IMG/VR virus record: IMGVR_UViG_3300042988_000374
Span: 85,890 to 149,889 of that record
From: a virus
DNA: 64,000 bases
Reading direction: 5' to 3' (one strand)
Part shown: piece by piece, positions 1 through 64,000 of the stretch
Numbering within the stretch: the first letter of the stretch is position 1
How the letters are laid out: each line of letters begins with the position of its first letter
The notes under the pieces: model-generated
The model's input: only the letters and a program-made list of their open reading frames with translations
Told to the model about the DNA's origin: nothing
Database searches by the model: none
Position numbers and translations under genes: made by a program

Positions 1-24
1 AACCATTGTTGTAATGTAATCATG

Positions 25-261
25 TTAATTTCCAATCTTCAGTAAGTAAAGTGTTGCCATGTTAGGGTCAAGTTTGACCACATCAGTAGGATATTTGTGT
101 TTCCCACCGGATGATCTGCTACCTACGAATTGTACAGTTACCATCTTAGTGTTTAACTTTTTGATAATTGCAATCCGTAGTGAGTTTCTCTCTGATGTCG
201 CCACAACATCACCAACCTCTAGAGGTTGTCCCATAATATCATTTTTAATTTCGTCTGTCAT
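25..261 (-). CDS. Small hypothetical protein (78 aa)
   Basis: I do not recognise this protein. Residues 15-70 look like a small beta-rich domain (GDVVATSERN, MVTVQFVGSRSSGGKHKYP), which resembles a nucleic-acid-binding barrel only in general character. The start is supported by an AAAGGA Shine-Dalgarno sequence just upstream. It is the last gene seen of a tight minus-strand run of small early genes. No membrane segment or signal peptide is visible. Confidence 0.7.
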   Translation of the reverse strand: MTDEIKNDIMGQPLEVGDVVATSERNSLRIAIIKKLNTKMVTVQFVGSRSSGGKHKYPTDVVKLDPNMATLYLLKIGN

Positions 262-269
262 ATAATCCT

Positions 270-581
270 TTATCTTCCACGACTCATTGAATACGTGTCC
301 GCATATCGTCCAGAGCCGTTAACTGGTGTTCGCGTCTTCAAGTAGAGTTCTTCAATCTTGCGATACTTCGCCCGCACAGGTACTGGTGCATGACTAGCAA
401 GATAATGAATCTGACTAAACACGCGAATTTGGTGAACTCGATGCACATCACAGTCACGCAAATATCTCGAACGACTCATCCAATTGAACTCTGCCAGTGA
501 ACCACCAGTCTTGCGTCGATACTGCATAGCTGCTAGTTTATCGAACCCGTGTGGTCTAAATGCCTTATTTTTAATGTTCAT
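270..581 (-). CDS. Hypothetical basic protein (103 aa)
   Basis: The protein is rich in Arg, Lys, His and Tyr, with a basic C-terminus (GRYADTYSMSRGR), and may bind nucleic acid, but no family is recognised. I chose the ATG at 581 (MNIKNKAFRP) over an in-frame TTG two codons upstream. It overlaps the 3' end of the preceding gene by 11 nt and has an AAGGTAAT sequence upstream, so it is probably translationally coupled. Confidence 0.7.
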   Translation of the reverse strand: MNIKNKAFRPHGFDKLAAMQYRRKTGGSLAEFNWMSRSRYLRDCDVHRVHQIRVFSQIHYLASHAPVPVRAKYRKIEELYLKTRTPVNGSGRYADTYSMSRGR

Positions 582-1197
582 TACCAATTACCTTATTTGA
601 TATTACTATTCGTCTAGCTTCGTAGTTTTTTGAATCACCCCATGGCGCATCTGGTGATCTGATCAACAGATTGTGGAGAGCTAATTTATCAGACAACAAC
701 TCAATGTGGTTCTTTACTCCGCCAGTCGATTCAAAGAAGTTTACCATATACACGTTCAAATTCCTATCAAACGCTTCATCAATTGTTCTGAGCCAGAACC
801 TCTGACCATCCGCAGTGTGTCGATGGTCAGTCATTACTGCACCATGTATGGGTAATAGCAGGTCAAAGAATACGTGTGATGTTAAATTTCTACTTTCAAA
901 TACTCCACGGTCTCTCCATTGTATCATTTCTTTAACTACTGTGGTGCCTAATAAATTGTAGTACTCTTCTTTCCATTTCATATAGTACAGAACTGTTACT
1001 CTATGTGGGTCCACCATAATGAATCGATTACCATGTTTATATAATTGATTCCCGAGCTGAGTGGTCTCCAGCAACGTACCATTCCTGAGTACGGCAGCGG
1101 CTAATTCTTTGTTATTCTTAGACACGCCAAATCCCATGTCCGGATCTACCGTAACAATGTTCCTTGGCATCTCAGTCATAACAAACTTTTTAGTCAT
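571..1197 (-). CDS. Hypothetical protein (208 aa)
   Basis: No family is recognised. The protein is soluble and mixed alpha/beta. The segment GAVMTDHRHTADGQRFWLRT (about residues 118-137) is rich in His and Asp and could be functional, but this is only suggestive. It lies directly downstream of a 66-residue gene in the same run as the RNase H-like nuclease, which suggests early expression and possibly a DNA-metabolism or takeover role. Confidence 0.7.
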   Translation of the reverse strand: MTKKFVMTEMPRNIVTVDPDMGFGVSKNNKELAAAVLRNGTLLETTQLGNQLYKHGNRFIMVDPHRVTVLYYMKWKEEYYNLLGTTVVKEMIQWRDRGVFESRNLTSHVFFDLLLPIHGAVMTDHRHTADGQRFWLRTIDEAFDRNLNVYMVNFFESTGGVKNHIELLSDKLALHNLLIRSPDAPWGDSKNYEARRIVISNKVIGNEH

Positions 1198-1199
1198 GA

Positions 1200-1400
1200 T
1201 TACCAGTTCTCTTCATCAGTGACCACAATCTTAACAGTGGCTTCGCGTCCGTTTAATTCAGTCACATACTCTAAGTCGAGTGAGTATCCAATACCACTGC
1301 TGTTCTCAAAGTTAATCCAGAAGTTCTGTCTAATATCATTCTCTTTGATAATCTGCGCAATGACGGCAATGTCGGCAGCGTTCATCATAATTCTACTCAT
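1200..1400 (-). CDS. Hypothetical protein (66 aa)
   Basis: The start was set at the ATG at 1400 (MSRIMMNAADIAV). It overlaps the TGA of the nuclease gene in an ATGA junction and has GGAG seven nt upstream, which fits better than the upstream in-frame ATG at 1433. The protein is small and acidic with a helix-then-strands pattern. Function is unknown. Coupling to the nuclease gene suggests co-expression in early infection. Confidence 0.65.
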   Translation of the reverse strand: MSRIMMNAADIAVIAQIIKENDIRQNFWINFENSSGIGYSLDLEYVTELNGREATVKIVVTDEENW

Positions 1401-2407
1401 TTTAATTCTCCAGTATATGCGCTGTTTAGCCATTTGCCGAAGTGAGTTGCTTGTTCACCAATTTTTGCCAAGTTGTGTTTACCAGCAAATTTTAAGAAGT
1501 GGAACCCGACATTCTGCACAGGCTCAGTTTTTAGACCTTCACGTATACTAGCATCAACTGCGGCTTTAACATCGTCTGGTTGGGCTTTTAAATCGATTAG
1601 GGTGACGTTTCTGTTGTAGTCGTCTAGTACACGGTGTTCAACGCCATTGTGATCAGTCCAACGATTCATCATCATTGAGTTCCAGTTGAATCCCTTTTCG
1701 AATCGATCGGCAAACGCATCTAACAAACCAATAGTCTTTTTGGTAGCCTTGGTGCGAACACCAGGGTACGCACTAAACACGTTGTCAGATGAATCACCTC
1801 TAATGCATTTTTCAAACAGAATCCATGCTGGGTCACCAAGAGTCTTTGGCTCTTTAGTCTTGCTGTCTTTAATGGGACGATCACGACTGTCAAAGTAACC
1901 CTCTAGTGTAATGAACTGGTCATTGACGCCGTTGAATTGTTTAACATTTGGTGCAATAAGTTGTAGGAAGTCGGTATCACTGCTGATAATGTAGTGTTCG
2001 TCTTCTGGGTGTAGGTGAATGAATCGTGCGATCAAGTCGTCTGCTTCAGCCGTAGGACAGCGTAGGACAGATACGTTTGTTTTTTCACGTAGATATGTGA
2101 TCAACTCTTCGTAAGTTTCCCAGAAGAGAGCATCAAGTGCCAATTCCTCGTCAGTTAAACTAGCACGATTAACTGCGCGATTGGCTTTGTATGGTGTGTA
2201 GAAGTCTTTGCGCCATGAGCGGCCTTCAGTACAAAACACGATGTGACATTCATCACTACCACCAAAGCGACGAATCACGCTTTGAATTGAACTGAAGGTA
2301 AGGTGTAAGCTCATGCCAAGCTTTTCCTCGTCAGTGGACATGCGTGATGCCACGTAACGACTTTTGAAGTACAGGTTAGCCGTATCAATAAGAATATATT
2401 TTTTCAT
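1397..2407 (-). CDS. rnh: 5'-3' exonuclease / RNase H (FEN family, T4 Rnh-like)
   Basis: FEN-type nuclease that in T4-like phages removes RNA primers from Okazaki fragments. Metal-binding acidic clusters appear in the expected order: ILIDTANLY (residues 5-13), a helical-arch region with WRKDFYTPYKANR (about 65-77), TAEADDLIARF (about 118-128), ISSDTDFLQL (about 139-148) and CIRGDSSDNV (about 202-211). A helix-hairpin-helix-like segment follows. The 336-residue length fits T4 Rnh (305 aa). The ATG lies 6 nt after the -10 of a sigma70 promoter with no Shine-Dalgarno, so the mRNA is probably leaderless. The gene overlaps the next one by ATGA. Confidence 0.88.
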   Translation of the reverse strand: MKKYILIDTANLYFKSRYVASRMSTDEEKLGMSLHLTFSSIQSVIRRFGGSDECHIVFCTEGRSWRKDFYTPYKANRAVNRASLTDEELALDALFWETYEELITYLREKTNVSVLRCPTAEADDLIARFIHLHPEDEHYIISSDTDFLQLIAPNVKQFNGVNDQFITLEGYFDSRDRPIKDSKTKEPKTLGDPAWILFEKCIRGDSSDNVFSAYPGVRTKATKKTIGLLDAFADRFEKGFNWNSMMMNRWTDHNGVEHRVLDDYNRNVTLIDLKAQPDDVKAAVDASIREGLKTEPVQNVGFHFLKFAGKHNLAKIGEQATHFGKWLNSAYTGELK

Positions 2408-2413
2408 ACGCCA

Positions 2414-2442
2414 AGTGTAACATATCTTGGCGTATTTGTCAA
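2414..2442 (-). promoter_or_regulatory. Early sigma70 promoter of rnh
   Basis: On the minus strand TTGACA (2442-2437), a 17 bp spacer and TACACT (2419-2414) precede the rnh ATG by 6 nt. A CGCCAAG/CTTGGCG inverted repeat brackets the -10 box. Confidence 0.7.
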
Positions 2443-2448
2443 CAGTTT

Positions 2449-2886
2449 TTAACTGATTTCGGATCTACCGCCACCAAGTGGCTTTCTATTAAGAGGTGGG
2501 CGAATATCGTCATCACTTCGATTAGCTGGGTCAGCTATCTTTTGCTCATAGACTTCAAGGGCAACATTCCGACATACACTTTGGAACCATCGATCAATCA
2601 CCACGTCATCAGTGTCATTTTCATTCTGATGATATCCGGCACGAATCAGCTTGCGTAGGAATGCCGCATTCCAATCCAATTCGAACGCACCGCTATTAAT
2701 ATTTTCAGGGTCGATATCAACTGAGATAATGGACACCCATGGCTCGTCCTTGGCAGTAGCGGCTTCTTTAGCTGCTTGGCGCGCTTTAGCTTCCAAGTCT
2801 TCTTTTGGCTTGCTAACGCGAGTCTTTTTCTGCTTTTGCGCAACGGCTGGCTTTGGGGCGAATAGGTTTTTTAATTTATTAAACAT
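2449..2886 (-). CDS. Conserved T4-like phage hypothetical protein (145 aa)
   Basis: The N-terminal 45 residues are basic and low complexity (Lys/Ala-rich, QKQKKTRVSKPKEDLEAKAR). The folded part contains NINSGAFELDWNAAFLRKLI and VVIDRWFQSVCRNVALEVYE. As I recall, this FELDWN...RWF..VC pattern occurs in conserved unknown proteins of cyanophage and pelagiphage T4-like genomes. The function is not established. It sits directly upstream of rnh in the transcript. Confidence 0.72.
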   Translation of the reverse strand: MFNKLKNLFAPKPAVAQKQKKTRVSKPKEDLEAKARQAAKEAATAKDEPWVSIISVDIDPENINSGAFELDWNAAFLRKLIRAGYHQNENDTDDVVIDRWFQSVCRNVALEVYEQKIADPANRSDDDIRPPLNRKPLGGGRSEIS

Positions 2887-2926
2887 AGTGGTCTTTCAGT
2901 GCAGAAGGGACCCGAAGGTCCCTATA

Positions 2927-3514
2927 TCAGAATTCAAACAAATCTGGGTCGTCTGTAATTTCTTTTAACGGACGTGGTAATTTATATACTTTTGTCTTTG
3001 TAGGGTCACGCTTATTTAGCAATGGTAACAAGCCCTTAAAGTCATTTTTGTGTTGTTGGCACAATTCACCTTCAATCCATTCTGCTTGTTCTTCTAGTGT
3101 AGCTTCTACTAGACACTTTCTAAAGTTAGGATTAACAGTCCAGATGCCTACAACGTAGTTGTTACGATTGAGTGCGTCTTCTGGTAATACACCAGCAGCA
3201 ACTAAACGACGAACACCTTTAATAAAGTCGGTACCATGATCACTTGCCATGAACTCTGACCAACCTTCTAAGTTTGATACTTGACGAACAATACGCTCAC
3301 ATTGTTGCAATTGGTTGATTCGATCATCACTTGGTGCGGTCATGCCTGCTTTGAGGAAGACCATGCGCATTTGATCTCGTGGAACAAAACAAATACCATA
3401 AGCGCAGGCTTTGGTGTTCATCTTCTTTACGATGCTGTAGATTTCATTAGCTTTCTTTAGTTCATTCAAGCGAATTAACTTGTCTGGTTTATATAAATTA
3501 ATGTTGTTAAACAT
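2927..3514 (-). CDS. Hypothetical protein with possible clamp-binding C-terminus (195 aa)
   Basis: The body is not recognised; it is helical and starts MFNNINLYKPDK. The last seven residues, DPDLFEF, look like the hydrophobic sliding-clamp-binding tails of T4-type proteins such as gp43, gp55 and gp33, and like the tail of this phage's polymerase (DDLFSFE). By that similarity it could be a clamp-associated replication or late-transcription factor, but that is inference. A sigma70 promoter lies upstream and AAGGAAA precedes the ATG. Confidence 0.7.
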   Translation of the reverse strand: MFNNINLYKPDKLIRLNELKKANEIYSIVKKMNTKACAYGICFVPRDQMRMVFLKAGMTAPSDDRINQLQQCERIVRQVSNLEGWSEFMASDHGTDFIKGVRRLVAAGVLPEDALNRNNYVVGIWTVNPNFRKCLVEATLEEQAEWIEGELCQQHKNDFKGLLPLLNKRDPTKTKVYKLPRPLKEITDDPDLFEF

Positions 3515-3543
3515 AGGTTTCCTTCTTTGTTAGTGAGCTGGTA

Positions 3544-3572
3544 ATGTTAGCTCGGTTGGTAAATCTTGTCAA
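3544..3572 (-). promoter_or_regulatory. Early sigma70 promoter
   Basis: TTGACA (3572-3567), a 17 bp spacer and TAACAT (3549-3544) on the minus strand. The -10 box lies inside an AGCTnnnnnnnnnAGCT-type inverted repeat. It drives the 195-residue gene ending at 2927. Confidence 0.65.
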
Positions 3573-3593
3573 GAGTGGAGACTTCCAATCTCT

Positions 3594-4601
3594 TTATTTT
3601 GTCCACTCATCATAGAGTTTAAATGACGCTAAGTTTTTTGCTTTGGATTCCACCATGCAATCTGCCCATGACCAATGTGCACGTGCTAAGTCGTTACTAG
3701 CTTTGTTCCACATGAAGTCAGAGTGTGCGCGGAGCTTTTGTTTTTTGTGACCAGATTCCATTAGTGCAGCCATTTGGGGCAATACATGGCAGTCATGCCC
3801 AACCAAGACATCTTCTCTAGACAGGGAGTAATGCATTGTAGGACGAATAGACTTCCAGCTGTCAATGATCCGTGTAATTCTGGCATCTTGAGGATCCATG
3901 TAAGACCCTTCTCGAACCCAATAATGGTGCAGGTCAAGAACAGTAGGTATAATATCGCTAAGACTGAGACAATCATCTAACCCCCATGTGTTTTCTTCAT
4001 TCTCCACTGTGATTACATTCCGTGCTTCTGGTGAGAGTCGTGCGTATGCTTCGCGCATACCTACTGGACCGCGTTTACCAGACACGTGAATGTTGCATTT
4101 TGCATCCTGGAATGTTTTACCATAACCCATGTACCGCAAAACATCAACGTGATACTCGAATTCAGCAATTGAATTGTTTACGATGTTTGGGTTGTCAGAA
4201 GCCAGCACGACGAATTGCCCCGGATGCATTGATAAGCGAACATCACGTTCACGAGCAATACTACCAACATCTGCCAAGTGGCGCTCAAGATATTGACGAA
4301 CATCTGGTAACTGCCAATAGTGGCTCCAAGCGTCATGAGTATATGCCGGAAGTACATCGCTTCCGATACGCACCATACGGAGACCTTCATCTAATTCTCC
4401 TACTCGCGTTACTAGATTTTTGATAGCGGCGATATTAGCTACCATCAAGTCCCATAGTTTCTCTTCAGCTACCGAGCGTGTCTGTCGATTGAGCCATGAT
4501 ATGGTAGTAGTACCGATTCTAGTTTCTGGAATCGACACGATGCCTTTTGTTGGATGTGACTCCGACAAGATACAGGCAAAACCAACACGTTTAATGGTCA
4601 T
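3594..4601 (-). CDS. uvsE: UV damage endonuclease UvsE/UvdE
   Basis: UV-damage endonuclease (UVDE family, TIM barrel) that nicks DNA 5' to pyrimidine dimers to start excision repair. Metal-site motifs are present in order: RLSMHPGQFVVL (about residue 145), CNIHVSGKRG (about 188), VITVENEENTWGLDD (about 216) and VLDLHHYW (about 235). I chose the ATG at 4601 (MTIKRVGF), which has GGAG six nt upstream, over the TTG at 4613. The 335-residue length is usual for the family. A sigma70 promoter lies immediately upstream. It probably repairs phage DNA in sunlit water. Confidence 0.9.
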   Translation of the reverse strand: MTIKRVGFACILSESHPTKGIVSIPETRIGTTTISWLNRQTRSVAEEKLWDLMVANIAAIKNLVTRVGELDEGLRMVRIGSDVLPAYTHDAWSHYWQLPDVRQYLERHLADVGSIARERDVRLSMHPGQFVVLASDNPNIVNNSIAEFEYHVDVLRYMGYGKTFQDAKCNIHVSGKRGPVGMREAYARLSPEARNVITVENEENTWGLDDCLSLSDIIPTVLDLHHYWVREGSYMDPQDARITRIIDSWKSIRPTMHYSLSREDVLVGHDCHVLPQMAALMESGHKKQKLRAHSDFMWNKASNDLARAHWSWADCMVESKAKNLASFKLYDEWTK

Positions 4602-4624
4602 AGTAAACTCCAAATAAAAGGGAT

Positions 4625-4653
4625 AGTATACTGTATCCCTTTGTAGTTGTCAA
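4625..4653 (-). promoter_or_regulatory. Early sigma70 promoter of uvsE
   Basis: TTGACA (4653-4648), 17 bp, TATACT (4630-4625) on the minus strand. It sits in a hairpin-forming AAAGGGATA/TATCCCTTT repeat that may also terminate the upstream nucleotidyltransferase transcript. Confidence 0.72.
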
Positions 4654-5120
4654 TTCTTTTTTGTATTTTCAGCTTCTGCCACACGCTTGCGTAGAGAGGA
4701 TGAACTGAATGAATGGTCACGACTGTTGAAGACACATTTGATTCCGCGATCACTGCCTTCCTTGCGACCGGTAAAGTCTTGGTTCTGGTATTCTACACCA
4801 AGGATTCGCACATCAAGTGGCAAGATTAGCATTAAGTCGCGCAGGTCTTGTTCAGTTTGGTATACTACAATTTCATCTACGAATCTACAGGCGCTCAGTT
4901 GAATCTGGCGCTCAACAATACTCTGAATTGGTTTGTTCTTGGTGTCTGGTCGATCAATTGTTGGATCTGTTTGTAAGCCAGCAATTAGGTAATCACAGTG
5001 ATTCTTTGCTTCGGCTAACATTGCCATGTGTCCAGCGTGTGGTCCTAAATCAAAGGTACTGAAGGTAATACCGATGACTTTGCCTTCATCTTTTAATTGT
5101 TTAATTTTATTAAATATCAT
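4650..5120 (-). CDS. Cytidylyltransferase-like nucleotidyltransferase
   Basis: The protein is built like small HxGH nucleotidyltransferases (glycerol-3-phosphate cytidylyltransferase / RfaE-C type), which activate a phosphorylated small molecule with CTP or ATP. The sequence shows GITFSTFDLGPHAGHMAML (HAGH at residues 28-31) and a C-terminal SSSSLRKRV that fits the ISSTxxR-type nucleotide loop. The length of 156 aa is normal. The substrate cannot be told from sequence. The ATG overlaps the stop of the upstream 76-residue gene by 4 nt. Confidence 0.8.
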   Translation of the reverse strand: MIFNKIKQLKDEGKVIGITFSTFDLGPHAGHMAMLAEAKNHCDYLIAGLQTDPTIDRPDTKNKPIQSIVERQIQLSACRFVDEIVVYQTEQDLRDLMLILPLDVRILGVEYQNQDFTGRKEGSDRGIKCVFNSRDHSFSSSSLRKRVAEAENTKKN

Positions 5121-5347
5121 TTTGTGAATTTATTTGGATACTCCAAGTGGAACACTTCTACGTGATTCCCTTTAAGGAGTTGAACTGTTTGCTCATTTTG
5201 CGCATCAGTTTCTGTTAAGTACACACCGGTTCCAAGAATAAGCCCATTGACAGTTGCGCCTGTTCCCACAAGACTGAATGAACCAGTACTGCTTTGTTGA
5301 ACTACGATGTACAAATCATGGTGATTTGGTCTGGCAATGGGCTTCAT
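5117..5347 (-). CDS. Hypothetical protein (76 aa)
   Basis: Beta-rich small protein with no recognised family (HHDLYIVVQQSSTGSFSLVG). It is translationally coupled to the nucleotidyltransferase through a 4-nt overlap and preceded by an AAGGTGAT ribosome-binding site. No membrane or signal segment is seen. Confidence 0.65.
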   Translation of the reverse strand: MKPIARPNHHDLYIVVQQSSTGSFSLVGTGATVNGLILGTGVYLTETDAQNEQTVQLLKGNHVEVFHLEYPNKFTK

Positions 5348-5357
5348 TTAGATCACC

Positions 5358-5579
5358 TTATAGCAAGATGCCAAATTTGTAAGCGTCAGCGCCCCATTGG
5401 TCTTTCGAGTTCTTACCAGACATATACTTTGTGAATTGCTGGAACACATAGTTCCGCATATCATAAAGAGTAGCCTCATCATATTTGAAGCCTGAATCCA
5501 CACAGAATTCTTTATATAGTTCCAAATCGTTAAAGATTTGACGAACTTTAGGGTTTGGTGCGAATGTAGTTTTTGCCAT
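5358..5579 (-). CDS. Conserved small protein of the clamp region (73 aa)
   Basis: As I recall, a protein of this pattern is conserved near the replication genes of cyanophage- and pelagiphage-type T4 relatives (NPKVRQIFNDLELYKEFC, then YDMRNYVFQQFTKYMSGK). It is short, helical and soluble. No function is established. It lies three genes downstream of the sliding clamp gene and may share its transcript. Confidence 0.72.
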   Translation of the reverse strand: MAKTTFAPNPKVRQIFNDLELYKEFCVDSGFKYDEATLYDMRNYVFQQFTKYMSGKNSKDQWGADAYKFGILL

Positions 5580-5590
5580 TTTATTTCCTT

Positions 5591-5929
5591 TTAAATAGCG
5601 GTTGATAGGTTAGGTTTGTGAGTATGGTACTCTTTAGTAAATGCGACACCGGAGTTGTTGTTGATAACTTGAACTTCGATATCACGCTCTGAATAAAGTT
5701 TGATGACTTCACGGTAAATGCCGTCAGCTACTTCTTCAAAGTTCTTTGCGGACTGATCAACGGTACTGGCATATGCATTAACTGCCGCCAATACTTCTTC
5801 AAAGTTGATTTCAGTACCCGATTTATTCTCAATAGTGATTTGACTATCGATACTGTTGCCCATGTCTAGACGTAGTGTGTATAGACTACGCGCGGCAGCA
5901 ATAATTCTGTCTTGTGTTGTTTGTGTCAT
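5591..5929 (-). CDS. Hypothetical protein (112 aa)
   Basis: The start was set at the ATG at 5929 (MTQTTQDRIIAAAR), which overlaps the preceding TGA as ATGA, rather than an upstream in-frame ATG. The predicted product is helical at the N-terminus with a short beta-rich C-terminus. No family is recognised. It belongs to the run of small genes downstream of the clamp. Confidence 0.65.
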   Translation of the reverse strand: MTQTTQDRIIAAARSLYTLRLDMGNSIDSQITIENKSGTEINFEEVLAAVNAYASTVDQSAKNFEEVADGIYREVIKLYSERDIEVQVINNNSGVAFTKEYHTHKPNLSTAI

Positions 5930-6318
5930 AGTAGGCCATCTGGTAAATTTTGGTTGTACTGCTGGCATAATAATACCAGCAGTTCGAATTTCTCTTCCTC
6001 ACTCTTTAGAGCATCGTGCGCTTCTTTGAGATTGGGATGCTCAGCTATTAGTTTAGCACGAAGTTGTTCTTCTGTGCGCTTCTGGCGAGTCCATTCAAGG
6101 AGAGATTTAGCATCATACGATAAATCAACACTGGCAAATGAGCCACCAATAGCTACCCATTGAGAGCCATCGTAGATTTTAAAGTCTTGTGAGTCAAAGT
6201 CATATCTAATTTGGCCCTGCATATGGGCAGACGATGAGTGATTTTTGCTAATGTGGGGGAAGGTATTACCTCCCGTCACTTCAACGTATCCACTACCGGT
6301 GTTGATTCCTCTAATCAT
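5926..6318 (-). CDS. Hypothetical protein with structural-type N-terminus (130 aa)
   Basis: Residues 1-60 (MIRGINTGSGYVEVTGGN, then GQIRYDFDSQDFKIYDGSQW) resemble beta-rich virion or fibre-tip segments in which a short label reads like fikvyDGssW. The C-terminal half is a charged coiled coil (LRAKLIAEHPNLKEAHDALK). The function is unknown. It starts 1 nt after the sliding clamp stop codon and is therefore co-transcribed with it, although its N-terminus looks structural. Confidence 0.65.
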   Translation of the reverse strand: MIRGINTGSGYVEVTGGNTFPHISKNHSSSAHMQGQIRYDFDSQDFKIYDGSQWVAIGGSFASVDLSYDAKSLLEWTRQKRTEEQLRAKLIAEHPNLKEAHDALKSEEEKFELLVLLCQQYNQNLPDGLL

Positions 6319-6319
6319 A

Positions 6320-7051
6320 TTAACGTGATTGTGCTGGGATTAAGTATTCGTAGTCTGCCATGCCAGAGTCTACGGTGATCTTCATAGCACCAGCATCACT
6401 GATGTATACTTTCTTGTCGCCTTGAAGATCCATGATTGCCAAGAATTGCTTTACTGGCCAGCTCCATGCTTTGCTCAATGTGCCAGTAACGCCGCCTTCA
6501 AACACGAAGTTACCAGAGTGACTAGACACGTCACCAAAGAAGATTTTTAAATCGCCACCGTCTGTCTTAGTAACGAACGTGGTTTCTTCGCTATTAGCAG
6601 AGGCTTGTTTCTTCATACGAGCAACGTTTGCGACTTTTGGTTCAAACTCAACGTTCCAAGTAGCACCAGCAAATTTAACTGGTTTAATCTTTTCTTCAAC
6701 AATGGTTTGCGACATCAAGCGATAGTTGTTGATGAAGTCACCAGTTGATGTTTCAAAGTGAATGGAAGCTGGTACGTTCTCACCATCTTTGTCTTGGTGA
6801 GTCATCTTCACTGTAGCAGTGGCATCATACTCTTCAAAAGATAAGATAGTGCGAAGTTTGCCCAAATTAGGCATACCGAATGTGCCAGCAAATTGATCAT
6901 TAGGAGTTTTAAATTTACCACTGATGATAACTGTACGATCTTCTGCGATACTAGCTAACGCGGTTTCTTTGTCAGTACCTGATACTTTGATCAAGTCGAT
7001 AAAGCCAAGTTGGGCTGTGTGTGCGATTACGTCTTGTAAATGATTTTTCAT
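6320..7051 (-). CDS. 45: Sliding clamp (gp45-like DNA polymerase processivity factor)
   Basis: T4-type trimeric clamp that tethers the polymerase to DNA and, in T4, also activates late transcription. The 243-residue length is close to T4 gp45 (228 aa). The overall pattern fits: IDLIKVSGTDKETALASIAE near the N-terminus, FAGTFGMPNLGKLRTILSFE in the middle and a C-terminal MADYEYLIPAQSR. It has its own sigma70 promoter and an AAGGAAA ribosome-binding site. The late promoters here fit a clamp-dependent late transcription system. Confidence 0.87.
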   Translation of the reverse strand: MKNHLQDVIAHTAQLGFIDLIKVSGTDKETALASIAEDRTVIISGKFKTPNDQFAGTFGMPNLGKLRTILSFEEYDATATVKMTHQDKDGENVPASIHFETSTGDFINNYRLMSQTIVEEKIKPVKFAGATWNVEFEPKVANVARMKKQASANSEETTFVTKTDGGDLKIFFGDVSSHSGNFVFEGGVTGTLSKAWSWPVKQFLAIMDLQGDKKVYISDAGAMKITVDSGMADYEYLIPAQSR

Positions 7052-7076
7052 TGTTAATGTTTCCTTCTATTTGTTA

Positions 7077-7105
7077 ATGATATCAATTAGTGCCAACAGA
7101 GTCAA
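7077..7105 (-). promoter_or_regulatory. Early sigma70 promoter of gene 45
   Basis: TTGACT (7105-7100), 17 bp spacer, TATCAT (7082-7077) on the minus strand, with AAGGAAA just before the clamp ATG. Confidence 0.65.
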
Positions 7106-7131
7106 CACTAATTGGATTACTAGTGTCCAAT

Positions 7132-8244
7132 TTATTCAAAACTGAACAAGTCGTCGAATGTCGAATTGACATCTGTATTTTCACGGAGATCCCAATTCAG
7201 TACTGATAGCATATTCTCAACTTTTTCGTCGAGTAGCACACGCTCCATCTCAAGTTCATCAAATGGTAATTCAATGAACCATTGTGGTAAGCGCAATTGA
7301 TCTACTGGATAAGCAATTGAGGTAATACCAAGTGGATTGTCTCGTAATTTGCAAACAACAATCTTCATGCCATCTACGATAGATTGACTGTAGTTGTCAC
7401 CATTCATCTTCTTTAGGTAGTTCCAGTTAATGGAGGCACGCACATGTCCTGGCATATTTACCTTGCCGTTGCCTTTGCCTGAATTTGCCTTCTCCAACTG
7501 GGTGGCATAATCATTCAATCGCTTAACGCCTTTTGGTGAGCCCTTGGTCCATGCATCCATCTCGCGTAACTTTTTCTTAAATTCACGAATCTTACCAATG
7601 ATGACTTCTTTATCATCACCGTTCAGCACGTTATCAAGAATTTCTGCCAAGAATACTTGAACATACTTTGGCGTATCACTACGCTTCAAATCAAGACCCA
7701 TAGCTTTGATATCACCACGTTTGCCGTCTTTATCTTTGCGTTTGCCTTCTTTGTCGTAGATATTTACCGCGTACTTTTTCTTTTTAATGAACAGTCCACG
7801 GTCAGCTACAATCTCTCGACCAGCTTTAATAATCTCACCATTTTTACGAGGACAATGGAATGAACGTTCCATCATTTCTGGGAATGATTGGTTAGTTTGC
7901 TCAGCCAGCTCATCGTAGATTTGAACCGCAGTCTCTTTGTTCCAGTTCTCCATAAGGGCAGGGTTCTGCTTCAACATAGGTATCGCTGTGAAGTAACAGG
8001 AATTATGAACAAGGATATCGTTGCCAAAGAACCAGGGTTCGTTTTCATTACGCATACCGATGTCATATACGTATTGTTCTCCAGCATCTTCTAGCTTTCT
8101 AATACTCTTCACTGGCGCTCTGCTCAGTGCGATTACGTGCCCTGACACAATCTCTTTAGCAGATGCATCATAGGTATCCACCTCCTCGTTTAGCAATTCA
8201 GTTAGTGTTTGTTTTAATTCTGCTGGTGTTATTTTAGTAGCCAT
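7132..8244 (-). CDS. 43: Split-intein C half fused to C-terminal part of DNA polymerase
   Basis: Residues 1-81 are the C half of a split intein. It carries a block-F-like segment (EQYVYDIGM) and ends FFGNDILVHN, with His80-Asn81 at the cleavage site. Residue 82 is the Ser+1 of the downstream extein, SCYFTAIPML, which completes polymerase motif C after YGDTD. The remaining 289 residues form the palm/thumb of a family B polymerase (RGDIKAMGLDLKRSD, HVRASINWN) and end in DDLFSFE, a plausible clamp-binding tail. The start overlaps the endonuclease gene by 16 nt, with GGAAG upstream. Active polymerase requires trans-splicing with the 43B product. Confidence 0.9.
   Translation of the reverse strand: MATKITPAELKQTLTELLNEEVDTYDASAKEIVSGHVIALSRAPVKSIRKLEDAGEQYVYDIGMRNENEPWFFGNDILVHNSCYFTAIPMLKQNPALMENWNKETAVQIYDELAEQTNQSFPEMMERSFHCPRKNGEIIKAGREIVADRGLFIKKKKYAVNIYDKEGKRKDKDGKRGDIKAMGLDLKRSDTPKYVQVFLAEILDNVLNGDDKEVIIGKIREFKKKLREMDAWTKGSPKGVKRLNDYATQLEKANSGKGNGKVNMPGHVRASINWNYLKKMNGDNYSQSIVDGMKIVVCKLRDNPLGITSIAYPVDQLRLPQWFIELPFDELEMERVLLDEKVENMLSVLNWDLRENTDVNSTFDDLFSFE
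8002..8244 (-). mobile_element. Split intein, C-terminal half (IntC, 81 aa)
   Basis: IntC ends at Asn81 followed by Ser+1, the standard arrangement for Asn cyclisation and Ser ligation. It matches the N half encoded at 9324-9683; both sit at the same site, YGDTD/S of polymerase motif C. Confidence 0.85.
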
Positions 8245-9317
8245 TCTTTTACTTCCGTTATTGTTTGTATTGGGTTAGCCAAATAATCAGCTTCCCATAC
8301 AGTCTTTACCTCGAAGCCCCTGTCATTGGCAGTTTTGGTCTTCATCTCGTCTCTTAGCCAAATATCAGCAGCTGTCTTATTTGTAACAGTATTAACAAAT
8401 GTCGCATCGTATTTCTTAGGATTACAGTGCCAGTAATCACCATTAAATTCAACTATTTTATTCCTAGTCGTGTCAGTTGCATCAAAGAATACTGGTGCGT
8501 CTAATAAGTTACTCCACATAGCGAACTGTCTAGTCTTGGCAGTATACTTAATCTGCTCACCTAAAGCAACCTCAAGGTTATCCAAAAACTCTAATTCCAA
8601 CTTACTAGATGAGTTTATTGGTCTTCTTTTGGATATAATCTCTTCAGCTTCAGCTTGAGTGACGCCATATTTTTCTTGAATATAATCTATGCGATTAGAA
8701 TTTCCCTTTTGATAGTTATACTCTTCCCACAATCGTTTACCATCATCGCCGTACTTCTCTTCATAGTACTCAAGTGTGTTTGTATATCGCTGCAACTCCA
8801 GATAGTTATTCCACATCTCGTTTCCTAGCTCATCACCATGACGCTCTATACATTTCTCCAGCGTCACTGCTCTTGATTTATTGAAGTCATCAAAGTCTTC
8901 GCGGGTGTATCCAAATTTCTTCTCTTTATATTCAAATGTATTGGTTTCGGATTGTAGTGATACGTATCGAGCCCATTTTTCTTTACCAATCGCTTCGCCG
9001 TACTTCAGAATCATACCATTTTCGGTAATACCAGTAGACTGTTTACAAGCATCTGATACTATTGGAGCATCTGGGAAGGCTTCAATATATTCTGATAACG
9101 TTCTAGGGACATTGCACCCATGCATAACATGTGATGATGTTATCCTATTGAACTTTTTGTGACATTCAGCACATTCAATCTTAGGCGCGCTATCAGAAAC
9201 AGAACGTCTTGTAGACGCCCGTTCCCGTTCTCTTAATATGCGCTCAAATTCAATTTTGCCACGCTCTTCGCCATACTGCTCAATGCACTTGGCCAAGCTC
9301 TTCTTAATACCTGCCAT
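8229..9317 (-). CDS. Free-standing Vsr-like (EDxHD-type) homing endonuclease
   Basis: A 362-residue endonuclease gene placed exactly between the two intein halves. Residues 48-85 form a zinc-finger-like DNA-binding segment (CAECHKKF ... SHVMHG). Residues 100-225 carry tandem repeats of the KYG..G.E.W..Y..LQ..TNT.EY type. The C-terminal nuclease domain has KIVEFNGDYWHCNP (288-300), WLRDEMK (320-326) and VWEADY (340-345), the Vsr-like signature of the endonucleases reported with fractured, split-intein-bearing genes. It probably cuts intein-less polymerase genes and spreads the whole module by homing. The stop overlaps the IntC start. Confidence 0.83.
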   Translation of the reverse strand: MAGIKKSLAKCIEQYGEERGKIEFERILRERERASTRRSVSDSAPKIECAECHKKFNRITSSHVMHGCNVPRTLSEYIEAFPDAPIVSDACKQSTGITENGMILKYGEAIGKEKWARYVSLQSETNTFEYKEKKFGYTREDFDDFNKSRAVTLEKCIERHGDELGNEMWNNYLELQRYTNTLEYYEEKYGDDGKRLWEEYNYQKGNSNRIDYIQEKYGVTQAEAEEIISKRRPINSSSKLELEFLDNLEVALGEQIKYTAKTRQFAMWSNLLDAPVFFDATDTTRNKIVEFNGDYWHCNPKKYDATFVNTVTNKTAADIWLRDEMKTKTANDRGFEVKTVWEADYLANPIQTITEVKEWLLK

Positions 9318-9320
9318 ATA

Positions 9321-10322
9321 TTACGAATTCAACTTATGTCTTAATGATATCAGGATATCAGTAGGATTAATATCGGTTGGTTTAACCTCAATTAAATTAC
9401 CATCACGCTCAACCATAATCGAGTGATCTTCTGTGACAGTTATGGTATTGCCATTAGCATCTTCAATCTCATAGAGGCTTTTAGACACTTGATGGCGATA
9501 GATATATTCAACGTGTCCGAAGTATGGTTCTTGCCGTTCAGAATGATAGCTCATCACCAGCAATCCGTCATCACCGGCATACTGCTTTGTTCCATCTTCC
9601 CAGAACTCAGAACATGAATCAAACAATTCGCCGATCTGAACATCGCCTTTGTTAGTTCTGATAATCGTCGAACCAACCACCGAGTCAGTATCCCCGTAAA
9701 TTATTGCGTCACCAGTGTGATCATATTCACCACAGATAGCTTCGTTTAAATGAGCAGACATATGTTTCACAATCTGTCTACCTGATAGCGTGGTAGATTG
9801 ACCAATACGCTTATCGTAGAATCTACAATGTTGATTTAATAATGCTCCGTCTCGATGTTCAGATATGTTAGCAAAACAAATCCCGTATGTCATCGACATA
9901 CTGCTAATGCTTTCACATTAGAACAGACTATATCACAATCTGCAACTTAGTTACAGATTCCCGCCGTTTCGGCAATCATACGCTTATTGCCTACGTCCAT
10001 ATGGACTAGTCGTTGAACCTTCGATATCAAATATCGCTTGGCTGCTGATTGTCTTTGCCATTACGCAGTAAGAGTTCCCAGCAATTAGACGGGTTTTCAA
10101 TACACATTACTGTGTAAGGGCGCTACACATTAACGCACTGTTGAGCAAAATCTTTCTTACCAATTGCCGAGAGTCAAAGTATTCTCGCGCATCTTCAATA
10201 ATCTGCTTAGTAGCGACTATCTTATTGTCTACCATTGTTAATGAATGAACCTTCATATAACTGGCCAATGTTTTTAAATCATTTGATTTTATTAAACTTC
10301 GTATGTGTTCAATGTCTATCAT
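9321..10322 (-). CDS. 43: DNA polymerase middle fragment 43B with intein N half (spliced: 10322-10133 joined to 9850-9321)
   Basis: Exon 1 (10133-10322) starts MIDIEHIRSL after an AAGGAG Shine-Dalgarno. It encodes the start of motif B, SRQLVRKILLNSA, and ends with the first base of a Tyr codon. Exon 2 (9850-9321) supplies AC, restoring Tyr64 and NSA-Y-GALLNQHCRF. It continues to motif C, YGDTD, at residues 115-119. The intein N half follows directly (Ser120 to residue 239), with SVVGSTIIRT as block A and TVTEDHSIMV as block B. Unspliced RNA would stop within the intron. The spliced protein of 239 aa must trans-splice with the 7132-8244 product. Confidence 0.85.
9324..9683 (-). mobile_element. 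Split intein, N-terminal half (IntN, 120 aa, Ser1)
   Basis: IntN begins with Ser rather than Cys, directly after YGDTD. Block A is SVVGSTIIRTNKG and block B contains TVTEDH (TxxH). The type resembles the Ser1 PolB split inteins known from Aeromonas phages such as Aes123, inserted at the same polymerase motif. Confidence 0.85.
9851..10132 (-). mobile_element. ORF-less group I intron in DNA polymerase motif B (282 nt)
   Basis: On the minus strand the exon ends in U and the intron ends in G at 9851, as group I introns require. Core elements appear in order: an AATTGCTGGGAA P/Q-like segment, TCAGCAGCCAAG (R-like), GGTTCAACGACTAG (S/P7), a perfect P8 hairpin GGCAAT/ATTGCC, and TATAGTCT for the 3' strand of P7. 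Exon GCGU can pair with intron GCGC to give P1 with the U-G wobble at the splice site. Joining 10133 to 9850 restores LLNSAYGALLN. There is no internal endonuclease gene. Confidence 0.87.
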
Positions 10323-10323
10323 G

Positions 10324-11490
10324 TTACTCCTTTAATTTATTCATAGTGAATCCTAATTCCCTAAATGTTTTACCAGTATATAATTTGCAAAAGGCGTGGC
10401 ATTCAGGAGTCTGATTGAAGTGTGGATTAGGTACCACAAACTCTAATAAACTATCATCTCTTGGACCGCCATAGAATGGAAGTTCAGGAACACTATCCTC
10501 CACGTCTTGCTAACTATAATATAAGTTGTTTTTATATCCTATCACATAAATTTTATCGATACTAGCGCCGTGTTTTATATATCTGGGATCTGGTAACTTT
10601 TCTTCTTCGATCATAACGTAGCATTTATCTACGATGTCCAATCGTTTTACTAGGTTTGAATGATTCAACTTAATATATCCCGCATTGACATAATTTGGTC
10701 CTCTGCCCAAGACATATCCTTCTGGTATATCTTCAAGTTTACATCTTACGTTTTTGCCTGTCAATGGATCATGTGTCCATTTATACTCTTTAAGGGCGTC
10801 TGACCCATTGTTGAACCACGGTGGCGCACCCTTAGTGAACCCTTCCTGTATTTCGTGTTCGAATAATACTTCTTTGGTCTCCTCGTTATATTGCCATATT
10901 CTTCCACGATTTGAATCTCCTACTTTAGCACGGGAATCAACACTACGTTCTCTGCCCGTCTGGAATGGTTCCCACCCAGCAGGCTGCTCGTCAACTTTAT
11001 AGCGTTTAAGTTCACCGGTAGATTGGTTACGGTAAATGTTCGTTCCGGAATGAACCCGAGATAGGTTCTCACGCTGAGTATCTGACCTCTTTTGACCAGT
11101 ATTCAGCTTACTAAATTCGATTGCTACTGCAATTCGAACTTGTTCGTAATATCTAGTGCTGAAGAAGCCGTTGTCAGTCGGCACTCGACCACACATCATA
11201 TTAAATGCGAATACACATGCGGAATGATCTATGGATTTGAACAGTAAATAGTGCGCAATCAAATGTGCTTTAACTGGTAGTTTAACCTTATTCCAGTATT
11301 CCTTACCGTATTCTGGCCAAATTGCCTCTGGTAGAATATGATGTGACTCTACTGCACCTGGAGCATCTTTGGACTTTTTCAGAGCCATACCCTTATAGGT
11401 CATCATTAATTTCAAGTAGCGTTCAAAGTGATGTGTGTTTTTTATTAACCCAGCAGCTTCAAAACATTTGCGGAACTCATCTATGTTCAT
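10324..11490 (-). CDS. HNH homing endonuclease between 43A and 43B, with in-frame amber codon
   Basis: HNH endonuclease with VESHHILPEAIW (His50-His51) followed by VKLPVKAHLIAH, the order of MobE/HNH phage endonucleases. A NUMOD-like TGQKRSDTQRENLSRV segment follows. The first stop is TAG at 10510-10512 (326 aa). The same frame stays open for another 61 codons (ending TFRELGFTMNKLKE) to a TAA at 10324-10326 that overlaps the 43B ribosome-binding site. This looks like an amber-interrupted or readthrough C-terminus. The gene begins 5 nt after the 43A stop and physically breaks the polymerase gene, as between 43A and 43B in some Aeromonas phages. Confidence 0.8.
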
Positions 11491-11494
11491 GACT

Positions 11495-13186
11495 TTAATT
11501 ATCTAAATATTTCTTCAATTCATCAGCAACACTTTTATCTAGCGTGATGCCAGTCTCAAGGTCACTGACCATTTTAAGTTGTTTCTGAATACTCTTTCGT
11601 TCACTGTACCACTTTGTTAATAGACCAGGAATAATTCCCTCATACTCGTAGGTAAAGATAGTGCCATTAGCGCTCAGCATCCATGGTTGATTACTATCAA
11701 AGATCATCTTCCAGACTTGCGCAGCCGATGCTTCGTCGCTGCCACCAGTTTCCCAGTCGATAGTCAACATGGTACCTCGCTCTTGGTTCATCACTGCGGC
11801 ATATTCAAGTGAACCGAACAAGCCTTCCCATAAGATAGCACCAGTAACGCCATCAACTTCACCATCAACAAATTTGTTCTTCTTCTTTTCTTTTGCTAAA
11901 CGTTGACCTTTTTCATGCATATACTGGTCAGTAAGCGTGGGACGGAGTTGGCCGATGATCGTCTCAGGTGCCATGTTAAGTGCACGGATGACTGATGGGT
12001 AGAGTGAGTTAATGTCAACTGCTCCGATCCATTCGTGAATACCTGTTTTGGGCGTAGCAACATAGGCACCTGCCGCTTGTGATTCGTCATCTGAATTACC
12101 TCTCTTTTTATCTGGGACAATTAAATCTCTTGAATGTGCTTCATTAATAACAGCTTGCTCTACCATGGCAACAGTACCCATTACTGTTTGTAGTAGTACT
12201 GTGTTTTGATGAGCCAGTTGATTCGCCAAGTCTAAGAATTTACGCTTAGCATGAATCTTATATACCAGCATAGTATCTTGACGGTTGTACTCTAGGAATT
12301 TCTTCCAGTCTTTATTATACAACTGATCAAGGGTGCCTTCGTATTGTGTTTTATTTTCACCAACTTCTAGTTCACCAATCACGTCTAGTTTATAAGAGTG
12401 ACGTGGTTCAAACATATACTTGCGATATAGGTCAAGATAGTCAAAGTGAACACGACCAATCAGGTCATAAGTCTCTTGCTCGATGCCATACATCTCGTAC
12501 TTGCGAGTCTTTGGTAATTGATTTAACAAACAGAATCGGCGAGTATCATCACGACTCATGATTCGCGTAACACGATTTACCATGTACGGAATGTCATAGC
12601 CTGATGAGTTCCAACCAGTTAAGATGTCTGCGTCTTCAATCAAGTCAAAGAATGTGGTAAACATCTCTGCTTCATCATAGAAGATGAATGTATTTTCAAA
12701 TCCATCAGCAATCTCGGTCGCTGTTTCTTTTGACATGTGTGTTGGTGGAATACAAAGGGTGACCAGCGTATCGCTCCAATCTAAGTACAGCGAGATTGCT
12801 GTTACTTTGTTGAATGGATCTGTGGTGGGACTAAAGCCCTTTTCAGGGTCAAAATCCACTTCAATGTCAAAGAAGCATGTTTGTAACTTAGGCGCAGCTT
12901 TGCCTAGGTAGTTGTCAGCGAGACATCGCACTACTGGTGATACATCACTCTCAAAGATTCCCTTGTTCGAATGCAGTCTGACTTCTTTTTGGAATTCAGA
13001 GTACTTTCTTGTGGTAAATTTTGACAGGGATTCACCAGTAATACTGCGATACTTGCCTTTTTTATCGCCGAAGTAGAATGTGTAATTTGCTGGGTATGTC
13101 ATGTACTGACGTTTACCAGCAGCGTCACGTTCTACGACGACGATTTCATCTCGCTCTTTGTTGTGTAAGGCATCAATGTAACTCAT
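11495..13186 (-). CDS. 43: DNA polymerase N-terminal fragment 43A (exonuclease and palm motif A)
   Basis: Family B polymerase of the T4 type, truncated at 563 residues. Exonuclease motifs are intact: Exo I FFDIEVDF (Asp107), Exo II WNSSGYDIPY (193-200) and Exo III YNRQDTML (300-307). Polymerase motif A is DINSLYPSVI (391-400). It ends naturally (ADELKKYLDN) before motif B, which is supplied by 43B. The fragments together restore all catalytic motifs, so a working enzyme probably forms by non-covalent assembly of 43A with the trans-spliced 43B-43C. No clear Shine-Dalgarno precedes the start. Confidence 0.92.
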   Translation of the reverse strand: MSYIDALHNKERDEIVVVERDAAGKRQYMTYPANYTFYFGDKKGKYRSITGESLSKFTTRKYSEFQKEVRLHSNKGIFESDVSPVVRCLADNYLGKAAPKLQTCFFDIEVDFDPEKGFSPTTDPFNKVTAISLYLDWSDTLVTLCIPPTHMSKETATEIADGFENTFIFYDEAEMFTTFFDLIEDADILTGWNSSGYDIPYMVNRVTRIMSRDDTRRFCLLNQLPKTRKYEMYGIEQETYDLIGRVHFDYLDLYRKYMFEPRHSYKLDVIGELEVGENKTQYEGTLDQLYNKDWKKFLEYNRQDTMLVYKIHAKRKFLDLANQLAHQNTVLLQTVMGTVAMVEQAVINEAHSRDLIVPDKKRGNSDDESQAAGAYVATPKTGIHEWIGAVDINSLYPSVIRALNMAPETIIGQLRPTLTDQYMHEKGQRLAKEKKKNKFVDGEVDGVTGAILWEGLFGSLEYAAVMNQERGTMLTIDWETGGSDEASAAQVWKMIFDSNQPWMLSANGTIFTYEYEGIIPGLLTKWYSERKSIQKQLKMVSDLETGITLDKSVADELKKYLDN

Positions 13187-13198
13187 CGTGCGTCACAA

Positions 13199-13492
13199 TC
13201 AGAGTGTATTACCAGTAGATTCCAAGATGGTAGTTAGGAGATCATGGTCCCGTTGTGCCTGGCCGAACTCTGCCTTATGGGCAATTTTTACTGCCTTCTT
13301 AAGGATAGATGGTTTGATATTGAGGTCAGTCGCAATAGCTTTAATAGTCTCGTTTAGACCTTCGTTTAGTGTGTCGATTTCACGAAGTACGCTGCCGCCT
13401 TCGTTAATGATTTGAATAAGTTTTTTCTTCTGGTCACCGCTGAAGATTACGTTTTCTTCTTGGTAATTGCCTTGTACGTCCATTGCATCCAT
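13199..13492 (-). CDS. dsbA: DsbA-like dsDNA-binding / late transcription accessory protein
   Basis: Small helical protein with the layout of T4 DsbA: a long helix (LREIDTLNEGLNETIKAIAT), then the turn LNIKPSILKKAVKIAHKAEF, which resembles the T4 LGVDGKMFNRLLALYHK segment. T4 DsbA binds DNA and helps late promoters. Assignment is by pattern only, so moderate. A sigma70 promoter (TTGACT, 16 bp, TAAAAT) lies upstream and AAGGAGAATC precedes the ATG. The polymerase gene follows 12 nt downstream. Confidence 0.6.
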   Translation of the reverse strand: MDAMDVQGNYQEENVIFSGDQKKKLIQIINEGGSVLREIDTLNEGLNETIKAIATDLNIKPSILKKAVKIAHKAEFGQAQRDHDLLTTILESTGNTL

Positions 13493-13524
13493 TGTGATTC
13501 TCCTTGTGTTAATAGATAGTATCT

Positions 13525-13552
13525 ATTTTACTAGGTGAATAGCGGAAGTCAA
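13525..13552 (-). promoter_or_regulatory. Early sigma70 promoter of dsbA-like gene and 43A
   Basis: TTGACT (13552-13547), 16 bp, TAAAAT (13530-13525) on the minus strand. It overlaps the 3' end of the upstream gene. Confidence 0.55.
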
Positions 13553-13935
13553 CAGGTTTTGGAGTGACTCTTTTCAATCGAATAACCATGGCATGTCAGC
13601 ACCTGATAGACTGATTCCACTAGCCCTATTCCTTGGTGATTGGGATGAGTGTATTCCGTTAATGATAGTAGTTTGGTCGCTGTTGGCTTGAAGCCTACCT
13701 CACAGCATACTAACTGTCGTTCTTTATCTACACTGGAATTAGGTCGATTCGCAATCGTTGTAACTTTGACTCTACTCGTACCATGTGTGGCCCAGAAGTT
13801 ATACACTGCGTCTCCGATGGTCATCGTCCTAAGATGATTAAACTCTCGGATTAATCCTTCGGTTGATGGATACGAATGACTTGTCATATCCGTCTCTGGT
13901 GTGGTGCACGGTCTAACAGGAATCATATCAATCAT
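13549..13935 (-). CDS. Hypothetical late protein (128 aa)
   Basis: No family is recognised. I chose the ATG at 13935 (MIDMIPVRPC). A perfect T4 late octamer TATAAATA ends 5 nt upstream, so an upstream GTG at 13959 would lie before the transcription start and the mRNA should be leaderless. The product is soluble, with a short beta-rich middle (SRVKVTTIANRPNSSVDKER). Confidence 0.55.
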   Translation of the reverse strand: MIDMIPVRPCTTPETDMTSHSYPSTEGLIREFNHLRTMTIGDAVYNFWATHGTSRVKVTTIANRPNSSVDKERQLVCCEVGFKPTATKLLSLTEYTHPNHQGIGLVESVYQVLTCHGYSIEKSHSKTC

Positions 13936-13940
13936 GGATG

Positions 13941-13948
13941 TATTTATA
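13941..13948 (-). promoter_or_regulatory. T4-type late promoter (TATAAATA)
   Basis: Exact T4 late consensus on the minus strand, 5 nt before the ATG at 13935. Confidence 0.75.
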
Positions 13949-13960
13949 GAGATGCTCACT

Positions 13961-14063
13961 TTAGTAAACGCCTGGCGTAGCGTGTCACTCAGGCAGCAGC
14001 CGCCTGTCTGACGCCGAGCTTGCGCTCTAACCGTTACGTCAACGGAACCTAAGGTAGGTGTTC
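13961..14063. other. GC-rich structured intergenic segment
   Basis: About 100 nt between two late genes with no gene. It is visibly richer in G+C than its neighbours. On the minus strand it can fold into nested stems GGCGT/ACGCC, GTCA/TGAC and CAGGC/GCCTG, plus a CCGTT/AACGG hairpin. It may be a terminator complex, a small RNA or a decayed insertion-sequence end. Confidence 0.45.
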
Positions 14064-14672
14064 TTATAATAAATTGTCTAGCTCTTTGGATTGGTGTGCC
14101 TGTTTTTGTGCGGCGATTGCTTTTGCTTGTACTGTTGGATGTTGAGTATTACCTGTCATTTTCTGAAACCATCCTCGGCGGTCGACTAACTCATCAGCAT
14201 TGTAAGAAGCATAGTATTGCGTTGGTCGCATCCAAATTTCATGTTCTTTTTGATACTGAGCATTAGTAAGACCTAGACCTTTACACATGGCAGCAAAGTC
14301 TAATAAGAAATCTTGTGGACTAAATTGCTTTTGTATCACATGAAAGTTTTTGTTGTTTTTACTTTGATTTCTGAAGTAGTATTCTGCGCCAGCTAGATTT
14401 GTGGCATATGCTACTGCTACTCTGTTTCTGGCAGTATTTGTCTTATTGATGTCACCAATCGTGCGATAGATTGTTGTTATTCCCTTAGGAGGTATTCTGT
14501 ATGGCTGAGAAGCAGGGTCTTTGAGGATAGTAACCGCTGCTTGCTCGACTGATGCTAAGTCGCTAGTGTTTGATTGCCAGGCGTGAAAAGCATCAATAAA
14601 CGTCTGATTGAGTTTAGGTTTCTGTTGTCCAAATCCTAAGAACCCCTCATTAATAATTTCACTAATCTTCAT
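14064..14672 (-). CDS. Possible ADP-ribosyltransferase with capsid-targeting leader
   Basis: The N-terminus MKISEIINE/GFLG matches a T4-type capsid-targeting leader with a gp21-like I-x-E cleavage site after residue 9. The body carries a plausible ADP-ribosyltransferase triad: TIYRTIG (Arg70), AYATNLAGAEYYF (88-100, in place of the S-T-S strand) and KEHEIWMRP with an E-x-E (Glu143, Glu145). T4 packages Alt, an ADP-ribosyltransferase injected to modify host RNA polymerase, so an analogous role is possible. Family assignment by motif only. It begins 2 nt after the dps stop codon. Confidence 0.6.
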   Translation of the reverse strand: MKISEIINEGFLGFGQQKPKLNQTFIDAFHAWQSNTSDLASVEQAAVTILKDPASQPYRIPPKGITTIYRTIGDINKTNTARNRVAVAYATNLAGAEYYFRNQSKNNKNFHVIQKQFSPQDFLLDFAAMCKGLGLTNAQYQKEHEIWMRPTQYYASYNADELVDRRGWFQKMTGNTQHPTVQAKAIAAQKQAHQSKELDNLL

Positions 14673-14673
14673 A

Positions 14674-15114
14674 TTACTCTCGTTCGGTTTTTAGGATACT
14701 ACGGAGGAACCAGCCGTGTTTACCATGTGCGTCTAAGCGCTCTGCCAAGAAGTTGGCAATGCCTTGTTGATTCTCGTTTGTTGCTGCCATGAATGCGCCA
14801 TTGAGGCATTCAATCATCATCCCATTATCACGGTACAATTCAGCAATCATTAACTCAGCCCGTGGAATGCGAGGTTGATCTTCGATGACTGATAGTTCAC
14901 GGTATCTGATTAGGGATGCTGGAGCATAAGCATCTAAGGTTCTGATAAATTCTGCGCAACGGTCAAGGGAACCATATACTTCGGTATAAATTTCATCAAA
15001 GAGTTTATGGTATTGAGGGAAGTTACTGCCTTCGCAATTCCAATGAAAGCTCTGCGTCTTCAACGCAAAGACTGCGGTGGATGCTTGAACTACTTTTAGA
15101 TTTTCTGCTAACAT
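14674..15114 (-). CDS. dps: Dps/ferritin-like DNA-protection protein
   Basis: Ferritin-like Dps family protein that stores iron and protects DNA from oxidative damage. SFHWNCEGSNFPQYHKLFDEIY (split over residues 22-43) is the Dps helix-A/B signature. Ferroxidase ligands are plausible at His24, His36, Asp40, Asp51 and Glu55. The length of 146 aa is typical. It lies in a late cluster between two proteins with capsid-targeting-type leaders, so it could be packaged, although it has no such leader itself. Confidence 0.85.
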   Translation of the reverse strand: MLAENLKVVQASTAVFALKTQSFHWNCEGSNFPQYHKLFDEIYTEVYGSLDRCAEFIRTLDAYAPASLIRYRELSVIEDQPRIPRAELMIAELYRDNGMMIECLNGAFMAATNENQQGIANFLAERLDAHGKHGWFLRSILKTERE

Positions 15115-15912
15115 TTATTTCTTTGCTTTCTTCTTGGGGATACAATTAGGAACTGGTTTACCATTTTCACCATCTTTCATACCGATTTGAGTGAAGTTCT
15201 TCCAGCAGTCTTCTTTAGCAATGATGTCTTTATCGGCGGGCTTCTTACTTAGTTCAGTATCTTTCTTCTGTCCTTTTTTGAAGACATCTAAGTCGCGCTT
15301 CAAGCGTTGAGCAATCATTTCCTCTGATAGTTCACTCTCATCAACTTTATGCTTCTTGGTATCGTTGTCGAACTCTCGCTTAGTAGCCTTGACGATGCCC
15401 CGGAAGCGCTTGTTACCACGTTCGTAGTCTTTGTCCTTGTCAGCAGTGGATGCATCGGCGCCTGCTGCTTTTTTATAATCAGCTAATGTTTGAGGGCTTA
15501 GCTCATTGAGTTGACTTTCGTTAGTTTGGGGCTGCCACCAGCGGCCTTGACCAAACTCTCTGTCAGCACCTTGCTTTTGCATATCAAATGATCTGCCTGA
15601 GGTGGTATACTTTGCTTTAGCCCATTTACCGGACTTTGTTTGTTTGACGCCGTATTGAGCGGCAGTATCTTCTTGTCCAGCTGGTACATTGTAGAAATAC
15701 ATACCGACTAATACTGGACGGTCAGACGGCGCTTGGTATGGGCGCTGTGGTTCTTGACTGTGGCCTTCGTCATTGGCTCCACCGTCTTGACGATACGCTT
15801 CTGAATCATGCTTGCGCATACCATAAGTTGATGCGTACTGATCTCTACCGTAGGCCGCGCGGTTACCTGGCGAGCGATAGTGACCTTCTTTGATAAATTC
15901 ATATGTTTTCAT
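15115..15912 (-). CDS. Probable internal head protein with capsid-targeting leader (265 aa)
   Basis: The leader MKTYEFIKE/GHYR is nearly the same as the start of T4 internal proteins (MKTYQEF type), with an I-K-E site after residue 9. The rest is hydrophilic, charged and of low complexity (Tyr/Gly-rich, then Lys/Asp/Glu-rich), like T4 internal proteins. Another candidate cleavage site is LNE in the middle (SQLNELSPQ). The C-terminal CWKNFTQIGM...GKPVPNC resembles a short tail shared by proteins of aquatic phages. A CATAAATA late octamer lies 5 nt before the ATG and there is no Shine-Dalgarno. Confidence 0.72.
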   Translation of the reverse strand: MKTYEFIKEGHYRSPGNRAAYGRDQYASTYGMRKHDSEAYRQDGGANDEGHSQEPQRPYQAPSDRPVLVGMYFYNVPAGQEDTAAQYGVKQTKSGKWAKAKYTTSGRSFDMQKQGADREFGQGRWWQPQTNESQLNELSPQTLADYKKAAGADASTADKDKDYERGNKRFRGIVKATKREFDNDTKKHKVDESELSEEMIAQRLKRDLDVFKKGQKKDTELSKKPADKDIIAKEDCWKNFTQIGMKDGENGKPVPNCIPKKKAKK

Positions 15913-15917
15913 ATATG

Positions 15918-15925
15918 TATTTATG
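15918..15925 (-). promoter_or_regulatory. Late promoter (CATAAATA), leaderless configuration
   Basis: Minus-strand octamer with 5 nt to the ATG at 15912, so transcription should start at or next to the A of ATG. Confidence 0.7.
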
Positions 15926-15947
15926 CTGAGTGTATCGTGAGATCAAG

Positions 15948-15974
15948 AAGAGCCACTTGATTAGAGTGGCTCTT
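15948..15974 (-). terminator. Hairpin terminator after the 1430-residue fibre gene
   Basis: A perfect 10-bp stem AAGAGCCACT/AGTGGCTCTT with a 7-nt loop lies just past the fibre stop codon. Only a weak U-rich tail follows on the minus strand. Confidence 0.6.
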
Positions 15975-15997
15975 GTGTGCTCTGGACTAGAAGGTGA

Positions 15998-18900
15998 TTA
16001 GACCCAAGCGCTGCCGTTAGTAGCGGCAGCAGGGAATCGTACCCAACTGTTAGTAGCAACACATACAAACAAGTTGGCGTTAGCGAATACGAATGTACCG
16101 GCAGTGCCTGTCGAGTCAGTATTTGCCGGTACAGTATTGCCGATACTAATAGTTCCCGCTAATGTAGCATTGGCAACAGTGCCAGTTACACTAGAGCCCT
16201 GAATGTTACCGATAAAGTTCTCGGCAGTAATATTACCGCCCACGATACTGTTACTGATATTAGCGCTAGACACAGTGATATCGCCGCCAGCAACAGCTAA
16301 GCTACCCAATGTACCAACTGTAGTCAAACTAGATGTCACTACCGCTGAGTTCAGAGTTGTGCCGCCTAATGTATTAGCGTCGATTGCTACTACTGTAGTA
16401 GATGCCGTGCCGTTAGCTACAGCTTTAATAGCACCAGTACTACTGATCGTAGCACCATCAAATTGGCCGTTGCCCTGTAATGTACCAATAACGATGCCGC
16501 CGCTACCATCGCTTCGAATAGCAGTGTCGCCCAAGCGAATAGTACTGTTGCTCAACCAGATGTCTTTGAATCGATTTGTAGATGAACCGATGTCTTTAGT
16601 AACGTTACCGGATGGCAAGATGTTGCCACCAACTGTTACGTCACCAGTGACATTTAATGTGCCAGTGATGTTAGCGCCAGTTTGAGTAATAGTTGTTACT
16701 GATGTGCTATTACCGTCGCTAGCAGTCATAGTAATGTTGCCATTAGCAGTAACGATGACGTTACTATTGCCATTAGTTAAGTTTACTGCTGAGTTAGCAT
16801 TAGCTACGATACCAACAACGTTAATCGCAGTTAGATTAGTCAAGCCACTGCCATTGCCACTGAACACGCCGTTGGCATCAGCTAGAGTGATGTTACCAGC
16901 AGTAATGTTACCAGTGACCGCTAGTGATGTTAAGTTACCAACACTAGTGATGTTCGGTTGAGCATTAGTTGTTAGTGCGCCAGCAACAAAGTTAGCAGAT
17001 ACTAAGTTAGCACCAGTCAATTGTGAACCGGCGTTGCTCATAGTGATATTACCATTAGCAGCGATGGTCAATCCTGTTAGTGTGCCAACTGTAGTTAGAT
17101 TACTTGTTACCACTGTTGCCGCTAGAGCAGTGCCAGATAGAGCATTCGCGTCAGCGACGACTGAGTTACCAGATGCCGTGCCACCTAGTGATACACTAGT
17201 GGTGTTAGCAACGTTACCGTCAGCAGTAGTAGCAGTAACGGTCAACGCACCATTACTAGCAACACCAAGACGAGTATTACCCAAGTGAATTGTACTAGTA
17301 CTCAACCAGATATCTTTGAAGCGATTAGTTGAGCTACCTAAGTCATATGTGATGTTAGCTGCCGGTACAATATTGCCGATGACTGTTGTAGTGGCGCCGT
17401 TAGCATTACCATTACTTGTAATAGAGATGATGTTAGCTAGTCCGTTTGAACTTAGATTGATGTCGCCATTTTTTGTGATTAAGATATTACTATTGCCAGC
17501 ATTCAACGACAAACTTGTACCGTTACCATTGATAGTACCAACATCTAAGTTGCCACCAATTACTGTCGCGCCTGTGACGTTTGCTGTACCAGTGATATTA
17601 GCACCAGTTTGTGTAACAGTTAGTGCTGATGTGCCATTTGAAGAGTTACCATCGTATGCTTTGATAACAATGTTGCCGTCAGTAGCAATCGCAACATTAG
17701 AGTTACCGTTAGCCAAAGTGCCGACGAAGTTAGCACCAGTTACGTTACCAGTAGCGGTCACGGCATTAGCTGATAGTAATGGTGAATTCACTGCGGTGGT
17801 ACCCAGGGTGCCACCAATATTGATATTTGTAGTACCAAGAGTTGAGCCAGTACCCAAATTGACGGTCTTTGTGTTACCATTAGCAGTCACACCTGTTGCG
17901 ACATTTATTGTCTGATCAACTGTACTAGTAGCGGCGATGTTGATGTTAGCCGTAGCAATGATGTCGCGACCGAGTGTAATGTCATTAGTTACGTTCAGAC
18001 CATTCGATACTGATAGATTGTTACTGAATGTTGCTGCCGTATTAGAGATTGCGAGTGTTGATGTGACGGTGTCACCGCCGCCACCAGTCAATGTTACGTT
18101 ACCACTTGTAGCGACATTCACACTACTGTTACCAGCTACTAAGTTACCAGCAACTGCGCCGGTGATTCCTGCTGCGGTGATCGTGCCGGTGATGACTACG
18201 TTGTTAGCAATCGTAGTTGTTGCTGTTGTACCGTTACTAGTGACAGTGATGATATTGCCATGAGCGTTAGCGCCGATTGATACTGTGTTGTTAGCAGCAG
18301 TCAGGAATAGATTACCAGTTGAACTAACATTGCCAGCTAATGTGCCAACAACAGTAGCAGTGGTCACCGTGTCTTTAGTGATTGTTGTATTACCAGCACT
18401 ATTGCCAACCAACACTTGAGTTGTAGTATTAACATTGTTAGCAGATATATTAGCAGTTACTGCTAAATTCGCGCCAACTGTAGTATCACCCGAGATGTTT
18501 GCTGTACCGGCGATGTGGGTGTTGGTAGTGCCAAATGTAGCTACTGCCGCATTGTTCACTGATAGTACAACGCTGCTATTAGGGGCATTGGCGGTCACAT
18601 CATTAAACACAACACTGCTGTTGATAGTACTGTCAGTACCAAATAAATTGCCACGATGTGTACCAGTTACATTACCACGTAATGTTTTAACACGTAGATT
18701 ACCTAGATTGGCCAGTTTATCAGTATTGATGTCATCTAGGTCGGCGGTGGCAGCATCTGCTCCAAAAAAGAAGTTTCCACTGTTACTAGTTTCAACGCCT
18801 TTAGCTACCATAACGAATTCACCAGCAGAGTTGTCCCAGCCCATGAATGAATCTAAAGCAGCATTAGCAGTAGTATCAAAGCGATGTAGCATCAAACCTC

Positions 18901-20290
18901 GATCTTTACCGTCGTTAGTTGTTAATGGATTGCCGCCGACGTTACCGGCATTGGCATTGCCATCAGCACCAAGACCAAGCTCAATGATTGGGTCAGTAAT
19001 AGATGTGCGAGTAGAATCAATATAAGTGATAGTGCCATCAACTTCTAAACTACCAGTAACTGTTAAGTCGCCGGCAATCCAGGCACTAGCAGTCACTAAA
19101 CTAGCAACGTTGGCATTGCCAGCAATTAGATTACTAGTTACATTTAAGTTGCCACTACCGAATGTTACGTTGCTAGTGCCGTTACCAACAAAAAGATTAC
19201 TGGTGATAGTGGCAGCATTGGCGCTCACGTTGTTAGTCACATTCACGTTATTGGCAGTCAAATTAGCAGTTACTGTAGCATTAGCGGCAACGTTCAATGT
19301 GGTAGCACCAACTACACTAGCTGTCACGGTTGTAGGGCTGATAGTTGTATTTGCGTTGCCTGTACCGGCTACACCAACAATAACATTGCCTGGTACTGTT
19401 AAATTACCACCAGCGAAGATGTACTCACTACTACTGCCACTACCGACGCCGGTCAATAGATGGGTGTCGCCAGTCGAGGTCACTGTTGATTTTGAACTCA
19501 CAACAGGCAACTTCAAGTTACCAGCGGTGTCTAGTGTTAAATTAAATGATGCACTATTACCAGAAGATTGCAGAGACACCGCGGTATTATTAGTACTACC
19601 AGCAATAGTGACAGAGTTAGCAACGTTACCAATAATCTTGGCAGCACCAACAGTTAATACGTTTGCCACACTAGCGATGTTAGGTTGTGTCGCAGTTGCC
19701 AATGTACCAGTAAACAAACTAGCAGATACATTACCAGCAGATACATTACCAGAGATAATAGCCGTAGTAGCGTTCACATTAGCAGCAGTCACATCGGCAG
19801 TAGCAACTAAGTTACCAGCAGTTACGTTACCACTAGCAATAACATTACTAACATTAGTATAGCCACTAACAGTCAAGGTATTACCAGATAGCGCGCCAGT
19901 AGCCGTAACGGTACTACCAGTTAGATTACCATTAATAGTAGTAGCATTCAGATTGCCTTCCAACGTCAATTGTGGCGAACCATTAGGCTGTTCGAATCTA
20001 AACTGATAACTGGCAGCAAAGTCGAGATTAGCATCGGTAAACTGAACCAAACCAGCGCTATAGCCAGCAGGCTTGTTAGTAATGGTACTGATATTTTGAG
20101 TAACGTTACTGTACTCGGTAATCGCACGTTGATTTAATACCTGCTGATTAAATTCAGTAACATACAATTCTTTGTCTGTTTGATATACTGCGATACCACC
20201 GTTAGCTGTTGCCAGAGCAATTGATTTTGCGTCTTCTGACGGTGTTCCAGCTAAGTTTACTACTGTTGAGCTATTGATTGCGTTTGCCAT
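15998..20290 (-). CDS. Giant repetitive tail fibre protein (1430 aa)
   Basis: Long fibre made of dozens of degenerate beta repeats rich in Asn, Thr, Ala, Val and Gly (GNVTATG, ANITGTANVTG, TTVGTLTGLT). The N-terminus (MANAINSSTVVNLAGTPSED) is non-repetitive and is probably the attachment part. A segment RTSITDPIIELGLGADGNAN about residue 425 resembles fibre or baseplate-adjacent domains of T4-like marine phages. The C-terminus contains LFVCVATNSWVRFPAA, a module shared with the fibre at 38114. Trimeric by analogy. It starts 2 nt after the small gene upstream and ends at a strong hairpin. Host recognition is the likely role. Confidence 0.8.
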   Translation of the reverse strand: MANAINSSTVVNLAGTPSEDAKSIALATANGGIAVYQTDKELYVTEFNQQVLNQRAITEYSNVTQNISTITNKPAGYSAGLVQFTDANLDFAASYQFRFEQPNGSPQLTLEGNLNATTINGNLTGSTVTATGALSGNTLTVSGYTNVSNVIASGNVTAGNLVATADVTAANVNATTAIISGNVSAGNVSASLFTGTLATATQPNIASVANVLTVGAAKIIGNVANSVTIAGSTNNTAVSLQSSGNSASFNLTLDTAGNLKLPVVSSKSTVTSTGDTHLLTGVGSGSSSEYIFAGGNLTVPGNVIVGVAGTGNANTTISPTTVTASVVGATTLNVAANATVTANLTANNVNVTNNVSANAATITSNLFVGNGTSNVTFGSGNLNVTSNLIAGNANVASLVTASAWIAGDLTVTGSLEVDGTITYIDSTRTSITDPIIELGLGADGNANAGNVGGNPLTTNDGKDRGLMLHRFDTTANAALDSFMGWDNSAGEFVMVAKGVETSNSGNFFFGADAATADLDDINTDKLANLGNLRVKTLRGNVTGTHRGNLFGTDSTINSSVVFNDVTANAPNSSVVLSVNNAAVATFGTTNTHIAGTANISGDTTVGANLAVTANISANNVNTTTQVLVGNSAGNTTITKDTVTTATVVGTLAGNVSSTGNLFLTAANNTVSIGANAHGNIITVTSNGTTATTTIANNVVITGTITAAGITGAVAGNLVAGNSSVNVATSGNVTLTGGGGDTVTSTLAISNTAATFSNNLSVSNGLNVTNDITLGRDIIATANINIAATSTVDQTINVATGVTANGNTKTVNLGTGSTLGTTNINIGGTLGTTAVNSPLLSANAVTATGNVTGANFVGTLANGNSNVAIATDGNIVIKAYDGNSSNGTSALTVTQTGANITGTANVTGATVIGGNLDVGTINGNGTSLSLNAGNSNILITKNGDINLSSNGLANIISITSNGNANGATTTVIGNIVPAANITYDLGSSTNRFKDIWLSTSTIHLGNTRLGVASNGALTVTATTADGNVANTTSVSLGGTASGNSVVADANALSGTALAATVVTSNLTTVGTLTGLTIAANGNITMSNAGSQLTGANLVSANFVAGALTTNAQPNITSVGNLTSLAVTGNITAGNITLADANGVFSGNGSGLTNLTAINVVGIVANANSAVNLTNGNSNVIVTANGNITMTASDGNSTSVTTITQTGANITGTLNVTGDVTVGGNILPSGNVTKDIGSSTNRFKDIWLSNSTIRLGDTAIRSDGSGGIVIGTLQGNGQFDGATISSTGAIKAVANGTASTTVVAIDANTLGGTTLNSAVVTSSLTTVGTLGSLAVAGGDITVSSANISNSIVGGNITAENFIGNIQGSSVTGTVANATLAGTISIGNTVPANTDSTGTAGTFVFANANLFVCVATNSWVRFPAAATNGSAWV

Positions 20291-20292
20291 TT

Positions 20293-20496
20293 TTATTCCT
20301 TATTCTTTGATTTCTTTACGCCAGCTAATGATGGGTTCTTCCAGTCACCCCAATTGCGAGGTGTATCAACCTTTGGAGCCGCTTCTGGAGACTCTTTAAC
20401 ACGTTTTTGGGTATCGCCAATAGGCATTGCGACGGATGCGACACAACCTGCCGTCATTTCGTCTAGTTTTTGCATTAGTTTTTTTATATCGGACAT
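20293..20496 (-). CDS. Small late protein (67 aa)
   Basis: Hydrophilic protein with the sequence MTAGCVASVAMPIGDTQKR and the basic tail RNWGDWKNPSLAGVKKSKNK. The tail resembles C-terminal segments of small head-associated proteins in aquatic T4-like phages; the function is unknown. A GATAAATA late octamer lies 24 nt upstream and AAGGTACC precedes the ATG. It is the first gene of the transcript that carries the giant fibre. Confidence 0.65.
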   Translation of the reverse strand: MSDIKKLMQKLDEMTAGCVASVAMPIGDTQKRVKESPEAAPKVDTPRNWGDWKNPSLAGVKKSKNKE

Positions 20497-20520
20497 TACT
20501 GGTACCTTGATAGATACTAG

Positions 20521-20528
20521 TATTTATC
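20521..20528 (-). promoter_or_regulatory. Late promoter (GATAAATA)
   Basis: Minus-strand late octamer followed by a conventional 24-nt leader with a ribosome-binding site. It drives the 67-residue gene and the 1430-residue fibre. Confidence 0.7.
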
Positions 20529-22092
20529 ACTTCCTGAATTTACCGTCAGTCCTGCTCACTTGGGGGCGACCATCACGAGCGATATTGCCAAGGCCCAGCG
20601 CAATTGCCGACTTTTTCATGGTATCTGGACGCACATCTACCGATAGGGCACGTTCCCATCGTGGATCAGACTTCTCCGACTCACTTGGGATGTAGCCAGA
20701 GCATTCGGCCAGTTGACTTTCATTGAACCGGCGACTAAAGCGCGTAGCAAAACTTTCACCGGGGAAGTCGATTGTCCACCCATCATAAGTGTGATTACCC
20801 TTAGCATCATCAACACACTTCAACATGATATAAGTTAAACCCTCAGAGGCTACTCCGGGCTCCGTTACAAGTTTAAGAATAACTTTTTGGGACTCATACT
20901 GGGTGTTGTAAATTTCACCAGCAGTTGACATAAACATGGCATGGCCGTCCTTTGTATGTCGAACTTCAGCTATTTCAATTGATTCAATCAGATTGATACC
21001 AGCAAGATGAACCGCCCTCTGCTGTACCTCTACTATGTCAACAGTCATACCAGCTTTGATCTCTGCTGCAGGTAGCCCTTCACCAAATGCAGCCTCCAGT
21101 AATTCATTAAGCGTGTTTACCTCAGCAGACTCACAAAACTCGAACTTCCTTTTCCAGATGTTTTCATACAATTCTGCGTACAATGGTCCGGACGACATCT
21201 CAAGATCCCAGCAGTGACGCAGAATCTTCTGCCCGTAATCGTGCTGTATTTGTTGGTTATTGTGGTAATCGTCGTAACTAGGCACATCACTGAAGTCAAA
21301 TTCAGTTTTTTTTAGATAGCGCTCAAAACTTTCAAAGATGTCACTCACATCCGGTGACACCAGGGGTGCAGTTCCACTCTCTTCATCAATACTGAGTGAT
21401 TTACCACGTAAACGGTCTCGCTTGCGGTATAACTGGTCAACTAGTCCACTTGAACGCAAGGATTTATAAGAAATATTCTCGCTGCTGAATTCACCACCTT
21501 TTTCAAGACCAGCAGCACGATATCGCTTAACCGTATCAATCACCGAGTTAATAGCCTCGAGATTATTGCTTCGTAGAGCCAATCTAGCCACCGCCGCCAG
21601 CTTTTCAAACTTTTGAGCGACATCTGGAGTATCAATTTTAGCAGTCCGCTTTACTGGGAATTTAATCCACTTATCGTCTTTGACACTGTACTCACCAAGG
21701 CTGCGAACCACATCGGAGGCATCCTGAATATACAATTCTACGTCTAGACCGCGTACGGTAATCTTGTGCTGCATATTGTAAATTGTCTTTTTGCTGGTAA
21801 ATAACTCTCTATAAACATCACTGTCAGAGATAGCGCTCATGTCCACTAATAAGTGTAGGTCAATGTCACTGTGTGACGTGTAAGTATAGGCAGCATTCGA
21901 ACCATAAAGTCTGACATCAACTACTTTAAGGTGACTTAATCCCATGAATTCTTCAAAGTCGGCCGCAATCTCCATCAACTGTGAACGAACGTCCGCCTGT
22001 AGTTTGGAGTCTTTAAACAAGGCCCCATTCAGTTCATCATGGAACTGGACAGCGCTGTCTAGATTGTAGGATTCAATGTCTGATATCTTCAT
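20527..22092 (-). CDS. Pol beta-type nucleotidyltransferase, possible packaged protein (521 aa)
   Basis: The N-terminus MKISDIESYN belongs to the leader family seen elsewhere here, but lacks a clean x-E site at residue 9. Residues 60-120 form a nucleotidyltransferase domain: RLYGSNAAYTYTSHSDIDLH gives the GS...DxD motif (Gly64-Ser65, Asp76, Asp78), with a third Asp in GLDVELYI (Asp117). A helical segment with KRDRLRGKSLSIDEE follows. The C-terminal part is unrecognised. The substrate is unknown. A GTTAAATA late octamer lies 4 nt before the ATG. Confidence 0.7.
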   Translation of the reverse strand: MKISDIESYNLDSAVQFHDELNGALFKDSKLQADVRSQLMEIAADFEEFMGLSHLKVVDVRLYGSNAAYTYTSHSDIDLHLLVDMSAISDSDVYRELFTSKKTIYNMQHKITVRGLDVELYIQDASDVVRSLGEYSVKDDKWIKFPVKRTAKIDTPDVAQKFEKLAAVARLALRSNNLEAINSVIDTVKRYRAAGLEKGGEFSSENISYKSLRSSGLVDQLYRKRDRLRGKSLSIDEESGTAPLVSPDVSDIFESFERYLKKTEFDFSDVPSYDDYHNNQQIQHDYGQKILRHCWDLEMSSGPLYAELYENIWKRKFEFCESAEVNTLNELLEAAFGEGLPAAEIKAGMTVDIVEVQQRAVHLAGINLIESIEIAEVRHTKDGHAMFMSTAGEIYNTQYESQKVILKLVTEPGVASEGLTYIMLKCVDDAKGNHTYDGWTIDFPGESFATRFSRRFNESQLAECSGYIPSESEKSDPRWERALSVDVRPDTMKKSAIALGLGNIARDGRPQVSRTDGKFRK

Positions 22093-22096
22093 ACTG

Positions 22097-22104
22097 TATT
22101 TAAC
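22097..22104 (-). promoter_or_regulatory. Late promoter (GTTAAATA), leaderless configuration
   Basis: The octamer ends 4 nt before the ATG at 22092, and no ribosome-binding site lies between them. Confidence 0.62.
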
Positions 22105-22960
22105 CCATCACATCCTTAACGACCCAAAAGTCTCCTGACATAGCACCATTTTGGATAACTCTGTAGTCCATATAGAAGTAACCTCGATCACCCCAGGAGG
22201 CACCCCAACTATTCTTAACAATGAATCTTCTTGTGGCATCGTCGTATCCAACCAGACAAACAGCGTGACCACCTAGCGGTCTCTCTTTAGCTCCAGGATA
22301 TGGCATTACACCAGTCTTGGCTACCGAGGCACTCAAAAAACTAGGATAGACAAGGAAGCCTACCACAACTGGGAATCCAGCTGATAGCGCAGCTTTTACT
22401 GCGTCAAAGTTAGTGCAGCGCTCATAGCGAGTAATTTTACGTGTTAGGGCGTCGGCATAAGCGGCAGGAGTCGGTTTAACTGACCAGAAGCGTGTGTTGT
22501 ATGCCCAGAGTTTTTCCTGCGGTGTCCCCCACTGGTAGCATGCCTTGATGCCATCTCTGATATAAGCACCTGCATCGATTGATACGGTGCCTTCCAGTAG
22601 TCGTTCTTGGTAATAAACAAAAAGTCTACTTAGTTCTGTAGACGCGCCTCGACGTTTTAATAAGACTTCAATCGCACTAGTGATGGCGTGACCAGTGCAG
22701 CTGCCGATGTTGCCCTGATTCTCTACCGGTGTGCAGTATGGACGTAGGTCAATAGAAGCTGGCTTTGGTGCCAGCAGCGGAACACTATAGAGATAGTCTC
22801 GGTGATCAGTTTTATCTGGTGTCCAGTTTAATGAGTAATCGTCTTCCGTGGTATCTGACTCTACCTTAACACGGATGGTCGGAAGCGTCCTAACATTAAC
22901 TTGAGTTAAAGCTGGGTCTGAGTGGAGGTCGATGATTTGTTCTGGACGGATGCTCGGCAT
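22100..22960 (-). CDS. Papain-like C1 cysteine protease
   Basis: Peptidase C1 family. The oxyanion Gln and catalytic Cys lie in VENQGNIGSCTGHA (Gln82, Cys88), the His in LGGHAVCLVGYD (His232) and the Asn in IVKNSWGASWGDRGYF (Asn250). The first 65 residues could be a short propeptide or virion anchor. No signal peptide is seen. A GATAAATA late promoter 4 nt before the ATG implies a late role, such as a virion-associated protease or protein maturation. It is unlike the T4 gp21 serine protease. Confidence 0.88.
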   Translation of the reverse strand: MPSIRPEQIIDLHSDPALTQVNVRTLPTIRVKVESDTTEDDYSLNWTPDKTDHRDYLYSVPLLAPKPASIDLRPYCTPVENQGNIGSCTGHAITSAIEVLLKRRGASTELSRLFVYYQERLLEGTVSIDAGAYIRDGIKACYQWGTPQEKLWAYNTRFWSVKPTPAAYADALTRKITRYERCTNFDAVKAALSAGFPVVVGFLVYPSFLSASVAKTGVMPYPGAKERPLGGHAVCLVGYDDATRRFIVKNSWGASWGDRGYFYMDYRVIQNGAMSGDFWVVKDVMG

Positions 22961-22964
22961 CTAG

Positions 22965-22972
22965 TATTTATC
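22965..22972 (-). promoter_or_regulatory. Late promoter (GATAAATA), leaderless configuration
   Basis: GATAAATA, then CTAG, then the ATG of the protease at 22960. Confidence 0.72.
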
Positions 22973-22989
22973 GATCCAAAAAGCAAAAA

Positions 22990-23008
22990 AGAGAGCACGA
23001 AGCTCTCT
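22990..23008. terminator. Bidirectional hairpin terminator
   Basis: AGAGAGC/GCTCTCT stem with A-rich flank on one side and T-rich flank on the other. It follows the HNH gene that ends at 23044. Confidence 0.75.
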
Positions 23009-23043
23009 TTTATAGTCAACTATAGTCGAATATAGTCATTTGA

Positions 23044-23748
23044 CTAGACGCCAGCCTTTGTCTTATGTTTACATCTGTCACCATGCCATCTGCCATAATT
23101 TCCAGTACCAATTCCAATAGCCCCACAATGTTCACACGTCCATTGTTGATGCGATGGGTGAGTGCCATTAGCTAGCTGTCTCTTTACTGATTGAGTAAAG
23201 ACATGCGTTCCGGCGACTGATCTAGCAAGTTGATAATTTCGCTGAATACCTCCATCTAATAAATGATGTGTGCCATCATCTATTTTCGCTTGCTGAACAG
23301 ATCGTTGATATGAACCATCACCGACCCAAAGATGCTCACCGCTTTTGACTAATCGAGTTTGTGTCTCTGATTGTAATTGGCCGCCAACCCATGGATGTCT
23401 ACCCTCATCGAGCAATCTTTGACTTCCTTTTTTGCCGTTTCTACTCTGAACGTCTTTGTTCTGCCAAGGGTGGGTTCCCGCCGCCAGATGTTTTGCTGCT
23501 GAAGCTTTGGCCAGCCTAGACTTCTCTTCTGGACTAATAGCCATTCGCACTGACATAACTAAGCAAGCATCGAAGTCTCCTTGACTATGATGGATATCGT
23601 AATGTTGCTGGATTGATACTGCCATCAAATTGGATGGGTCATTGTTTGAATGGTCACCATCAATATGATGGATTTCGTATGTCCGGCCATCTTCATCTTT
23701 GGGAATAAGGCCATAGTGTTGTTCATAAATTTTTCTGTAATTTGCCAT
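23044..23748 (-). CDS. HNH homing endonuclease with NUMOD-like repeats
   Basis: The N-terminal HNH domain is EIHHIDGDHSNNDPSNL (about residues 25-41) followed by HYDIHHSQGD. Several short repeats of the ..AGTHPWQ.. and ..GTHHLLDGGIQ.. type follow, as in NUMOD DNA-binding helices. A C-terminal CEHCGAIGIG...C zinc knuckle follows. It is a paralogue of the endonuclease at 29868. The gene is a self-contained unit with its own sigma70 promoter (consensus TATAAT) and terminators on both sides, typical of an intergenic homing gene. Confidence 0.87.
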   Translation of the reverse strand: MANYRKIYEQHYGLIPKDEDGRTYEIHHIDGDHSNNDPSNLMAVSIQQHYDIHHSQGDFDACLVMSVRMAISPEEKSRLAKASAAKHLAAGTHPWQNKDVQSRNGKKGSQRLLDEGRHPWVGGQLQSETQTRLVKSGEHLWVGDGSYQRSVQQAKIDDGTHHLLDGGIQRNYQLARSVAGTHVFTQSVKRQLANGTHPSHQQWTCEHCGAIGIGTGNYGRWHGDRCKHKTKAGV

Positions 23749-23788
23749 ATTCCTGACGATATTCCTTAATTTCCCTGTAACTATTCAT

Positions 23789-23817
23789 ATTATACACCAA
23801 AACAAAAGGGAAGTCAA
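23789..23817 (-). promoter_or_regulatory. Early sigma70 promoter of HNH gene
   Basis: TTGACT (23817-23812), 17 bp, TATAAT (23794-23789) on the minus strand. The -35 box lies inside the upstream terminator hairpin. Confidence 0.72.
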
Positions 23818-23837
23818 ATAATATTTGACTTCCCTTT
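23804..23837 (-). terminator. Strong hairpin terminator after glycosyltransferase-like gene
   Basis: 16-bp stem AAAAGGGAAGTCAAAT/ATTTGACTTCCCTTTT with a 2-nt loop and a T-run, 24 nt past the stop codon at 23862. Confidence 0.82.
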
Positions 23838-23861
23838 TTACTCATTCAATTTACTTGATGA

Positions 23862-24806
23862 TTAAACGATTACTTTTCCGTTCTCATCTAGCATCTGAAT
23901 CTTTCCTTGTGCTTTCATTTGCTCCAAGTACATTGGACCGAATGAGTTCAACAAGTGATCGTGAGATTCTTGTGCGAAGTTGAAATGTCCAGCGTGGCGG
24001 AGGAGGACCCGACGGTCTACCCAAATTCTGCCTCCCAAGTCGCGCCAATTAGAACACATCGTCCAATCTTCACTCAGATAGCGGTTCTCGCGTACGGCAG
24101 TGTCGAAGTAGGTAGCTAGATACTGATCGTAGATCGGGTCCAGTCCAATGTCATTTTTATATGGCTTAACAGCTGGATGACTACGCATTTTCTCAAATAC
24201 ATGTCTCTTTACCAACAAAAAGCCAGTACCTGCTTTGGATACTTCCTGTAGACCATTCTCACCTTGTTCTGCGCCTTCAAAGCCGTTGACTACCCACTTT
24301 AGTGGCATAGTCTTCATTGGGTACAAGCCAGCGATAACGTCTTTATCGTGATTTAACAGCGCCAAAACCTGCCAGGGTTCCCATCCAATATCGGCGTCCA
24401 CCTGCATTAAGTGGGTACTTTCTTTCTGGTGCAAGAATTTAGCTGTTAATGTGTTACGAGCGCGGGAAATGAGTGATTCATTTACCATGGTCTCCAAGGT
24501 CCAATCAACGCCGAGTTGACGGGCTTGATTTGCAAATTTGATGTATGACATGAATGTAGATTCTGTCAACATACCGCCATAACATGGCATCGCAAAGTGC
24601 GCTTTAGTGGTACGTAGATAGTCCACATTTACTTGAATCTGATTTGGATTTGGCGCTTCTTCAGCTTTAACTTCAGTTTCGCCTTCTGTTGCGATTACAC
24701 CAGTCTCTGCTGCTTCACTGGTACCGCCAATTGATGCAGCCTGTGCTGCTTTGTCTGCTAATTCTTGAACTGCGTCAACTGGGATTAATTTATCTTTTTT
24801 TGCCAT
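23862..24806 (-). CDS. Glycosyltransferase-like (GT-A) protein (314 aa)
   Basis: A 60-residue acidic Ala/Glu-rich N-terminus precedes a GT-A-like domain. It contains HFAMPCYGGMLTESTFMSYI, ESLISRARN, a DXD-like THLMQVDADIGWEPWQ, LLVKRHVFEKM and a late EDWTMC. These fit glycosyltransferases used for DNA or virion glycosylation, with substrate unknown. The gene has both a sigma70 promoter (TTGACA, 16 bp, TACACT) and a nearby late-type TCTAAATA octamer, so it may be expressed throughout infection. Confidence 0.65.
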   Translation of the reverse strand: MAKKDKLIPVDAVQELADKAAQAASIGGTSEAAETGVIATEGETEVKAEEAPNPNQIQVNVDYLRTTKAHFAMPCYGGMLTESTFMSYIKFANQARQLGVDWTLETMVNESLISRARNTLTAKFLHQKESTHLMQVDADIGWEPWQVLALLNHDKDVIAGLYPMKTMPLKWVVNGFEGAEQGENGLQEVSKAGTGFLLVKRHVFEKMRSHPAVKPYKNDIGLDPIYDQYLATYFDTAVRENRYLSEDWTMCSNWRDLGGRIWVDRRVLLRHAGHFNFAQESHDHLLNSFGPMYLEQMKAQGKIQMLDENGKVIV

Positions 24807-24834
24807 TTAAGTGCTTCCTTGTTAATGATGACAA

Positions 24835-24842
24835 TATTTAGA
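24835..24842 (-). promoter_or_regulatory. Possible late promoter (TCTAAATA)
   Basis: Late-like octamer on the minus strand, 28 nt before the ATG at 24806, which is preceded by an AAGGAAG ribosome-binding site. Confidence 0.5.
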
Positions 24843-24880
24843 GTAAATGTACTCACTCAAAATATTTTTCATCTACCACT

Positions 24881-24908
24881 AGTGTATCATGATGCGGCGA
24901 TTTGTCAA
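24881..24908 (-). promoter_or_regulatory. Early sigma70 promoter
   Basis: TTGACA (24908-24903), 16 bp, TACACT (24886-24881) on the minus strand. It is placed directly after a terminator. Confidence 0.6.
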
Positions 24909-24910
24909 TA

Positions 24911-24936
24911 AAAAAGCGCTAGGATTAGTAGCGCCT
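24911..24936 (-). terminator. Rho-independent terminator
   Basis: GCGCTA/TAGCGC stem with a 7-nt loop followed by a T-run on the minus strand. It ends the transcript of the two paired beta-rich genes. Confidence 0.85.
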
Positions 24937-25022
24937 TAGGAGTCAGTATGTCCAATTTGTCGGTGGTCTATCTATCCTTGGACTGATACTCTAGATTAGT
25001 ATCGTCACGAGTGTCGATAACT

Positions 25023-25346
25023 TTAGCTGACTGAGATTGAGTTGATAGTGCCGCCTGTCCACCCAGTGATGTTGACTCGTACCCACGTGTAGTTGCCGTG
25101 TAATGTAGCGTTACCGTGTTGAGCAGTAACTGGTTGAGAAGATACCGGAGCATAGATGCCGATAACATAGATATCACTCCAGTCACTAGCAGTTGGCGTA
25201 GCAGCATGAGTTGCTTGGATCTTTACGGTTGCCTGAATACCTTGACCGAAGTCCCAACTGACTTGATTGAGTGTACCAGTAGGAGCAACTGCCGCACCAA
25301 TGAGAATGGGCTGGTGTTCGGTAGATGATAGTAGAGTAACAGACAT
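25023..25346 (-). CDS. Beta-rich virion-type protein, paralogue 1 (107 aa)
   Basis: I set the start at the ATG at 25346 (MSVTLLSSTE), which overlaps the TAA of the upstream paralogue as TAATG. The upstream in-frame region is the shadow of that paralogue. The protein shares LHGNYTWVRVNITGWTGGTI and the preceding VKIQATHAATP...DWSDIYVIG layout with its neighbour. Beta-sandwich folding is likely and the role may be a head or tail decoration protein, but no family is recognised. Confidence 0.72.
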   Translation of the reverse strand: MSVTLLSSTEHQPILIGAAVAPTGTLNQVSWDFGQGIQATVKIQATHAATPTASDWSDIYVIGIYAPVSSQPVTAQHGNATLHGNYTWVRVNITGWTGGTINSISVS

Positions 25347-25705
25347 TAGTAACTCGCTGCGATTTGGGCGATTGAACCAGCAGTCCAGCCAGTGATGTTC
25401 ACACGTAGCCAGACATAGTTGCCCTGTAAGTTGTAGTAGCCGCTTTGTGCTGGGCCAACGTTTGATGGTGTAGCAGTGATTGTGTACACATCGAACCAGT
25501 CCAGTACACCTGGCACGGTAGCTAGACTTGCTTGAATCTTGACACGGGCATTGAACGAGTTCTGCATGCTCCATGTGATTGTATTTGTATCACGGCCAGC
25601 GATATAGTAGCCAGCAGCCTGAACTTTGTCGCCGACTTTAGATACAGCGGCTGCTCCAGGTGCCCCCGTTGATGGCATGAGAATGACTGTAGTAGTCTGT
25701 GCCAT
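25346..25705 (-). CDS. Beta-rich virion-type protein, paralogue 2 (119 aa)
   Basis: This is the tandem paralogue of the gene downstream. It shares VKIQASLATVPGVLDWFDVY and LQGNYVWLRVNITGWTAGSI. It starts two nt after the stop of a 55-residue gene and is transcribed from a late promoter at 25894. A structural role is likely from the promoter class and the absence of any enzyme motif. Confidence 0.72.
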   Translation of the reverse strand: MAQTTTVILMPSTGAPGAAAVSKVGDKVQAAGYYIAGRDTNTITWSMQNSFNARVKIQASLATVPGVLDWFDVYTITATPSNVGPAQSGYYNLQGNYVWLRVNITGWTAGSIAQIAASY

Positions 25706-25707
25706 GA

Positions 25708-25875
25708 TTACGCTCTTGTCACTTCAACAATTACACCAGAACCTGCTAGTTCTGCCGCTACCTGCTCTAAGGCATCACATACATCATTACTGGCAATTAC
25801 ACCAGTGATGTCTTCTGACTCTTTAACCAATTTACTGAGTTTGATTACTACTACTTCTTCTACGATTTTTGCCAT
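25708..25875 (-). CDS. Small acidic late protein (55 aa)
   Basis: Short gene starting MAKIVEEVVVIKLSKLVKES and ending GSGVIVEVTRA. It has a CATAAATA late octamer 18 nt upstream and a TTGGAG ribosome-binding site, and it heads the three-gene run of beta-rich proteins. Small proteins of this pattern occur next to structural genes in T4-like phages of aquatic bacteria. Function unknown. Confidence 0.7.
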   Translation of the reverse strand: MAKIVEEVVVIKLSKLVKESEDITGVIASNDVCDALEQVAAELAGSGVIVEVTRA

Positions 25876-25893
25876 GATTGTTCTCCAATATAG

Positions 25894-25901
25894 TATTTAT
25901 G
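25894..25901 (-). promoter_or_regulatory. Late promoter (CATAAATA)
   Basis: Minus-strand late octamer 18 nt before the ATG at 25875, with a TTGGAG ribosome-binding site in the leader. Confidence 0.68.
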
Positions 25902-25927
25902 CCCTCTTATTGAGCAAAAGATATTAA

Positions 25928-26119
25928 TCCTGCGATGAACATTCTGTACTGGGGGCAGCACAAACCGATTCGTCTCTATTTGAGAATCAAATTAGTACCG
26001 ACGGAGCGTCGGGAATTAACGCCTGTGGAGATAGAAGTACTCGACGTACCGACTCGCTTGAGTCAGTATTAGAGCTATCGGTGAAGCAGGAAGCCGCGTG
26101 GTCTTTAGATTGGCGGTAG
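25928..26119 (+). pseudogene. Remnant of TnpB (IS200/IS605 family) C-terminus with right-end element
   Basis: On the plus strand, opposite to its neighbours, an open frame of 63 codons encodes a TnpB-like tail: GINACGDRS, then LELSVKQEA near the end, followed by TAG. The xNACGD and VKQEA motifs are hallmarks of IS605-type TnpB C-termini. The stop region forms a right-end-type hairpin (CCGC...GCGG with a TTTA loop) followed by TAGTTCA. No start codon or nuclease domain remains. In intact elements this region encodes the 3' part of the omega RNA, so a guide RNA may outlast the lost protein. Confidence 0.7.
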
Positions 26120-26120
26120 T

Positions 26121-26828
26121 TCATGCTCGTTTTTGCAATCGATAATGCTTCCTGATATAGGAATCACCAAGATACAAGATGAGCAGCGTAAACATCTCTT
26201 CACTATCAAAGTCGATAAAGTGGTTATTGTGAGACCTGACATAATACCAACCGGTACTGTTGCTGTTTGTCCACAATTTTAAGGCAGCGCAAGGATAGTA
26301 ATCAGGGTACTGGGCAAAGAATGACTTTAGGCTAGCTTTAAACTCAGGAGGAGACGACTTATCTTTGAGATACACTCTGTACTGGTGCGCCGGAGTATTT
26401 TTGAACTCCATGACATCTGGTGTATTTGGTGCAAAGGCTTCCGCTGCTTCAAAGTCCGTGAACTCCATCTTAGCGGCGCGACCTATAAACTTCTCATCAT
26501 TGGTATAAACTCTGACTTTTGAGCCAGCATACCAACCATTGTAGGAGATCGAGTGTTCCTTCTTTAGATACTTGTTCTTTAGGTCAATGAGTTTTTTAAC
26601 TTCACTGTAGTCTATAGCCAGTAGCGATTCGATATAAGGAGTCGAGCCCTTGTTGTAGAAGTACTGCTGATTAAGCGCCTCTTGAACTCGCAGAACGTAT
26701 TCGTCTATGGTGGCTGACTCCCTAATTAGATGCGCGCCTGACATTTCAAACGACACACGGTACTTGTACTTGTTATAGTACAAGGACTGTCGGTGCTCAG
26801 ATTTTAATTCATAAACTGATGATGCCAT
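26121..26828 (-). CDS. Hypothetical protein (235 aa)
   Basis: No family recognised. The protein is rich in Tyr and charged residues. The segment WYAGSKVRVYTNDEKFIG resembles an immunity or display domain only vaguely. It overlaps the 3' end of clpA by 20 nt, so it is co-translated with it, and could be an adaptor or substrate partner of that unfoldase. Its stop codon lies inside the TnpB remnant's terminal TTCA. Confidence 0.65.
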   Translation of the reverse strand: MASSVYELKSEHRQSLYYNKYKYRVSFEMSGAHLIRESATIDEYVLRVQEALNQQYFYNKGSTPYIESLLAIDYSEVKKLIDLKNKYLKKEHSISYNGWYAGSKVRVYTNDEKFIGRAAKMEFTDFEAAEAFAPNTPDVMEFKNTPAHQYRVYLKDKSSPPEFKASLKSFFAQYPDYYPCAALKLWTNSNSTGWYYVRSHNNHFIDFDSEEMFTLLILYLGDSYIRKHYRLQKRA

Positions 26829-29070
26829 CTTCGCCTACCTTCTTTTTACGGACAGTAGACTTTACTGTAAATTCAATTTGATTATCGACCAACTTTGTGT
26901 TGATGGTTGCTGATTGCAGGCGTTCAAATAAGATGCGCTTAGACAGTGGCACACGAATTAATTCATCGATTTTACGTGCTAGTGGTCTGGCGCCCATCTT
27001 GTCATCGTAGCCTTCTTTTGCTAGATGTTCAATCACATCTTCGCTTAAATTAAGAACGAGATTGTGCTTTGTTTTGAGACTGTCTTTGAGTTCATTGGTG
27101 AACTTGAGGACTACCTTTTTGATGGCAATAGTGTCTAGCTTATTAAACTTGACAATCTGGTCAATACGGTTACGCAACTCAGGCTTGAAAAACTCTTTGA
27201 GTGCTCGGTCATCTTCACCGTCTTTTGATTGCTTGCCGAATCCAATGTTGTTGCGTTCACCATCAGCACTGCCTAAGTTAGAGGTCATGATAATGATGGT
27301 GTTCTTGGCATTCACAGACTTGCCGTTAGTGCCAGTGATTTTGCCTTCATCTAGTAACTGTAGGAACAAGTTGTAAACATCAGGGTGAGCTTTTTCAACT
27401 TCGTCAAACAACATGATGGCATATGGGTTCTTAGAGAGGTCGTTGATGATTTTGCCACCGCCTAAGTTACCATCTTCATAGCCTACATAGCCAGGAGGCG
27501 CACCAATGAGTGCGGCAACGGAGTGCTTCTCTTGGTACTCGGACATATCGTAGCGTAATAGAGGCATATCTAGATACTCTGACAGTGCTTTTGCACACTC
27601 TGTTTTACCAGTACCTGTTGGACCAGTGAACAAGAATGAAGCAATTGGTTTGTTCTCGTTACCAATGCCCGCTTGACTCACATAGATTCGATCTAGTACA
27701 GTATCTACTGCACTGTCTTGACCATACAAGCGAGACTTAACGTTGGCTTCAAGGTCGATCATGCGTGACGAATTGTCAGTGCTCATCTTATCAACTGGAA
27801 TACCAGTAGTCTTGCATACTTGTTCATTGACAAGAGCTTCGGTGATATGCACACCAGAATTACCAGCTACTCGTTGAACTGCACAAGCACCGTCTAGCAA
27901 GTCGATTGATTTATCAGGATTCTTACGTTCATGTAAGTAACGTGAACTCAATTCAACCGCAGCTTTAATTGCGTCTGCGTCAATAGTAACGTTGTGGAAC
28001 TCATTCAAACGTGGAGCTAAGCCAGTTAAGATTTTAACAGTGGTCTCGTCATCTGGTTCATTGATATCAACACGGTAGAAGCGGCGCATTAACGCACGGT
28101 CCTTCTCAAATGACTCGTAGTACTCTTCCCATGTAGTAGATGCGATAATCTTTAGATTGCCCTTAGTAATAGCAGGCTTGATCATATTGGCAAAGTCCAT
28201 TGATGAGTTAGTGCCGCTACCAGCACCGCGCATAGTGTGTGCTTCGTCGATAAAGAGGATTGCTTTTTCTTTAGCGGCAAGGGCAGCAAATACGTCTTTT
28301 ACTTTTTCTTCAAAGTCGCCACGATATTTACTACCAGCAAGTAGAGAGCCAATCTCCAAGGAATATACTTCATGGCCTTTTAGGAATTCTGGAGCAGTGC
28401 CATCAAAGATGCGTTGTGCAATGCCCTCAGCAATTTGGGTTTTGCCGACGCCCGCATCGCCCACCATTAAAACGTTGGCTTTAAACTTCTTAGCAAGAAT
28501 GGTAACAATCTTGTTTACTTCATCGTCGCGGCCAATCATAGGCTCTAACTTCTTCTGTTGAGCACGTTCAGTTAGATTAATCGTGTGTTCTGCAAGGAGC
28601 TCCGATGCACGACCAGCTGACATTTTACCAGAAGTGGTACCTGACTTGGCACCAAATACAAATTCCTTCTTTGTAACACCCCACTTTAATAAGAAGTAAC
28701 TGGCGTGTGAATTGGTCTCACTCATGATACTGATATACAAGTCTTCAATATCCATTTGAGTTCTACCAGTAAAGATAACTCGTGCTAGCGCTGTGTTGAT
28801 TACTCGCTCTAAGGTAGCAGTGCGCTTTGGATTTACTGGCTTGCCTGGTTGTGGTTCAACAACAATGTGAGTTAATGTTTGCACGTAATTGTCTACATCA
28901 GCTGCTAGTGCAGGGACATCAATGTTGAGATTGTTTAAACGTGATTTAAATGTCTCGTTTGCCAACATACCAAATAAGATATGCTCTAGTGTGACGTACC
29001 CATGATTGTAGCGCTGGGCATACACAATAGATGAATCTACGATTTGTTGAATGTCAGGATTGTTAGTCAT
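26809..29070 (-). CDS. clpA: ClpA-like AAA+ unfoldase
   Basis: Class I Clp/Hsp100 protein of 753 aa. The N-terminal double Clp_N repeat is present (HGYVTLEHILFGMLANE). The D1 Walker A is GDAGVGKT (204-211) and Walker B is ILFIDEAHTM. D2 has GPTGTGKT (about 480) and IMLFDEVEKAHPDVYN, with NLGSADGERN as sensor region. I see no clear IGL/IGF loop for ClpP binding, so it may act as a disaggregase or with a host protease. It lies 3 nt after dnaJ, giving a phage-encoded chaperone pair. Confidence 0.92.
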   Translation of the reverse strand: MTNNPDIQQIVDSSIVYAQRYNHGYVTLEHILFGMLANETFKSRLNNLNIDVPALAADVDNYVQTLTHIVVEPQPGKPVNPKRTATLERVINTALARVIFTGRTQMDIEDLYISIMSETNSHASYFLLKWGVTKKEFVFGAKSGTTSGKMSAGRASELLAEHTINLTERAQQKKLEPMIGRDDEVNKIVTILAKKFKANVLMVGDAGVGKTQIAEGIAQRIFDGTAPEFLKGHEVYSLEIGSLLAGSKYRGDFEEKVKDVFAALAAKEKAILFIDEAHTMRGAGSGTNSSMDFANMIKPAITKGNLKIIASTTWEEYYESFEKDRALMRRFYRVDINEPDDETTVKILTGLAPRLNEFHNVTIDADAIKAAVELSSRYLHERKNPDKSIDLLDGACAVQRVAGNSGVHITEALVNEQVCKTTGIPVDKMSTDNSSRMIDLEANVKSRLYGQDSAVDTVLDRIYVSQAGIGNENKPIASFLFTGPTGTGKTECAKALSEYLDMPLLRYDMSEYQEKHSVAALIGAPPGYVGYEDGNLGGGKIINDLSKNPYAIMLFDEVEKAHPDVYNLFLQLLDEGKITGTNGKSVNAKNTIIIMTSNLGSADGERNNIGFGKQSKDGEDDRALKEFFKPELRNRIDQIVKFNKLDTIAIKKVVLKFTNELKDSLKTKHNLVLNLSEDVIEHLAKEGYDDKMGARPLARKIDELIRVPLSKRILFERLQSATINTKLVDNQIEFTVKSTVRKKKVGEDGIISL

Positions 29071-29073
29071 TTA

Positions 29074-29871
29074 TTAAATTCCCTTTGATTTATTAACTTC
29101 TACTTTGATTGCTTCAAGTAGCTCGTCGCTGATTGTATCAGGTGCTACTCCCTGTAACAAAACAAATTGGTTACCTTTGAAGCCATTTGCTTCTAAGCCG
29201 CGGCCTGCTAATCTTAGGGAAGCGCCACTGTTTGTCCTTGGCGGCACTGTTGCTTCTAGTTCGTCACCCCAGATTGTGGTAACTTTGATGGTAGTACCAA
29301 GGAGGAGTTCAAACACCGATAGCTTGCGAGTGCAGTATAAGTCTAGTCCACGGCGTTCTAATTCTGGATGTGGACGCACTCTGAATTCAACTTGCAAGAT
29401 GCCATCTGGCATAATACCATCGTAGCGAACATTCTGTCCAGTCTCTACGTTCTTTGGTACATTGATTTGAATTGTTTTTGGTCCTGTTGGGCCTTGAATC
29501 TGAACAGTAACCGAATCACCAGTTGCAACTTGTTTGAGTGTGACTTCTACCGCAACAGTATAGATCCGTTGGCGCTGCTGGTTGAATTGCCGGAAGATAT
29601 CATCGAATGGATTGCCGCCACCAAAATTGAAATGAAAGTCCCCAAATGGATTTTGACCACCTTGACCGAATGGGCTCGGGTTATCATGTTGTTGCTTTAA
29701 TTGTGGGTCGCTTAGATTGCGATATGCTTCCTCAACCTCTTGGAACTTGGCGGTATCTCCTCCTTCGCGATCAGGGTGATACTTAGCTGCCATCTTGCGA
29801 TATGCTTTTTTGATTTCTTCTGGAGTGGCGTTGCGCTCTACTCCTAGTGTTTTGTAATAGTCCATAGTCAT
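29074..29871 (-). CDS. dnaJ: DnaJ/CbpA-like co-chaperone
   Basis: J-domain protein with MDYYKTLGVERNATPEEIKK, HPD in AKYHPDREGG (His about 32) and NPFDDIFRQF in a Gly/Phe-rich linker. Two C-terminal substrate-binding domains follow (VTVQIQGPTGPKTIQI, SGASLRLAGRG). The zinc finger is absent, as in CbpA-type proteins. It stimulates host DnaK and presumably works with the adjacent ClpA. The ATG at 29871 overlaps the HNH stop; an ATG at 29865 (MDYYKTLG) is an equally plausible start. Confidence 0.9.
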   Translation of the reverse strand: MTMDYYKTLGVERNATPEEIKKAYRKMAAKYHPDREGGDTAKFQEVEEAYRNLSDPQLKQQHDNPSPFGQGGQNPFGDFHFNFGGGNPFDDIFRQFNQQRQRIYTVAVEVTLKQVATGDSVTVQIQGPTGPKTIQINVPKNVETGQNVRYDGIMPDGILQVEFRVRPHPELERRGLDLYCTRKLSVFELLLGTTIKVTTIWGDELEATVPPRTNSGASLRLAGRGLEANGFKGNQFVLLQGVAPDTISDELLEAIKVEVNKSKGI

Positions 29872-30455
29872 TCTTGTTTGTGTTTACAGTATTTACGGTG
29901 ATGCTGAACTTCATTGCTCACGCCGATACCCTCTTTGCCACAATCAACACACTTCCATTTGCGCTGATTCATGTGGGTCCCTGCCTCTAACTGTGCTTGT
30001 TGAACGTCTTTAGACATTGACGTGCCGTCGTCACGCTTGAGGAAGTTATGTTTACCAGCGACCACTGTATCACTCGATACTGAGGTACCGTCTGGTCGTT
30101 TTAATAAATGGTGTGTCTTATTAGCAAGTCGGCGCTGATTACTTGCGGATTGTATCTTGCCTCCAACGAGATTAGCAGTCCCTGCTTCCACTCTCTTATT
30201 GTGAGCCAGTTTTGCTAAGCGTCTTATCTCTTCTGGTGATTTACCCATTCGTTGAGCCATGATAAGACAAGCTCTCACATCACCCTGAGATTCGTGTATG
30301 GCGTAGTGTTCAGCCAATGGTACTGCTTTTAGATTCGAAGGTTCATTATTCGAATGATTGCCATCGATATGATGGACATCATAAGTCCTACCGTTCTCTT
30401 CTCTCGGTATTGGTCCATAATGTTGTTCGTAGATTTGTCTATGTTTAGCACCCAT
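29868..30455 (-). CDS. HNH homing endonuclease upstream of dnaJ
   Basis: HNH domain VHHIDGNHSNNEPSNL (about residues 27-42) with repeats of the KTHHLLKRPDGTSV type, and a C-terminal CVDCGKEGIG...HRKYCKHK zinc module. It is clearly paralogous to the gene at 23044. It inserts between the holin gene and dnaJ and overlaps dnaJ by 4 nt. Its own promoter (TTGACT, 18 bp, TACACT) ends 7 nt before the ATG, with no Shine-Dalgarno, so it is probably leaderless. Confidence 0.86.
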   Translation of the reverse strand: MGAKHRQIYEQHYGPIPREENGRTYDVHHIDGNHSNNEPSNLKAVPLAEHYAIHESQGDVRACLIMAQRMGKSPEEIRRLAKLAHNKRVEAGTANLVGGKIQSASNQRRLANKTHHLLKRPDGTSVSSDTVVAGKHNFLKRDDGTSMSKDVQQAQLEAGTHMNQRKWKCVDCGKEGIGVSNEVQHHRKYCKHKQE

Positions 30456-30462
30456 ATTCTCA

Positions 30463-30492
30463 AGTGTATCATAGTTTGACTCTAACAGTCAA
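30463..30492 (-). promoter_or_regulatory. Early sigma70 promoter of HNH gene, leaderless configuration
   Basis: TTGACT (30492-30487), 18 bp, TACACT (30468-30463), then 7 nt to the ATG at 30455. Confidence 0.6.
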
Positions 30493-30507
30493 CATAAATG
30501 GATGAGC

Positions 30508-30996
30508 TTATGCTTTCTCAGCGATCTTCTCTTGTGTTCTGCCGTATGCTGCGATACCTAGAACTGCTCCACATGCAATGTGGAATAATCCTCCACCTTG
30601 AATCGTAAGTGGTTGCCACTGTGAACTGATCTGACCATGAGTTAATGCTTGGAGTATACTCCAGAGTACAGGGAATACGACGAAGTCGCAACTACACGCA
30701 ACTAGATACATCATAGCAAATAATGGTCTCCACCTCTTATTGATGAAATCTCCAAACCAATCATCTGCTTTGATCAATGATTGTGCGCCCTCGTGCATTG
30801 CTCCACCACTACTCTTGATTATGTCTGCCTGAACTTCAGCTTGGAGCATACCGCGCTGTACTGCTGGTGCAGCACCAAAAGATGCGCCTGCTGGAATAGC
30901 ATCAACTGTTTTGTCGGCTGCTAATTGACCCCATGCAGTATCAGTAGTTGCGACTGGAGATAGTGAATCAGATTTTTGTGGTAGTAATGTTGCCAT
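30508..30996 (-). CDS. Holin-like membrane protein
   Basis: A soluble N-terminal 85 residues precede KRWRPLFAMMYLVACSC with a hydrophobic segment (about 90-112) and a second one in GGGLFHIACGAVLGIAAY (about 133-150). This pattern matches the three-transmembrane holins found in gene-transfer agents and many aquatic phages. It would form the inner-membrane lesion that releases the GH19 endolysin. Late octamer GATAAATA lies 22 nt upstream with AAGGAAC before the ATG, fitting late lysis timing. Confidence 0.72.
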   Translation of the reverse strand: MATLLPQKSDSLSPVATTDTAWGQLAADKTVDAIPAGASFGAAPAVQRGMLQAEVQADIIKSSGGAMHEGAQSLIKADDWFGDFINKRWRPLFAMMYLVACSCDFVVFPVLWSILQALTHGQISSQWQPLTIQGGGLFHIACGAVLGIAAYGRTQEKIAEKA

Positions 30997-31018
30997 TTTA
31001 GTTCCTTAAATAGTCTAG

Positions 31019-31026
31019 TATTTATC
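31019..31026 (-). promoter_or_regulatory. Late promoter (GATAAATA) of holin gene
   Basis: Late octamer 22 nt before the ATG at 30996, with an AAGGAAC ribosome-binding site in the leader. Confidence 0.7.
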
Positions 31027-31038
31027 AAAATGGAACGG

Positions 31039-31596
31039 TTAGAGTAGACCAGCTTGGCGCTTTAGAGCCTTGATATCTGGTGAATCATTACACTGAGTTG
31101 TAGTCATTGCTACACCAGCAATCTCACGCCACTCATTCAATTGTGCGTTAGGATCATTTGGATAAGCCTCGCGGTATTTCTTAGGACTTAGTTCAACACG
31201 AGCACGAATGTATTCCGCGGTGTTCTCGATCACTTCATCATCAAGACGGATCTCCCAGTCTCGTAGATTTAGTTCAGTGAGTGGTTCTAAGTCGGAGATC
31301 ATCTCAATGATGTTCTCTGGTGAATTACTACGGCGTTTAATCTCGACGAACACCAAGAATTTATCCTTGGTAACTTCACCTGGTGACGTAGATGCGTCCA
31401 TGACACATTCATATCCGCGCTCGAACCAACCTGCCAAGTCAAGAGCAGCTTCTTTGGACTTTACGGAAAAGTCAAGGGTAATACTGGCATCATCTGGGCC
31501 AATGTTGGAAGCATATCGGTCGATGCCAACGATTGGATAAATTTGACGCTTTAGGTCACCTGCTCGGAAGCCTTCGTTTAATAGTTTCTTTGTCAT
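31039..31596 (-). CDS. Conserved probable virion protein (185 aa)
   Basis: Start chosen at the ATG at 31596 (MTKKLLNEGFRAGDL), with GGAAG five nt upstream, rather than the ATG at 31608. The protein is soluble, with IYPIVGIDRYASNIGPDDAS near the N-terminus. I recall related sequences among unknown proteins of T4-like aquatic phages. The first nine residues contain LLNE/G, which resembles a prohead-protease site, so it could be head-associated. No enzyme motif is seen. Confidence 0.65.
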   Translation of the reverse strand: MTKKLLNEGFRAGDLKRQIYPIVGIDRYASNIGPDDASITLDFSVKSKEAALDLAGWFERGYECVMDASTSPGEVTKDKFLVFVEIKRRSNSPENIIEMISDLEPLTELNLRDWEIRLDDEVIENTAEYIRARVELSPKKYREAYPNDPNAQLNEWREIAGVAMTTTQCNDSPDIKALKRQAGLL

Positions 31597-31607
31597 AGTG
31601 TCTTCCA

Positions 31608-32240
31608 TTAGAGTGGTGGTAAGCCGCCCATAGCGCCGTTCATGCCGCCTCCCATGCCTCCCATTGGGTCAGCGCCCATGCCTCCCATGGCATCTGCTGT
31701 GTCTGAGGTGTCTTCAGTACCAGATGCGTCGGCATCATCATAGTCTTTTTCATAGGCAGAATCTAAGTCTTCTAGTTCGATAGACTTATCAGCAAGGTCA
31801 ACGGTACCTTCTCTAATATCATTCAACAAGGTCTTTGGCACAGTGATGTTGACTAACCAAACATCTCGGTCAATCATCTTTGGGTACTTAGTACCAGCTA
31901 GGAAGTCATCTGGTGTTTTAATTTGAATTGGTGATTTAACTGTGGTCTTTTTAAACTCAACTGTGCAGCCAAGAGTAACTAGGCGTTTGCCACCACGTGG
32001 GTCTGGCATAAGAGACTTTGGCCACATAAACGTAGCTGATACGTCATAGCGATTGACTTCTGGGCCATGAACTAGTTCGCCTAGTCCCCAGTTTTTAAAC
32101 GTATATAGATCCGCCTCGTCTAGTACGCGCTCCACGTCAAACAAGACAGCCATAATGCCATCACTAATCATGACGTTATCGATGTTTTTAACGATGTCTA
32201 GCCAACCTGGCGCATCTAATGCAGTGTATTTTTTGCTCAT
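31608..32240 (-). CDS. Conserved probable virion protein with Gly/Met-rich tail (210 aa)
   Basis: The N-terminal 150 residues are mixed alpha/beta (LDAPGWLDIVKNIDNVMISD, TFMWPKSLMPDPRGGKRL). An acidic stretch of Asp/Glu/Ser/Ala and a low-complexity GMGADPMGGMGGGMNG tail follow. No known family. It is paired with the gene downstream (TAATG junction). The GATAAATA late octamer ends 4 nt before the ATG, which implies a leaderless late mRNA and a structural role. Confidence 0.68.
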   Translation of the reverse strand: MSKKYTALDAPGWLDIVKNIDNVMISDGIMAVLFDVERVLDEADLYTFKNWGLGELVHGPEVNRYDVSATFMWPKSLMPDPRGGKRLVTLGCTVEFKKTTVKSPIQIKTPDDFLAGTKYPKMIDRDVWLVNITVPKTLLNDIREGTVDLADKSIELEDLDSAYEKDYDDADASGTEDTSDTADAMGGMGADPMGGMGGGMNGAMGGLPPL

Positions 32241-32244
32241 GTAG

Positions 32245-32252
32245 TATTTATC
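32245..32252 (-). promoter_or_regulatory. Late promoter (GATAAATA), leaderless configuration
   Basis: GATAAATA, CTAC, then the ATG at 32240. Confidence 0.7.
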
Positions 32253-32301
32253 TAGGATTAATAGAGTACACGAATATGTGTTTGTTCCCAGTGGAGCTCA
32301 G

Positions 32302-32309
32302 TATTTATC
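32302..32309 (-). promoter_or_regulatory. Second late promoter (GATAAATA)
   Basis: A second octamer 61 nt upstream of the ATG at 32240 gives a tandem late promoter arrangement. The stretch 32253-32355 holds no gene. Confidence 0.6.
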
Positions 32310-32355
32310 ACTTTTTTACACTCCATTAGTAGCATTGTTTAGCTCTCTCCACCTC

Positions 32356-32363
32356 TTTAAATA
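32356..32363 (+). promoter_or_regulatory. Late-type promoter of phoH (TTTAAATA)
   Basis: Plus-strand octamer-like TTTAAATA 24 nt before the phoH ATG, with an AGGAGG ribosome-binding site in the leader. Confidence 0.5.
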
Positions 32364-32387
32364 GTTTGAGTTCACCAGGAGGTCTGA

Positions 32388-33182
32388 ATGAACGATACAA
32401 CTAACATCAGGGAGTTAAAGTTGAGTAGAAAAACAAGTAGCGCTAAGCGCAAAGAGCAAGAGTATTACCCATCACGCAGTCAACGATCAAAGTATGCCGA
32501 GCACGAATCAAACACGATCAACTTCAATCCACAGAAGCAACGTAAGGCAGTCACCCTGGTACCAAAAACAATCAATCAAGAAGACTATATCATGGCCCTT
32601 CAGGACCGGTCAGTTGATGTGGTAATTGCTGGCGGCCCAGCTGGTACTGGCAAGACATATTTGGCTACTCTAGCAGCTATTCAAGCCTATCGTAATAAAG
32701 AGGTAAGTCGCATTGTGATTCTTCGACCAGCTGTCTCTATTGAAGGTGAAGAGCATGGCTTCCTACCAGGTGATTTAACTGCTAAGTTAGCTCCTTGGTG
32801 CCGCCCAGTACTCGATGTCCTACGCGAGTTTTACAACATCAAAGAGATTGAACATATGCTCTCAGAGGAGATTATCGAGTTCGCATCTCTTGGTATGGTT
32901 CGGGGAAGGACTTTTAAGAATACATGGCTCCTACTTGATGAGTCCCAGAATTCATCACCAACACAGTTAAAGTCTCTCTTAACACGTATTGGTGAAGGCA
33001 GTAAGTTTGTATTGAATGGTGATATTGACCAGTCAGACAGAATCGACCGTGAGTGCGGACTAGCTGATTTACTAGAGCGAATGGACGAAGCTAACATAAG
33101 AGGCGTACAGGTGTGCCACTTTGATAATCGTGATATTCAGCGTCATAGACTAGTTGGTGAATTCATCAAACTGTATAAATGA
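32388..33182 (+). CDS. phoH: PhoH-like P-loop ATPase
   Basis: PhoH family ATPase, common in marine phages; the cellular role is uncertain. Walker A is GGPAGTGKT (82-90), with RPAVSIEGEEHGFLPGDL following. Walker B is WLLLDESQNS, and SKFVLNGDIDQSD fits the family. The N-terminal 70 residues are basic and unstructured. One of only two intact plus-strand genes. It has a strong AGGAGG ribosome-binding site and ends at a bidirectional hairpin. Confidence 0.9.
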   Translation: MNDTTNIRELKLSRKTSSAKRKEQEYYPSRSQRSKYAEHESNTINFNPQKQRKAVTLVPKTINQEDYIMALQDRSVDVVIAGGPAGTGKTYLATLAAIQAYRNKEVSRIVILRPAVSIEGEEHGFLPGDLTAKLAPWCRPVLDVLREFYNIKEIEHMLSEEIIEFASLGMVRGRTFKNTWLLLDESQNSSPTQLKSLLTRIGEGSKFVLNGDIDQSDRIDRECGLADLLERMDEANIRGVQVCHFDNRDIQRHRLVGEFIKLYK

Positions 33183-33184
33183 CA

Positions 33185-33204
33185 AAAGGGGCACCTGCCC
33201 CTTT
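33185..33204. terminator. Bidirectional terminator between phoH and nuclease-like gene
   Basis: AAAGGGGCA/TGCCCCTTT stem with a 2-nt loop, flanked by A-rich and T-rich runs, between converging genes. Confidence 0.8.
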
Positions 33205-33667
33205 ATTGTCCACTGTGATATACCATCATCTGCGCAATTTCTGCTGGATCAATTTTAAACAGTGGCGCAACTGCGTCTTGTTTAATATCAATTATCAGCA
33301 TTTTGTTGCCAGCACGTGTGATAATCTCACGGTATTTAAACGTCTTTGGGTCTACCACGTATACCCAACCTTGATCCGGATTAATGAATCGCGCATGTGG
33401 ACTTGGTAGCGACACGAAGTAAAGCACGTCAACGTTTCTACACTTGTTGATTTGATTGGCGCGTATGGTAAACCCATTCTCCAAGATATATGGAGTTTGA
33501 GTTTTAACTTCTACAGTAGCGCCGTCGATTATCAGATCCTTCTTACTATCATACGGGTCAATAGCATGAGTAACTACACTGCCATTCATGCTGGCCCAGT
33601 TACCCACACATATCTCACCCATTTTACCAAGGCGGAGCTTCTTTTCTTCTGAATCGAGTACTCTCAT
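33203..33667 (-). CDS. Predicted PD-(D/E)XK nuclease (154 aa)
   Basis: A nuclease core is suggested by KMGEICVGNW (candidate helix-1 Glu18), then DLIIDGATVEVKTQTPY giving Asp44 and Glu53-x-Lys55, the spacing of the PD-(D/E)XK fold. Small proteins of this kind act as recombination or repair nucleases in phages. The exact family is not identified. It overlaps the start of the HAD gene by 4 nt. Confidence 0.6.
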   Translation of the reverse strand: MRVLDSEEKKLRLGKMGEICVGNWASMNGSVVTHAIDPYDSKKDLIIDGATVEVKTQTPYILENGFTIRANQINKCRNVDVLYFVSLPSPHARFINPDQGWVYVVDPKTFKYREIITRAGNKMLIIDIKQDAVAPLFKIDPAEIAQMMVYHSGQ

Positions 33668-34248
33668 ACGCCAACAATCATTTCATAAATTTGCTTCCAG
33701 TTTTTAACAACTGGGATGCTGCCATCGTAGTCGAGATTGTGGCCGTGCTCCATGATCACTGATGTTAATCCGAGATTTTTACCAGTAACCGCATTGTCAA
33801 CTAGATCCTCTAGCCAGAATAGACCACTGTCTTTATATTGAGCCAGCGCTGAATCTTTTGGTGCACCAGTATCCAAGAATACAATCTCTTCAAATACAGT
33901 TTCACCAAACAACTTCTCTAAGTTCATTTTACGAAGACGCTGAGCGTTTTTATTTTTACTCAGTGACGTGATTGCATGGAAGACATAGCCGTGCTCCTCG
34001 TGTAAACGACGAACATAGTGAATGGCATCCCGTAATGGTGGCAAGAAGGCAATGGCAGAACTCTCATTAAATGTCTTAATGAGCTTTAAGCCTTCTTCTT
34101 TGCTAATGTCGTATTGTTTATCGATGCCGTATTTGAATTGGGCGCCTTCTTTACGGACGTGACCTTGTTCTTCCATCCAGCAGTGGAATGGGTAGTCCCA
34201 CTGAAGCAAGATTCCGTCAACGTCTGTAAGAATGATGTTACTGTCCAT
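33664..34248 (-). CDS. HAD-superfamily phosphatase (5'(3')-nucleotidase-like)
   Basis: HAD motif I is LTDVDGILL (Asp9, Asp11), motif II is AITSLS, motif III is the Lys in APKDSA, and motif IV is FWLEDLVDNA. The helical cap between motifs I and II fits the deoxyribonucleotidase type, which would dephosphorylate nucleotides during DNA synthesis. I chose the ATG at 34248 (MDSNIILTD), with GAGAG upstream; the ATG at 34260 is an alternative. Confidence 0.75.
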   Translation of the reverse strand: MDSNIILTDVDGILLQWDYPFHCWMEEQGHVRKEGAQFKYGIDKQYDISKEEGLKLIKTFNESSAIAFLPPLRDAIHYVRRLHEEHGYVFHAITSLSKNKNAQRLRKMNLEKLFGETVFEEIVFLDTGAPKDSALAQYKDSGLFWLEDLVDNAVTGKNLGLTSVIMEHGHNLDYDGSIPVVKNWKQIYEMIVGV

Positions 34249-34531
34249 CTGAACTCTCATTTAAGTTAGTTGCTGGTGATTCACTCTCTTGAACTTTTTC
34301 TAGTTGCTCAATTAAGCTAGGGTAAACTTCTTTGTAATACTCATTGAGTGATTCAAAAGTAGTTGGTACGACTTTGCCCTCGATAACACACTTGTTTACT
34401 TTGCGTGTTTTGTAGTCAATGATTACGTTGACCGATTGCAAGTCGCGTGGCTTAAGGCTCTTGGTAAAGCCAACTTGCTCGGTGATTTCTCCGCCAGGTT
34501 GACGGAGATAGGTGATGAGCAAAAATCTCAT
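34238..34531 (-). CDS. Hypothetical protein (97 aa)
   Basis: Begins MRFLLITYLRQPGGEITEQV and has a beta-rich N-terminus with an acidic C-terminal tail. Start set at 34531 because of the ATGA overlap with the upstream gene. Function unknown. It lies in the tight run leading to the clamp-loader gene. Confidence 0.65.
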   Translation of the reverse strand: MRFLLITYLRQPGGEITEQVGFTKSLKPRDLQSVNVIIDYKTRKVNKCVIEGKVVPTTFESLNEYYKEVYPSLIEQLEKVQESESPATNLNESSDGQ

Positions 34532-34746
34532 TTGCAATTCTCCAAATATTGATCAAATTTTGTACAGGCTTCATCAAAAGAGATAGCCCATACTTTAGCG
34601 CACATTACGCCGCCGTCGATAGTCATATCAAACGGAACTAGGCCATTGAATCTGAAGTCCTCCGGCACAGGCGTAGTTACCAAGAACTCATTAAGCATCT
34701 TGGCACGATTGATAAAGTGGTCACAGATTTCTTTGGCCGTTTCCAT
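34528..34746 (-). CDS. Hypothetical protein (72 aa)
   Basis: Small soluble helical-beta protein (ICDHFINRAKMLNEFLVTTP). No family recognised. It is coupled to its neighbours by short overlaps, two nt after an Hc1-like gene. Confidence 0.62.
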   Translation of the reverse strand: METAKEICDHFINRAKMLNEFLVTTPVPEDFRFNGLVPFDMTIDGGVMCAKVWAISFDEACTKFDQYLENCK

Positions 34747-34748
34747 GA

Positions 34749-34946
34749 TTAGGCTGCCTTCTTAGCTTCAGCGCGGGCTGCTTTTTCTACTGTGATTTCA
34801 GTGCGTCGAGCTTTGATCGCTTTAGCCATTTCACCAAGTGCCTTACGAGCGCGAGTGCCAGCAGCCGCATTGCCCTTTTCGAACTTCTCGTGCTCTGCTA
34901 AGTATGCTTCTAAATGTGTGTTGATTTCAGTGTGTGCTTGTGACAT
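34749..34946 (-). CDS. Hc1-like small histone-type DNA-binding protein (65 aa)
   Basis: Starts MSQAHTEINTHLEAYLAEHE and has the Hc1 pattern AAGTRARKALGEMAKAIKAR followed by a Lys/Ala-rich end. This resembles bacterial histone H1-like (Hc1) proteins, which compact DNA, and similar small proteins in T4-like aquatic phages. I set the start at 34946, with AAGGAG directly upstream. Confidence 0.68.
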   Translation of the reverse strand: MSQAHTEINTHLEAYLAEHEKFEKGNAAAGTRARKALGEMAKAIKARRTEITVEKAARAEAKKAA

Positions 34947-34956
34947 AGTGTTCTCC

Positions 34957-35151
34957 TTAATTGTCAATTTCCATAGTGTTCCATTCTTTGATGATTGCAA
35001 TAACATCATCTTCAGTTGGACACATTACCTTAGATGTCTTCCAATCGCTTTCACGATCTCGGCCACCTACCTCCACCATCCAACCATTGTCATAACGGTT
35101 TATGGTGATAGATTCATTTACTTTTGCAAGTTTTGTTAATTTTTTAACCAT
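34957..35151 (-). CDS. Hypothetical protein (64 aa)
   Basis: Small protein with ITINRYDNGWMVEVGGRDRE followed by an acidic, helical C-terminus. AGGAGACT precedes the ATG. Function unknown. It lies between the clamp loader and the Hc1-like gene. Confidence 0.65.
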   Translation of the reverse strand: MVKKLTKLAKVNESITINRYDNGWMVEVGGRDRESDWKTSKVMCPTEDDVIAIIKEWNTMEIDN

Positions 35152-35162
35152 AATAGTCTCCT

Positions 35163-36092
35163 TTATTGATTAAGCTCAATGAGAGTAGCGGCAAGCGCAA
35201 TCTCTGGTATACCTACTAATGGTAGGTTAGCTAGTCCATTGCGAATAGTCACAATAGCAGCGTCTTTTTGTTCTTGAGTTTTACCCCACAGGTCTAAGTT
35301 ATTGTAACACCATGTGTAGATGTTGTCTAGCTGACCTGGATTCATACTCAAGTATTGTAATAAGATTTTACGACCTTCTAATACTTTGCCAGATTTGAAT
35401 AGTGTGGTTGCTTCTACCAAGGTCGAATCTTCATCTGATGTGCCAGATTGAACTGATAAGAGAGTACCAGTAGAGCTATTGTTTTGGACCTGATTTAAAC
35501 ATTTACGCAAGTCAGGATAAGTAGCGCCAACGTAGCTGTCTAGGGTATCAAGATCAAATTCGATGTTCTCAGTGACCAAGACTGTTGCTACACGAGCAGT
35601 GAATTCAGTGCGCTCTGGTTTGCTGATGGTAAATGTCTCACAGCGTGATTTAAGTGCAGGAATAATCTTGTGTGGGTAGTTACAAGTAATCATAAAGCGG
35701 GCAACGTTAGCATATTGTTCAATCATGCCACGCAGAATTGCCTGCCCTGGTTGGCTCACGTAGTCACCTTCGTCTAGCAACACTACTTTGAATTTACCAA
35801 ATGGCATTGTTTGACAGAATGCTTCTACACGTTCGCGAATAAAGTCTACCCCGTTGTCCCTGGACGCATTGATCTCTAATACGTCATATTCTTCGATGCC
35901 TAATTCATTGACGAGCACTTTAGCTAAGGTTGTTTTACCAGTACCTGGTGCACCAGCAAAGATTACATTAGGACAACTGCCTTCATCGACCCAGCCTTGA
36001 ACTTGTTTTTGCTGTCGCTCATCTACGAACACATAGTCCGCGACTAGACGTGGCCGATATTTTTCAGTCCATAATTTATTTTTAAAGCTCAT
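35163..36092 (-). CDS. 44: Clamp loader large subunit (gp44-like AAA+ ATPase)
   Basis: AAA+ ATPase that loads the gp45 clamp. NKLWTEKYRPRLVADYV opens the protein. Walker A is GAPGTGKT (47-54), Walker B is KVVLLDEGD (about 102), the SRC box is ALKSRCETF (about 157) and sensor 1 is FMITCNY. Length 309 aa (T4 gp44 is 319). The small loader subunit gp62 is not obvious in the window. The neighbouring 125-residue gene overlaps by 4 nt but shows no gp62 resemblance. Confidence 0.9.
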   Translation of the reverse strand: MSFKNKLWTEKYRPRLVADYVFVDERQQKQVQGWVDEGSCPNVIFAGAPGTGKTTLAKVLVNELGIEEYDVLEINASRDNGVDFIRERVEAFCQTMPFGKFKVVLLDEGDYVSQPGQAILRGMIEQYANVARFMITCNYPHKIIPALKSRCETFTISKPERTEFTARVATVLVTENIEFDLDTLDSYVGATYPDLRKCLNQVQNNSSTGTLLSVQSGTSDEDSTLVEATTLFKSGKVLEGRKILLQYLSMNPGQLDNIYTWCYNNLDLWGKTQEQKDAAIVTIRNGLANLPLVGIPEIALAATLIELNQ

Positions 36093-36466
36093 TTACGTAA
36101 CAACTCCAAAGTTAAGATTTTTGAGATAGCTTCGCCCATGTTATCACTGTCATTAATGATGTGTAGGCGTTGAGTATAACGGTCAGTATTTTGGTCATAG
36201 TGATTGTATTCCAAGATGTAACCGCCTTCTGCTGGGTGCAGAGTAAAGTTAAGCGAACTTTCTCTGTTGAAGTCAGCACGTTGTGATTTACTAATACCGA
36301 GTTGACCTGGTGAATTGAATTTAATACCGGCCTGTTGTGATAAGCTAAATGCGGATTGGCCCATTGCTACCATAGTTTTTTCTTCCTGTTCTTTATATTG
36401 ACGATGCTCAGTTCTGAGTCGAGCTGGATACGAGTATTTTACGATTAAGTCATCAAGCCATTTCAT
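36089..36466 (-). CDS. Conserved hypothetical protein coupled to gp44 (125 aa)
   Basis: Opens MKWLDDLIVKYSYPARLRTE. The C-terminal half contains GGYILEYNHYDQNTDRYTQR and GEAISKILTLELLRK, a pattern I recall from proteins of unknown function in T4-like aquatic phages. It has 4-nt overlaps on the gp44 side and shares its start region with a 39-residue gene. Position suggests a replication accessory role, but nothing more can be said. Confidence 0.68.
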   Translation of the reverse strand: MKWLDDLIVKYSYPARLRTEHRQYKEQEEKTMVAMGQSAFSLSQQAGIKFNSPGQLGISKSQRADFNRESSLNFTLHPAEGGYILEYNHYDQNTDRYTQRLHIINDSDNMGEAISKILTLELLRK

Positions 36467-36572
36467 GGTGTACTGCCTTATATTGTGAGTGTGGATATTG
36501 TTCTTGGAGCCAGGCTAATAGTTCTGGCTCATATGGTAATTTAACTGAGTGATATTTGTTGGTGATGTACAT
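36453..36572 (-). CDS. Very small protein (39 aa)
   Basis: Short frame beginning MYITNKYHSVKLPYEPELLA. It overlaps the GroES-like gene stop as TAATG, has AAGGTGAG upstream, and overlaps the start of the next gene by 14 nt. Its NKYHSVK start resembles the 33-residue gene at 51552 (EKYHSVK). Composition is like that of neighbouring real genes. Confidence 0.55.
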   Translation of the reverse strand: MYITNKYHSVKLPYEPELLAWLQEQYPHSQYKAVHHEMA

Positions 36573-36940
36573 TAGCCACTCACCTTGTCTGAGATAGTCT
36601 CATCTTGTGGTAAATGATCAGAGACCATCATGAGACCAGCTGGATCTACACGACGAAGCATATGTCGACCAGTCTCGTCTTCTACTTCGAGTCCGCGGGT
36701 CCAACGTCCATGCTCGACCAGAACATAGTCGTCTACTCGAATGTGGTGTTGGTCAGGACCTACGGCATATACTTGTGCCCAGCGTGGGCGAATGCCAGAT
36801 GATTTGCCGTCATCGTTCGGCAAGATGATGTTACCAACAATGCGCTCTCTGAAGTTCATGTCCGCGACGATAACATGGTCACGTAATGGCTTTAACTGCG
36901 CTTTGTTGATACGATGTGGTTCAAAAGCTAATTTAATCAT
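36572..36940 (-). CDS. GroES/gp31-like co-chaperonin
   Basis: Co-chaperonin that would cap host GroEL for folding phage head proteins. LKPLRDHVIVADMNFRER and IVGNIILPNDDGKSSGIRPR span the mobile loop. PRWAQVYAVGP and VDDYVLVEHGRWTRG follow, and the C-terminus has RVDPAGLMMVSD. It matches GroES-type gp31 replacements of T4-like phages from aquatic bacteria. The sigma70 -10 ends 6 nt before the ATG, with no Shine-Dalgarno, so the mRNA is probably leaderless. Confidence 0.82.
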   Translation of the reverse strand: MIKLAFEPHRINKAQLKPLRDHVIVADMNFRERIVGNIILPNDDGKSSGIRPRWAQVYAVGPDQHHIRVDDYVLVEHGRWTRGLEVEDETGRHMLRRVDPAGLMMVSDHLPQDETISDKVSG

Positions 36941-36946
36941 AGTGCT

Positions 36947-36975
36947 ATTGTATCGTGTGGTAGCCGGTGATACAA
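36947..36975 (-). promoter_or_regulatory. Early promoter of GroES-like gene inside an inverted repeat
   Basis: TTGTAT (36975-36970), 17 bp, TACAAT (36952-36947) on the minus strand. The two hexamers lie in opposite arms of an inverted repeat TGCTATTGTATC/GATACAATAGCA, which may serve as an operator. Confidence 0.65.
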
Positions 36976-36994
36976 TAGCATTTGGATAAACTGC

Positions 36995-37303
36995 TTATTT
37001 TTTGCCTACTGGCTCTTCGCTGTCGAATTCACTCAGTGCTTCTAATTCAGAATTGGATACGTCTGGTTGAATGGTAGGTGCACCGCGATTAGGACGGGAT
37101 ACTGCACCAGGATTAACTGTGGTGCGACCATAGGCTTCATTTACACGGCGAGTACTGTCTTGTACTACACGATTCTCTGAATCTAGGGTATTACCAGCAG
37201 CATCTACGTTCATGTTACCAACTGCGCGAACATGTTTGTTCTTTGCCAAGAGTGCTGCCATGTCTACTGATTGACCCATTGCTGTTCTGTGATGTGTGCT
37301 CAT
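36995..37303 (-). CDS. Hypothetical protein (102 aa)
   Basis: Hydrophilic and largely unstructured (SRPNRGAPTIQPDVSNSELE). AAGGAAAT precedes the ATG. No family recognised. It lies between the Pol III alpha fragment and the GroES-like gene. Confidence 0.65.
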   Translation of the reverse strand: MSTHHRTAMGQSVDMAALLAKNKHVRAVGNMNVDAAGNTLDSENRVVQDSTRRVNEAYGRTTVNPGAVSRPNRGAPTIQPDVSNSELEALSEFDSEEPVGKK

Positions 37304-37319
37304 TTTAATTTCCTTTAAG

Positions 37320-37829
37320 TTAACGGAGGAAGTCTCGGATATCTAAGTCATAATAAAGACTGTCGATTTTGTGGACTCCGATGAGGAACAAGACATAGGA
37401 AGCAACTGAGCTACCACGTCCTACACCCCATACTATGTTATTTACTCTGGCAGTATCAACAAAGAATTTTAAATACTGAAGTAATGGCAGGAGGTCTCTA
37501 TCTACATAAAGGAGGAGCTCTTCGCCAACGCGCTGGAGCTGTGCTTCTGTCGTACATTGTTCTAGTAAGAATTGGACAATGTCTAGATTTTTATATTCTT
37601 CTGGCATCCAGATAGCTGCTTGGTTTTTGTTGTCAAATTCTTCGATGGTCTCTGGTAAATTGAGAGATTCGTAGTGGACGAATTCTGCTGTTGACTCTAG
37701 CTCTAAGTGGGGGTCTACGGTGATTGGAATTTCGGTGACTACTGGTGCGACAAACTCGCGCCCGGACAGCAGAACATCGGTGATGTCTGCTTCACTATAA
37801 ATGTGGTGTCCGAATTTGTCTATTTGCAT
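37320..37829 (-). CDS. Pol III alpha-like palm fragment protein (169 aa)
   Basis: The C-terminal 55 residues (YLKFFVDTARVNNIVWGVGR, then GSSVASYVLFLIGVHKID) match the conserved GRGSA..SLV..L..IT.IDPL segment of bacterial DNA polymerase III alpha. The catalytic palm Asp residues, finger and thumb are absent. As I recall, related stand-alone proteins occur in T4-like phages of aquatic bacteria. It could bind polymerase partners or DNA but cannot polymerise alone. The promoter -10 ends 6 nt before the ATG. Confidence 0.7.
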   Translation of the reverse strand: MQIDKFGHHIYSEADITDVLLSGREFVAPVVTEIPITVDPHLELESTAEFVHYESLNLPETIEEFDNKNQAAIWMPEEYKNLDIVQFLLEQCTTEAQLQRVGEELLLYVDRDLLPLLQYLKFFVDTARVNNIVWGVGRGSSVASYVLFLIGVHKIDSLYYDLDIRDFLR

Positions 37830-37835
37830 CGTGCT

Positions 37836-37864
37836 ATTCTATCAGGGCGGGTGGTAGGATGCAA
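37836..37864 (-). promoter_or_regulatory. Early promoter, leaderless configuration
   Basis: TTGCAT (37864-37859), 17 bp, TAGAAT (37841-37836), then AGCACG and the ATG at 37829. Confidence 0.65.
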
Positions 37865-37875
37865 CGTATTTTGGA

Positions 37876-38109
37876 TTAAGAGATGTCGATTTTGCCTTGA
37901 ATCATATCAGAAGAGCTTCTGAACATTTCTTCTTGCTTTTTGCCTAATTCTGTACGGTAAGATTGGAGGACCATTTGAATTTGATTTGCCATGGCGTAAC
38001 GGCCTGTTGAACTGGCAAACGCTAGCTTCTTTGTGAGGGAAGCTATGGTATCTGCTAGTTCATCTACGGATTTATCGGCGAGTGAGCCTACTAGTGGGTG
38101 GTTGATCAT
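37876..38109 (-). CDS. Hypothetical helical protein (77 aa)
   Basis: All-helical small protein (VDELADTIASLTKKLAFASS, QIQMVLQSYRTELGKKQEEM). It lies 4 nt after the large fibre gene stop. Related short proteins occur in T4-like aquatic phages, without known function. It may be translated from the fibre transcript. Confidence 0.65.
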   Translation of the reverse strand: MINHPLVGSLADKSVDELADTIASLTKKLAFASSTGRYAMANQIQMVLQSYRTELGKKQEEMFRSSSDMIQGKIDIS

Positions 38110-38113
38110 AGTA

Positions 38114-40609
38114 TTACCAGCTAGCTAATGATGAGCGTTTCCATGTATTTGTAGCAACGCATACGTAGACATAGTTAGTGTCATATGCGATTTGTCCTGC
38201 TACACCCGTTGAGGTCGCGGTTGGAGGCACTGTGCTGGTTGTGATTAGCTTACCAGTAACATATGTTCCGGTTGCTGTAATATTACCATAGGTGGTAATT
38301 ACACCGTTCGCGATAGTCACATTTGATGTACTATTACCTGAGAATAGATTAGCAACACTCATGTTGCCAGTTGCGGTAATGTTACCAGTGACTACGATAC
38401 TGTTAGCATTCACCAAATTAGCAGTAGCTGTGCCCTTTGCGAAGATTTTAGCAGTGGCTGACGATGATATAGTAGTATTAGCCGAAGTTGTAGTACCATT
38501 AACAAACGTGATGAAGCTAGACCCGCACGTGGCAATGGTCTTGATACCGTCAGCAATTCCAGGTATACCATTTATATTCACGATGTCGTTGATGTTGAAT
38601 GGCGCATAACCGATATCAGTAAAGTTAATTGTATATGTGCCAGATGTTGCAAACCAACTAGTAGGAACAATACTTGTACCGATATCAATATTACCACCAA
38701 TATGCACGTTGCCGCGCTGAGTTTTTATATTAGCATTACCAGAAGCGATCACATTCGCCGCACTAGTGATATTGGCAGACGTAATAGTAACGTTTGTGGT
38801 GGCATTGCCAATCATCAGGGATGTGCTAACTGTTGCACTAGGCGAAGACAACAGAGTTGATGCAGTTATGTTTTTACCACTTATGTCTCCACTCGCAACT
38901 ACTGTAGTGGCATTTAATGCTGCCATAGTGGCAGTGCCTACTAAGTTGGTGGTACCATTAACTTTGAAGTTAGTTTTAACTTCTACATCACCGGTAGCAG
39001 TTATGTTCTTCGCACTGATGTTGCCAGTTGACAACGTGATGTTACCATTAGTCAGAGTAATATTGCCATTAGTCGATGTAATATTACCATTCACATCAAA
39101 TGTACTAGTTCCAGATGTCCATGTTAGCCCAGAAGCGCTACCCACAGTGGTGCCGGCAGTGTATACAGCGAGTGCGGCCACAGTTCCGGAAGCAACTGTT
39201 CCGCTGCCGCCACTTCCATTAGTGACTGTTGCCCAGGTGAGCGTGCCGTTGCCATTAGTTTGTAAATATTGCCCCGATGTACCACCATCGATATGCACCG
39301 TGGACACCGCTAATTGAACATTTGCGTTTTTGAGATCGGCTTTACCACTAGCGACAACATCTGCAATTGATAGGGTATTTACAATTTTAATATTATCCGC
39401 AGTAATGTTACCAGATACACTAAGACCGTTACTTGTCCACGACATCTCGGTTAATCCAGATACCGACGCACCAGTGTTAGAGTAATAGGCTATCTTTCCA
39501 ATGCCCGCAGATACAACAGTTCCGCTACCTGTGCTACCATTACCTGGCGCGTCTGCCCATGTTAGATTACCAGTACCATCAGTTCGTAGATACTGACCTG
39601 AATTGCCCCCCGGTATACTGATGTTACTGACTGAACCAAGTGACATTTTACCAGTAACTGTCAATGCCCCAGAAGCATTAATGTTACCAGTAATATTCGC
39701 AACGCCTGTTATTGATGCTTTGCCAGATACAATAATATTACCACCGACAGTGATATTTGTGTTGGCGATGATATTCTCGGCGGTAACATCTCTAATAGTT
39801 GCAATAGGATAATCATACTTGTTAAACATCGATACGATTTCTGGCGCAGTGATGCCGTATGCTTCAGGAGTAGTTTGCCAAATATTTGCAGAACCATCAA
39901 CATATGATGTATGGCATACCCAGATGTTGCCGCCATAATACGCAACGTCACCTTCCATGTCACCAGATTCACCATGTAACACATTGGCGTTAGCAATAAC
40001 GTCAAATGTTCGCGCGGCAACCTGCGTAGATTGTCTTGGGCGATTCAATACTGATACCGTAATGTTAGTACCGCAATCACTAGTAATGAACACGAAGTGC
40101 AAGTCAGATACACCATATGGTACCAGCACGGCATGGTTAACACTGTCATAACCCTCTAGCGTATCAATACCAATCTTCACGTTAGATGGCAAATAGATTT
40201 TTTGACCTTTACTAACTTGTAGCTTAACATCAACTTGCTGTTGCTCTGTAGTTGCCCATTTTGTGAACATTAGAGAGATGTTACTCACGACAATACCATG
40301 ATGAACTTCGCCTAAGCTAACGTCAATACCAACAGTCCCGCTTAAATTACTTCCCAAGCTGTATGTTAGGCGTCTGGTACCAGTTTGAAGAACATTACTG
40401 ATAATCCCACCGTTCATGTCATTGGCCATTGTAGTGCCAGATAGCGCGCCTTTTACCAGCACATTCTTTTGCAAGTCTGCTAATTCAGTTTTTGCAATCT
40501 CAATATTGTTTTTGATACCGGCGAAGTTATCTCTGAAGCCCTGACTCGAATTGTTGACGCCAGGCGATGGATAACTCACGTCGATACTGTTAGTGTTGAT
40601 ACTACTCAT
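38114..40609 (-). CDS. Large repetitive tail fibre protein (831 aa)
   Basis: The N-terminus MSSINTNSIDVSYPSPGVNN and following FRDNFAGIKNNIEIAKTELA is typical of fibre and virion proteins of T4-like aquatic phages. Residues 270-780 are beta repeats (GNITATG, ANITGNINASG) with GGTSGQYLQTNGNGTLTWAT sequences repeated twice. The end VYVCVATNTWKRSSLA is shared with the 1430-residue fibre. A perfect TATAAATA late octamer lies 20 nt upstream, overlapping the stop codon of the preceding structural gene. Confidence 0.82.
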   Translation of the reverse strand: MSSINTNSIDVSYPSPGVNNSSQGFRDNFAGIKNNIEIAKTELADLQKNVLVKGALSGTTMANDMNGGIISNVLQTGTRRLTYSLGSNLSGTVGIDVSLGEVHHGIVVSNISLMFTKWATTEQQQVDVKLQVSKGQKIYLPSNVKIGIDTLEGYDSVNHAVLVPYGVSDLHFVFITSDCGTNITVSVLNRPRQSTQVAARTFDVIANANVLHGESGDMEGDVAYYGGNIWVCHTSYVDGSANIWQTTPEAYGITAPEIVSMFNKYDYPIATIRDVTAENIIANTNITVGGNIIVSGKASITGVANITGNINASGALTVTGKMSLGSVSNISIPGGNSGQYLRTDGTGNLTWADAPGNGSTGSGTVVSAGIGKIAYYSNTGASVSGLTEMSWTSNGLSVSGNITADNIKIVNTLSIADVVASGKADLKNANVQLAVSTVHIDGGTSGQYLQTNGNGTLTWATVTNGSGGSGTVASGTVAALAVYTAGTTVGSASGLTWTSGTSTFDVNGNITSTNGNITLTNGNITLSTGNISAKNITATGDVEVKTNFKVNGTTNLVGTATMAALNATTVVASGDISGKNITASTLLSSPSATVSTSLMIGNATTNVTITSANITSAANVIASGNANIKTQRGNVHIGGNIDIGTSIVPTSWFATSGTYTINFTDIGYAPFNINDIVNINGIPGIADGIKTIATCGSSFITFVNGTTTSANTTISSSATAKIFAKGTATANLVNANSIVVTGNITATGNMSVANLFSGNSTSNVTIANGVITTYGNITATGTYVTGKLITTSTVPPTATSTGVAGQIAYDTNYVYVCVATNTWKRSSLASW

Positions 40610-40629
40610 TGTTGTGTTCCTATATCTAG

Positions 40630-40637
40630 TATTTATA
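40630..40637 (-). promoter_or_regulatory. Late promoter (TATAAATA)
   Basis: Perfect T4 late octamer overlapping the TAA of the 1521-residue gene, with an AGGAAC ribosome-binding site before the ATG at 40609. Confidence 0.78.
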
Positions 40638-43600
40638 CGGTCGTATTAGCAGTGCCATCAATGTTTTTACCAAACATATCTTTGTAGAAGTAAACATAGC
40701 TGTCTCTGCTGGTATCACTCAATGACGTGCTGATACTAGATGTAATTAGATTGGCAGTGCCATTAGCCGTAGCAACTGTTGCGACATTACCAACGACCAT
40801 AGTACCATACTCAACACCATAGAGATTCTGAGTACTGTTACCAGTTAATGTTAGGCGATGCGGGTCTTTAGGTGGTGGAGTTGTCGATGAATCTATATCG
40901 TTCACACGCAAGACAGTGCCAATATAGACATTACTACTATTAACAATGTCTACACCAGCGTATAGCTGTGTGTGGAATGCAGTATTGACACCAGTTATTT
41001 GGTCACTGATAACGTTAGCGGATATGGTACCGTCTAACTTCTTATAAGTATCCGGAGCAAGTTTAATACCAGAAGATGTACCATTGACTAGTCTAGGTGA
41101 CATCTCGATAATAGTGTATGGAGTATCCGTTTTGAAGGCTCCTACATCCGCATCTAATTTAACACGTTGACCAATGTACAGTCCGTCTGTGCTGTTGATA
41201 CCAATAGCATCACTAGCAGGCGTGAATGACGCAACGTACTTAACCCAAGAATCCGATTGCGCTTGAATGACACCATAAGCGCTGCTCAAACTGCGATCAA
41301 CCACTAGTCTGTCCATGGTAAAGTTGATTGAATTTAATTCCAGTGATGAAGCTGCGTTTATCTTCTCTAAGATTGCAGCAGCAGTACCAGGTTTAAGATA
41401 GCAAACTACCCAAGCAGCAGTGTAACCAAGGACTTCACCAGATGCTTGTTGAGATACCATCCAACGTGGCAAGATGTCACTGTTGTCAGCGATTACGCCA
41501 AATGCATCTTTGAATCTGTCACGCATATTTTGAAGAGCGTTTGGATAAACAATACCATCGCTACTAAGTACAGTTTTGTTAATACTATCACCAGCACTAT
41601 TCACATACGAGTCAATCACCGGTGAGTAAATTACATCATAGATGTGAGAACCAGAGGTATCGCGACCGATTGCCCATGTGAGTTCACCAAGGGTTAATTG
41701 TTTACCATAGTGATTCTGTGCTAGGGCAGCAACATAAGCGTCATAGAAGGTGTTGGCATATGCCGACTTTACCTTAACACCATAGAGATGCGCGTAACTA
41801 ATGTGCTTAGAGATTCCAAAGAATCGATCACGCGGACGATAGACGTTCGTACCAGCTGCTGTGGCTACCGAGTCTAGGAACGTTTTAATCGTGGCTCTTT
41901 GTGCCAGTGATGGCAACGCTTCAACATATAGATTATCATAGATTGATGTATAGGCAGAGTCTGCTGTAGGCGCAGTGACATATCGCTGATAGGTTGTTAA
42001 TGTACAAACTCGTCTTGTGCGTAATTCAGCATACTTATTGTCGTACTGCTCAATGGTAAAGCTCCACTTTTTATATTCACCATCAGCGAGTGCTTGTTCT
42101 GAACTTTGGAATGCCACACGACCAATGATTTCGCCAGTGCTGATTAATTCTAAGCCTGCTGGTAATGAGCCTGCTACAATTCTGTAACGGGTGGTGGATG
42201 CGGTGTCAGCAGGAATTGTAAACTGAGTTGATGCATCTAAGTAACTGATTGCGCCATTGTCAATTGTTCCAAAGTCTCCAATTACACTATTAACAGCAGC
42301 ACTAGTTGTTAGTGCGCCGCCGACAATGAATGACCAGCCAGAGTTACCAGTGGTTAGGTCTGCATTAATTCTGGCTGAGCCTTCGTGGAGCGTGAGTGTT
42401 AGATTCTTTGTAGACATCAATGCGTTGACTCTGTTGCTGGTAGAGTCAACTGAGATAATATCTACCATGCGACCGGTAGTGTCGTTGATGTCACCAAGTA
42501 ACAGATTACCGATATTACCAATATAGAATTGTGTATTCGCAGCATTACTTGTTAGAGATGCTAGATTACCAGTTAAGGTTATTGGTGTGCCCATAACATT
42601 AGCAGTGTAAAAGGATAAAGTAGCAGTGGTGTTCACCGTATAATATCCATTGGCATCCGCAACGTTACCAACATCAACCACAGTAGTTGTCTTGCCGCCA
42701 TCGGTTGTATATGTTGTGATATTACTCGATTGATAGCCAGCAGCTGTAGGATTCTTCAACAGTAGAGACTCAGTCAGTACGGGCGTGAGGCTGGCGACTT
42801 CATTAAATGTAGTCGCCTTCAAAAACGGGGTGGTAATTCTGTCATCGGCGCCAAACTTGCCACCAAGAGTAATAATAGGGCTATTCTTTTTAAACGTGGC
42901 GCTTGTACTAAACGTACTAAACAAGTTTGGTGTACTGATGTCAGTGTTGAATCTGTATGTGGCGATACCAGTGTTAGCATTGGCAAGAGTACCATTGATC
43001 CAACCACCAGCTGCTATGTCATTGATAGGAGTGTCTAGTTCATCAGTGCTGTAGGTAGTTGAACTACCACTAGCATTAGGCGTAGCGCTACCGTCTTTAA
43101 TAGTAATTGTTTTACCATTAATACTTGCAATCTTATAGTTGACGCCAGCTATGATGACGTTGGCATTAGCGCTACCGATATTACCAGTGACGTTACTGGT
43201 AAAAGAGATGTTACCATCAACGGCCAAGCCAGTCGCTGATGAGAGTGTGACATACGCGGAAGTATTTGCAGTAGCAGGAGTAAAGCTAGCAGTGGCATTA
43301 GAAGCAAACGCATCTTTAATGCCATATACTTTATAAGTTAAACCGTATTCACTGCCTTGCAACTCACTGGCATTAAAGTTGTGACCTACCAATTTATGCA
43401 CCAGACGATCAGCACTCTTAAACTCACCAATTGAATTGCCAGATGTATAGTAACTATAGTAGGGGTCGTCTACACTCAAGTTAGCTAATGGTCGATTGTT
43501 CAACAAAGCAGGACGGCGTCCAGGGAATGTGATATCACCACGACCGCGCACAACACTCCATTCCCACTCTTGGTTATAAACAGCGATGCAGTAATTGGAG

Positions 43601-45198
43601 GTAGTGACGTTAGCAGCACTCACATTAGCGGTTGAAGATGAATTAGAAGTAAGCGCAACTGTAAAGTGCTTTAATGATGCAGTTGGTGTGCCAGAAGAGT
43701 CAATCAGTCCACTTGCTGTTGGATATCCTGCAATTAATCCGTTAGCGTATAACTTTAAGCCATCTGGTAAATTACCACTAGCTATGCTGAAGTTAGCAGT
43801 GGTGCCAGGATCTGTTGTTACATTCGCAGTTAATTGAGTGGCAAAGTACTCACTATCAGGTTGCGCCACTGCGATTGTAGTATTACCACTAATAGACTGA
43901 GTGTTGGAGATACCAATAGAGGTTGGTGTGACACCAGTACTCAGCATAAAGTCACCACTCAATTTAGCAGTGCCGTTGGCTAAGTTAACTTCACTCAAAT
44001 AGAATCGGTTATTGTTTAGCCCAGTGACATTACTACCAGTGATGTACACAAGCGATTTGTTGTACAGACCATAGTCATATGGATGCGCTACGCCAAATTG
44101 GACATAGACGTTGCTGGTGGTAACATTGTTACCATTACCGGTAACAGTGACCGTATCTTTAACAATCAACTTGTCAATCGTAGCAGCTGGTTTACTCGCG
44201 TTTTGATATCTACTCATGTCACCTAACAATCCAGGAATAGTGTCAATTGCCTGACGAACAGTGTTAAGCACAGTGAGAGTAAATGTTCGGTCACTGCGCC
44301 CAATCACCACAGTTCCCTGCATCTGGGTAGCTCTGATTGTGAATTCATAAGTGGTATCTGCTGCTACAGCGCCTGGTTTACCAGATAGGACGTAATTACC
44401 AGAGACGTTGTTAAACAGCATACCAGACGGAATCTCTCCATTTAATAGCGAGTACTGTACCGTATGGAATCCAATCGCTGGACGGGCTCCTAATGCGTAG
44501 GAAGTGGTGTTTAACTCGTTACAAGATGGTAGCGCTGATGGAGTCGACCATTGAGGAGTTGCGCTTGCTAATACAGTGTAGCTAAAAGTTTTACTAATTG
44601 TAATTGTTTGTGGTAGCTTATTATCAATGAGATGTGCTTCATTTGGTTTAACCACGCTTATGGTAAATGAGCCAGCCGCATCAGTCACTAGTGTACCAGG
44701 GTTACCAGTTAACTTTAAGCTAGGGAATACGTGACCATTTTGTGTGAAGGTAGATGGTACTAATTTTAGTGTGCCAATTTGTTTGAAGTCTGTTACCGTA
44801 TACTGAACTGGTGGCGCAAAAGCCTCTGTTGGTGATACTGTAAACTCGATAGCTGGTATATCAACTGCATCCGCGAATAGACCTAAGTTCAGTGGTGGTG
44901 GCGCAATCCAACTATCAACATGCAGGGTGAACTCTTTAGTAACACTCGACTTCAAGTCTGAACCTGAACTAGTCACCGCTTTTGCAGTTACCATAAACGT
45001 CTTCTTGTCTACTGCGTAATTGGCATAGATGTCACCTATCAAAAGACCAGAAGGACTTAAAGTTAACCCTGGTGGCACATCGGCGCTCTCATATCTTATA
45101 CCCCTGGCACCATCAGTAGGAGTGGCGCTAAATTGATAATTGATATGCGAGTTGAATGTGCCTAAATCAGACGGCGAGTTCCAAATTGGTTCGTACAT
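40633..45198 (-). CDS. Giant Ig-like structural protein (1521 aa)
   Basis: Begins MYEPIWNSPSDLGTFNSHIN and contains several putative-Ig (He_PIG-like) modules recognised by VPPGLTLSPSGLLIGDIYAN, SGNLPDGLKLYANGLIAGYP and AGSLPAGLELISTGEIIGRV. Between them are low-complexity Ser/Thr/Asn/Ala stretches. The C-terminal third is non-repetitive and rich in aromatic residues. It is probably a tail or baseplate-attached adhesin or proximal fibre. It follows the endolysin gene in the same transcript and ends at the promoter of the next fibre. Confidence 0.78.
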   Translation of the reverse strand: MYEPIWNSPSDLGTFNSHINYQFSATPTDGARGIRYESADVPPGLTLSPSGLLIGDIYANYAVDKKTFMVTAKAVTSSGSDLKSSVTKEFTLHVDSWIAPPPLNLGLFADAVDIPAIEFTVSPTEAFAPPVQYTVTDFKQIGTLKLVPSTFTQNGHVFPSLKLTGNPGTLVTDAAGSFTISVVKPNEAHLIDNKLPQTITISKTFSYTVLASATPQWSTPSALPSCNELNTTSYALGARPAIGFHTVQYSLLNGEIPSGMLFNNVSGNYVLSGKPGAVAADTTYEFTIRATQMQGTVVIGRSDRTFTLTVLNTVRQAIDTIPGLLGDMSRYQNASKPAATIDKLIVKDTVTVTGNGNNVTTSNVYVQFGVAHPYDYGLYNKSLVYITGSNVTGLNNNRFYLSEVNLANGTAKLSGDFMLSTGVTPTSIGISNTQSISGNTTIAVAQPDSEYFATQLTANVTTDPGTTANFSIASGNLPDGLKLYANGLIAGYPTASGLIDSSGTPTASLKHFTVALTSNSSSTANVSAANVTTSNYCIAVYNQEWEWSVVRGRGDITFPGRRPALLNNRPLANLSVDDPYYSYYTSGNSIGEFKSADRLVHKLVGHNFNASELQGSEYGLTYKVYGIKDAFASNATASFTPATANTSAYVTLSSATGLAVDGNISFTSNVTGNIGSANANVIIAGVNYKIASINGKTITIKDGSATPNASGSSTTYSTDELDTPINDIAAGGWINGTLANANTGIATYRFNTDISTPNLFSTFSTSATFKKNSPIITLGGKFGADDRITTPFLKATTFNEVASLTPVLTESLLLKNPTAAGYQSSNITTYTTDGGKTTTVVDVGNVADANGYYTVNTTATLSFYTANVMGTPITLTGNLASLTSNAANTQFYIGNIGNLLLGDINDTTGRMVDIISVDSTSNRVNALMSTKNLTLTLHEGSARINADLTTGNSGWSFIVGGALTTSAAVNSVIGDFGTIDNGAISYLDASTQFTIPADTASTTRYRIVAGSLPAGLELISTGEIIGRVAFQSSEQALADGEYKKWSFTIEQYDNKYAELRTRRVCTLTTYQRYVTAPTADSAYTSIYDNLYVEALPSLAQRATIKTFLDSVATAAGTNVYRPRDRFFGISKHISYAHLYGVKVKSAYANTFYDAYVAALAQNHYGKQLTLGELTWAIGRDTSGSHIYDVIYSPVIDSYVNSAGDSINKTVLSSDGIVYPNALQNMRDRFKDAFGVIADNSDILPRWMVSQQASGEVLGYTAAWVVCYLKPGTAAAILEKINAASSLELNSINFTMDRLVVDRSLSSAYGVIQAQSDSWVKYVASFTPASDAIGINSTDGLYIGQRVKLDADVGAFKTDTPYTIIEMSPRLVNGTSSGIKLAPDTYKKLDGTISANVISDQITGVNTAFHTQLYAGVDIVNSSNVYIGTVLRVNDIDSSTTPPPKDPHRLTLTGNSTQNLYGVEYGTMVVGNVATVATANGTANLITSSISTSLSDTSRDSYVYFYKDMFGKNIDGTANTTV

Positions 45199-45200
45199 GT

Positions 45201-45827
45201 TTATTGTGCTCTTAGGATAGCCAGCGCTTGTTCGTAGTGGTGTTGTCTGTCGGCTAAGCCAATATGGCCCCCATTAATGCGTTTTGTGAGCATAGCAAAG
45301 TCACCGCTATCACAGTATTGATTTAAATTGTTTTGGTCCCAAAACCATCCGGCAGAACTTACCGCACCTGCTGGTGTCTCCATATATGCTACACACTCGT
45401 CGAGTGTTACGTCCAAGTCAGCAGCAAAGCGAGTGTAGTTACTCTTACCAGTTAATTGAATTAAACCACGACCACAGAATTTGTATCCGTCTCCCGACTC
45501 TTCTGGGCCATTACCCATGCGATTAGCATACACGCGATTAGCAATCTTCTCTGGCTTGCGCTCATATTGTTTTGCCAAGTCTTCAGTAGGGAAATACTTT
45601 TTGAATGTAGTCATCAAACCCTTTGCACCGTAGGAAAGGTTCTCTTTTGTGAAGTTGAACGCCCCACTTTCGTGTGCAGTCTGTGCCAAGAAGGCAGCTA
45701 AACGTTCTGCTGACGTGTCTAACTCGTAATAAGCAGCGACTTCATTGAGTGGTTCAACATACTGTGCCAAGACAGCTTCTTTTGTTTTTGGGCATAATGC
45801 CTTTAAGATTTCTAGTGTTACTTGCAT
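45201..45827 (-). CDS. GH19 chitinase-like endolysin
   Basis: Glycoside hydrolase family 19 endolysin that cuts peptidoglycan. LAAFLAQTAHESGAFNFTKE holds the proposed catalytic Glu53, followed by YANRMGNGPEESGDGYKFCG, GRGLIQLTGKSNY and SSAGWFWDQNNLN. Length 208 aa is normal. There is no signal peptide, so release needs the holin at 30508. A GGTAAATA late-type octamer and AAGGAAAT precede the start. Confidence 0.88.
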   Translation of the reverse strand: MQVTLEILKALCPKTKEAVLAQYVEPLNEVAAYYELDTSAERLAAFLAQTAHESGAFNFTKENLSYGAKGLMTTFKKYFPTEDLAKQYERKPEKIANRVYANRMGNGPEESGDGYKFCGRGLIQLTGKSNYTRFAADLDVTLDECVAYMETPAGAVSSAGWFWDQNNLNQYCDSGDFAMLTKRINGGHIGLADRQHHYEQALAILRAQ

Positions 45828-45837
45828 TTTAATTTCC

Positions 45838-46788
45838 TTAATCTTTAATATTTACCGTGCTGAAGTTCCAAGTTGTTGGTGCTTTGAGCGCTGCCAATAC
45901 AACAGCATCACTTGCCTCTCTTTTAGTTGAGTAGAATAGTGTGGTCAGACCTTCATATTCTCCACCCATACCTTTTGATACAAACTCAGCATCAGGGAAC
46001 ATGGTGTTATCAGTGAACACAACGTAATCAATTACGCCATCTGCCTTATGCTCAATGTGTGCGATTTCTTTTGGCGTCTCGTGACCACGAACTTCGATTA
46101 CCGCGGGCGAGGTATGTGGTTCAAATTGAATCACCGACACTTTCGAACCAACTGTCATTTGCACTCTGCTACGACCGTCGATAGTTTTTAAATAACGCTG
46201 AAACTCAATCAAGTCGGCAATGGCGGTATGTTGGGATTCAAGTAATGTGTGTTCTGCTAACTGACGAAGAGTACTGCCCAATATATTGCCATCTCTGAAT
46301 GGAATTCCAGGAGTATCTTTGCGCTCACGTTTGAATCTGGCGTAATACGCCGCACCAAAGTCTAAGATTTGATCACCAGTTACCATAAACTGGGCAAACT
46401 TCCAGTTACTCTCGTATATCGTTGCGTCACGTTTACCATAAGCCCGCATCATTCGTCCAGCCACCGCATTTGCTTCGTCTTCCACTGCGAGACGCTCTTC
46501 ATCGTCCATGTCGTTGTGTGCGATTCCCTGTTCGAATTGCGAATGATGGACCAATTCGTGGGCCAGTGTACGACAGATATCAGCTACATTGCGATTGCCA
46601 ACGTGTGTCCAGATTTCACCACGTGAGTTAGTGCTGCCAAATGTTCTGTTGGCTAACACAGGACCCATGTCATTACCGTACTCGATTTTTGGTGGATTCT
46701 CTATGCCCAATTGTCCAATGGCCCAAGCTGCAAACTTCTTTACTTGCTGGACTTTATCGTTTAGGGTTTTAACTTCGTTGATGCGCAT
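45838..46788 (-). CDS. Zinc metallopeptidase with leader-type N-terminus (316 aa)
   Basis: HExxH zinc peptidase: TLAHELVHHSQFEQGI (His77, Glu78, His81) followed about 20 residues later by AVEDEANAVAGRMM, supplying the third ligand (Glu104). The N-terminus MRINEVKTLN belongs to the leader family of this genome but lacks a clean cleavage site at residue 9. The C-terminal 150 residues form a separate beta-rich domain. The GATAAATA octamer lies 4 nt before the ATG. A packaged or virion-maturation peptidase is possible. Confidence 0.78.
   Translation of the reverse strand: MRINEVKTLNDKVQQVKKFAAWAIGQLGIENPPKIEYGNDMGPVLANRTFGSTNSRGEIWTHVGNRNVADICRTLAHELVHHSQFEQGIAHNDMDDEERLAVEDEANAVAGRMMRAYGKRDATIYESNWKFAQFMVTGDQILDFGAAYYARFKRERKDTPGIPFRDGNILGSTLRQLAEHTLLESQHTAIADLIEFQRYLKTIDGRSRVQMTVGSKVSVIQFEPHTSPAVIEVRGHETPKEIAHIEHKADGVIDYVVFTDNTMFPDAEFVSKGMGGEYEGLTTLFYSTKREASDAVVLAALKAPTTWNFSTVNIKD
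45849..45856 (-). promoter_or_regulatory. Probable late promoter of endolysin gene (GGTAAATA)
   Basis: Late-type octamer 21 nt before the ATG at 45827, with AAGGAAAT as ribosome-binding site. Confidence 0.5.
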
Positions 46789-46792
46789 CTAG

Positions 46793-46800
46793 TATTTATC
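46793..46800 (-). promoter_or_regulatory. Late promoter (GATAAATA), leaderless configuration
   Basis: GATAAATA, CTAG, then the ATG at 46788. Confidence 0.7.
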
Positions 46801-46804
46801 TGCG

Positions 46805-46812
46805 ACTAAATA
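46805..46812 (+). promoter_or_regulatory. Late-type promoter of secreted nuclease (ACTAAATA)
   Basis: Plus-strand octamer-like sequence 20 nt before the nuclease ATG, with AAGGAACT in between. It is back-to-back with the late promoter at 46793. Confidence 0.5.
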
Positions 46813-46832
46813 TGTGTTAAGGAACTTTAAAG

Positions 46833-47657
46833 ATGAAAAAACTACTATTAACGCTGCTCTTAGCAGTATCTACCGCAGCATTTGGTTGGACTCAACGACC
46901 ACCATTAGCTGTTGAACAATGCCGTGTTCACGCACCATGGGGATTCCCAGTAACCTCTGGTGTTCAACCACTGTGCCAGCAAGCATATCTAGTTGGTTAT
47001 GACGCACCAGCTAAATTGCCAAAGTTTGTCTCGTATGAGTTGCTGCCTAAGAATGCACTTGGTTGTGTACCACGAACCAATGCGTTTGCTACTAATCAAT
47101 ACATTCCTGGTGGCGCTACACCAGATGACTATGCTGCTACTGGATATGATCGAGGTCATATGGTACCAGATGGTGACCTATCATGGGATGTACAAGTTGA
47201 ATTCGAGAGCTTCCTTATGAGTAACATGGCACCACAAGCTGGTTCACTCAATCGCGGTATCTGGAAATTACTGGAGACTAGTGTACGTGGCTGGGTAGTT
47301 CAGACTGGTCAACCTTATGTGATTTATGCAGGTTCGGTATATGGACCTGGTGACAAAAAGATTGGTTCTGGAGTTGTAGTACCACATGCTTTCTATAAAG
47401 TGGTTGTTAATGCCGCTACTGGTGAAGTTGCTGGCTGGTGGTTCCCGCATGTTGCACCATATCCGAACTTAGGTAACGACTTGACTAAGTTCCGTAAACC
47501 AGTTGCTATGATTCAAAGTGAAGCTGGCGTGTCATTCTCATTCCCAGCAGGTGCTACTGAGTTACGTCCTGGCGCTGAATGGAAGGTAGACTACGGTAAG
47601 TTGACTAACCAAAAACGTGCGCGTTGTAAGAATCCAGCAGCCGACGCTAATGAGTAA
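46833..47657 (+). CDS. Secreted DNA/RNA non-specific endonuclease
   Basis: An 18-residue signal peptide (MKKLLLTLLLAVSTAAFG) precedes a beta-beta-alpha metal nuclease domain. The motif DRGHMVPDGD (catalytic His109) and SNMAPQAGSLNRGIWK (Asn metal ligand region) are as in the NUC1/Serratia-type family. The product would be exported to the periplasm, where it could degrade competing DNA or recycle host nucleic acid at lysis. It stands alone on the plus strand between a late promoter and a bidirectional terminator, which suggests acquisition from a bacterium. Confidence 0.9.
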   Translation: MKKLLLTLLLAVSTAAFGWTQRPPLAVEQCRVHAPWGFPVTSGVQPLCQQAYLVGYDAPAKLPKFVSYELLPKNALGCVPRTNAFATNQYIPGGATPDDYAATGYDRGHMVPDGDLSWDVQVEFESFLMSNMAPQAGSLNRGIWKLLETSVRGWVVQTGQPYVIYAGSVYGPGDKKIGSGVVVPHAFYKVVVNAATGEVAGWWFPHVAPYPNLGNDLTKFRKPVAMIQSEAGVSFSFPAGATELRPGAEWKVDYGKLTNQKRARCKNPAADANE

Positions 47658-47674
47658 GATGGTAATTACCATGT

Positions 47675-47699
47675 AAAAAGGACCCAGTGGGTCCTTTTT
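47675..47699. terminator. Bidirectional hairpin terminator
   Basis: AAAAAGGACCC/GGGTCCTTTTT, 11-bp stem with a 3-nt loop, between the plus-strand nuclease and the minus-strand gene at 47698. Confidence 0.88.
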
Positions 47700-48015
47700 A
47701 TTTCTTTGCTTGTTGTTTGATTCGTTCTTCAAGCACAGCTATGTGTTGCTTGTTCTCTTGAATCTGATCTCTGTTGACTTGAATTTCTTTTTCTAACTCT
47801 TGTCTAAGTTTTTCTCGTGCTAACTCACTACCTGTATTAGTAGCTTGCTTGTTGTCCGCGGTTACTACTAGACTTGCTTTTTGATTTAGTATTGTTACTT
47901 CGTGTTCTAGTCTACTTACTGCTGATAGTAGATAGCCTACGCCAGCAATTAGTAGTGGTAATAGAGCAAAGATTAACTTCTCAATAAACTGTCCCTTTTC
48001 GCTTTGATCACTCAT
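47698..48015 (-). CDS. Membrane protein with coiled coil (105 aa)
   Basis: Start set at the ATG at 48015 (MSDQSEKGQF). One membrane segment, LIFALLPLLIAGVGYLLSAV (about residues 13-32), then a long charged coiled coil (REKLRQELEKEIQVNRDQIQ). It resembles accessory lysis or holin-modulator proteins rather than a classic holin. It is transcribed with the leader-protein gene 6 nt upstream. The role is not settled. Confidence 0.65.
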   Translation of the reverse strand: MSDQSEKGQFIEKLIFALLPLLIAGVGYLLSAVSRLEHEVTILNQKASLVVTADNKQATNTGSELAREKLRQELEKEIQVNRDQIQENKQHIAVLEERIKQQAKK

Positions 48016-48020
48016 AGTAA

Positions 48021-49490
48021 TCACCACTTACGACATGACCAGTAACGTGCTTTGGTACGTGGTCCGGGATTATCACAGTTGTGACGAGCGCGAAAGTTCT
48101 TACGACGACCTGGGTTAGATTTCTTAATCTTTGCTCCCTTTTGACCGAAGTTAACTTTCTTTACATTGCCTGTTGATGGGTCTTTGACGTATACTTTAAA
48201 TTTAGCAACATCGCCCTGCATAGGTTTGCCCAGTTGAACTTTGCGGCCTTGATACTCAGCTTCGTTTAGCATCTCTTCGTCGTACCATAGGTCGCCGTAT
48301 GCTTCGTAGAACTCGTCATCGTCGTGATATGTTTCTTCTAGCATACCTTCATTTGTTGGCTTCTTTTCTTTTTCTGCTTGAGCAATGTGTTGTTGAAGCA
48401 TATCCCACAATCTGTCGCTCTCAGATTTTTGCTGTTCTTTTTCTTTATCACTTAACTCCGCACGAGGGCGCTTACCGAATTCTGCTCTAGCAGTTTTAGT
48501 GTTTGCTTTTTTGGCTTCTGTTACCTTTTGATCTACATCTTGTTTGGCACGAGGGTCTTGCCAGTGATACACTAATCCATCTTTACCTAACACTTCACTC
48601 TTACTCATTATGCCATCTGGTCTAGGTTTTCTTGGTTCAGGGAACTTACCATCATGTGCGCCAATACCGTGTTGTTGTAAGAATGCGTTACCTTCATCAA
48701 CTTCATCCTTGTATTTGATGTTGGAAATCTTTTCTAGTTGTTCAGGATCAACATCACGCTGTGTTTTATATTGATAGCGATTCATACGGTCAATGAACAT
48801 ATTCATTGCTTTATCAATCACTGGATCACTTCCTGTACCTGGCAAACCACCGTGTACTGGTCCTTGTTTGTACTGATCTGCTTTTGCATTCCAATAAGCA
48901 ACTTGTGAGTCGGTATATGCATCATCACTTCTTTGATGTCTATCTTGTTGATGCATTCTGGACTGATGAAGTCTATCCATATACTCACGGTGTTTTTGAC
49001 GCTCGTTTTTCCTATCATCTTGTGTACCAAGGTAACCTTGATCGCCTAATTCATCTCTAACTCTGTTGAGTACTGAGCCTTCTGCTATACCTTCAGATAA
49101 CTCTTGAGGTGTGAAGCCGATATAAGTATCACCATCTTCGTCACCGGCTTGAACTACAAAGCAGCCACCTTCTTCGCTTTCAAGAGGTCCAATTTCCCAA
49201 CCAATGCTATCTAATGCCTGTTCAACTTTCTGTTTTACATTATCATCGCCTTGATACCACATACGAGCGAATTTAAGGAATTTATCATCGCTACCGCCAT
49301 CTGCGGCGTATTCATTCAATGCTCCCTCGTTAGCAGCCGCCTTAAAGTTTGCTGCCGTCGGAGCTCCTTTACTACCTGGCTTACGCATTTTTTCTCCACT
49401 GCCGGACTTGATACGCTCCTGCTTAGCGTGAATGTTTGCCCACAAGCCTGGGCCTGTTTTGCCCTCGCCTAAAATTTCACTAATCTTCAT
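48021..49490 (-). CDS. Large virion-associated protein with capsid-targeting leader (489 aa)
   Basis: Leader MKISEILGE/GKTGPG has an L-G-E site after residue 9. Several more possible cleavage sites are present (ALNE/YAAD, LSE/GIAE, MLNE/AEY). The middle is hydrophilic and rich in His, Gln and Asp. The C-terminus (VAKFKVYVKDPSTGNVKKVN, then FRARHNCDNPGPRTKARYWS) is a domain that, as I recall, recurs in head-associated proteins of T4-like aquatic phages. It is probably packaged or a core protein. The start is AAAGGAGCAGGTAAATG, overlapping a decayed lipoprotein fragment. Confidence 0.75.
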   Translation of the reverse strand: MKISEILGEGKTGPGLWANIHAKQERIKSGSGEKMRKPGSKGAPTAANFKAAANEGALNEYAADGGSDDKFLKFARMWYQGDDNVKQKVEQALDSIGWEIGPLESEEGGCFVVQAGDEDGDTYIGFTPQELSEGIAEGSVLNRVRDELGDQGYLGTQDDRKNERQKHREYMDRLHQSRMHQQDRHQRSDDAYTDSQVAYWNAKADQYKQGPVHGGLPGTGSDPVIDKAMNMFIDRMNRYQYKTQRDVDPEQLEKISNIKYKDEVDEGNAFLQQHGIGAHDGKFPEPRKPRPDGIMSKSEVLGKDGLVYHWQDPRAKQDVDQKVTEAKKANTKTARAEFGKRPRAELSDKEKEQQKSESDRLWDMLQQHIAQAEKEKKPTNEGMLEETYHDDDEFYEAYGDLWYDEEMLNEAEYQGRKVQLGKPMQGDVAKFKVYVKDPSTGNVKKVNFGQKGAKIKKSNPGRRKNFRARHNCDNPGPRTKARYWSCRKW

Positions 49491-49594
49491 TTACCTGCTC
49501 CTTTGAATATTTGTTTTTGTATTTCATACCACTCGTTCCACGAATCGTTCTTAACTGCGCAGTCGTAGTGCGTACCGTAGTTGATAGTTACTGT
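49487..49594 (-). pseudogene. Duplicated C-terminal fragment of the o-spanin-like lipoprotein
   Basis: A 35-codon open frame (VTINYGTHYDCAVKNDSWNE, then WYEIQKQIFKGAGK, stop) is nearly identical to the last 35 codons of the lipoprotein gene at 50043. It has no start codon and lies between two leader-protein genes. It is the scar of a tandem duplication in which each copy ends in the ribosome-binding site and ATG of a leader gene. Confidence 0.75.
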
Positions 49595-50046
49595 ATAAAA
49601 GTTGGTAACGCTGTGTTAAAGCGTAACGACATCATTGTCTGGAACTCACTATAGGTATCTTTACTCGCAAAGGTGAATACGTAATATGTTGCTCTGGTAG
49701 TAATTACATCATGCGGATATGTTTGTATCTTTGTTCCATCACTGAATTCTAATTGATCATTATTTTTACGAATGAACATCATAGTGCGTGGTGGGTCCAA
49801 AACCATAATCTTGTTATTCAATAAACACACCGGGACGACCATATATTTACCATTTGGTTCAGGAATGGCAGACATTTCGGTCAGACTCCTAAATTGACTT
49901 TCCGTCTCAATGTCATTGGTTTCAAATAAATTAGACCCGTCATGTAGACTCTCAAAGAGCTCCATCCTATCAATGATACTAATTGATTCGGACAGCTCGG
50001 ACCATCTCATAACTGTTTTTTTAATGATTACTTCACTAATATTCAT
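49588..50046 (-). CDS. Leader-type protein, paralogue A (152 aa)
   Basis: N-terminus MNISEVIIKKTVMRWSELSE is related to the leader family but has no x-E site at residue 9. It is a paralogue of the protein at 50626: both share an LFE(T/S)ND segment, a central NKYMVV/KKYIVA strand, and a C-terminal FTTMM/FQTMM segment. The function is unknown. It overlaps the lipoprotein stop as ATGA and is followed by a duplicated lipoprotein fragment, so it may have arrived by duplication. Confidence 0.65.
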   Translation of the reverse strand: MNISEVIIKKTVMRWSELSESISIIDRMELFESLHDGSNLFETNDIETESQFRSLTEMSAIPEPNGKYMVVPVCLLNNKIMVLDPPRTMMFIRKNNDQLEFSDGTKIQTYPHDVITTRATYYVFTFASKDTYSEFQTMMSLRFNTALPTFIQ

Positions 50047-50309
50047 TTACCTGCTCCTTCGAATATTTGTTTCTGTATTTCATACCATTCAATCCATGCG
50101 TCAGTCTTTACTGCGCATTCATAGTACGCACCGTAGTTGAGCGTGACTGTATTAGCAACATCACTTAATTTAGCATCTTCGTTCAACTTCTGAAGCTGAG
50201 GACACGCCACTTTAATTCGTGGCGGTGCTTCTGGGAATTTAGCGGTAACTGGCACAGCGGTAGTGCAGCCAGTTAAGATGATTGTTGCTAAGATTAATGC
50301 AATTCTCAT
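50043..50309 (-). CDS. Lipoprotein, probable outer-membrane spanin subunit (88 aa)
   Basis: MRIALILATIILTGCTTAVP is a clear lipoprotein signal with lipobox LTGC (Cys15). The mature part is Pro-rich near the N-terminus (FPEAPPRIKVACPQLQKLNE), then helical with two Cys residues. That is the layout of o-spanins. The inner-membrane partner may be the protein at 51120. Together they would fuse the membranes at lysis. The C-terminal 35 codons are duplicated downstream. Confidence 0.72.
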   Translation of the reverse strand: MRIALILATIILTGCTTAVPVTAKFPEAPPRIKVACPQLQKLNEDAKLSDVANTVTLNYGAYYECAVKTDAWIEWYEIQKQIFEGAGK

Positions 50310-50624
50310 TTACTTTCCCTTGCGCATTACCGGATAGTTTTGTTTATCAGGGCGACCTTCATTGCCATCACTACGATGAGTGCCTTCCTCGACACTCTGC
50401 TCATCATCCTGGAGCGACTGCTTAACCGCACGTGCAACATCTTGTGCCAAGGCAGTTGGATAGTTGTCGCCACCGTAGTTCAACACGTCCATGATGGCAG
50501 CATGTACCGTACGTTCGTCAGCACGACGAGCCAAGTTAGGATAAATGCGTTCGAATTCACTGTAGATTTCGTTAGCTAGGTCCTCGTTGTCGTTTGATTC
50601 TTTAAGGATTTCGTTGATTCTCAT
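50310..50624 (-). CDS. Small protein with capsid-targeting leader (104 aa)
   Basis: Start at the ATG at 50624 (MRINEILKE/SNDNEDL), just after the upstream stop codon. The L-K-E site after residue 9 matches the leader pattern. The body is a small helical domain (YSEFERIYPNLARRADERTV) with a hydrophilic tail (HRSDGNEGRPDKQNYPVMRK). A packaged protein is the best guess. The function of the mature part is unknown. Confidence 0.68.
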   Translation of the reverse strand: MRINEILKESNDNEDLANEIYSEFERIYPNLARRADERTVHAAIMDVLNYGGDNYPTALAQDVARAVKQSLQDDEQSVEEGTHRSDGNEGRPDKQNYPVMRKGK

Positions 50625-50625
50625 A

Positions 50626-51123
50626 TTAAACTTTCTGTTGGGATAATTGGTCGATGCCGATGATGTCTGCCTGTTTAACCACTCGCAGATCATATTTTAA
50701 TACCATCATAGTGGTAAAGGCATCATATTTGTCTATTGATTCAAAAAACATTAGTAATGTCGCAACACGGGTGCTGAAGTGATTGTCCGGGAATGTTGAA
50801 TGTGTACCATTAGCACGTTGAACACTCCAGCCATCTGGTGTTTTATCTAGTACAGTCATCACTTCTGGATGCTGGAATGACTGCACAGCATTGTTCATCA
50901 TGCCGTACATGGCAACTATATATTTTTTATTGGTTACTGGCATGTCACCCGATTGTTGAATGTCTCTAAATTCTGCCAACTTATCGCTGTCATTTGATTC
51001 AAATAACGTGTTGTCAAATAGCAGAGCTTCCGCCAGCGTGATACGCTCCTGAGTAGTTAGACCTGGGAAGTCTGTCCACTGGAATGGCGTCTCATACTTC
51101 TTATCTAGCTCGTGCAACTTCAT
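50626..51123 (-). CDS. Leader-type protein, paralogue B (165 aa)
   Basis: Paralogue of the 152-residue gene at 49588. Aligned segments include LFESNDSDKLAEFRDIQQSG and the C-terminal YDAFTTMMVLKYD. The N-terminus (MKLHELDKKYETPFQW) is a degenerate form of the leader. It overlaps the spanin-like gene upstream as ATGA. Function unknown. Confidence 0.65.
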   Translation of the reverse strand: MKLHELDKKYETPFQWTDFPGLTTQERITLAEALLFDNTLFESNDSDKLAEFRDIQQSGDMPVTNKKYIVAMYGMMNNAVQSFQHPEVMTVLDKTPDGWSVQRANGTHSTFPDNHFSTRVATLLMFFESIDKYDAFTTMMVLKYDLRVVKQADIIGIDQLSQQKV

Positions 51124-51548
51124 TTAGTGGGCTCCGCTGCACTGTTGTGTGCCTTAATAAATGGTTGTGGGATGACGCATTGACTGTCATATTTGACGAC
51201 TTCACGGTCAATGTATTGTTTGACCACGATTGTTTTTTGTTGTACTTGTGCCTGTTTGCCAGCAACTCGGTCTGTAATCGCCGTATTTGCCTTAGCTGAT
51301 TGCGCTTCTGCTCTAGCTAACTTGGCTTCAACTTCGAGGACACGCTCCTGCCATATCTTATTGTCTATGAGTGCACCTTCTAGCAGTATGGAGAGTGCTA
51401 GGATGAGCGCACCGCCGACTTTAAGTAGGAGAGCATACTGTTTGATAGCTTTTACTCCGCCGAGCGTGGTGCCTACTATAAGTGCCAAGGCACTGGTAAT
51501 GAGTAGTAGGTGAATGAACCAGTCTGGAGTGATAGAGAGAATGAACAT
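51120..51548 (-). CDS. Membrane protein with coiled coil, possible inner-membrane spanin (142 aa)
   Basis: Two or three membrane segments (LLLITSALALIVGTTLGGV and VGGALILALSILLEGALI) are followed by a long helix (LEVEAKLARAEAQSAKANTA) and a short Pro-rich end. An i-spanin is plausible, although classic ones have a single membrane segment. Partner candidate: the lipoprotein at 50043. A GATAAATA octamer lies 4 nt before the ATG, overlapping the stop of a 33-residue gene, so the mRNA should be leaderless. Confidence 0.65.
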   Translation of the reverse strand: MFILSITPDWFIHLLLITSALALIVGTTLGGVKAIKQYALLLKVGGALILALSILLEGALIDNKIWQERVLEVEAKLARAEAQSAKANTAITDRVAGKQAQVQQKTIVVKQYIDREVVKYDSQCVIPQPFIKAHNSAAEPTK

Positions 51549-51551
51549 CTC

Positions 51552-51653
51552 TTATTTATCAGCGGAATCGTCCTCGGCAATATCTGGCTGACGGGCGGCT
51601 TGTCGTTCGGATAATTCCCGTGCAATTTTAACGCTGTGATATTTTTCAGTCAT
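51552..51653 (-). CDS. Very small protein (33 aa)
   Basis: Starts MTEKYHSVKIARELSERQAA and ends in the acidic EDDSADK. It overlaps the upstream stop as ATGA, and its stop region contains a GATAAATA late octamer for the next gene. Its EKYHSVK resembles the 39-residue gene at 36453. The coupling supports a real gene. Confidence 0.55.
   Translation of the reverse strand: MTEKYHSVKIARELSERQAARQPDIAEDDSADK
51553..51560 (-). promoter_or_regulatory. Late promoter (GATAAATA), leaderless configuration
   Basis: The octamer overlaps the stop of the 33-residue gene and ends 4 nt before the ATG at 51548. Confidence 0.65.
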
Positions 51654-51985
51654 GTATATTTCAACAGGTAATAGGTGTAGTCAACTTCTTTGAGCCTGGC
51701 AGTGATTGCGTATTTGATGCCATAAGTTGAGTAGTCGTTGTTGCGATGCCACATGGGTGTCTCTACTGCGTGTTCCATAACCCATGCACCAGCTTCACTT
51801 TTTTCCCATTCCCACATCGGACCACTTGCATACATATCAGGGTCGTCAAGGTCAGATACCGTGAATTGATGCACGACTGAGTTAACCACCCGATGTGCTA
51901 CATTATCAATTACCAAGACACTAGGAGTGATCTCATTAGGGATCATTCCTAGATATCCTCGTTCTGGTGGGAATGAAGCTGCCAT
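51650..51985 (-). CDS. Hypothetical protein (111 aa)
   Basis: Compact, aromatic-rich protein with ENPMWEWEKSE-like acidic segments (MWEWEKSEAGAWVMEHAVET) and the tail DYTYYLLKYT. No family recognised. It shares a TAATG junction with thyA, so it is translated in the same transcript. Confidence 0.65.
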   Translation of the reverse strand: MAASFPPERGYLGMIPNEITPSVLVIDNVAHRVVNSVVHQFTVSDLDDPDMYASGPMWEWEKSEAGAWVMEHAVETPMWHRNNDYSTYGIKYAITARLKEVDYTYYLLKYT

Positions 51986-52896
51986 TAGACTGCCATAGGA
52001 GCTTTAATTGGTGGATGACATTCGTAATTGACTAGTTGAATGTCGTCCATGGTGAACTTGTCGATGTCTTTAATCTCTGGGTTTAACCATAAGACTGGTG
52101 CCTTCTTTGGTTCACGAGTCAGTTGTTCTTTAACTTGCTCGATATGATTTTCATAGATGTGAGTATCACCAGTAGATACGATTAATTCACCTACAGCTAG
52201 ACCACATACTTGTGCAATCATGTGTGTTAGTAAGGCGTAGCTGGCATAATTGAAGGGGCTCCCAAGGAATGTATCCGCCGAACGCTGGTACATATGGCAA
52301 CTCAGTCGGTGATCTCTGCTAACATGGAATTGACTCATTACATGACATGGAACAAGGCACATCTGATTCAATTCACCTACATTCCAAGCAGAGATAATAT
52401 GTCTGCGACCGTATGGGTCCGCTTTGATACCATCAATTAAGTTCTTTACTTGGTCAATCTCTTGTAGCGCAAGACCAGGGCCGCTATGATAGCTATTACC
52501 AAAATCGTCATAGTATGTTCCTTCATTTTGTTGTGTTGTAGTGCGCCATTTGCGCCATTGTACGCCATAGACTCGTCCTAAGTCTCCTTCGAATTGTGCT
52601 CGAGGTTTCCAATAAGGTGCAAGCGCATTTGGTGTCCAGATTGTGACTTTACCTTCGCTGGTACCATGTGTGATTTCTGCTAGACGGCGCTCATCTCCGG
52701 AGCCTTCCAAAAACCAAAGCAACTCTGCTTTACACGCATTGAATGCTAGTTTCTTTGTGGTAACTGCTGGGAATGAGTCTGCTAAGTTGAATCGGATTTG
52801 TTTGCCGAATAAGGCGCGTGTGCCTACACCAGTGCGGTCATCTCGTGTTTCACCAGTCTCTAGGACTTCTGTTAATAAATTTAAATAGTTTTGCAT
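51985..52896 (-). CDS. thyA: Thymidylate synthase
   Basis: Converts dUMP to dTMP with methylene-tetrahydrofolate, supplying thymidine for phage DNA. DRTGVGTRALFGKQIRF, the catalytic Cys in CLVPCHVMSQF (Cys184), RSADTFLGSPFNYASYALLT and GDTHIYENHIEQ are all present. Length 303 aa. No intron or insertion is seen, unlike T4 td. A promoter (TTGACG, 16 bp, TAAAAT) ends 6 nt before the ATG, giving a probable leaderless early mRNA. Confidence 0.96.
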   Translation of the reverse strand: MQNYLNLLTEVLETGETRDDRTGVGTRALFGKQIRFNLADSFPAVTTKKLAFNACKAELLWFLEGSGDERRLAEITHGTSEGKVTIWTPNALAPYWKPRAQFEGDLGRVYGVQWRKWRTTTQQNEGTYYDDFGNSYHSGPGLALQEIDQVKNLIDGIKADPYGRRHIISAWNVGELNQMCLVPCHVMSQFHVSRDHRLSCHMYQRSADTFLGSPFNYASYALLTHMIAQVCGLAVGELIVSTGDTHIYENHIEQVKEQLTREPKKAPVLWLNPEIKDIDKFTMDDIQLVNYECHPPIKAPMAV

Positions 52897-52902
52897 ACTT
52901 AA

Positions 52903-52930
52903 ATTTTAACACCAAATAATTAACCGTCAA
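52903..52930 (-). promoter_or_regulatory. Early promoter of thyA, leaderless configuration
   Basis: TTGACG (52930-52925), 16 bp, TAAAAT (52908-52903), then TTAAGT and the ATG at 52896. Confidence 0.65.
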
Positions 52931-52954
52931 TGCATTTTGGACACATTGACGGTT
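52922..52954 (-). terminator. Hairpin terminator upstream of thyA
   Basis: 11-bp perfect stem AACCGTCAATG/CATTGACGGTT with an 11-nt loop. The thyA -35 box lies inside it. Confidence 0.68.
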
Positions 52955-52960
52955 ATGGTA

Positions 52961-53260
52961 TCACAGACCTCTGAGTAATTCGTCAGTCTCTGGTTGAATA
53001 ATCTCTGAGATACCTTCGATATCTAAGATAAACTCTACTGATACTGTCTGACCGTGATATTGCTCTAGCTTATCACTAATTACTGTCTCAACTTCTTCTG
53101 AGTCTAGACCTTGTTCAAATAAGAGTTGAACATTCACAGTTCGCTGGCGTCTGCCTTCCAGTTTCAAGATTAATTTCTTAATCACTTCCACTGGGATACG
53201 TTCTTTGGGAACATCCTGAATGATATTTTCCCACTTGGTGAACTCGTCTTTATCGAACAT
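52961..53260 (-). CDS. Conserved T4-like phage hypothetical protein (99 aa)
   Basis: Start at 53260 (MFDKDEFTKWENIIQ) with GGAG five nt upstream. Pattern IPVEVIKKLILKLEGRRQRT, GLDSEEVETVISDKLEQYHG and the end QPETDELLRGL is one I recall from conserved proteins near structural genes in T4-like aquatic phages. Function unknown. Confidence 0.72.
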   Translation of the reverse strand: MFDKDEFTKWENIIQDVPKERIPVEVIKKLILKLEGRRQRTVNVQLLFEQGLDSEEVETVISDKLEQYHGQTVSVEFILDIEGISEIIQPETDELLRGL

Positions 53261-53300
53261 GTTAACTCCATTCTTCTTGTTGCGGAGTATCATCATGATG

Positions 53301-53972
53301 TTACTCTGCTACAGTATTTAGCTTGGAGCTCGTTCTTTTTGCACGGGTCTTCTTTACTGGTTGTGCTGCTGGTGCTGCTGGTAATAACGCCTGAGCTTCG
53401 CCACGGAGACGTTCACTTTCTGCCAATAAACCTTTTGCTTCATTTGCCATACGTTCAGCTTGAGCTAGTAATCCATTAGCGATTGAGTTATCATCTAGCG
53501 CACCCATTGACATATCGGTTGATGGTTGTTCGCCGCGCATACGACGAGCAACGTCAGCAGGGTCTTGGAGACCTCTGGAAGCGTCCATCTCTGCCATCTT
53601 GCGAACTGCTGCTTCGCCCTTTTCCATCTCGTCCAAGATGGTGTTTAACTCACTGAGCTTGATTTTAGTATTAGGTGTTGGTGTCATCATGACCAGGTCA
53701 GTGTTGACCTTCTTCATCATGCCTTCATGATGCAGGACCTGAAGAATGATTTTGCCGTCCATGGTATACGAACGATTGAGTTGGTCACCTAAGTCTTTAG
53801 CTGATTGACCACTTGGACTCTCAATAGCGGTCATCATTGGGTCGTGAATATTTCTGTTGATCAGGTCGGTGTATACTACGATACACATATGTGGTTCGCC
53901 TGGTACCTCACGGAAGATTACTGCGACTTTGCGGTCGCCCATTTTACCAATGTGTCTGAGGAAGTTTGCCAT
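53301..53972 (-). CDS. Conserved probable virion protein (223 aa)
   Basis: Begins MANFLRHIGKMGDRKVAVIF, a beta-rich N-terminal domain with HMCIVVYTDLINRNIHDPMM. It is followed by helices and a low-complexity Ala-rich coiled coil (LLAQAERMANEAKGLLAESE) with a basic end. Family not named. A GTTAAATA late octamer and an AAGGAGACAG ribosome-binding site precede it, so it is likely structural. Confidence 0.7.
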   Translation of the reverse strand: MANFLRHIGKMGDRKVAVIFREVPGEPHMCIVVYTDLINRNIHDPMMTAIESPSGQSAKDLGDQLNRSYTMDGKIILQVLHHEGMMKKVNTDLVMMTPTPNTKIKLSELNTILDEMEKGEAAVRKMAEMDASRGLQDPADVARRMRGEQPSTDMSMGALDDNSIANGLLAQAERMANEAKGLLAESERLRGEAQALLPAAPAAQPVKKTRAKRTSSKLNTVAE

Positions 53973-54005
53973 TTTATCTGTCTCCTTGTGTTAGATAATT
54001 AAGAG

Positions 54006-54013
54006 TATTTAAC
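54006..54013 (-). promoter_or_regulatory. Late promoter (GTTAAATA)
   Basis: Late octamer 33 nt before the ATG at 53972, with a conventional leader. Confidence 0.6.
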
Positions 54014-54038
54014 ACATGGAGATACGAGCAAAACTTTT

Positions 54039-54443
54039 TTATTCAGCAAGTCGGCGCAGCGTTTGGTAATTTTCCCATGCCTGCATCACACTCTCATTCG
54101 CGGAGTCGGGTGTAGGCACAACTTCCATCCAAATAGAGTAGTGCATGTCCTCGTGACCATACAATCCGTTGTCTCGGAAGTTCCGTGGTTGATGAATTTT
54201 GCCTTCAGCCCATAACCATGTTGCCAATTTTTCCACATCTTCCCATTCGAATCCAGTGAAGTCGTAACCACTCCATTGCGCTGCACCTACATTACCATTG
54301 TCATAGTAGGAGCGTACCACAGAGATATAGCGGTCAATGGTAGCTGCGCGAGTGCGTGTGATAATGAGTGCCACGTCTTCAAGGTCGACCTCTTCTTTGA
54401 GGATACTTCGAAGACATCGTCCAAGACTTGTTCCAATTAACAT
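54039..54443 (-). CDS. Hypothetical protein (134 aa)
   Basis: Contains LEDVALIITRTRAATIDRYI and DNGLYGHEDMHYSIWMEVVP, so it is a compact soluble protein with no recognised family. It lies 10 nt downstream of another small gene in the MoxR/VWA transcript. Confidence 0.65.
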   Translation of the reverse strand: MLIGTSLGRCLRSILKEEVDLEDVALIITRTRAATIDRYISVVRSYYDNGNVGAAQWSGYDFTGFEWEDVEKLATWLWAEGKIHQPRNFRDNGLYGHEDMHYSIWMEVVPTPDSANESVMQAWENYQTLRRLAE

Positions 54444-54452
54444 ATTAAACCT

Positions 54453-54758
54453 TTATGCAGAATCGTAGATGAGGATACCAGATTCCCTGATCTCCTCTTT
54501 TGTTTTTGTGTCATCTTCATTGAATGCTTCCCAAATTTGATCAGCGCTCAACTCGGAATTCACCTGCCATATCTCATGGCTCCTTGAACCAGAAGATGCT
54601 GCCGTTACAATCATACCGCGTACTGGGTCACCAAGATAATCAATACCGTTTTCCGATTGAAGTAACCGCAGTACCAGTTCTTGATCCCATACGGTGTAAT
54701 CAAGCACTTGATATACTGCGGAGTTACTCCACCAGACTATAAATGTGTGACTAGACAT
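54453..54758 (-). CDS. Hypothetical protein (101 aa)
   Basis: Soluble protein (TFIVWWSNSAVYQVLDYTVW, then an acidic C-terminal half). It shares a 1-nt overlap with the VWA gene stop and could be part of that functional unit, but no family is recognised. Confidence 0.65.
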   Translation of the reverse strand: MSSHTFIVWWSNSAVYQVLDYTVWDQELVLRLLQSENGIDYLGDPVRGMIVTAASSGSRSHEIWQVNSELSADQIWEAFNEDDTKTKEEIRESGILIYDSA

Positions 54759-56041
54759 TATTCCTCGTAATGAGCAGCAACACCAAACTCTTCTTTGAAG
54801 CTAGGGTTACCAAAGATTACCCAGGTCGTGTCACAATAATCCCGATCACCATGACCGCCAAAAAAGTAACCATCAGTAAACACAATCAATCGATTAGGCA
54901 CAACGCCCTGTTCTTTAAGATAGTCAAAGATACAGTTTGGATCAGTGCCACCACCGCCACCTGGTACATACTCAGTGATACTCTCAAGGTTCTCAGATGT
55001 GAATTCTTGTTCAGCACTCACACCAGTATCCCATGAGAACACTCGGATTTTATAACCGGCAAATGAATCCATGATACCTTGAATCTCACCAAGGAAGATT
55101 TTTAATTCACGAGTGCCAATTGAACCAGAAGTATCAATCGCAATAGTAACTTCAACTTCTTCACCAGGAGTTTGTCCAGGCATAATAGCATCCATGTGCC
55201 AAGAGCGACGAGACGGGCGCATGAATGAGTAGTCTGTTTTAATGGTAGATGTCAAGTTAGCTTGAATAAGTTCACGCCATGGCATTTTAGGCTGTTCAAT
55301 ATCATCAACCATACGAGCGACTTCACCAGGTAGAGAGTGTCCAGCATTCTTAGCAGCTTTAGCAGCGTTAATGATGTTCTCCTTCATCTCCTGACGAAGT
55401 TTATCACGCTCTTCTTGGGACATTTTACCAGGCTTCTTGCCATCAGTGCCATCACCTTCACCATCGTCGTCACCGCCATCTTCCATGTGTTCATCTAACA
55501 GCTGGTCAATCAAGCTATCAAGTGACATCTTAGTGGCATTTTGCATCAAGTCATCATAGATCCAGTCAGCAGCTTTACCATCATACTTGGTCTCGTATAA
55601 GCAAGGAACCGATGTGATAAACGTGCCAACACGGTGACGCTTCAAATCAGCATTAACTGCATAGTCACAGGCGATGTTCCAGATTTGTGCATCACGATCA
55701 CCGCGACGATCCATGTGTGCAAAACACACGTGAAGAATCTCATGACCGACTAGGAATTCAACTTCACCAGCAGACAGGGAGGTGATGAATTTAGCATTGT
55801 AATAAAAGTTGCGACCATCAGTAGCAGCTGTGCTTAACCATTCACTGGCATTGATTAATTTAAGACGAGTGGCTAAGTTGCCAAAGAATGAATGACGGAA
55901 CAAGAGTCCTGTTCGCGCAATGATAAGTGCATCACGCGCGGCGTTGTCTTCGGCAGAGGTACTCTTGCCAAGAACATCTGGCATCATCTTATCTTTGTTG
56001 GCAGTTGTTTTTGATTTTGCTTTTGCTTCGATTGTGGTCAT
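54758..56041 (-). CDS. VWA-domain protein with metallopeptidase-like HEILH motif
   Basis: Start at 56041 (MTTIEAKAKSK) with GGAG upstream. The N-terminal half carries a zinc-type FLVGHEILHVCFAH (His100, Glu101, His104) of the VWA-peptidase-like (DUF2201) kind. An acidic linker (GGDDDGEGDGTDGK) follows. The C-terminal VWA domain has the MIDAS motif TIAIDTSGSIG (about 290), GGGGTDPN and LIVFTDGYF. It pairs with the MoxR ATPase encoded just upstream, the classic MoxR/VWA chaperone arrangement. Confidence 0.85.
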   Translation of the reverse strand: MTTIEAKAKSKTTANKDKMMPDVLGKSTSAEDNAARDALIIARTGLLFRHSFFGNLATRLKLINASEWLSTAATDGRNFYYNAKFITSLSAGEVEFLVGHEILHVCFAHMDRRGDRDAQIWNIACDYAVNADLKRHRVGTFITSVPCLYETKYDGKAADWIYDDLMQNATKMSLDSLIDQLLDEHMEDGGDDDGEGDGTDGKKPGKMSQEERDKLRQEMKENIINAAKAAKNAGHSLPGEVARMVDDIEQPKMPWRELIQANLTSTIKTDYSFMRPSRRSWHMDAIMPGQTPGEEVEVTIAIDTSGSIGTRELKIFLGEIQGIMDSFAGYKIRVFSWDTGVSAEQEFTSENLESITEYVPGGGGGTDPNCIFDYLKEQGVVPNRLIVFTDGYFFGGHGDRDYCDTTWVIFGNPSFKEEFGVAAHYEE

Positions 56042-56061
56042 CTGATTCTCCAAAATATGGT

Positions 56062-56090
56062 ATTGTACTCTCACCCGGGTACCTTGTCAA
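56062..56090 (-). promoter_or_regulatory. Early promoter of VWA gene
   Basis: TTGACA (56090-56085), 17 bp, TACAAT (56067-56062). It lies inside a GTACTCTCAC/GTGAGAGTAC inverted repeat that may be an operator or overlapping terminator. Confidence 0.65.
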
Positions 56091-56106
56091 GTGAGAGTAC
56101 CTTTTA

Positions 56107-57213
56107 TTAACGCAAGGAGGCTGCTTTAATAAATTTGCCGTACTTTTCATTAAACTCCGTGAAGTTCTTCATCTTCATTGGATTCATGTTGATGCCATAA
56201 GATGTGAGTGCAGTCTTAGAGCCCATGATAACCAATTCAGTCTCAAAGTTCTTCATCATATAACCAAGGAAGTTATCTACCATCTTCATGAGGTCGTCCG
56301 GTTTGACTTCTGGATTCTTAGACGCATCGCGCAACTCATAGCACATAGCTACAGTGAGTGAGTACATGGCAGAGATTTCTTTAACATCAAGGTCAGTTAC
56401 TTTACCAGAGAGGATATCTTCAGCTTTAGGCATACGATCAACGAACTTGCGGTGTGCCATAAACTTGGCAGCAAGACCTTCACCAACAGAGCCGGCGATA
56501 AGTGTGAAGAGTGTGTCGTAGTCAGTGTTGTCTTCATTCTTCAAGAGGTCAGACACAAAGCTCCATGAGCGTGGTGTAGCAAATGCTTTTGAAGATGACT
56601 TAGCGTCAAATTCATACATATCAGATTTGGCATAAGATAGGTAACCAACAACGTCACGGTGCACATCGTTGTTGAGTGCCCATGATTGCCATGCGGCGAA
56701 GTCAGGCTTCATTTCGATGTGAACAAAACGGTTAGCTAGTGGCATTGGCATACGGTAAGTAACACCTTTATCAGTGTCACGGTTACCAGCAGCAACGATC
56801 ACTACGTTGTCTGGCAATTTGTATTTGCCGATGCGACGGTTAAGGATAAGTTGATAGCCAGCAGCTTGAACTGAGGGAGGTGCGCTGTTCATTTCGTCTA
56901 GGAACAGGACGACGATTGGGTACTGGGAGGCGAATTCTTCGTCAGGGAGCTCCGCTGGGGCAGCCCAACTCATTTTGTTCTGCTCTTTATCGTAATATGG
57001 AATGCCTCGAATATCGGTAGGCTCCATTTGTGCCATACGTACATCAAGTACGGCACCGCCTAGTTCCTCGGCGGTTTGTGCCACGATATCAGACTTGCCC
57101 ACGCCTGGGGGTCCCCAAATAAAAACTGGTCGTTTTGCTGAGAATGCTGTGAATAGGGCTTTGCGTACTTGAGGGATAGTTACGCTGTGTTGATCTGATA
57201 CTTTAGAGGTCAT
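56107..57213 (-). CDS. MoxR-type AAA+ ATPase
   Basis: AAA+ ATPase of the MoxR/RavA group. Walker A is GPPGVGKS (34-41), followed by QMEPTDIRGIPYYD. Walker B is VVLFLDEMNSAP (about 101), sensor 1 is VIVAAGNRDTD and an Arg-finger region is MPLANRFVHIEM. Such ATPases remodel or insert metals into target proteins together with VWA partners, here the next gene. Targets are unknown; host takeover or particle assembly are both possible. It has its own sigma70 promoter. Confidence 0.88.
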   Translation of the reverse strand: MTSKVSDQHSVTIPQVRKALFTAFSAKRPVFIWGPPGVGKSDIVAQTAEELGGAVLDVRMAQMEPTDIRGIPYYDKEQNKMSWAAPAELPDEEFASQYPIVVLFLDEMNSAPPSVQAAGYQLILNRRIGKYKLPDNVVIVAAGNRDTDKGVTYRMPMPLANRFVHIEMKPDFAAWQSWALNNDVHRDVVGYLSYAKSDMYEFDAKSSSKAFATPRSWSFVSDLLKNEDNTDYDTLFTLIAGSVGEGLAAKFMAHRKFVDRMPKAEDILSGKVTDLDVKEISAMYSLTVAMCYELRDASKNPEVKPDDLMKMVDNFLGYMMKNFETELVIMGSKTALTSYGINMNPMKMKNFTEFNEKYGKFIKAASLR

Positions 57214-57255
57214 GTTAAATTCCTTTAGTTTGGTTAAGAATGTTTAAGTGATGGT

Positions 57256-57284
57256 AGTGTATTACAGGTTTTATGGTTTGTCAA
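57256..57284 (-). promoter_or_regulatory. Early promoter of MoxR gene
   Basis: TTGACA (57284-57279), 17 bp, TACACT (57261-57256). The -35 contains the stop codon of the upstream gene. AAAGGAAT precedes the ATG. Confidence 0.7.
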
Positions 57285-57544
57285 GCGTTTTCAAAAACAT
57301 ACATGGTAACTGATGGATCCAAACGCTTCAATTCATTAGCGGCAGCTGTCAATGCGCGATAACGTTTTTGAACTTCGGCACGTGGCAATTCACCATCACA
57401 TGTGAGATTTTCTGGTGACAGCGCAGCATCGATGCTATCTGCCACACGTTGACGACCTGCGTGTGTGTCGAGCTGGAAGACTTCGCCACCAAAGAGGGCA
57501 TTCCATTGATTCTTTTGAGTGATGTGGGCCGTGAGAGATTTCAT
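57281..57544 (-). CDS. Hypothetical protein (87 aa)
   Basis: Start at 57544 (MKSLTAHITQKNQW) with CTGGAG upstream; the longer in-frame ATG lies before the promoter. Helical protein (GRQRVADSIDAALSPENLTC). No family recognised. Early expression is indicated by its own promoter. Confidence 0.65.
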   Translation of the reverse strand: MKSLTAHITQKNQWNALFGGEVFQLDTHAGRQRVADSIDAALSPENLTCDGELPRAEVQKRYRALTAAANELKRLDPSVTMYVFENA

Positions 57545-57574
57545 GTGGTACTCCAGTTTTGTTGCAATAGTGGT

Positions 57575-57603
57575 ATTGTAACAGTAAATCGGAATGTTGT
57601 CAA
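57575..57603 (-). promoter_or_regulatory. Early promoter
   Basis: TTGACA (57603-57598), 17 bp, TACAAT (57580-57575), upstream of the 87-residue gene. Confidence 0.68.
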
Positions 57604-57606
57604 ATC

Positions 57607-57876
57607 CTAGGACATTAGGGTTGCGAGTGTGATCCACTCTTGGAGATTGGCGATTGCTTCGTTGATTTGGCGGGCTCCATCTTTGCAGGCTATCTGGTAG
57701 CTGCCGCGATTACCATGTTGACGTGCTAGTACTTCTGCTGATGACAGTTTATTTACCATGTGGGTGATATTGTACACCATTTTTCGCAGGTCGGCGTTGT
57801 ATGGTAGTCTGTTCAGGTCTAGCATGATACGGTCGTGAAGGTCGGCCCAATCTAAACTAGTGGTAAGTGGCGTCAT
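57607..57876 (-). CDS. Hypothetical helical protein (89 aa)
   Basis: Soluble helical protein (MLDLNRLPYNADLRKMVYNI, INEAIANLQEWITLATLMS). No family. It overlaps the upstream 58-residue gene as ATGA. Confidence 0.62.
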   Translation of the reverse strand: MTPLTTSLDWADLHDRIMLDLNRLPYNADLRKMVYNITHMVNKLSSAEVLARQHGNRGSYQIACKDGARQINEAIANLQEWITLATLMS

Positions 57877-58049
57877 CTTGGTGTGTTTCGTTGTCGTGGT
57901 TGCGGCTTATTGTACTCGTATCCGTAGGTTTTGTAAAGATATTCCACGAATTTTAACACTTCATCTTCCTGGAAGTCAGTGTGTAATCTATCTTCGTTAT
58001 AGACTGTTGCTGCCTGTTGTACTCGTTCTAACCATTCTTTATCGTTCAT
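57873..58049 (-). CDS. Small hypothetical protein (58 aa)
   Basis: Frame beginning MNDKEWLERVQQAATVYNED with FQEDEVLKFVEYLYKTYGYE in the middle and a basic tail. GGAG lies eight nt before the ATG and the stop overlaps the next start as ATGA. Composition is like the neighbouring early proteins. Confidence 0.62.
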   Translation of the reverse strand: MNDKEWLERVQQAATVYNEDRLHTDFQEDEVLKFVEYLYKTYGYEYNKPQPRQRNTPR

Positions 58050-58087
58050 TGTAATTCTCCATGAGATTATTTAGACACAAACAAATA

Positions 58088-58105
58088 AGCCCACCGTAAA
58101 GTGGG
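58088..58105 (-). terminator. Terminator after the fibre cluster
   Basis: GCCCAC/GTGGGC stem with a 6-nt loop followed by TTATTTG on the minus strand, just past the small fibre-associated gene. Confidence 0.72.
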
Positions 58106-58132
58106 CCCTATTGTAGTTGAGTAATTGTGATG

Positions 58133-58291
58133 TTACTCGTCCGCTGGTAGAGGGTAGTTGCCTTCTGCTAGCCACTTGAGGTACTCTTGGTAGTCCGTGT
58201 TGGCTGGGTCGAATGGGATGAAGGCGTTGTCCGATAGTCGCTTAACTTGATCAGACTGTTCACCTGAATATTTCTTAATCTCTTGATACAT
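58133..58291 (-). CDS. Small fibre-associated protein (52 aa)
   Basis: Start at 58291 (MYQEIKKYSGEQSDQ), two nt after the fibre gene stop. AFIPFDPANTDYQEYLKWLA is a pattern common in short proteins and fibre-assembly C-termini of phages, so it may be a chaperone-like accessory. The reading frame extends upstream but into the fibre gene. Confidence 0.65.
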   Translation of the reverse strand: MYQEIKKYSGEQSDQVKRLSDNAFIPFDPANTDYQEYLKWLAEGNYPLPADE

Positions 58292-58293
58292 AA

Positions 58294-59385
58294 TTATAGC
58301 TCCGCTGCTGAATAGAATGATGCTGAACCAGAAACGCCTGTCCAACCAGTACGAAGGGCATTAGGAGTTGGACTAAATGAGGCAGTTGATAAATTGACAC
58401 CAAAGGCATCAACAGTTGCGCCAAAACCTATACCAACTGTTCCAGTTTTACCCGACGTTGTAAAACCGGCCTGGGCTAGTCCCCATTGCGCGGTGTAATT
58501 AGCATCAGTAATATTTGTAGTTACTGTCGGGGTTGCGCGTTTTGTGACTTTATATGAGAATCCAATCATAATGTAATTACCACTAACAGATACTGGCGTC
58601 ATTTCGGATGATGGATTGGTCACTTCGTAATACCGCTGACATAATGCCAACTCCAGACCATACGGACGGCACTCGAACGGTGTTGCTGTTGAACCTGCTT
58701 CTATTTGTACACCGGTGATATAGAATTTAGCGCCGTTAGTCGCTGATACTGACACTGCGCCTGTAACGAACAAGGTACTACCCCATGTGTTAGCAGTACC
58801 TTGTTGATTGGTTCCGGAACCTAAGTTAAATGCTAAGCATAACCCACGCTCGTCGGTCCAAGTGCCGCCGGTGTCACCAGGAACAGTTACAGAAACATAC
58901 TGCCATGTGTTAGCGGTCGGCACTGAATAAGTGAATCCATAATTTCTACCGAATCCGCCTGCGCCAAGTGCTGCTGAGTGTGTTCCAGTAACACTAGTGT
59001 ATACCCAGAATGACACAGTGACAGTTTTAGCATATGCGGTTGCCCATGCTAAGTCAGTCATATTAGTGCGTTCGATAATTTGTGTTAGGAATTGAAGGTC
59101 ACCTGCAGCTGGCGTAGTAGCAGCTAGTGATGTTAGTCCTAGATAATTAGTGAATCCAGTTGGTGGCGTAACGCTGCCTGCATTTTGCTGATAGCTGAAC
59201 TGGCTAGCCTTTGCGTAAACTGCCCAACGATCAAGAGTATAATAGTAAGTTGACCCACTAGCGATGGTTTTACTAGCAGCACTAGTACGCTGGTCAATGC
59301 GCATATCGCCGTTGATAATCTTATTTCGGAATGATGTTCCGCCCACTGATCCTAGTTGGGCTACCGATACTGCACGTGTTGTCAT
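58294..59385 (-). CDS. Tail fibre / receptor-binding protein (363 aa)
   Basis: Begins MTTRAVSVAQLGSVGGTSFR followed by NKIINGDMRIDQR and a beta-sandwich body (YTLDRWAVYA, ITGVQIEAGSTATPFECRPY). This is a widespread phage fibre C-terminal domain thought to bind surface glycans. It overlaps the small fibre-chaperone-like gene upstream by 1 nt. A host-range determinant is likely. Confidence 0.82.
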   Translation of the reverse strand: MTTRAVSVAQLGSVGGTSFRNKIINGDMRIDQRTSAASKTIASGSTYYYTLDRWAVYAKASQFSYQQNAGSVTPPTGFTNYLGLTSLAATTPAAGDLQFLTQIIERTNMTDLAWATAYAKTVTVSFWVYTSVTGTHSAALGAGGFGRNYGFTYSVPTANTWQYVSVTVPGDTGGTWTDERGLCLAFNLGSGTNQQGTANTWGSTLFVTGAVSVSATNGAKFYITGVQIEAGSTATPFECRPYGLELALCQRYYEVTNPSSEMTPVSVSGNYIMIGFSYKVTKRATPTVTTNITDANYTAQWGLAQAGFTTSGKTGTVGIGFGATVDAFGVNLSTASFSPTPNALRTGWTGVSGSASFYSAAEL

Positions 59386-59822
59386 TATTGTTGTTCCTTA
59401 GTTGGCCATTGGAAATTAACCTGAGCTAATTCTTCTACTGTAGTAGTTTCTGCGATTGCTGCTTCATTAGTCGCACAAGCAGTTCTAATAGCTAGACGTT
59501 CTGCTACTATCTCTGATGGTACGTCGGTACCAAATTCAGAGGCGCGAGTAACGTACCAGTCAGATTGTTGGAGTAGAGTGAACGCGGTTTGTTTGACTTG
59601 TGCGGTGAATTGGACTTTAAGCTCATCTAAGTCTCGTGGTAAATTAAGGTCACCGTTCCAGTAGAATCGGTCATCTGCTCTAACTGGGTCAGCTTCTTCT
59701 GTGATGCCGATTGCTAGTTTGTCTTGTGGTGATGCTAGACGTAACCAGTTAGCTGGATACTGGATTTCGTTGTGGGTAAACGGTTGGTCTAGCGGTATTG
59801 TTCTATTGTCGAGTTTAAACAT
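59385..59822 (-). CDS. Tail-fibre-assembly-like small protein, paralogue 1 (145 aa)
   Basis: Contains TIPLDQPFTHNEIQYPANWL, ADDRFYWNGDLNLPRDLDEL and LLQQSDWYVTRASEFG. The ending ELAQVNFQWPTKEQQ fits phage proteins located beside fibres and thought to help their assembly. It is a paralogue of the gene at 63549. A CATAAATA late octamer lies 16 nt upstream, with AAGGAC before the ATG. Confidence 0.78.
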   Translation of the reverse strand: MFKLDNRTIPLDQPFTHNEIQYPANWLRLASPQDKLAIGITEEADPVRADDRFYWNGDLNLPRDLDELKVQFTAQVKQTAFTLLQQSDWYVTRASEFGTDVPSEIVAERLAIRTACATNEAAIAETTTVEELAQVNFQWPTKEQQ

Positions 59823-59838
59823 TTGTTTGTCCTTGATG

Positions 59839-59846
59839 TATTTATG
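59839..59846 (-). promoter_or_regulatory. Late promoter (CATAAATA)
   Basis: Late octamer 16 nt before the ATG at 59822, with AAGGAC in the leader. Confidence 0.68.
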
Positions 59847-59849
59847 CTA

Positions 59850-62777
59850 TTAACGAGCTAGACTGTACTTGAATGGGTGCTCTGCGAAGGCGGCGTAGAT
59901 GTAGACATTGCTGCTGTCGTTACTGTCTGTGCCAGTTCCACGAATCTTAAATCCACTTGCTGTGAGGTCTATATCAAAGCCGCTTGTGTTTTCGGCGGGT
60001 AAATCATTAGCCCTAAGAGAGTTTACAGATAAGTTGTATGGGCTTCTTGCTGTATCAACCAATCGCCATTGAGAAGCAGCACTGGAGTTCTTAATCATCA
60101 CATACCGAGGCCTAAACCCAAGATACACAAACGGCCCATCAGTCAACCCGTTACCAGTGTATGAGCCGAACTTGGAGAAGCCAGCGACTTCTGCGAAGCA
60201 GTAGGCTACATAAGTGCCACCACTTTCGTTTGTATAAATGCTATTTCCGACTGTAAATACAGATGATGTTGGAGATGTGTTATTCCAAATTCCAGAATCA
60301 ACAGAAGCCGCATCTGTCTGGTTGAGAACAAGCCACTTTGTATTACCAAGCGATTGGTGATAAACAGCCCAAGCTCTAGCTGTGCCGCCTGTGCGCTTCT
60401 TGACGATCATCATTGCTGGAGCAACACCAAGAGAATGAGCAAATGTCGTTGCGCTACCAGTAGCCGTATAGGTCACGATATCAAAGCCTGGAGTGGCGCC
60501 TTTCTTCCATTGCCAGGCAGCATAGGCATCAGTGCTTCCCACGTTGCCTGTAAAGCCGTTCGATACAAAGCCGTTTACACCGCCAGACCCAAACTCTGCG
60601 TTTGTCAGATTAGATGCCAATGCTGTGCCAGCACCGACTATACTGTTGAACAACTGGTGATTTCCAGATGCTGTTCTATCTTTAATCCAAACTAAGTCTG
60701 GCTGAAAACTTCCACCGTTTGTCACCGTTTGATTTGAGTTAGTTCCTGTGAAGGCAGTAGCATCAAAATACTTGTTGCCCTGTTTGATAGTAGGTTCAGG
60801 CAAGTTCTGCGTGTTCAGCGCCTTGAAGCCTGTGGGTGGGGTGTATGCGAAGGGGCGTTGACCGAAGTTGACATGAGCAGACATCCAGTAGCCAGCGTAA
60901 GCATAGAAGCTCAACGTGGTGTCGATGCCAGTGAACGCTGTGCCTTGTGAGGTGTTGTCCTTGTAGAACGTCAGTGTCCCGCTATCCATGTCCAGCGCCA
61001 CGCCAATGACAACACCGTTGCCATAGGTTGCTCCGTAGGCTGTGAACACAGCAGAAGTACCAAGGCCACCAAGCACCTTGTTGCCGTTGGCAAGATAGCC
61101 ATACACCTTGCCCGTGGTTGAGTAGTGTCCATCTCCACCAGACGGGCCGTGTGCTGATACTGTGTCCATGATGCCGAAGCCGCCGCGAGACGCTGCTGCT
61201 GTTGGCACAGTGACAGTCGTCCACTCCCAGTACCACTTGCCTGAGTTTGGCACTGTCATTGTGCTGAGAACGGTGGAGTTGTTTACGCCTTCCGAGCCTT
61301 GAGCAGTAGTTGTCAGGTTGCCATTCGACACCGAGATGTTTGCAGTAGCGCCAGACTGAGATGTACCTAGCTTCCCGTTCAGCGGGTTGATGACGGGGTA
61401 ATTCCCACGCCCATTCCCGCCATCAGCGTAAGGCGTAGGTGTATCCAGCATGGAGTCGTATGTATTGCCGTTAGTTAGAGAAATATTATTAACGACCCAA
61501 TTGTTATAACCTGTACCGGTATCTGTGCCAATTTGTAGCGTAGATGATATAGCAGTGCCGTTAGTAGAGTAATAAGGACCAACCGAGCTATTTACTTCCA
61601 TCTGAGTGCCCCATAAGTACACACCAGAAGCACCGTCGCCAGTATACGATGTAGCACCAGCAGTAGCACTTGACATCATATACACGCTACCACCGCAACC
61701 TGCATTGCCTACACCACTGAGTGTTACTGAGCAGCGATACCAACCATTTCCAACTGAAGTCACAATAGCAGTAGCATCAGAACCCGTGATCACTGTGCCA
61801 GTTGATAAATCAGCGTAGCAGTACTTAGCAGTAGTACCGTTCCATATTTCAAGGGCTACTGCCGAGCGGCCAGCAGCCTTTACGTAGATAGAGTATGTGT
61901 ATGCGGAGCCGTTCGTGAATGTTAAGTTATTGAAGTACCAACGATGTGTGTTACTAGCTGTAGTATCTTCTGTTAGTTTACTTGCCGTAGTACTACCGTT
62001 GGGAGCAGTGGTAGTATTTGCCGTGATTGTAGCGCGTTCTTTGTTATACATCGCATTAGTGTAATCTTGGCTATATAATACTAAGTTACCACTAGTTTGC
62101 GTGGTGTTATTTTTGAACGGTAGGAAGAAACCGTTATTACCGTATGTGCCGGTATATTTCTTTGCTTTCCATACTCCAGTGATGCTATCGGTTTCGCCGA
62201 ATGAACTTGCGGTTAATGCTTGACCGTCGATGAAGTTGACTTCTGTGAGGTAGCCGTCGAAATAACTGTAACTCGCAGTCAAGTTACCGCTGATGATGTG
62301 AGCGTATGCTTGATTGATCGCATAGTCCGTGTTCAACGTTGGATCATTACTTGTTGAAAATGACGTAAGCTGAACACCGTTCACAAAGAGTTTTACTCGG
62401 TTTGCTCCCGTTGCTTGAGTGCTGTCAAATGCGAGAACGATGTGATACCAAGCAGATGGGTCACGGAAAACTGCCGACGACATACGCCAAACCGTGTTGT
62501 ACCCCGTAAACAGCAGTGCGTCAGTTGTCTGAAAACAAAGCGTATTCCATGTGGTATCAGCCGTTCCGTTCCCGCAAGAAAAAAGAAGTTGATTGGTAGA
62601 TCCTCCAAGTGATCCTCGCTTAACCCAACCGCTCCATGTCCAAGTTTTACGATTACCCGCAACAGCGGGTGTTCGGTTTAAATACGCAGACGCACTTGAG
62701 CGCAGACGCACAGAACGCTCGATCTGGTAATCTCCACCAGCTGCCGCCATCAATGGAATTAAGTTATTAAAGCTCAT
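59850..62777 (-). CDS. Large tail fibre with LamG/SPRY-like domains (975 aa)
   Basis: Starts MSFNNLIPLMAAAGGDYQIE. A LamG/concanavalin-like lectin domain follows (WTWSGWVKRGSLGGSTNQLL, AWYHIVLAFDSTQATGANRV). A carbohydrate-binding-like segment and a SPRY-like domain (GKWYWEWTTVTVPTAAASRG, VALDMDSGTLTFYKDNTSQG) come next, then repeats ending HPFKYSLAR. The DNA of roughly 60.8-61.5 kb is visibly richer in G+C than the flanks, suggesting a transferred module. It is likely a receptor-binding fibre. Confidence 0.8.
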   Translation of the reverse strand: MSFNNLIPLMAAAGGDYQIERSVRLRSSASAYLNRTPAVAGNRKTWTWSGWVKRGSLGGSTNQLLFSCGNGTADTTWNTLCFQTTDALLFTGYNTVWRMSSAVFRDPSAWYHIVLAFDSTQATGANRVKLFVNGVQLTSFSTSNDPTLNTDYAINQAYAHIISGNLTASYSYFDGYLTEVNFIDGQALTASSFGETDSITGVWKAKKYTGTYGNNGFFLPFKNNTTQTSGNLVLYSQDYTNAMYNKERATITANTTTAPNGSTTASKLTEDTTASNTHRWYFNNLTFTNGSAYTYSIYVKAAGRSAVALEIWNGTTAKYCYADLSTGTVITGSDATAIVTSVGNGWYRCSVTLSGVGNAGCGGSVYMMSSATAGATSYTGDGASGVYLWGTQMEVNSSVGPYYSTNGTAISSTLQIGTDTGTGYNNWVVNNISLTNGNTYDSMLDTPTPYADGGNGRGNYPVINPLNGKLGTSQSGATANISVSNGNLTTTAQGSEGVNNSTVLSTMTVPNSGKWYWEWTTVTVPTAAASRGGFGIMDTVSAHGPSGGDGHYSTTGKVYGYLANGNKVLGGLGTSAVFTAYGATYGNGVVIGVALDMDSGTLTFYKDNTSQGTAFTGIDTTLSFYAYAGYWMSAHVNFGQRPFAYTPPTGFKALNTQNLPEPTIKQGNKYFDATAFTGTNSNQTVTNGGSFQPDLVWIKDRTASGNHQLFNSIVGAGTALASNLTNAEFGSGGVNGFVSNGFTGNVGSTDAYAAWQWKKGATPGFDIVTYTATGSATTFAHSLGVAPAMMIVKKRTGGTARAWAVYHQSLGNTKWLVLNQTDAASVDSGIWNNTSPTSSVFTVGNSIYTNESGGTYVAYCFAEVAGFSKFGSYTGNGLTDGPFVYLGFRPRYVMIKNSSAASQWRLVDTARSPYNLSVNSLRANDLPAENTSGFDIDLTASGFKIRGTGTDSNDSSNVYIYAAFAEHPFKYSLAR

Positions 62778-62778
62778 C

Positions 62779-63540
62779 TTATTTTGTGTCCGAGATCATT
62801 CTTGCGGTGATTCGTGTAGCGCTCTCTACATAGTAAGCTAGTACATCAACTGCGCCAGCGGTTGTTGTTAATGATGGAGCAGTACCGCTGGCAAACTTCC
62901 AGTTACCGCCATATGCTAATGTTCTACTACCTGTACCGTCTTGAGTAATGACAATAGCACCACTTTGACCAGCAGTCAAGTTAGTTGGGTTAGCTAATGT
63001 AGCATTAGTATCTAAAGTCAAGTTAAAGTAGTTACCCAAACTAAAGTCTGGAGTAATTGTACTAGCACTAGTTAGAGTTACTGGAGTGCCAACCGCTGCT
63101 CGATTGAATACAGCACTACCATTAAAGGTAGCATTTGCTGCGCTGTTATAAGTAACCGGTCCAGTGAATGTTCCGCCGGCTAATGGCATATCGCTACTAT
63201 CAGTCACAGTAGTAATCTTGTATGATTCTACCATGATACTATCACCGGCAGCTGCCGCATCTGTTAACACAATAGTGCTACCACTAGTAGCAGTATAGTC
63301 ACTAGAAGTTAATCTGACACCGTTGCGATACACGTCTACGTAACCTACTGTATATGATAGTCCAGTAAATGTAGTCTGACCACTAGTAGCAGTGAAGTTA
63401 GTAGTAGTTCTGTAGTTGTATGGTTGAGTAGTTACTGCTGACCATTTGTCACTAGCAGAGTTGTACGTATACGTAATACTGCCTACTGTTGCGGTAGCGC
63501 CGTTTGCGGCATTTGTTGGAAATAAAGCTGATAATGACAT
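62779..63540 (-). CDS. Tail fibre / collar-like protein (253 aa)
   Basis: The N-terminus (MSLSALFPTNAANGATATVG) and VGYVDVYRNGVRLTSSDYTA form the collar-type domain common in phage fibres. The rest is beta repeats (GGTFTGPVTYNSAANATFNG) ending in YYVESATRITARMISDTK. It sits between two fibre-associated genes and is probably a distal fibre subunit. Confidence 0.78.
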   Translation of the reverse strand: MSLSALFPTNAANGATATVGSITYTYNSASDKWSAVTTQPYNYRTTTNFTATSGQTTFTGLSYTVGYVDVYRNGVRLTSSDYTATSGSTIVLTDAAAAGDSIMVESYKITTVTDSSDMPLAGGTFTGPVTYNSAANATFNGSAVFNRAAVGTPVTLTSASTITPDFSLGNYFNLTLDTNATLANPTNLTAGQSGAIVITQDGTGSRTLAYGGNWKFASGTAPSLTTTAGAVDVLAYYVESATRITARMISDTK

Positions 63541-63548
63541 TTGATTCC

Positions 63549-63980
63549 TTATTTAGTTGGCCAATTTTGATTGGAGACCGCGGTGATTAGTTGTTCTACC
63601 GTATCTGCTCCTAAGATCAGTGCTTCTAGTTTGGCCGCCTCTTTGATAACAGCGTCACGATAAACTTTAGTCTCGATTGGCACTTCGATATCTCGTTCTA
63701 CTTGTCTGATAATCATCCAATCAGATTGTTGGAGTAACTTGTTAGTAGTGTCTTTGATTTGAGAGGTGAATTGAACTTGAAGTTGGAGCAAGTCCTTTGG
63801 ATGATTGGGTCCCCAGTAGAAACGGTCATCGTAGTGTTCTGGGTCTGCTACTTCAACGATGCCAGCAGCCGCGCGTTGTTCTGGCGTAGCGTGTCTGATC
63901 CAGCCGGCTGGGCGCTGAATACCATTGATGTCAGTGAACTGAGCGTCTGGTTGTATTGGTAATGATTTGATAGTGAACAT
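63549..63980 (-). CDS. Tail-fibre-assembly-like small protein, paralogue 2 (143 aa)
   Basis: Paralogue of the gene at 59385: it shares the NGIQRPAGWIRHATPEQ / YPANWLRLASPQD region, DDRFYWG and LLQQSDWMIIRQVE. It belongs to the fibre-assembly type found next to fibre genes. A late octamer seems to begin at the window edge (63997 onward), cut by the end of the sequence. Confidence 0.76.
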   Translation of the reverse strand: MFTIKSLPIQPDAQFTDINGIQRPAGWIRHATPEQRAAAGIVEVADPEHYDDRFYWGPNHPKDLLQLQVQFTSQIKDTTNKLLQQSDWMIIRQVERDIEVPIETKVYRDAVIKEAAKLEALILGADTVEQLITAVSNQNWPTK

Positions 63981-64000
63981 TGTTTAGTCTCTGTAGTATT

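Follow-up and report, generated by a model that had tools for sequence, protein, structure and literature searches.

A phage-encoded MoxR-type ATPase and VWA/metallopeptidase-like partner, related to N4 gp24/gp25 and to a jumbo-phage pair, as a probable protein-remodelling machine

MoxR-type AAA+ ATPases that work with a VWA-domain partner are represented in cells by NorQ/NorD, CbbQ/CbbO and RavA/ViaA, whose clients are cellular enzymes; in NorQD, the MIDAS residues are needed for activation of the client and not for binding of the ATPase (PMC9976466). Virus-encoded counterparts have also been described. For p618/p892 of the archaeal virus ATV, MoxR–VWA binding and stimulation of the ATPase have been shown, and the proteins have been linked to tail development (PMC4124505). 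Among phages, N4 gp24 (“AAA+ ATPase”) and gp25 are listed among the proteins common to N4-like phages (PMC7650795) and reportedly belong to the middle class of genes (PMC4193335). A 2021 comparative study further described, in group 2.2 jumbo phages, a MoxR AAA+ ATPase–vWA chaperone/cochaperone pair in which the vWA domain is fused to an N-terminal metallopeptidase (PMC7824862), and Iyer and colleagues propose that it acts in the assembly and processing of virions (PMC7824862). An AAA+ protein and a small metalloprotease are also combined in yeast, where Wss1 (a minigluzincin) works with Cdc48 (AAA+) on proteins stuck on DNA (PMC4559962).

Here we analyse such a pair in a stretch of 64,000 nucleotides (the window), which belongs to a linear virus record of 149.9 kb. 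A preliminary description had reported a MoxR gene followed by a VWA gene, and both open reading frames were recovered where it had placed them, in that order on the minus strand (Table 1), separated by a spacer of 65 nt. The mechanical start of the partner reading frame is a GTG at 56074, and an alternative ATG at 56041 has a GGAG just 5′ of it. Because the GTG falls inside the promoter and hairpin described below and the GGAG precedes the ATG, the latter is the likely start codon on sequence grounds and is used throughout.

Table 1 Features of the pair and its surroundings in the window
Feature	Position	Strand	Details
Sigma-70-type promoter of ATPase gene	57256..57284	minus	TTGACA-17-TACACT, directly 5′ of gene
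MoxR-type AAA+ ATPase gene	57213-56107	minus	368 aa
ATPase motifs			Walker A GPPGVGKS K40; Walker B D106 E107; sensor-1 N144; R162 (arginine finger) and R215 (sensor 2), roles given by position
13-bp hairpin overlapping partner promoter	56065..56100	minus	-21.4 kcal/mol, z -3.5
Sigma-70-type promoter of partner gene	56062..56090	minus	TTGACA-17-TACAAT, directly 5′ of gene
VWA/metallopeptidase-like partner gene	56041-54758	minus	427 aa
Partner zinc-type motif HEILH			H100-E101-x-x-H104-x4-H109, numbering of 427-aa protein
Partner MIDAS			D303-S305-S307...T366...D390, C-terminal VWA domain
Conserved downstream gene, phrog_15894	53301..53972	minus	79/107 loci adjoining pair
Conserved downstream gene	52961..53296	minus	111 aa
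Thymidylate synthase ThyA	51985..52896	minus	End of conserved string

Comparison with the described systems showed that the pair is already known: it is the N4 gp24/gp25 pair and the MoxR–vWA–metallopeptidase pair of jumbo phages. The interpretation given in the preliminary description thus stands in part, in that its comparison with bacterial MoxR/VWA chaperone systems is borne out by motifs, profiles and fold and the promoters are early-type by sequence, whereas the novelty that it implied does not survive, the pair having been named in jumbo phages in 2021 (PMC7824862). The window proteins belong to the same families as gp24/gp25 (phrog_1297 and phrog_1314), in the same order and with intact motifs. 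They differ from them in sequence (about 25% identity), in promoters (the N4 genes, of the middle class, are without the host-type promoters of the window pair) and in the gene that follows the pair, which is a dCTP deaminase gene in N4 and thyA in the window. The domain plan is identical to that of the jumbo-phage proteins ASV44729.1/ASV44728.2, as judged from the published description (PMC7824862), and the 121Q-like phages JP4 and phAPEC6, together with Serratia phage BF, share with the window both the gene order and a nearby thyA, the JP4 and BF partners being 34–37% identical to the window partner. ATV p618/p892 resemble the pair as a virus-encoded MoxR protein with a VWA partner, and there the interaction is experimentally known; ATV is, however, an archaeal virus and its pair is reported without a peptidase domain (PMC7824862). 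The cellular NorQ/NorD, CbbQ/CbbO and RavA/ViaA systems share the combination of MoxR ATPase and VWA partner, NorQ and CbbQ2 being the closest folds to the window ATPase, but their partners carry other N-terminal domains.

The ATPase matched the MoxR core family AAA_3 (Pfam PF07726) at 31.4 bits against a cut-off of 27, and phrog_1297 with an E-value of 2.4e-101. Its motif residues, R215 included, are nearly invariant: across the first locus set, the Walker A Lys was kept in all 80 readable rows, the Walker B Asp in 79/81 and Glu in 80/81, and both the sensor-1 Asn and R162 in 81/81. AlphaFold2 models of both proteins were built from alignments of the window and its viral-contig relatives. That of the ATPase (mean pLDDT 86.5) gave as its best Foldseek matches in the PDB the NorQ chains of NorQD complexes (1.3e-8), with CbbQ2 (6l1q) also among the best. 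The bpMoxR profile of MoxR–VWA–beta-propeller ternary conflict systems scored 20.6 bits against the ATPase, below its cut-off of 27. PADLOC had no model for the partner and matched the ATPase weakly, in the AAA region only (E 0.0015 or weaker), and we therefore rejected membership in a known anti-phage defence system for lack of a credible match.

In the partner, a DUF2201_N domain (PF13203, putative metallopeptidase; 7.6e-43, 147.5 bits against a cut-off of 23.2) is followed towards the C-terminus by a DUF2201 VWA-like domain (PF09967; 4.3e-11, 43.4 bits against a cut-off of 26.4), and the protein matched phrog_1314 with an E-value of 6e-106. The HEILH and intact MIDAS motifs reported in the preliminary description are both present (Table 1). 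Foldseek searches with the AlphaFold2 model, which is of moderate confidence (mean pLDDT 74.4, pTM 0.53), returned VWA domains, including MDN1-MIDAS and NorD, and the minigluzincin selecase MJ1213 (probability 1.00, TM 0.53 on the target). Selecase was also the top sequence-profile match of the N-terminal region (E 0.001); the HExxH domain is thus matched by fold and by profile, although selecase itself lacks a VWA domain. Motif and predicted fold together point to a zinc peptidase-like protein of the minigluzincin type with putative proteolytic activity. PHROG 1314 is nevertheless labelled “HNH endonuclease”, and the label is repeated in PHROGs-based annotations of many phage records. A Pfam scan of the partner contained no HNH or other nuclease family, the two DUF2201 domains account for the protein, its fold matches are VWA domains and a metallopeptidase, and its conserved residues are those of HExxH and MIDAS. 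An HNH endonuclease is hardly credible in the face of these matches and was rejected; the label of phrog_1314 is wrong, the protein being a DUF2201 metallopeptidase/VWA protein. This corrected annotation is new here and would, if adopted, clean up many phage annotations.

The two domains of the partner differ in how strictly their sites are kept. MIDAS was intact in all 53 partner sequences surveyed and in 83/83 of the first set of loci, in each case with one T-to-S replacement. For the zinc motif, the same 53 sequences retained H100 in 52, E101 in 47, H104 in 52 and H109 in 51. H109 is replaced by Asp in Vibrio phi 1 and RHph_Y38, and D126 is likewise conserved, making both residues candidates for the third zinc ligand. 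The catalytic Glu is missing in three separate lineages: it is Gln in Agrobacterium phage Atu_ph07, the whole peptidase site is gone in Agrobacterium phage OLIVR2, and it is His (HHxxH) in four bacterial-genome homologues. Since MIDAS is universal in the survey whereas the catalytic Glu has been lost in three lineages, we infer that the MIDAS-bearing adaptor and the ATPase form the core, with an adaptor function that looks essential, and that peptide cleavage, although usual, may be dispensable; proteolysis cannot, in any case, be the universal function of the pair. Loss of Walker or MIDAS residues, which would have counted against the proposed pairing, was not seen in close homologues; only the peptidase site has decayed, joined in a single distant phage by the ATPase site. 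The natural variants with a dead protease site and an intact MIDAS are new here and offer ready-made separation-of-function tools. In the distant phage, OLIVR2 (L084), Ser replaces the Walker B Asp and Gly replaces R215 of the ATPase, so that peptidase site, Walker B Asp and R215 are all degenerate in a single phage that keeps MIDAS. The four HHxxH homologues (L133–L135 and L137) lie in bacterial-genome MoxR/VWA operons, also with MIDAS intact.

Searches of phage records with tblastn found the ATPase in 848 (a count in which other AAA proteins may be included) and the partner in 781, the phages concerned being N4-like Schitoviridae, Vequintavirinae, 121Q-like and other jumbo phages, and phages of Thermus, Moorella and others. 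A survey of co-occurrence, suggested in the preliminary description, found both proteins encoded in 22/22 named phage genomes examined, by adjacent genes in most and otherwise within a few kb. The pair belongs to the core genes of N4-like phages and of several lineages of jumbo phages. Phage T4 was said to have no such pair, and profiles of phrog_1297 and phrog_1314 indeed gave no match to either protein in its genome (NC_000866). Outside named phages, the MoxR gene adjoined the partner gene in all ten bacterial-genome loci fetched and in 3/3 relatives from metagenome-assembled genomes. DUF2201_N scored above its cut-off in eleven of 299 genomes sampled from one bacterial phylum, some of these in phage-like contigs. 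A scan of genome contigs with the Moorella partner as query gave no relative; with alignment A2 it gave four loci in metagenome-assembled genomes, three of them with a near-full-length partner. A close relative of the pair was also observed on a 335-kb contig (L110) of a Neomarinimicrobiota metagenome-assembled genome, binned as bacterial and possibly a jumbo-phage genome.

Each gene of the pair is preceded by its own promoter of the host sigma-70 type (Table 1), in agreement with the preliminary description, which had called the promoters early-type. Sites scoring at least 10/12 precede the MoxR gene in 57 and the partner gene in 59 of 80 related loci, compared with 5.8% of windows drawn at random from the same loci; these 80 loci are relatives of each other and hence not independent. 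The region as a whole holds as many sigma-70-like sites as the shuffle mean, and it is placement and conservation that support the claim of individual host-type promoters, early-type by sequence and kept in relatives. These conserved individual promoters are new here. A T4-type late promoter (TATAAATA) was sought near the pair and not found, the two minus-strand copies in the window lying at 40637 and 13948. The hairpin that overlaps the partner promoter is similar to the promoter-early stem-loops described for T4-like phages, as cited in PMC4503421. In two close relatives (L002, near 5945, and L003, near 5891) the same hairpin layout is found with completely different arm sequences, which suggests from these few (three) genomes that the structure and not the sequence is kept; the hairpin is absent from most of the more distant relatives. 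A second sigma-70 promoter embedded in a hairpin was observed elsewhere in the window (7105-7077), before a gene starting at 7051.

The pair also stands at the head of a conserved gene string, likewise new here, which runs in the window lineage and in 121Q-like jumbo phages from MoxR and partner through (phrog_13789) and the phrog_15894 gene to a thymidylate synthase gene. The string ends in thyX in most relatives and in thyA in the window and the 121Q-like phages. ThyA and the non-homologous ThyX (L004:9099-9782) thus occupy the same place downstream of the pair, and the families phrog_15894 and phrog_13789 (the latter at L069:8496-8738) are conserved directly downstream in several jumbo-phage lineages. 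Jumbo phages have virion genes upstream of the pair. The genes commonly found after it in Schitoviridae are those for dCTP deaminase, or for helicase and DNA polymerase, and the neighbours differ again in 30-3, vequintaviruses and Atu_ph07. The rIIA gene is found within about 11 kb of the pair in those members of Schitoviridae and Vequintavirinae that have it (L066, L071, L072, L076, L083, L084, L085 and L087); it was sought and not found in the record of the window and in relatives G402–G404.

We propose, with a probability of about 0.7, that the pair is an ATP-driven MoxR/VWA protein-remodelling machine with an accessory protease domain, acting early to middle in infection. By analogy with NorQ/NorD and related systems, the ATPase would form a hexameric ring to which the partner binds, a divalent metal in MIDAS would hold a client protein by an acidic patch, and ATP hydrolysis would pull or open that client, which the N-terminal zinc domain of the partner could, in most phages, also cut. 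Expression of both proteins in the early to middle phase of infection is probable, given a separate host-type promoter for each gene and the reported middle-gene status of the N4 orthologues. What was observed is the identity of the genes, their domain content, the integrity of their motifs, their co-occurrence, their promoters and their neighbourhood, and the proposal is built on these, whereas the client is a guess; the literature searched yielded no client or phenotype, and the available text of the CRISPRi-ART study, which tests N4 rII genes, yielded nothing on gp24/gp25 essentiality. As a guess, we rank phage virion or ejection proteins needing remodelling or trimming first, at somewhat less than even odds, then phage replication or nucleotide-metabolism complexes, an unlikely choice, and last host or defence proteins, which we consider unlikelier still. 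N4 grown in laboratory E. coli makes the question of the client testable now.

These clients correspond to different views of what the pair does. As a virion-assembly chaperone with a processing protease, it would fold, assemble and trim structural proteins, as proposed by Iyer and colleagues (PMC7824862) and with the ATV proteins as precedent in tail development. Virion genes adjoin the pair in JP4, Serratia BF and phAPEC6, and a mid-expressed second structural module lies near gp24/gp25 in N4-like roseophages. Mass spectrometry of phAPEC6 virions detected the MoxR orthologue gp265c (6 peptides) and not the partner gp264c (PMC7247149); the same list also contains RecA-like, SSB, PhoH-like and ThyA proteins (PMC7247149), so gp265c may be a contaminant or carry-over, and the pair is missing from the lists of virion proteins published for the N4-like LIT1 and RPP1/RLP1. 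A single virion client common to all is made less likely by the occurrence of the pair in podo- and myoviruses whose hosts differ widely, the protease site is lost in some members, and the promoters of the window lineage are host-type and not late. The assembly proposal is supported by the viral precedent and the structural neighbours and weakened by the early-type promoters and by the distribution of the pair over phages with unrelated virions; we regard it as tentative and a little less probable than its negation. A remodeller acting on the machinery of replication or nucleotide metabolism, or on proteins trapped on DNA in the manner of Wss1–Cdc48 (PMC4559962), would accord with the minigluzincin-type fold of the peptidase domain, with the shared logic of an AAA+ protein plus a small metalloprotease, with early-type promoters and with the repeated occurrence of the pair, in unrelated lineages, near genes for dCTP/dCMP deaminase, ThyA/ThyX, helicase and DNA polymerase. 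Such genes, however, cluster in early/middle regions of phages anyway, no DNA-binding domain was found in the pair, and the lineages with other neighbours noted above do not conform; we consider this function doubtful.

A device for host takeover or counter-defence, which remodels or cleaves a host protein, would likewise be expected to have early-type promoters, and both the wide distribution of the pair among lytic phages and the proximity of rIIA in Schitoviridae and Vequintavirinae are consistent with it. However, rIIA was not found in the record of the window or in its relatives G402–G404, PADLOC offered no credible match, and a core, slowly lost pair, as in N4-like phages, is atypical for a counter-defence gene, leaving such a role rather improbable. 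Still less probable, in our view, is a phage counterpart of Wss1–Cdc48, an AAA+/metalloprotease machine acting early to clear or cut a protein complex of the host or on DNA, in which the VWA adaptor would be indispensable and some phages, their protease dead, would retain a pure remodeller.

A second AAA+ gene was also observed in the window (26809-29070), the 753-aa product of which matches PHROG 4871, “ATP-dependent protease” (2.5e-237).
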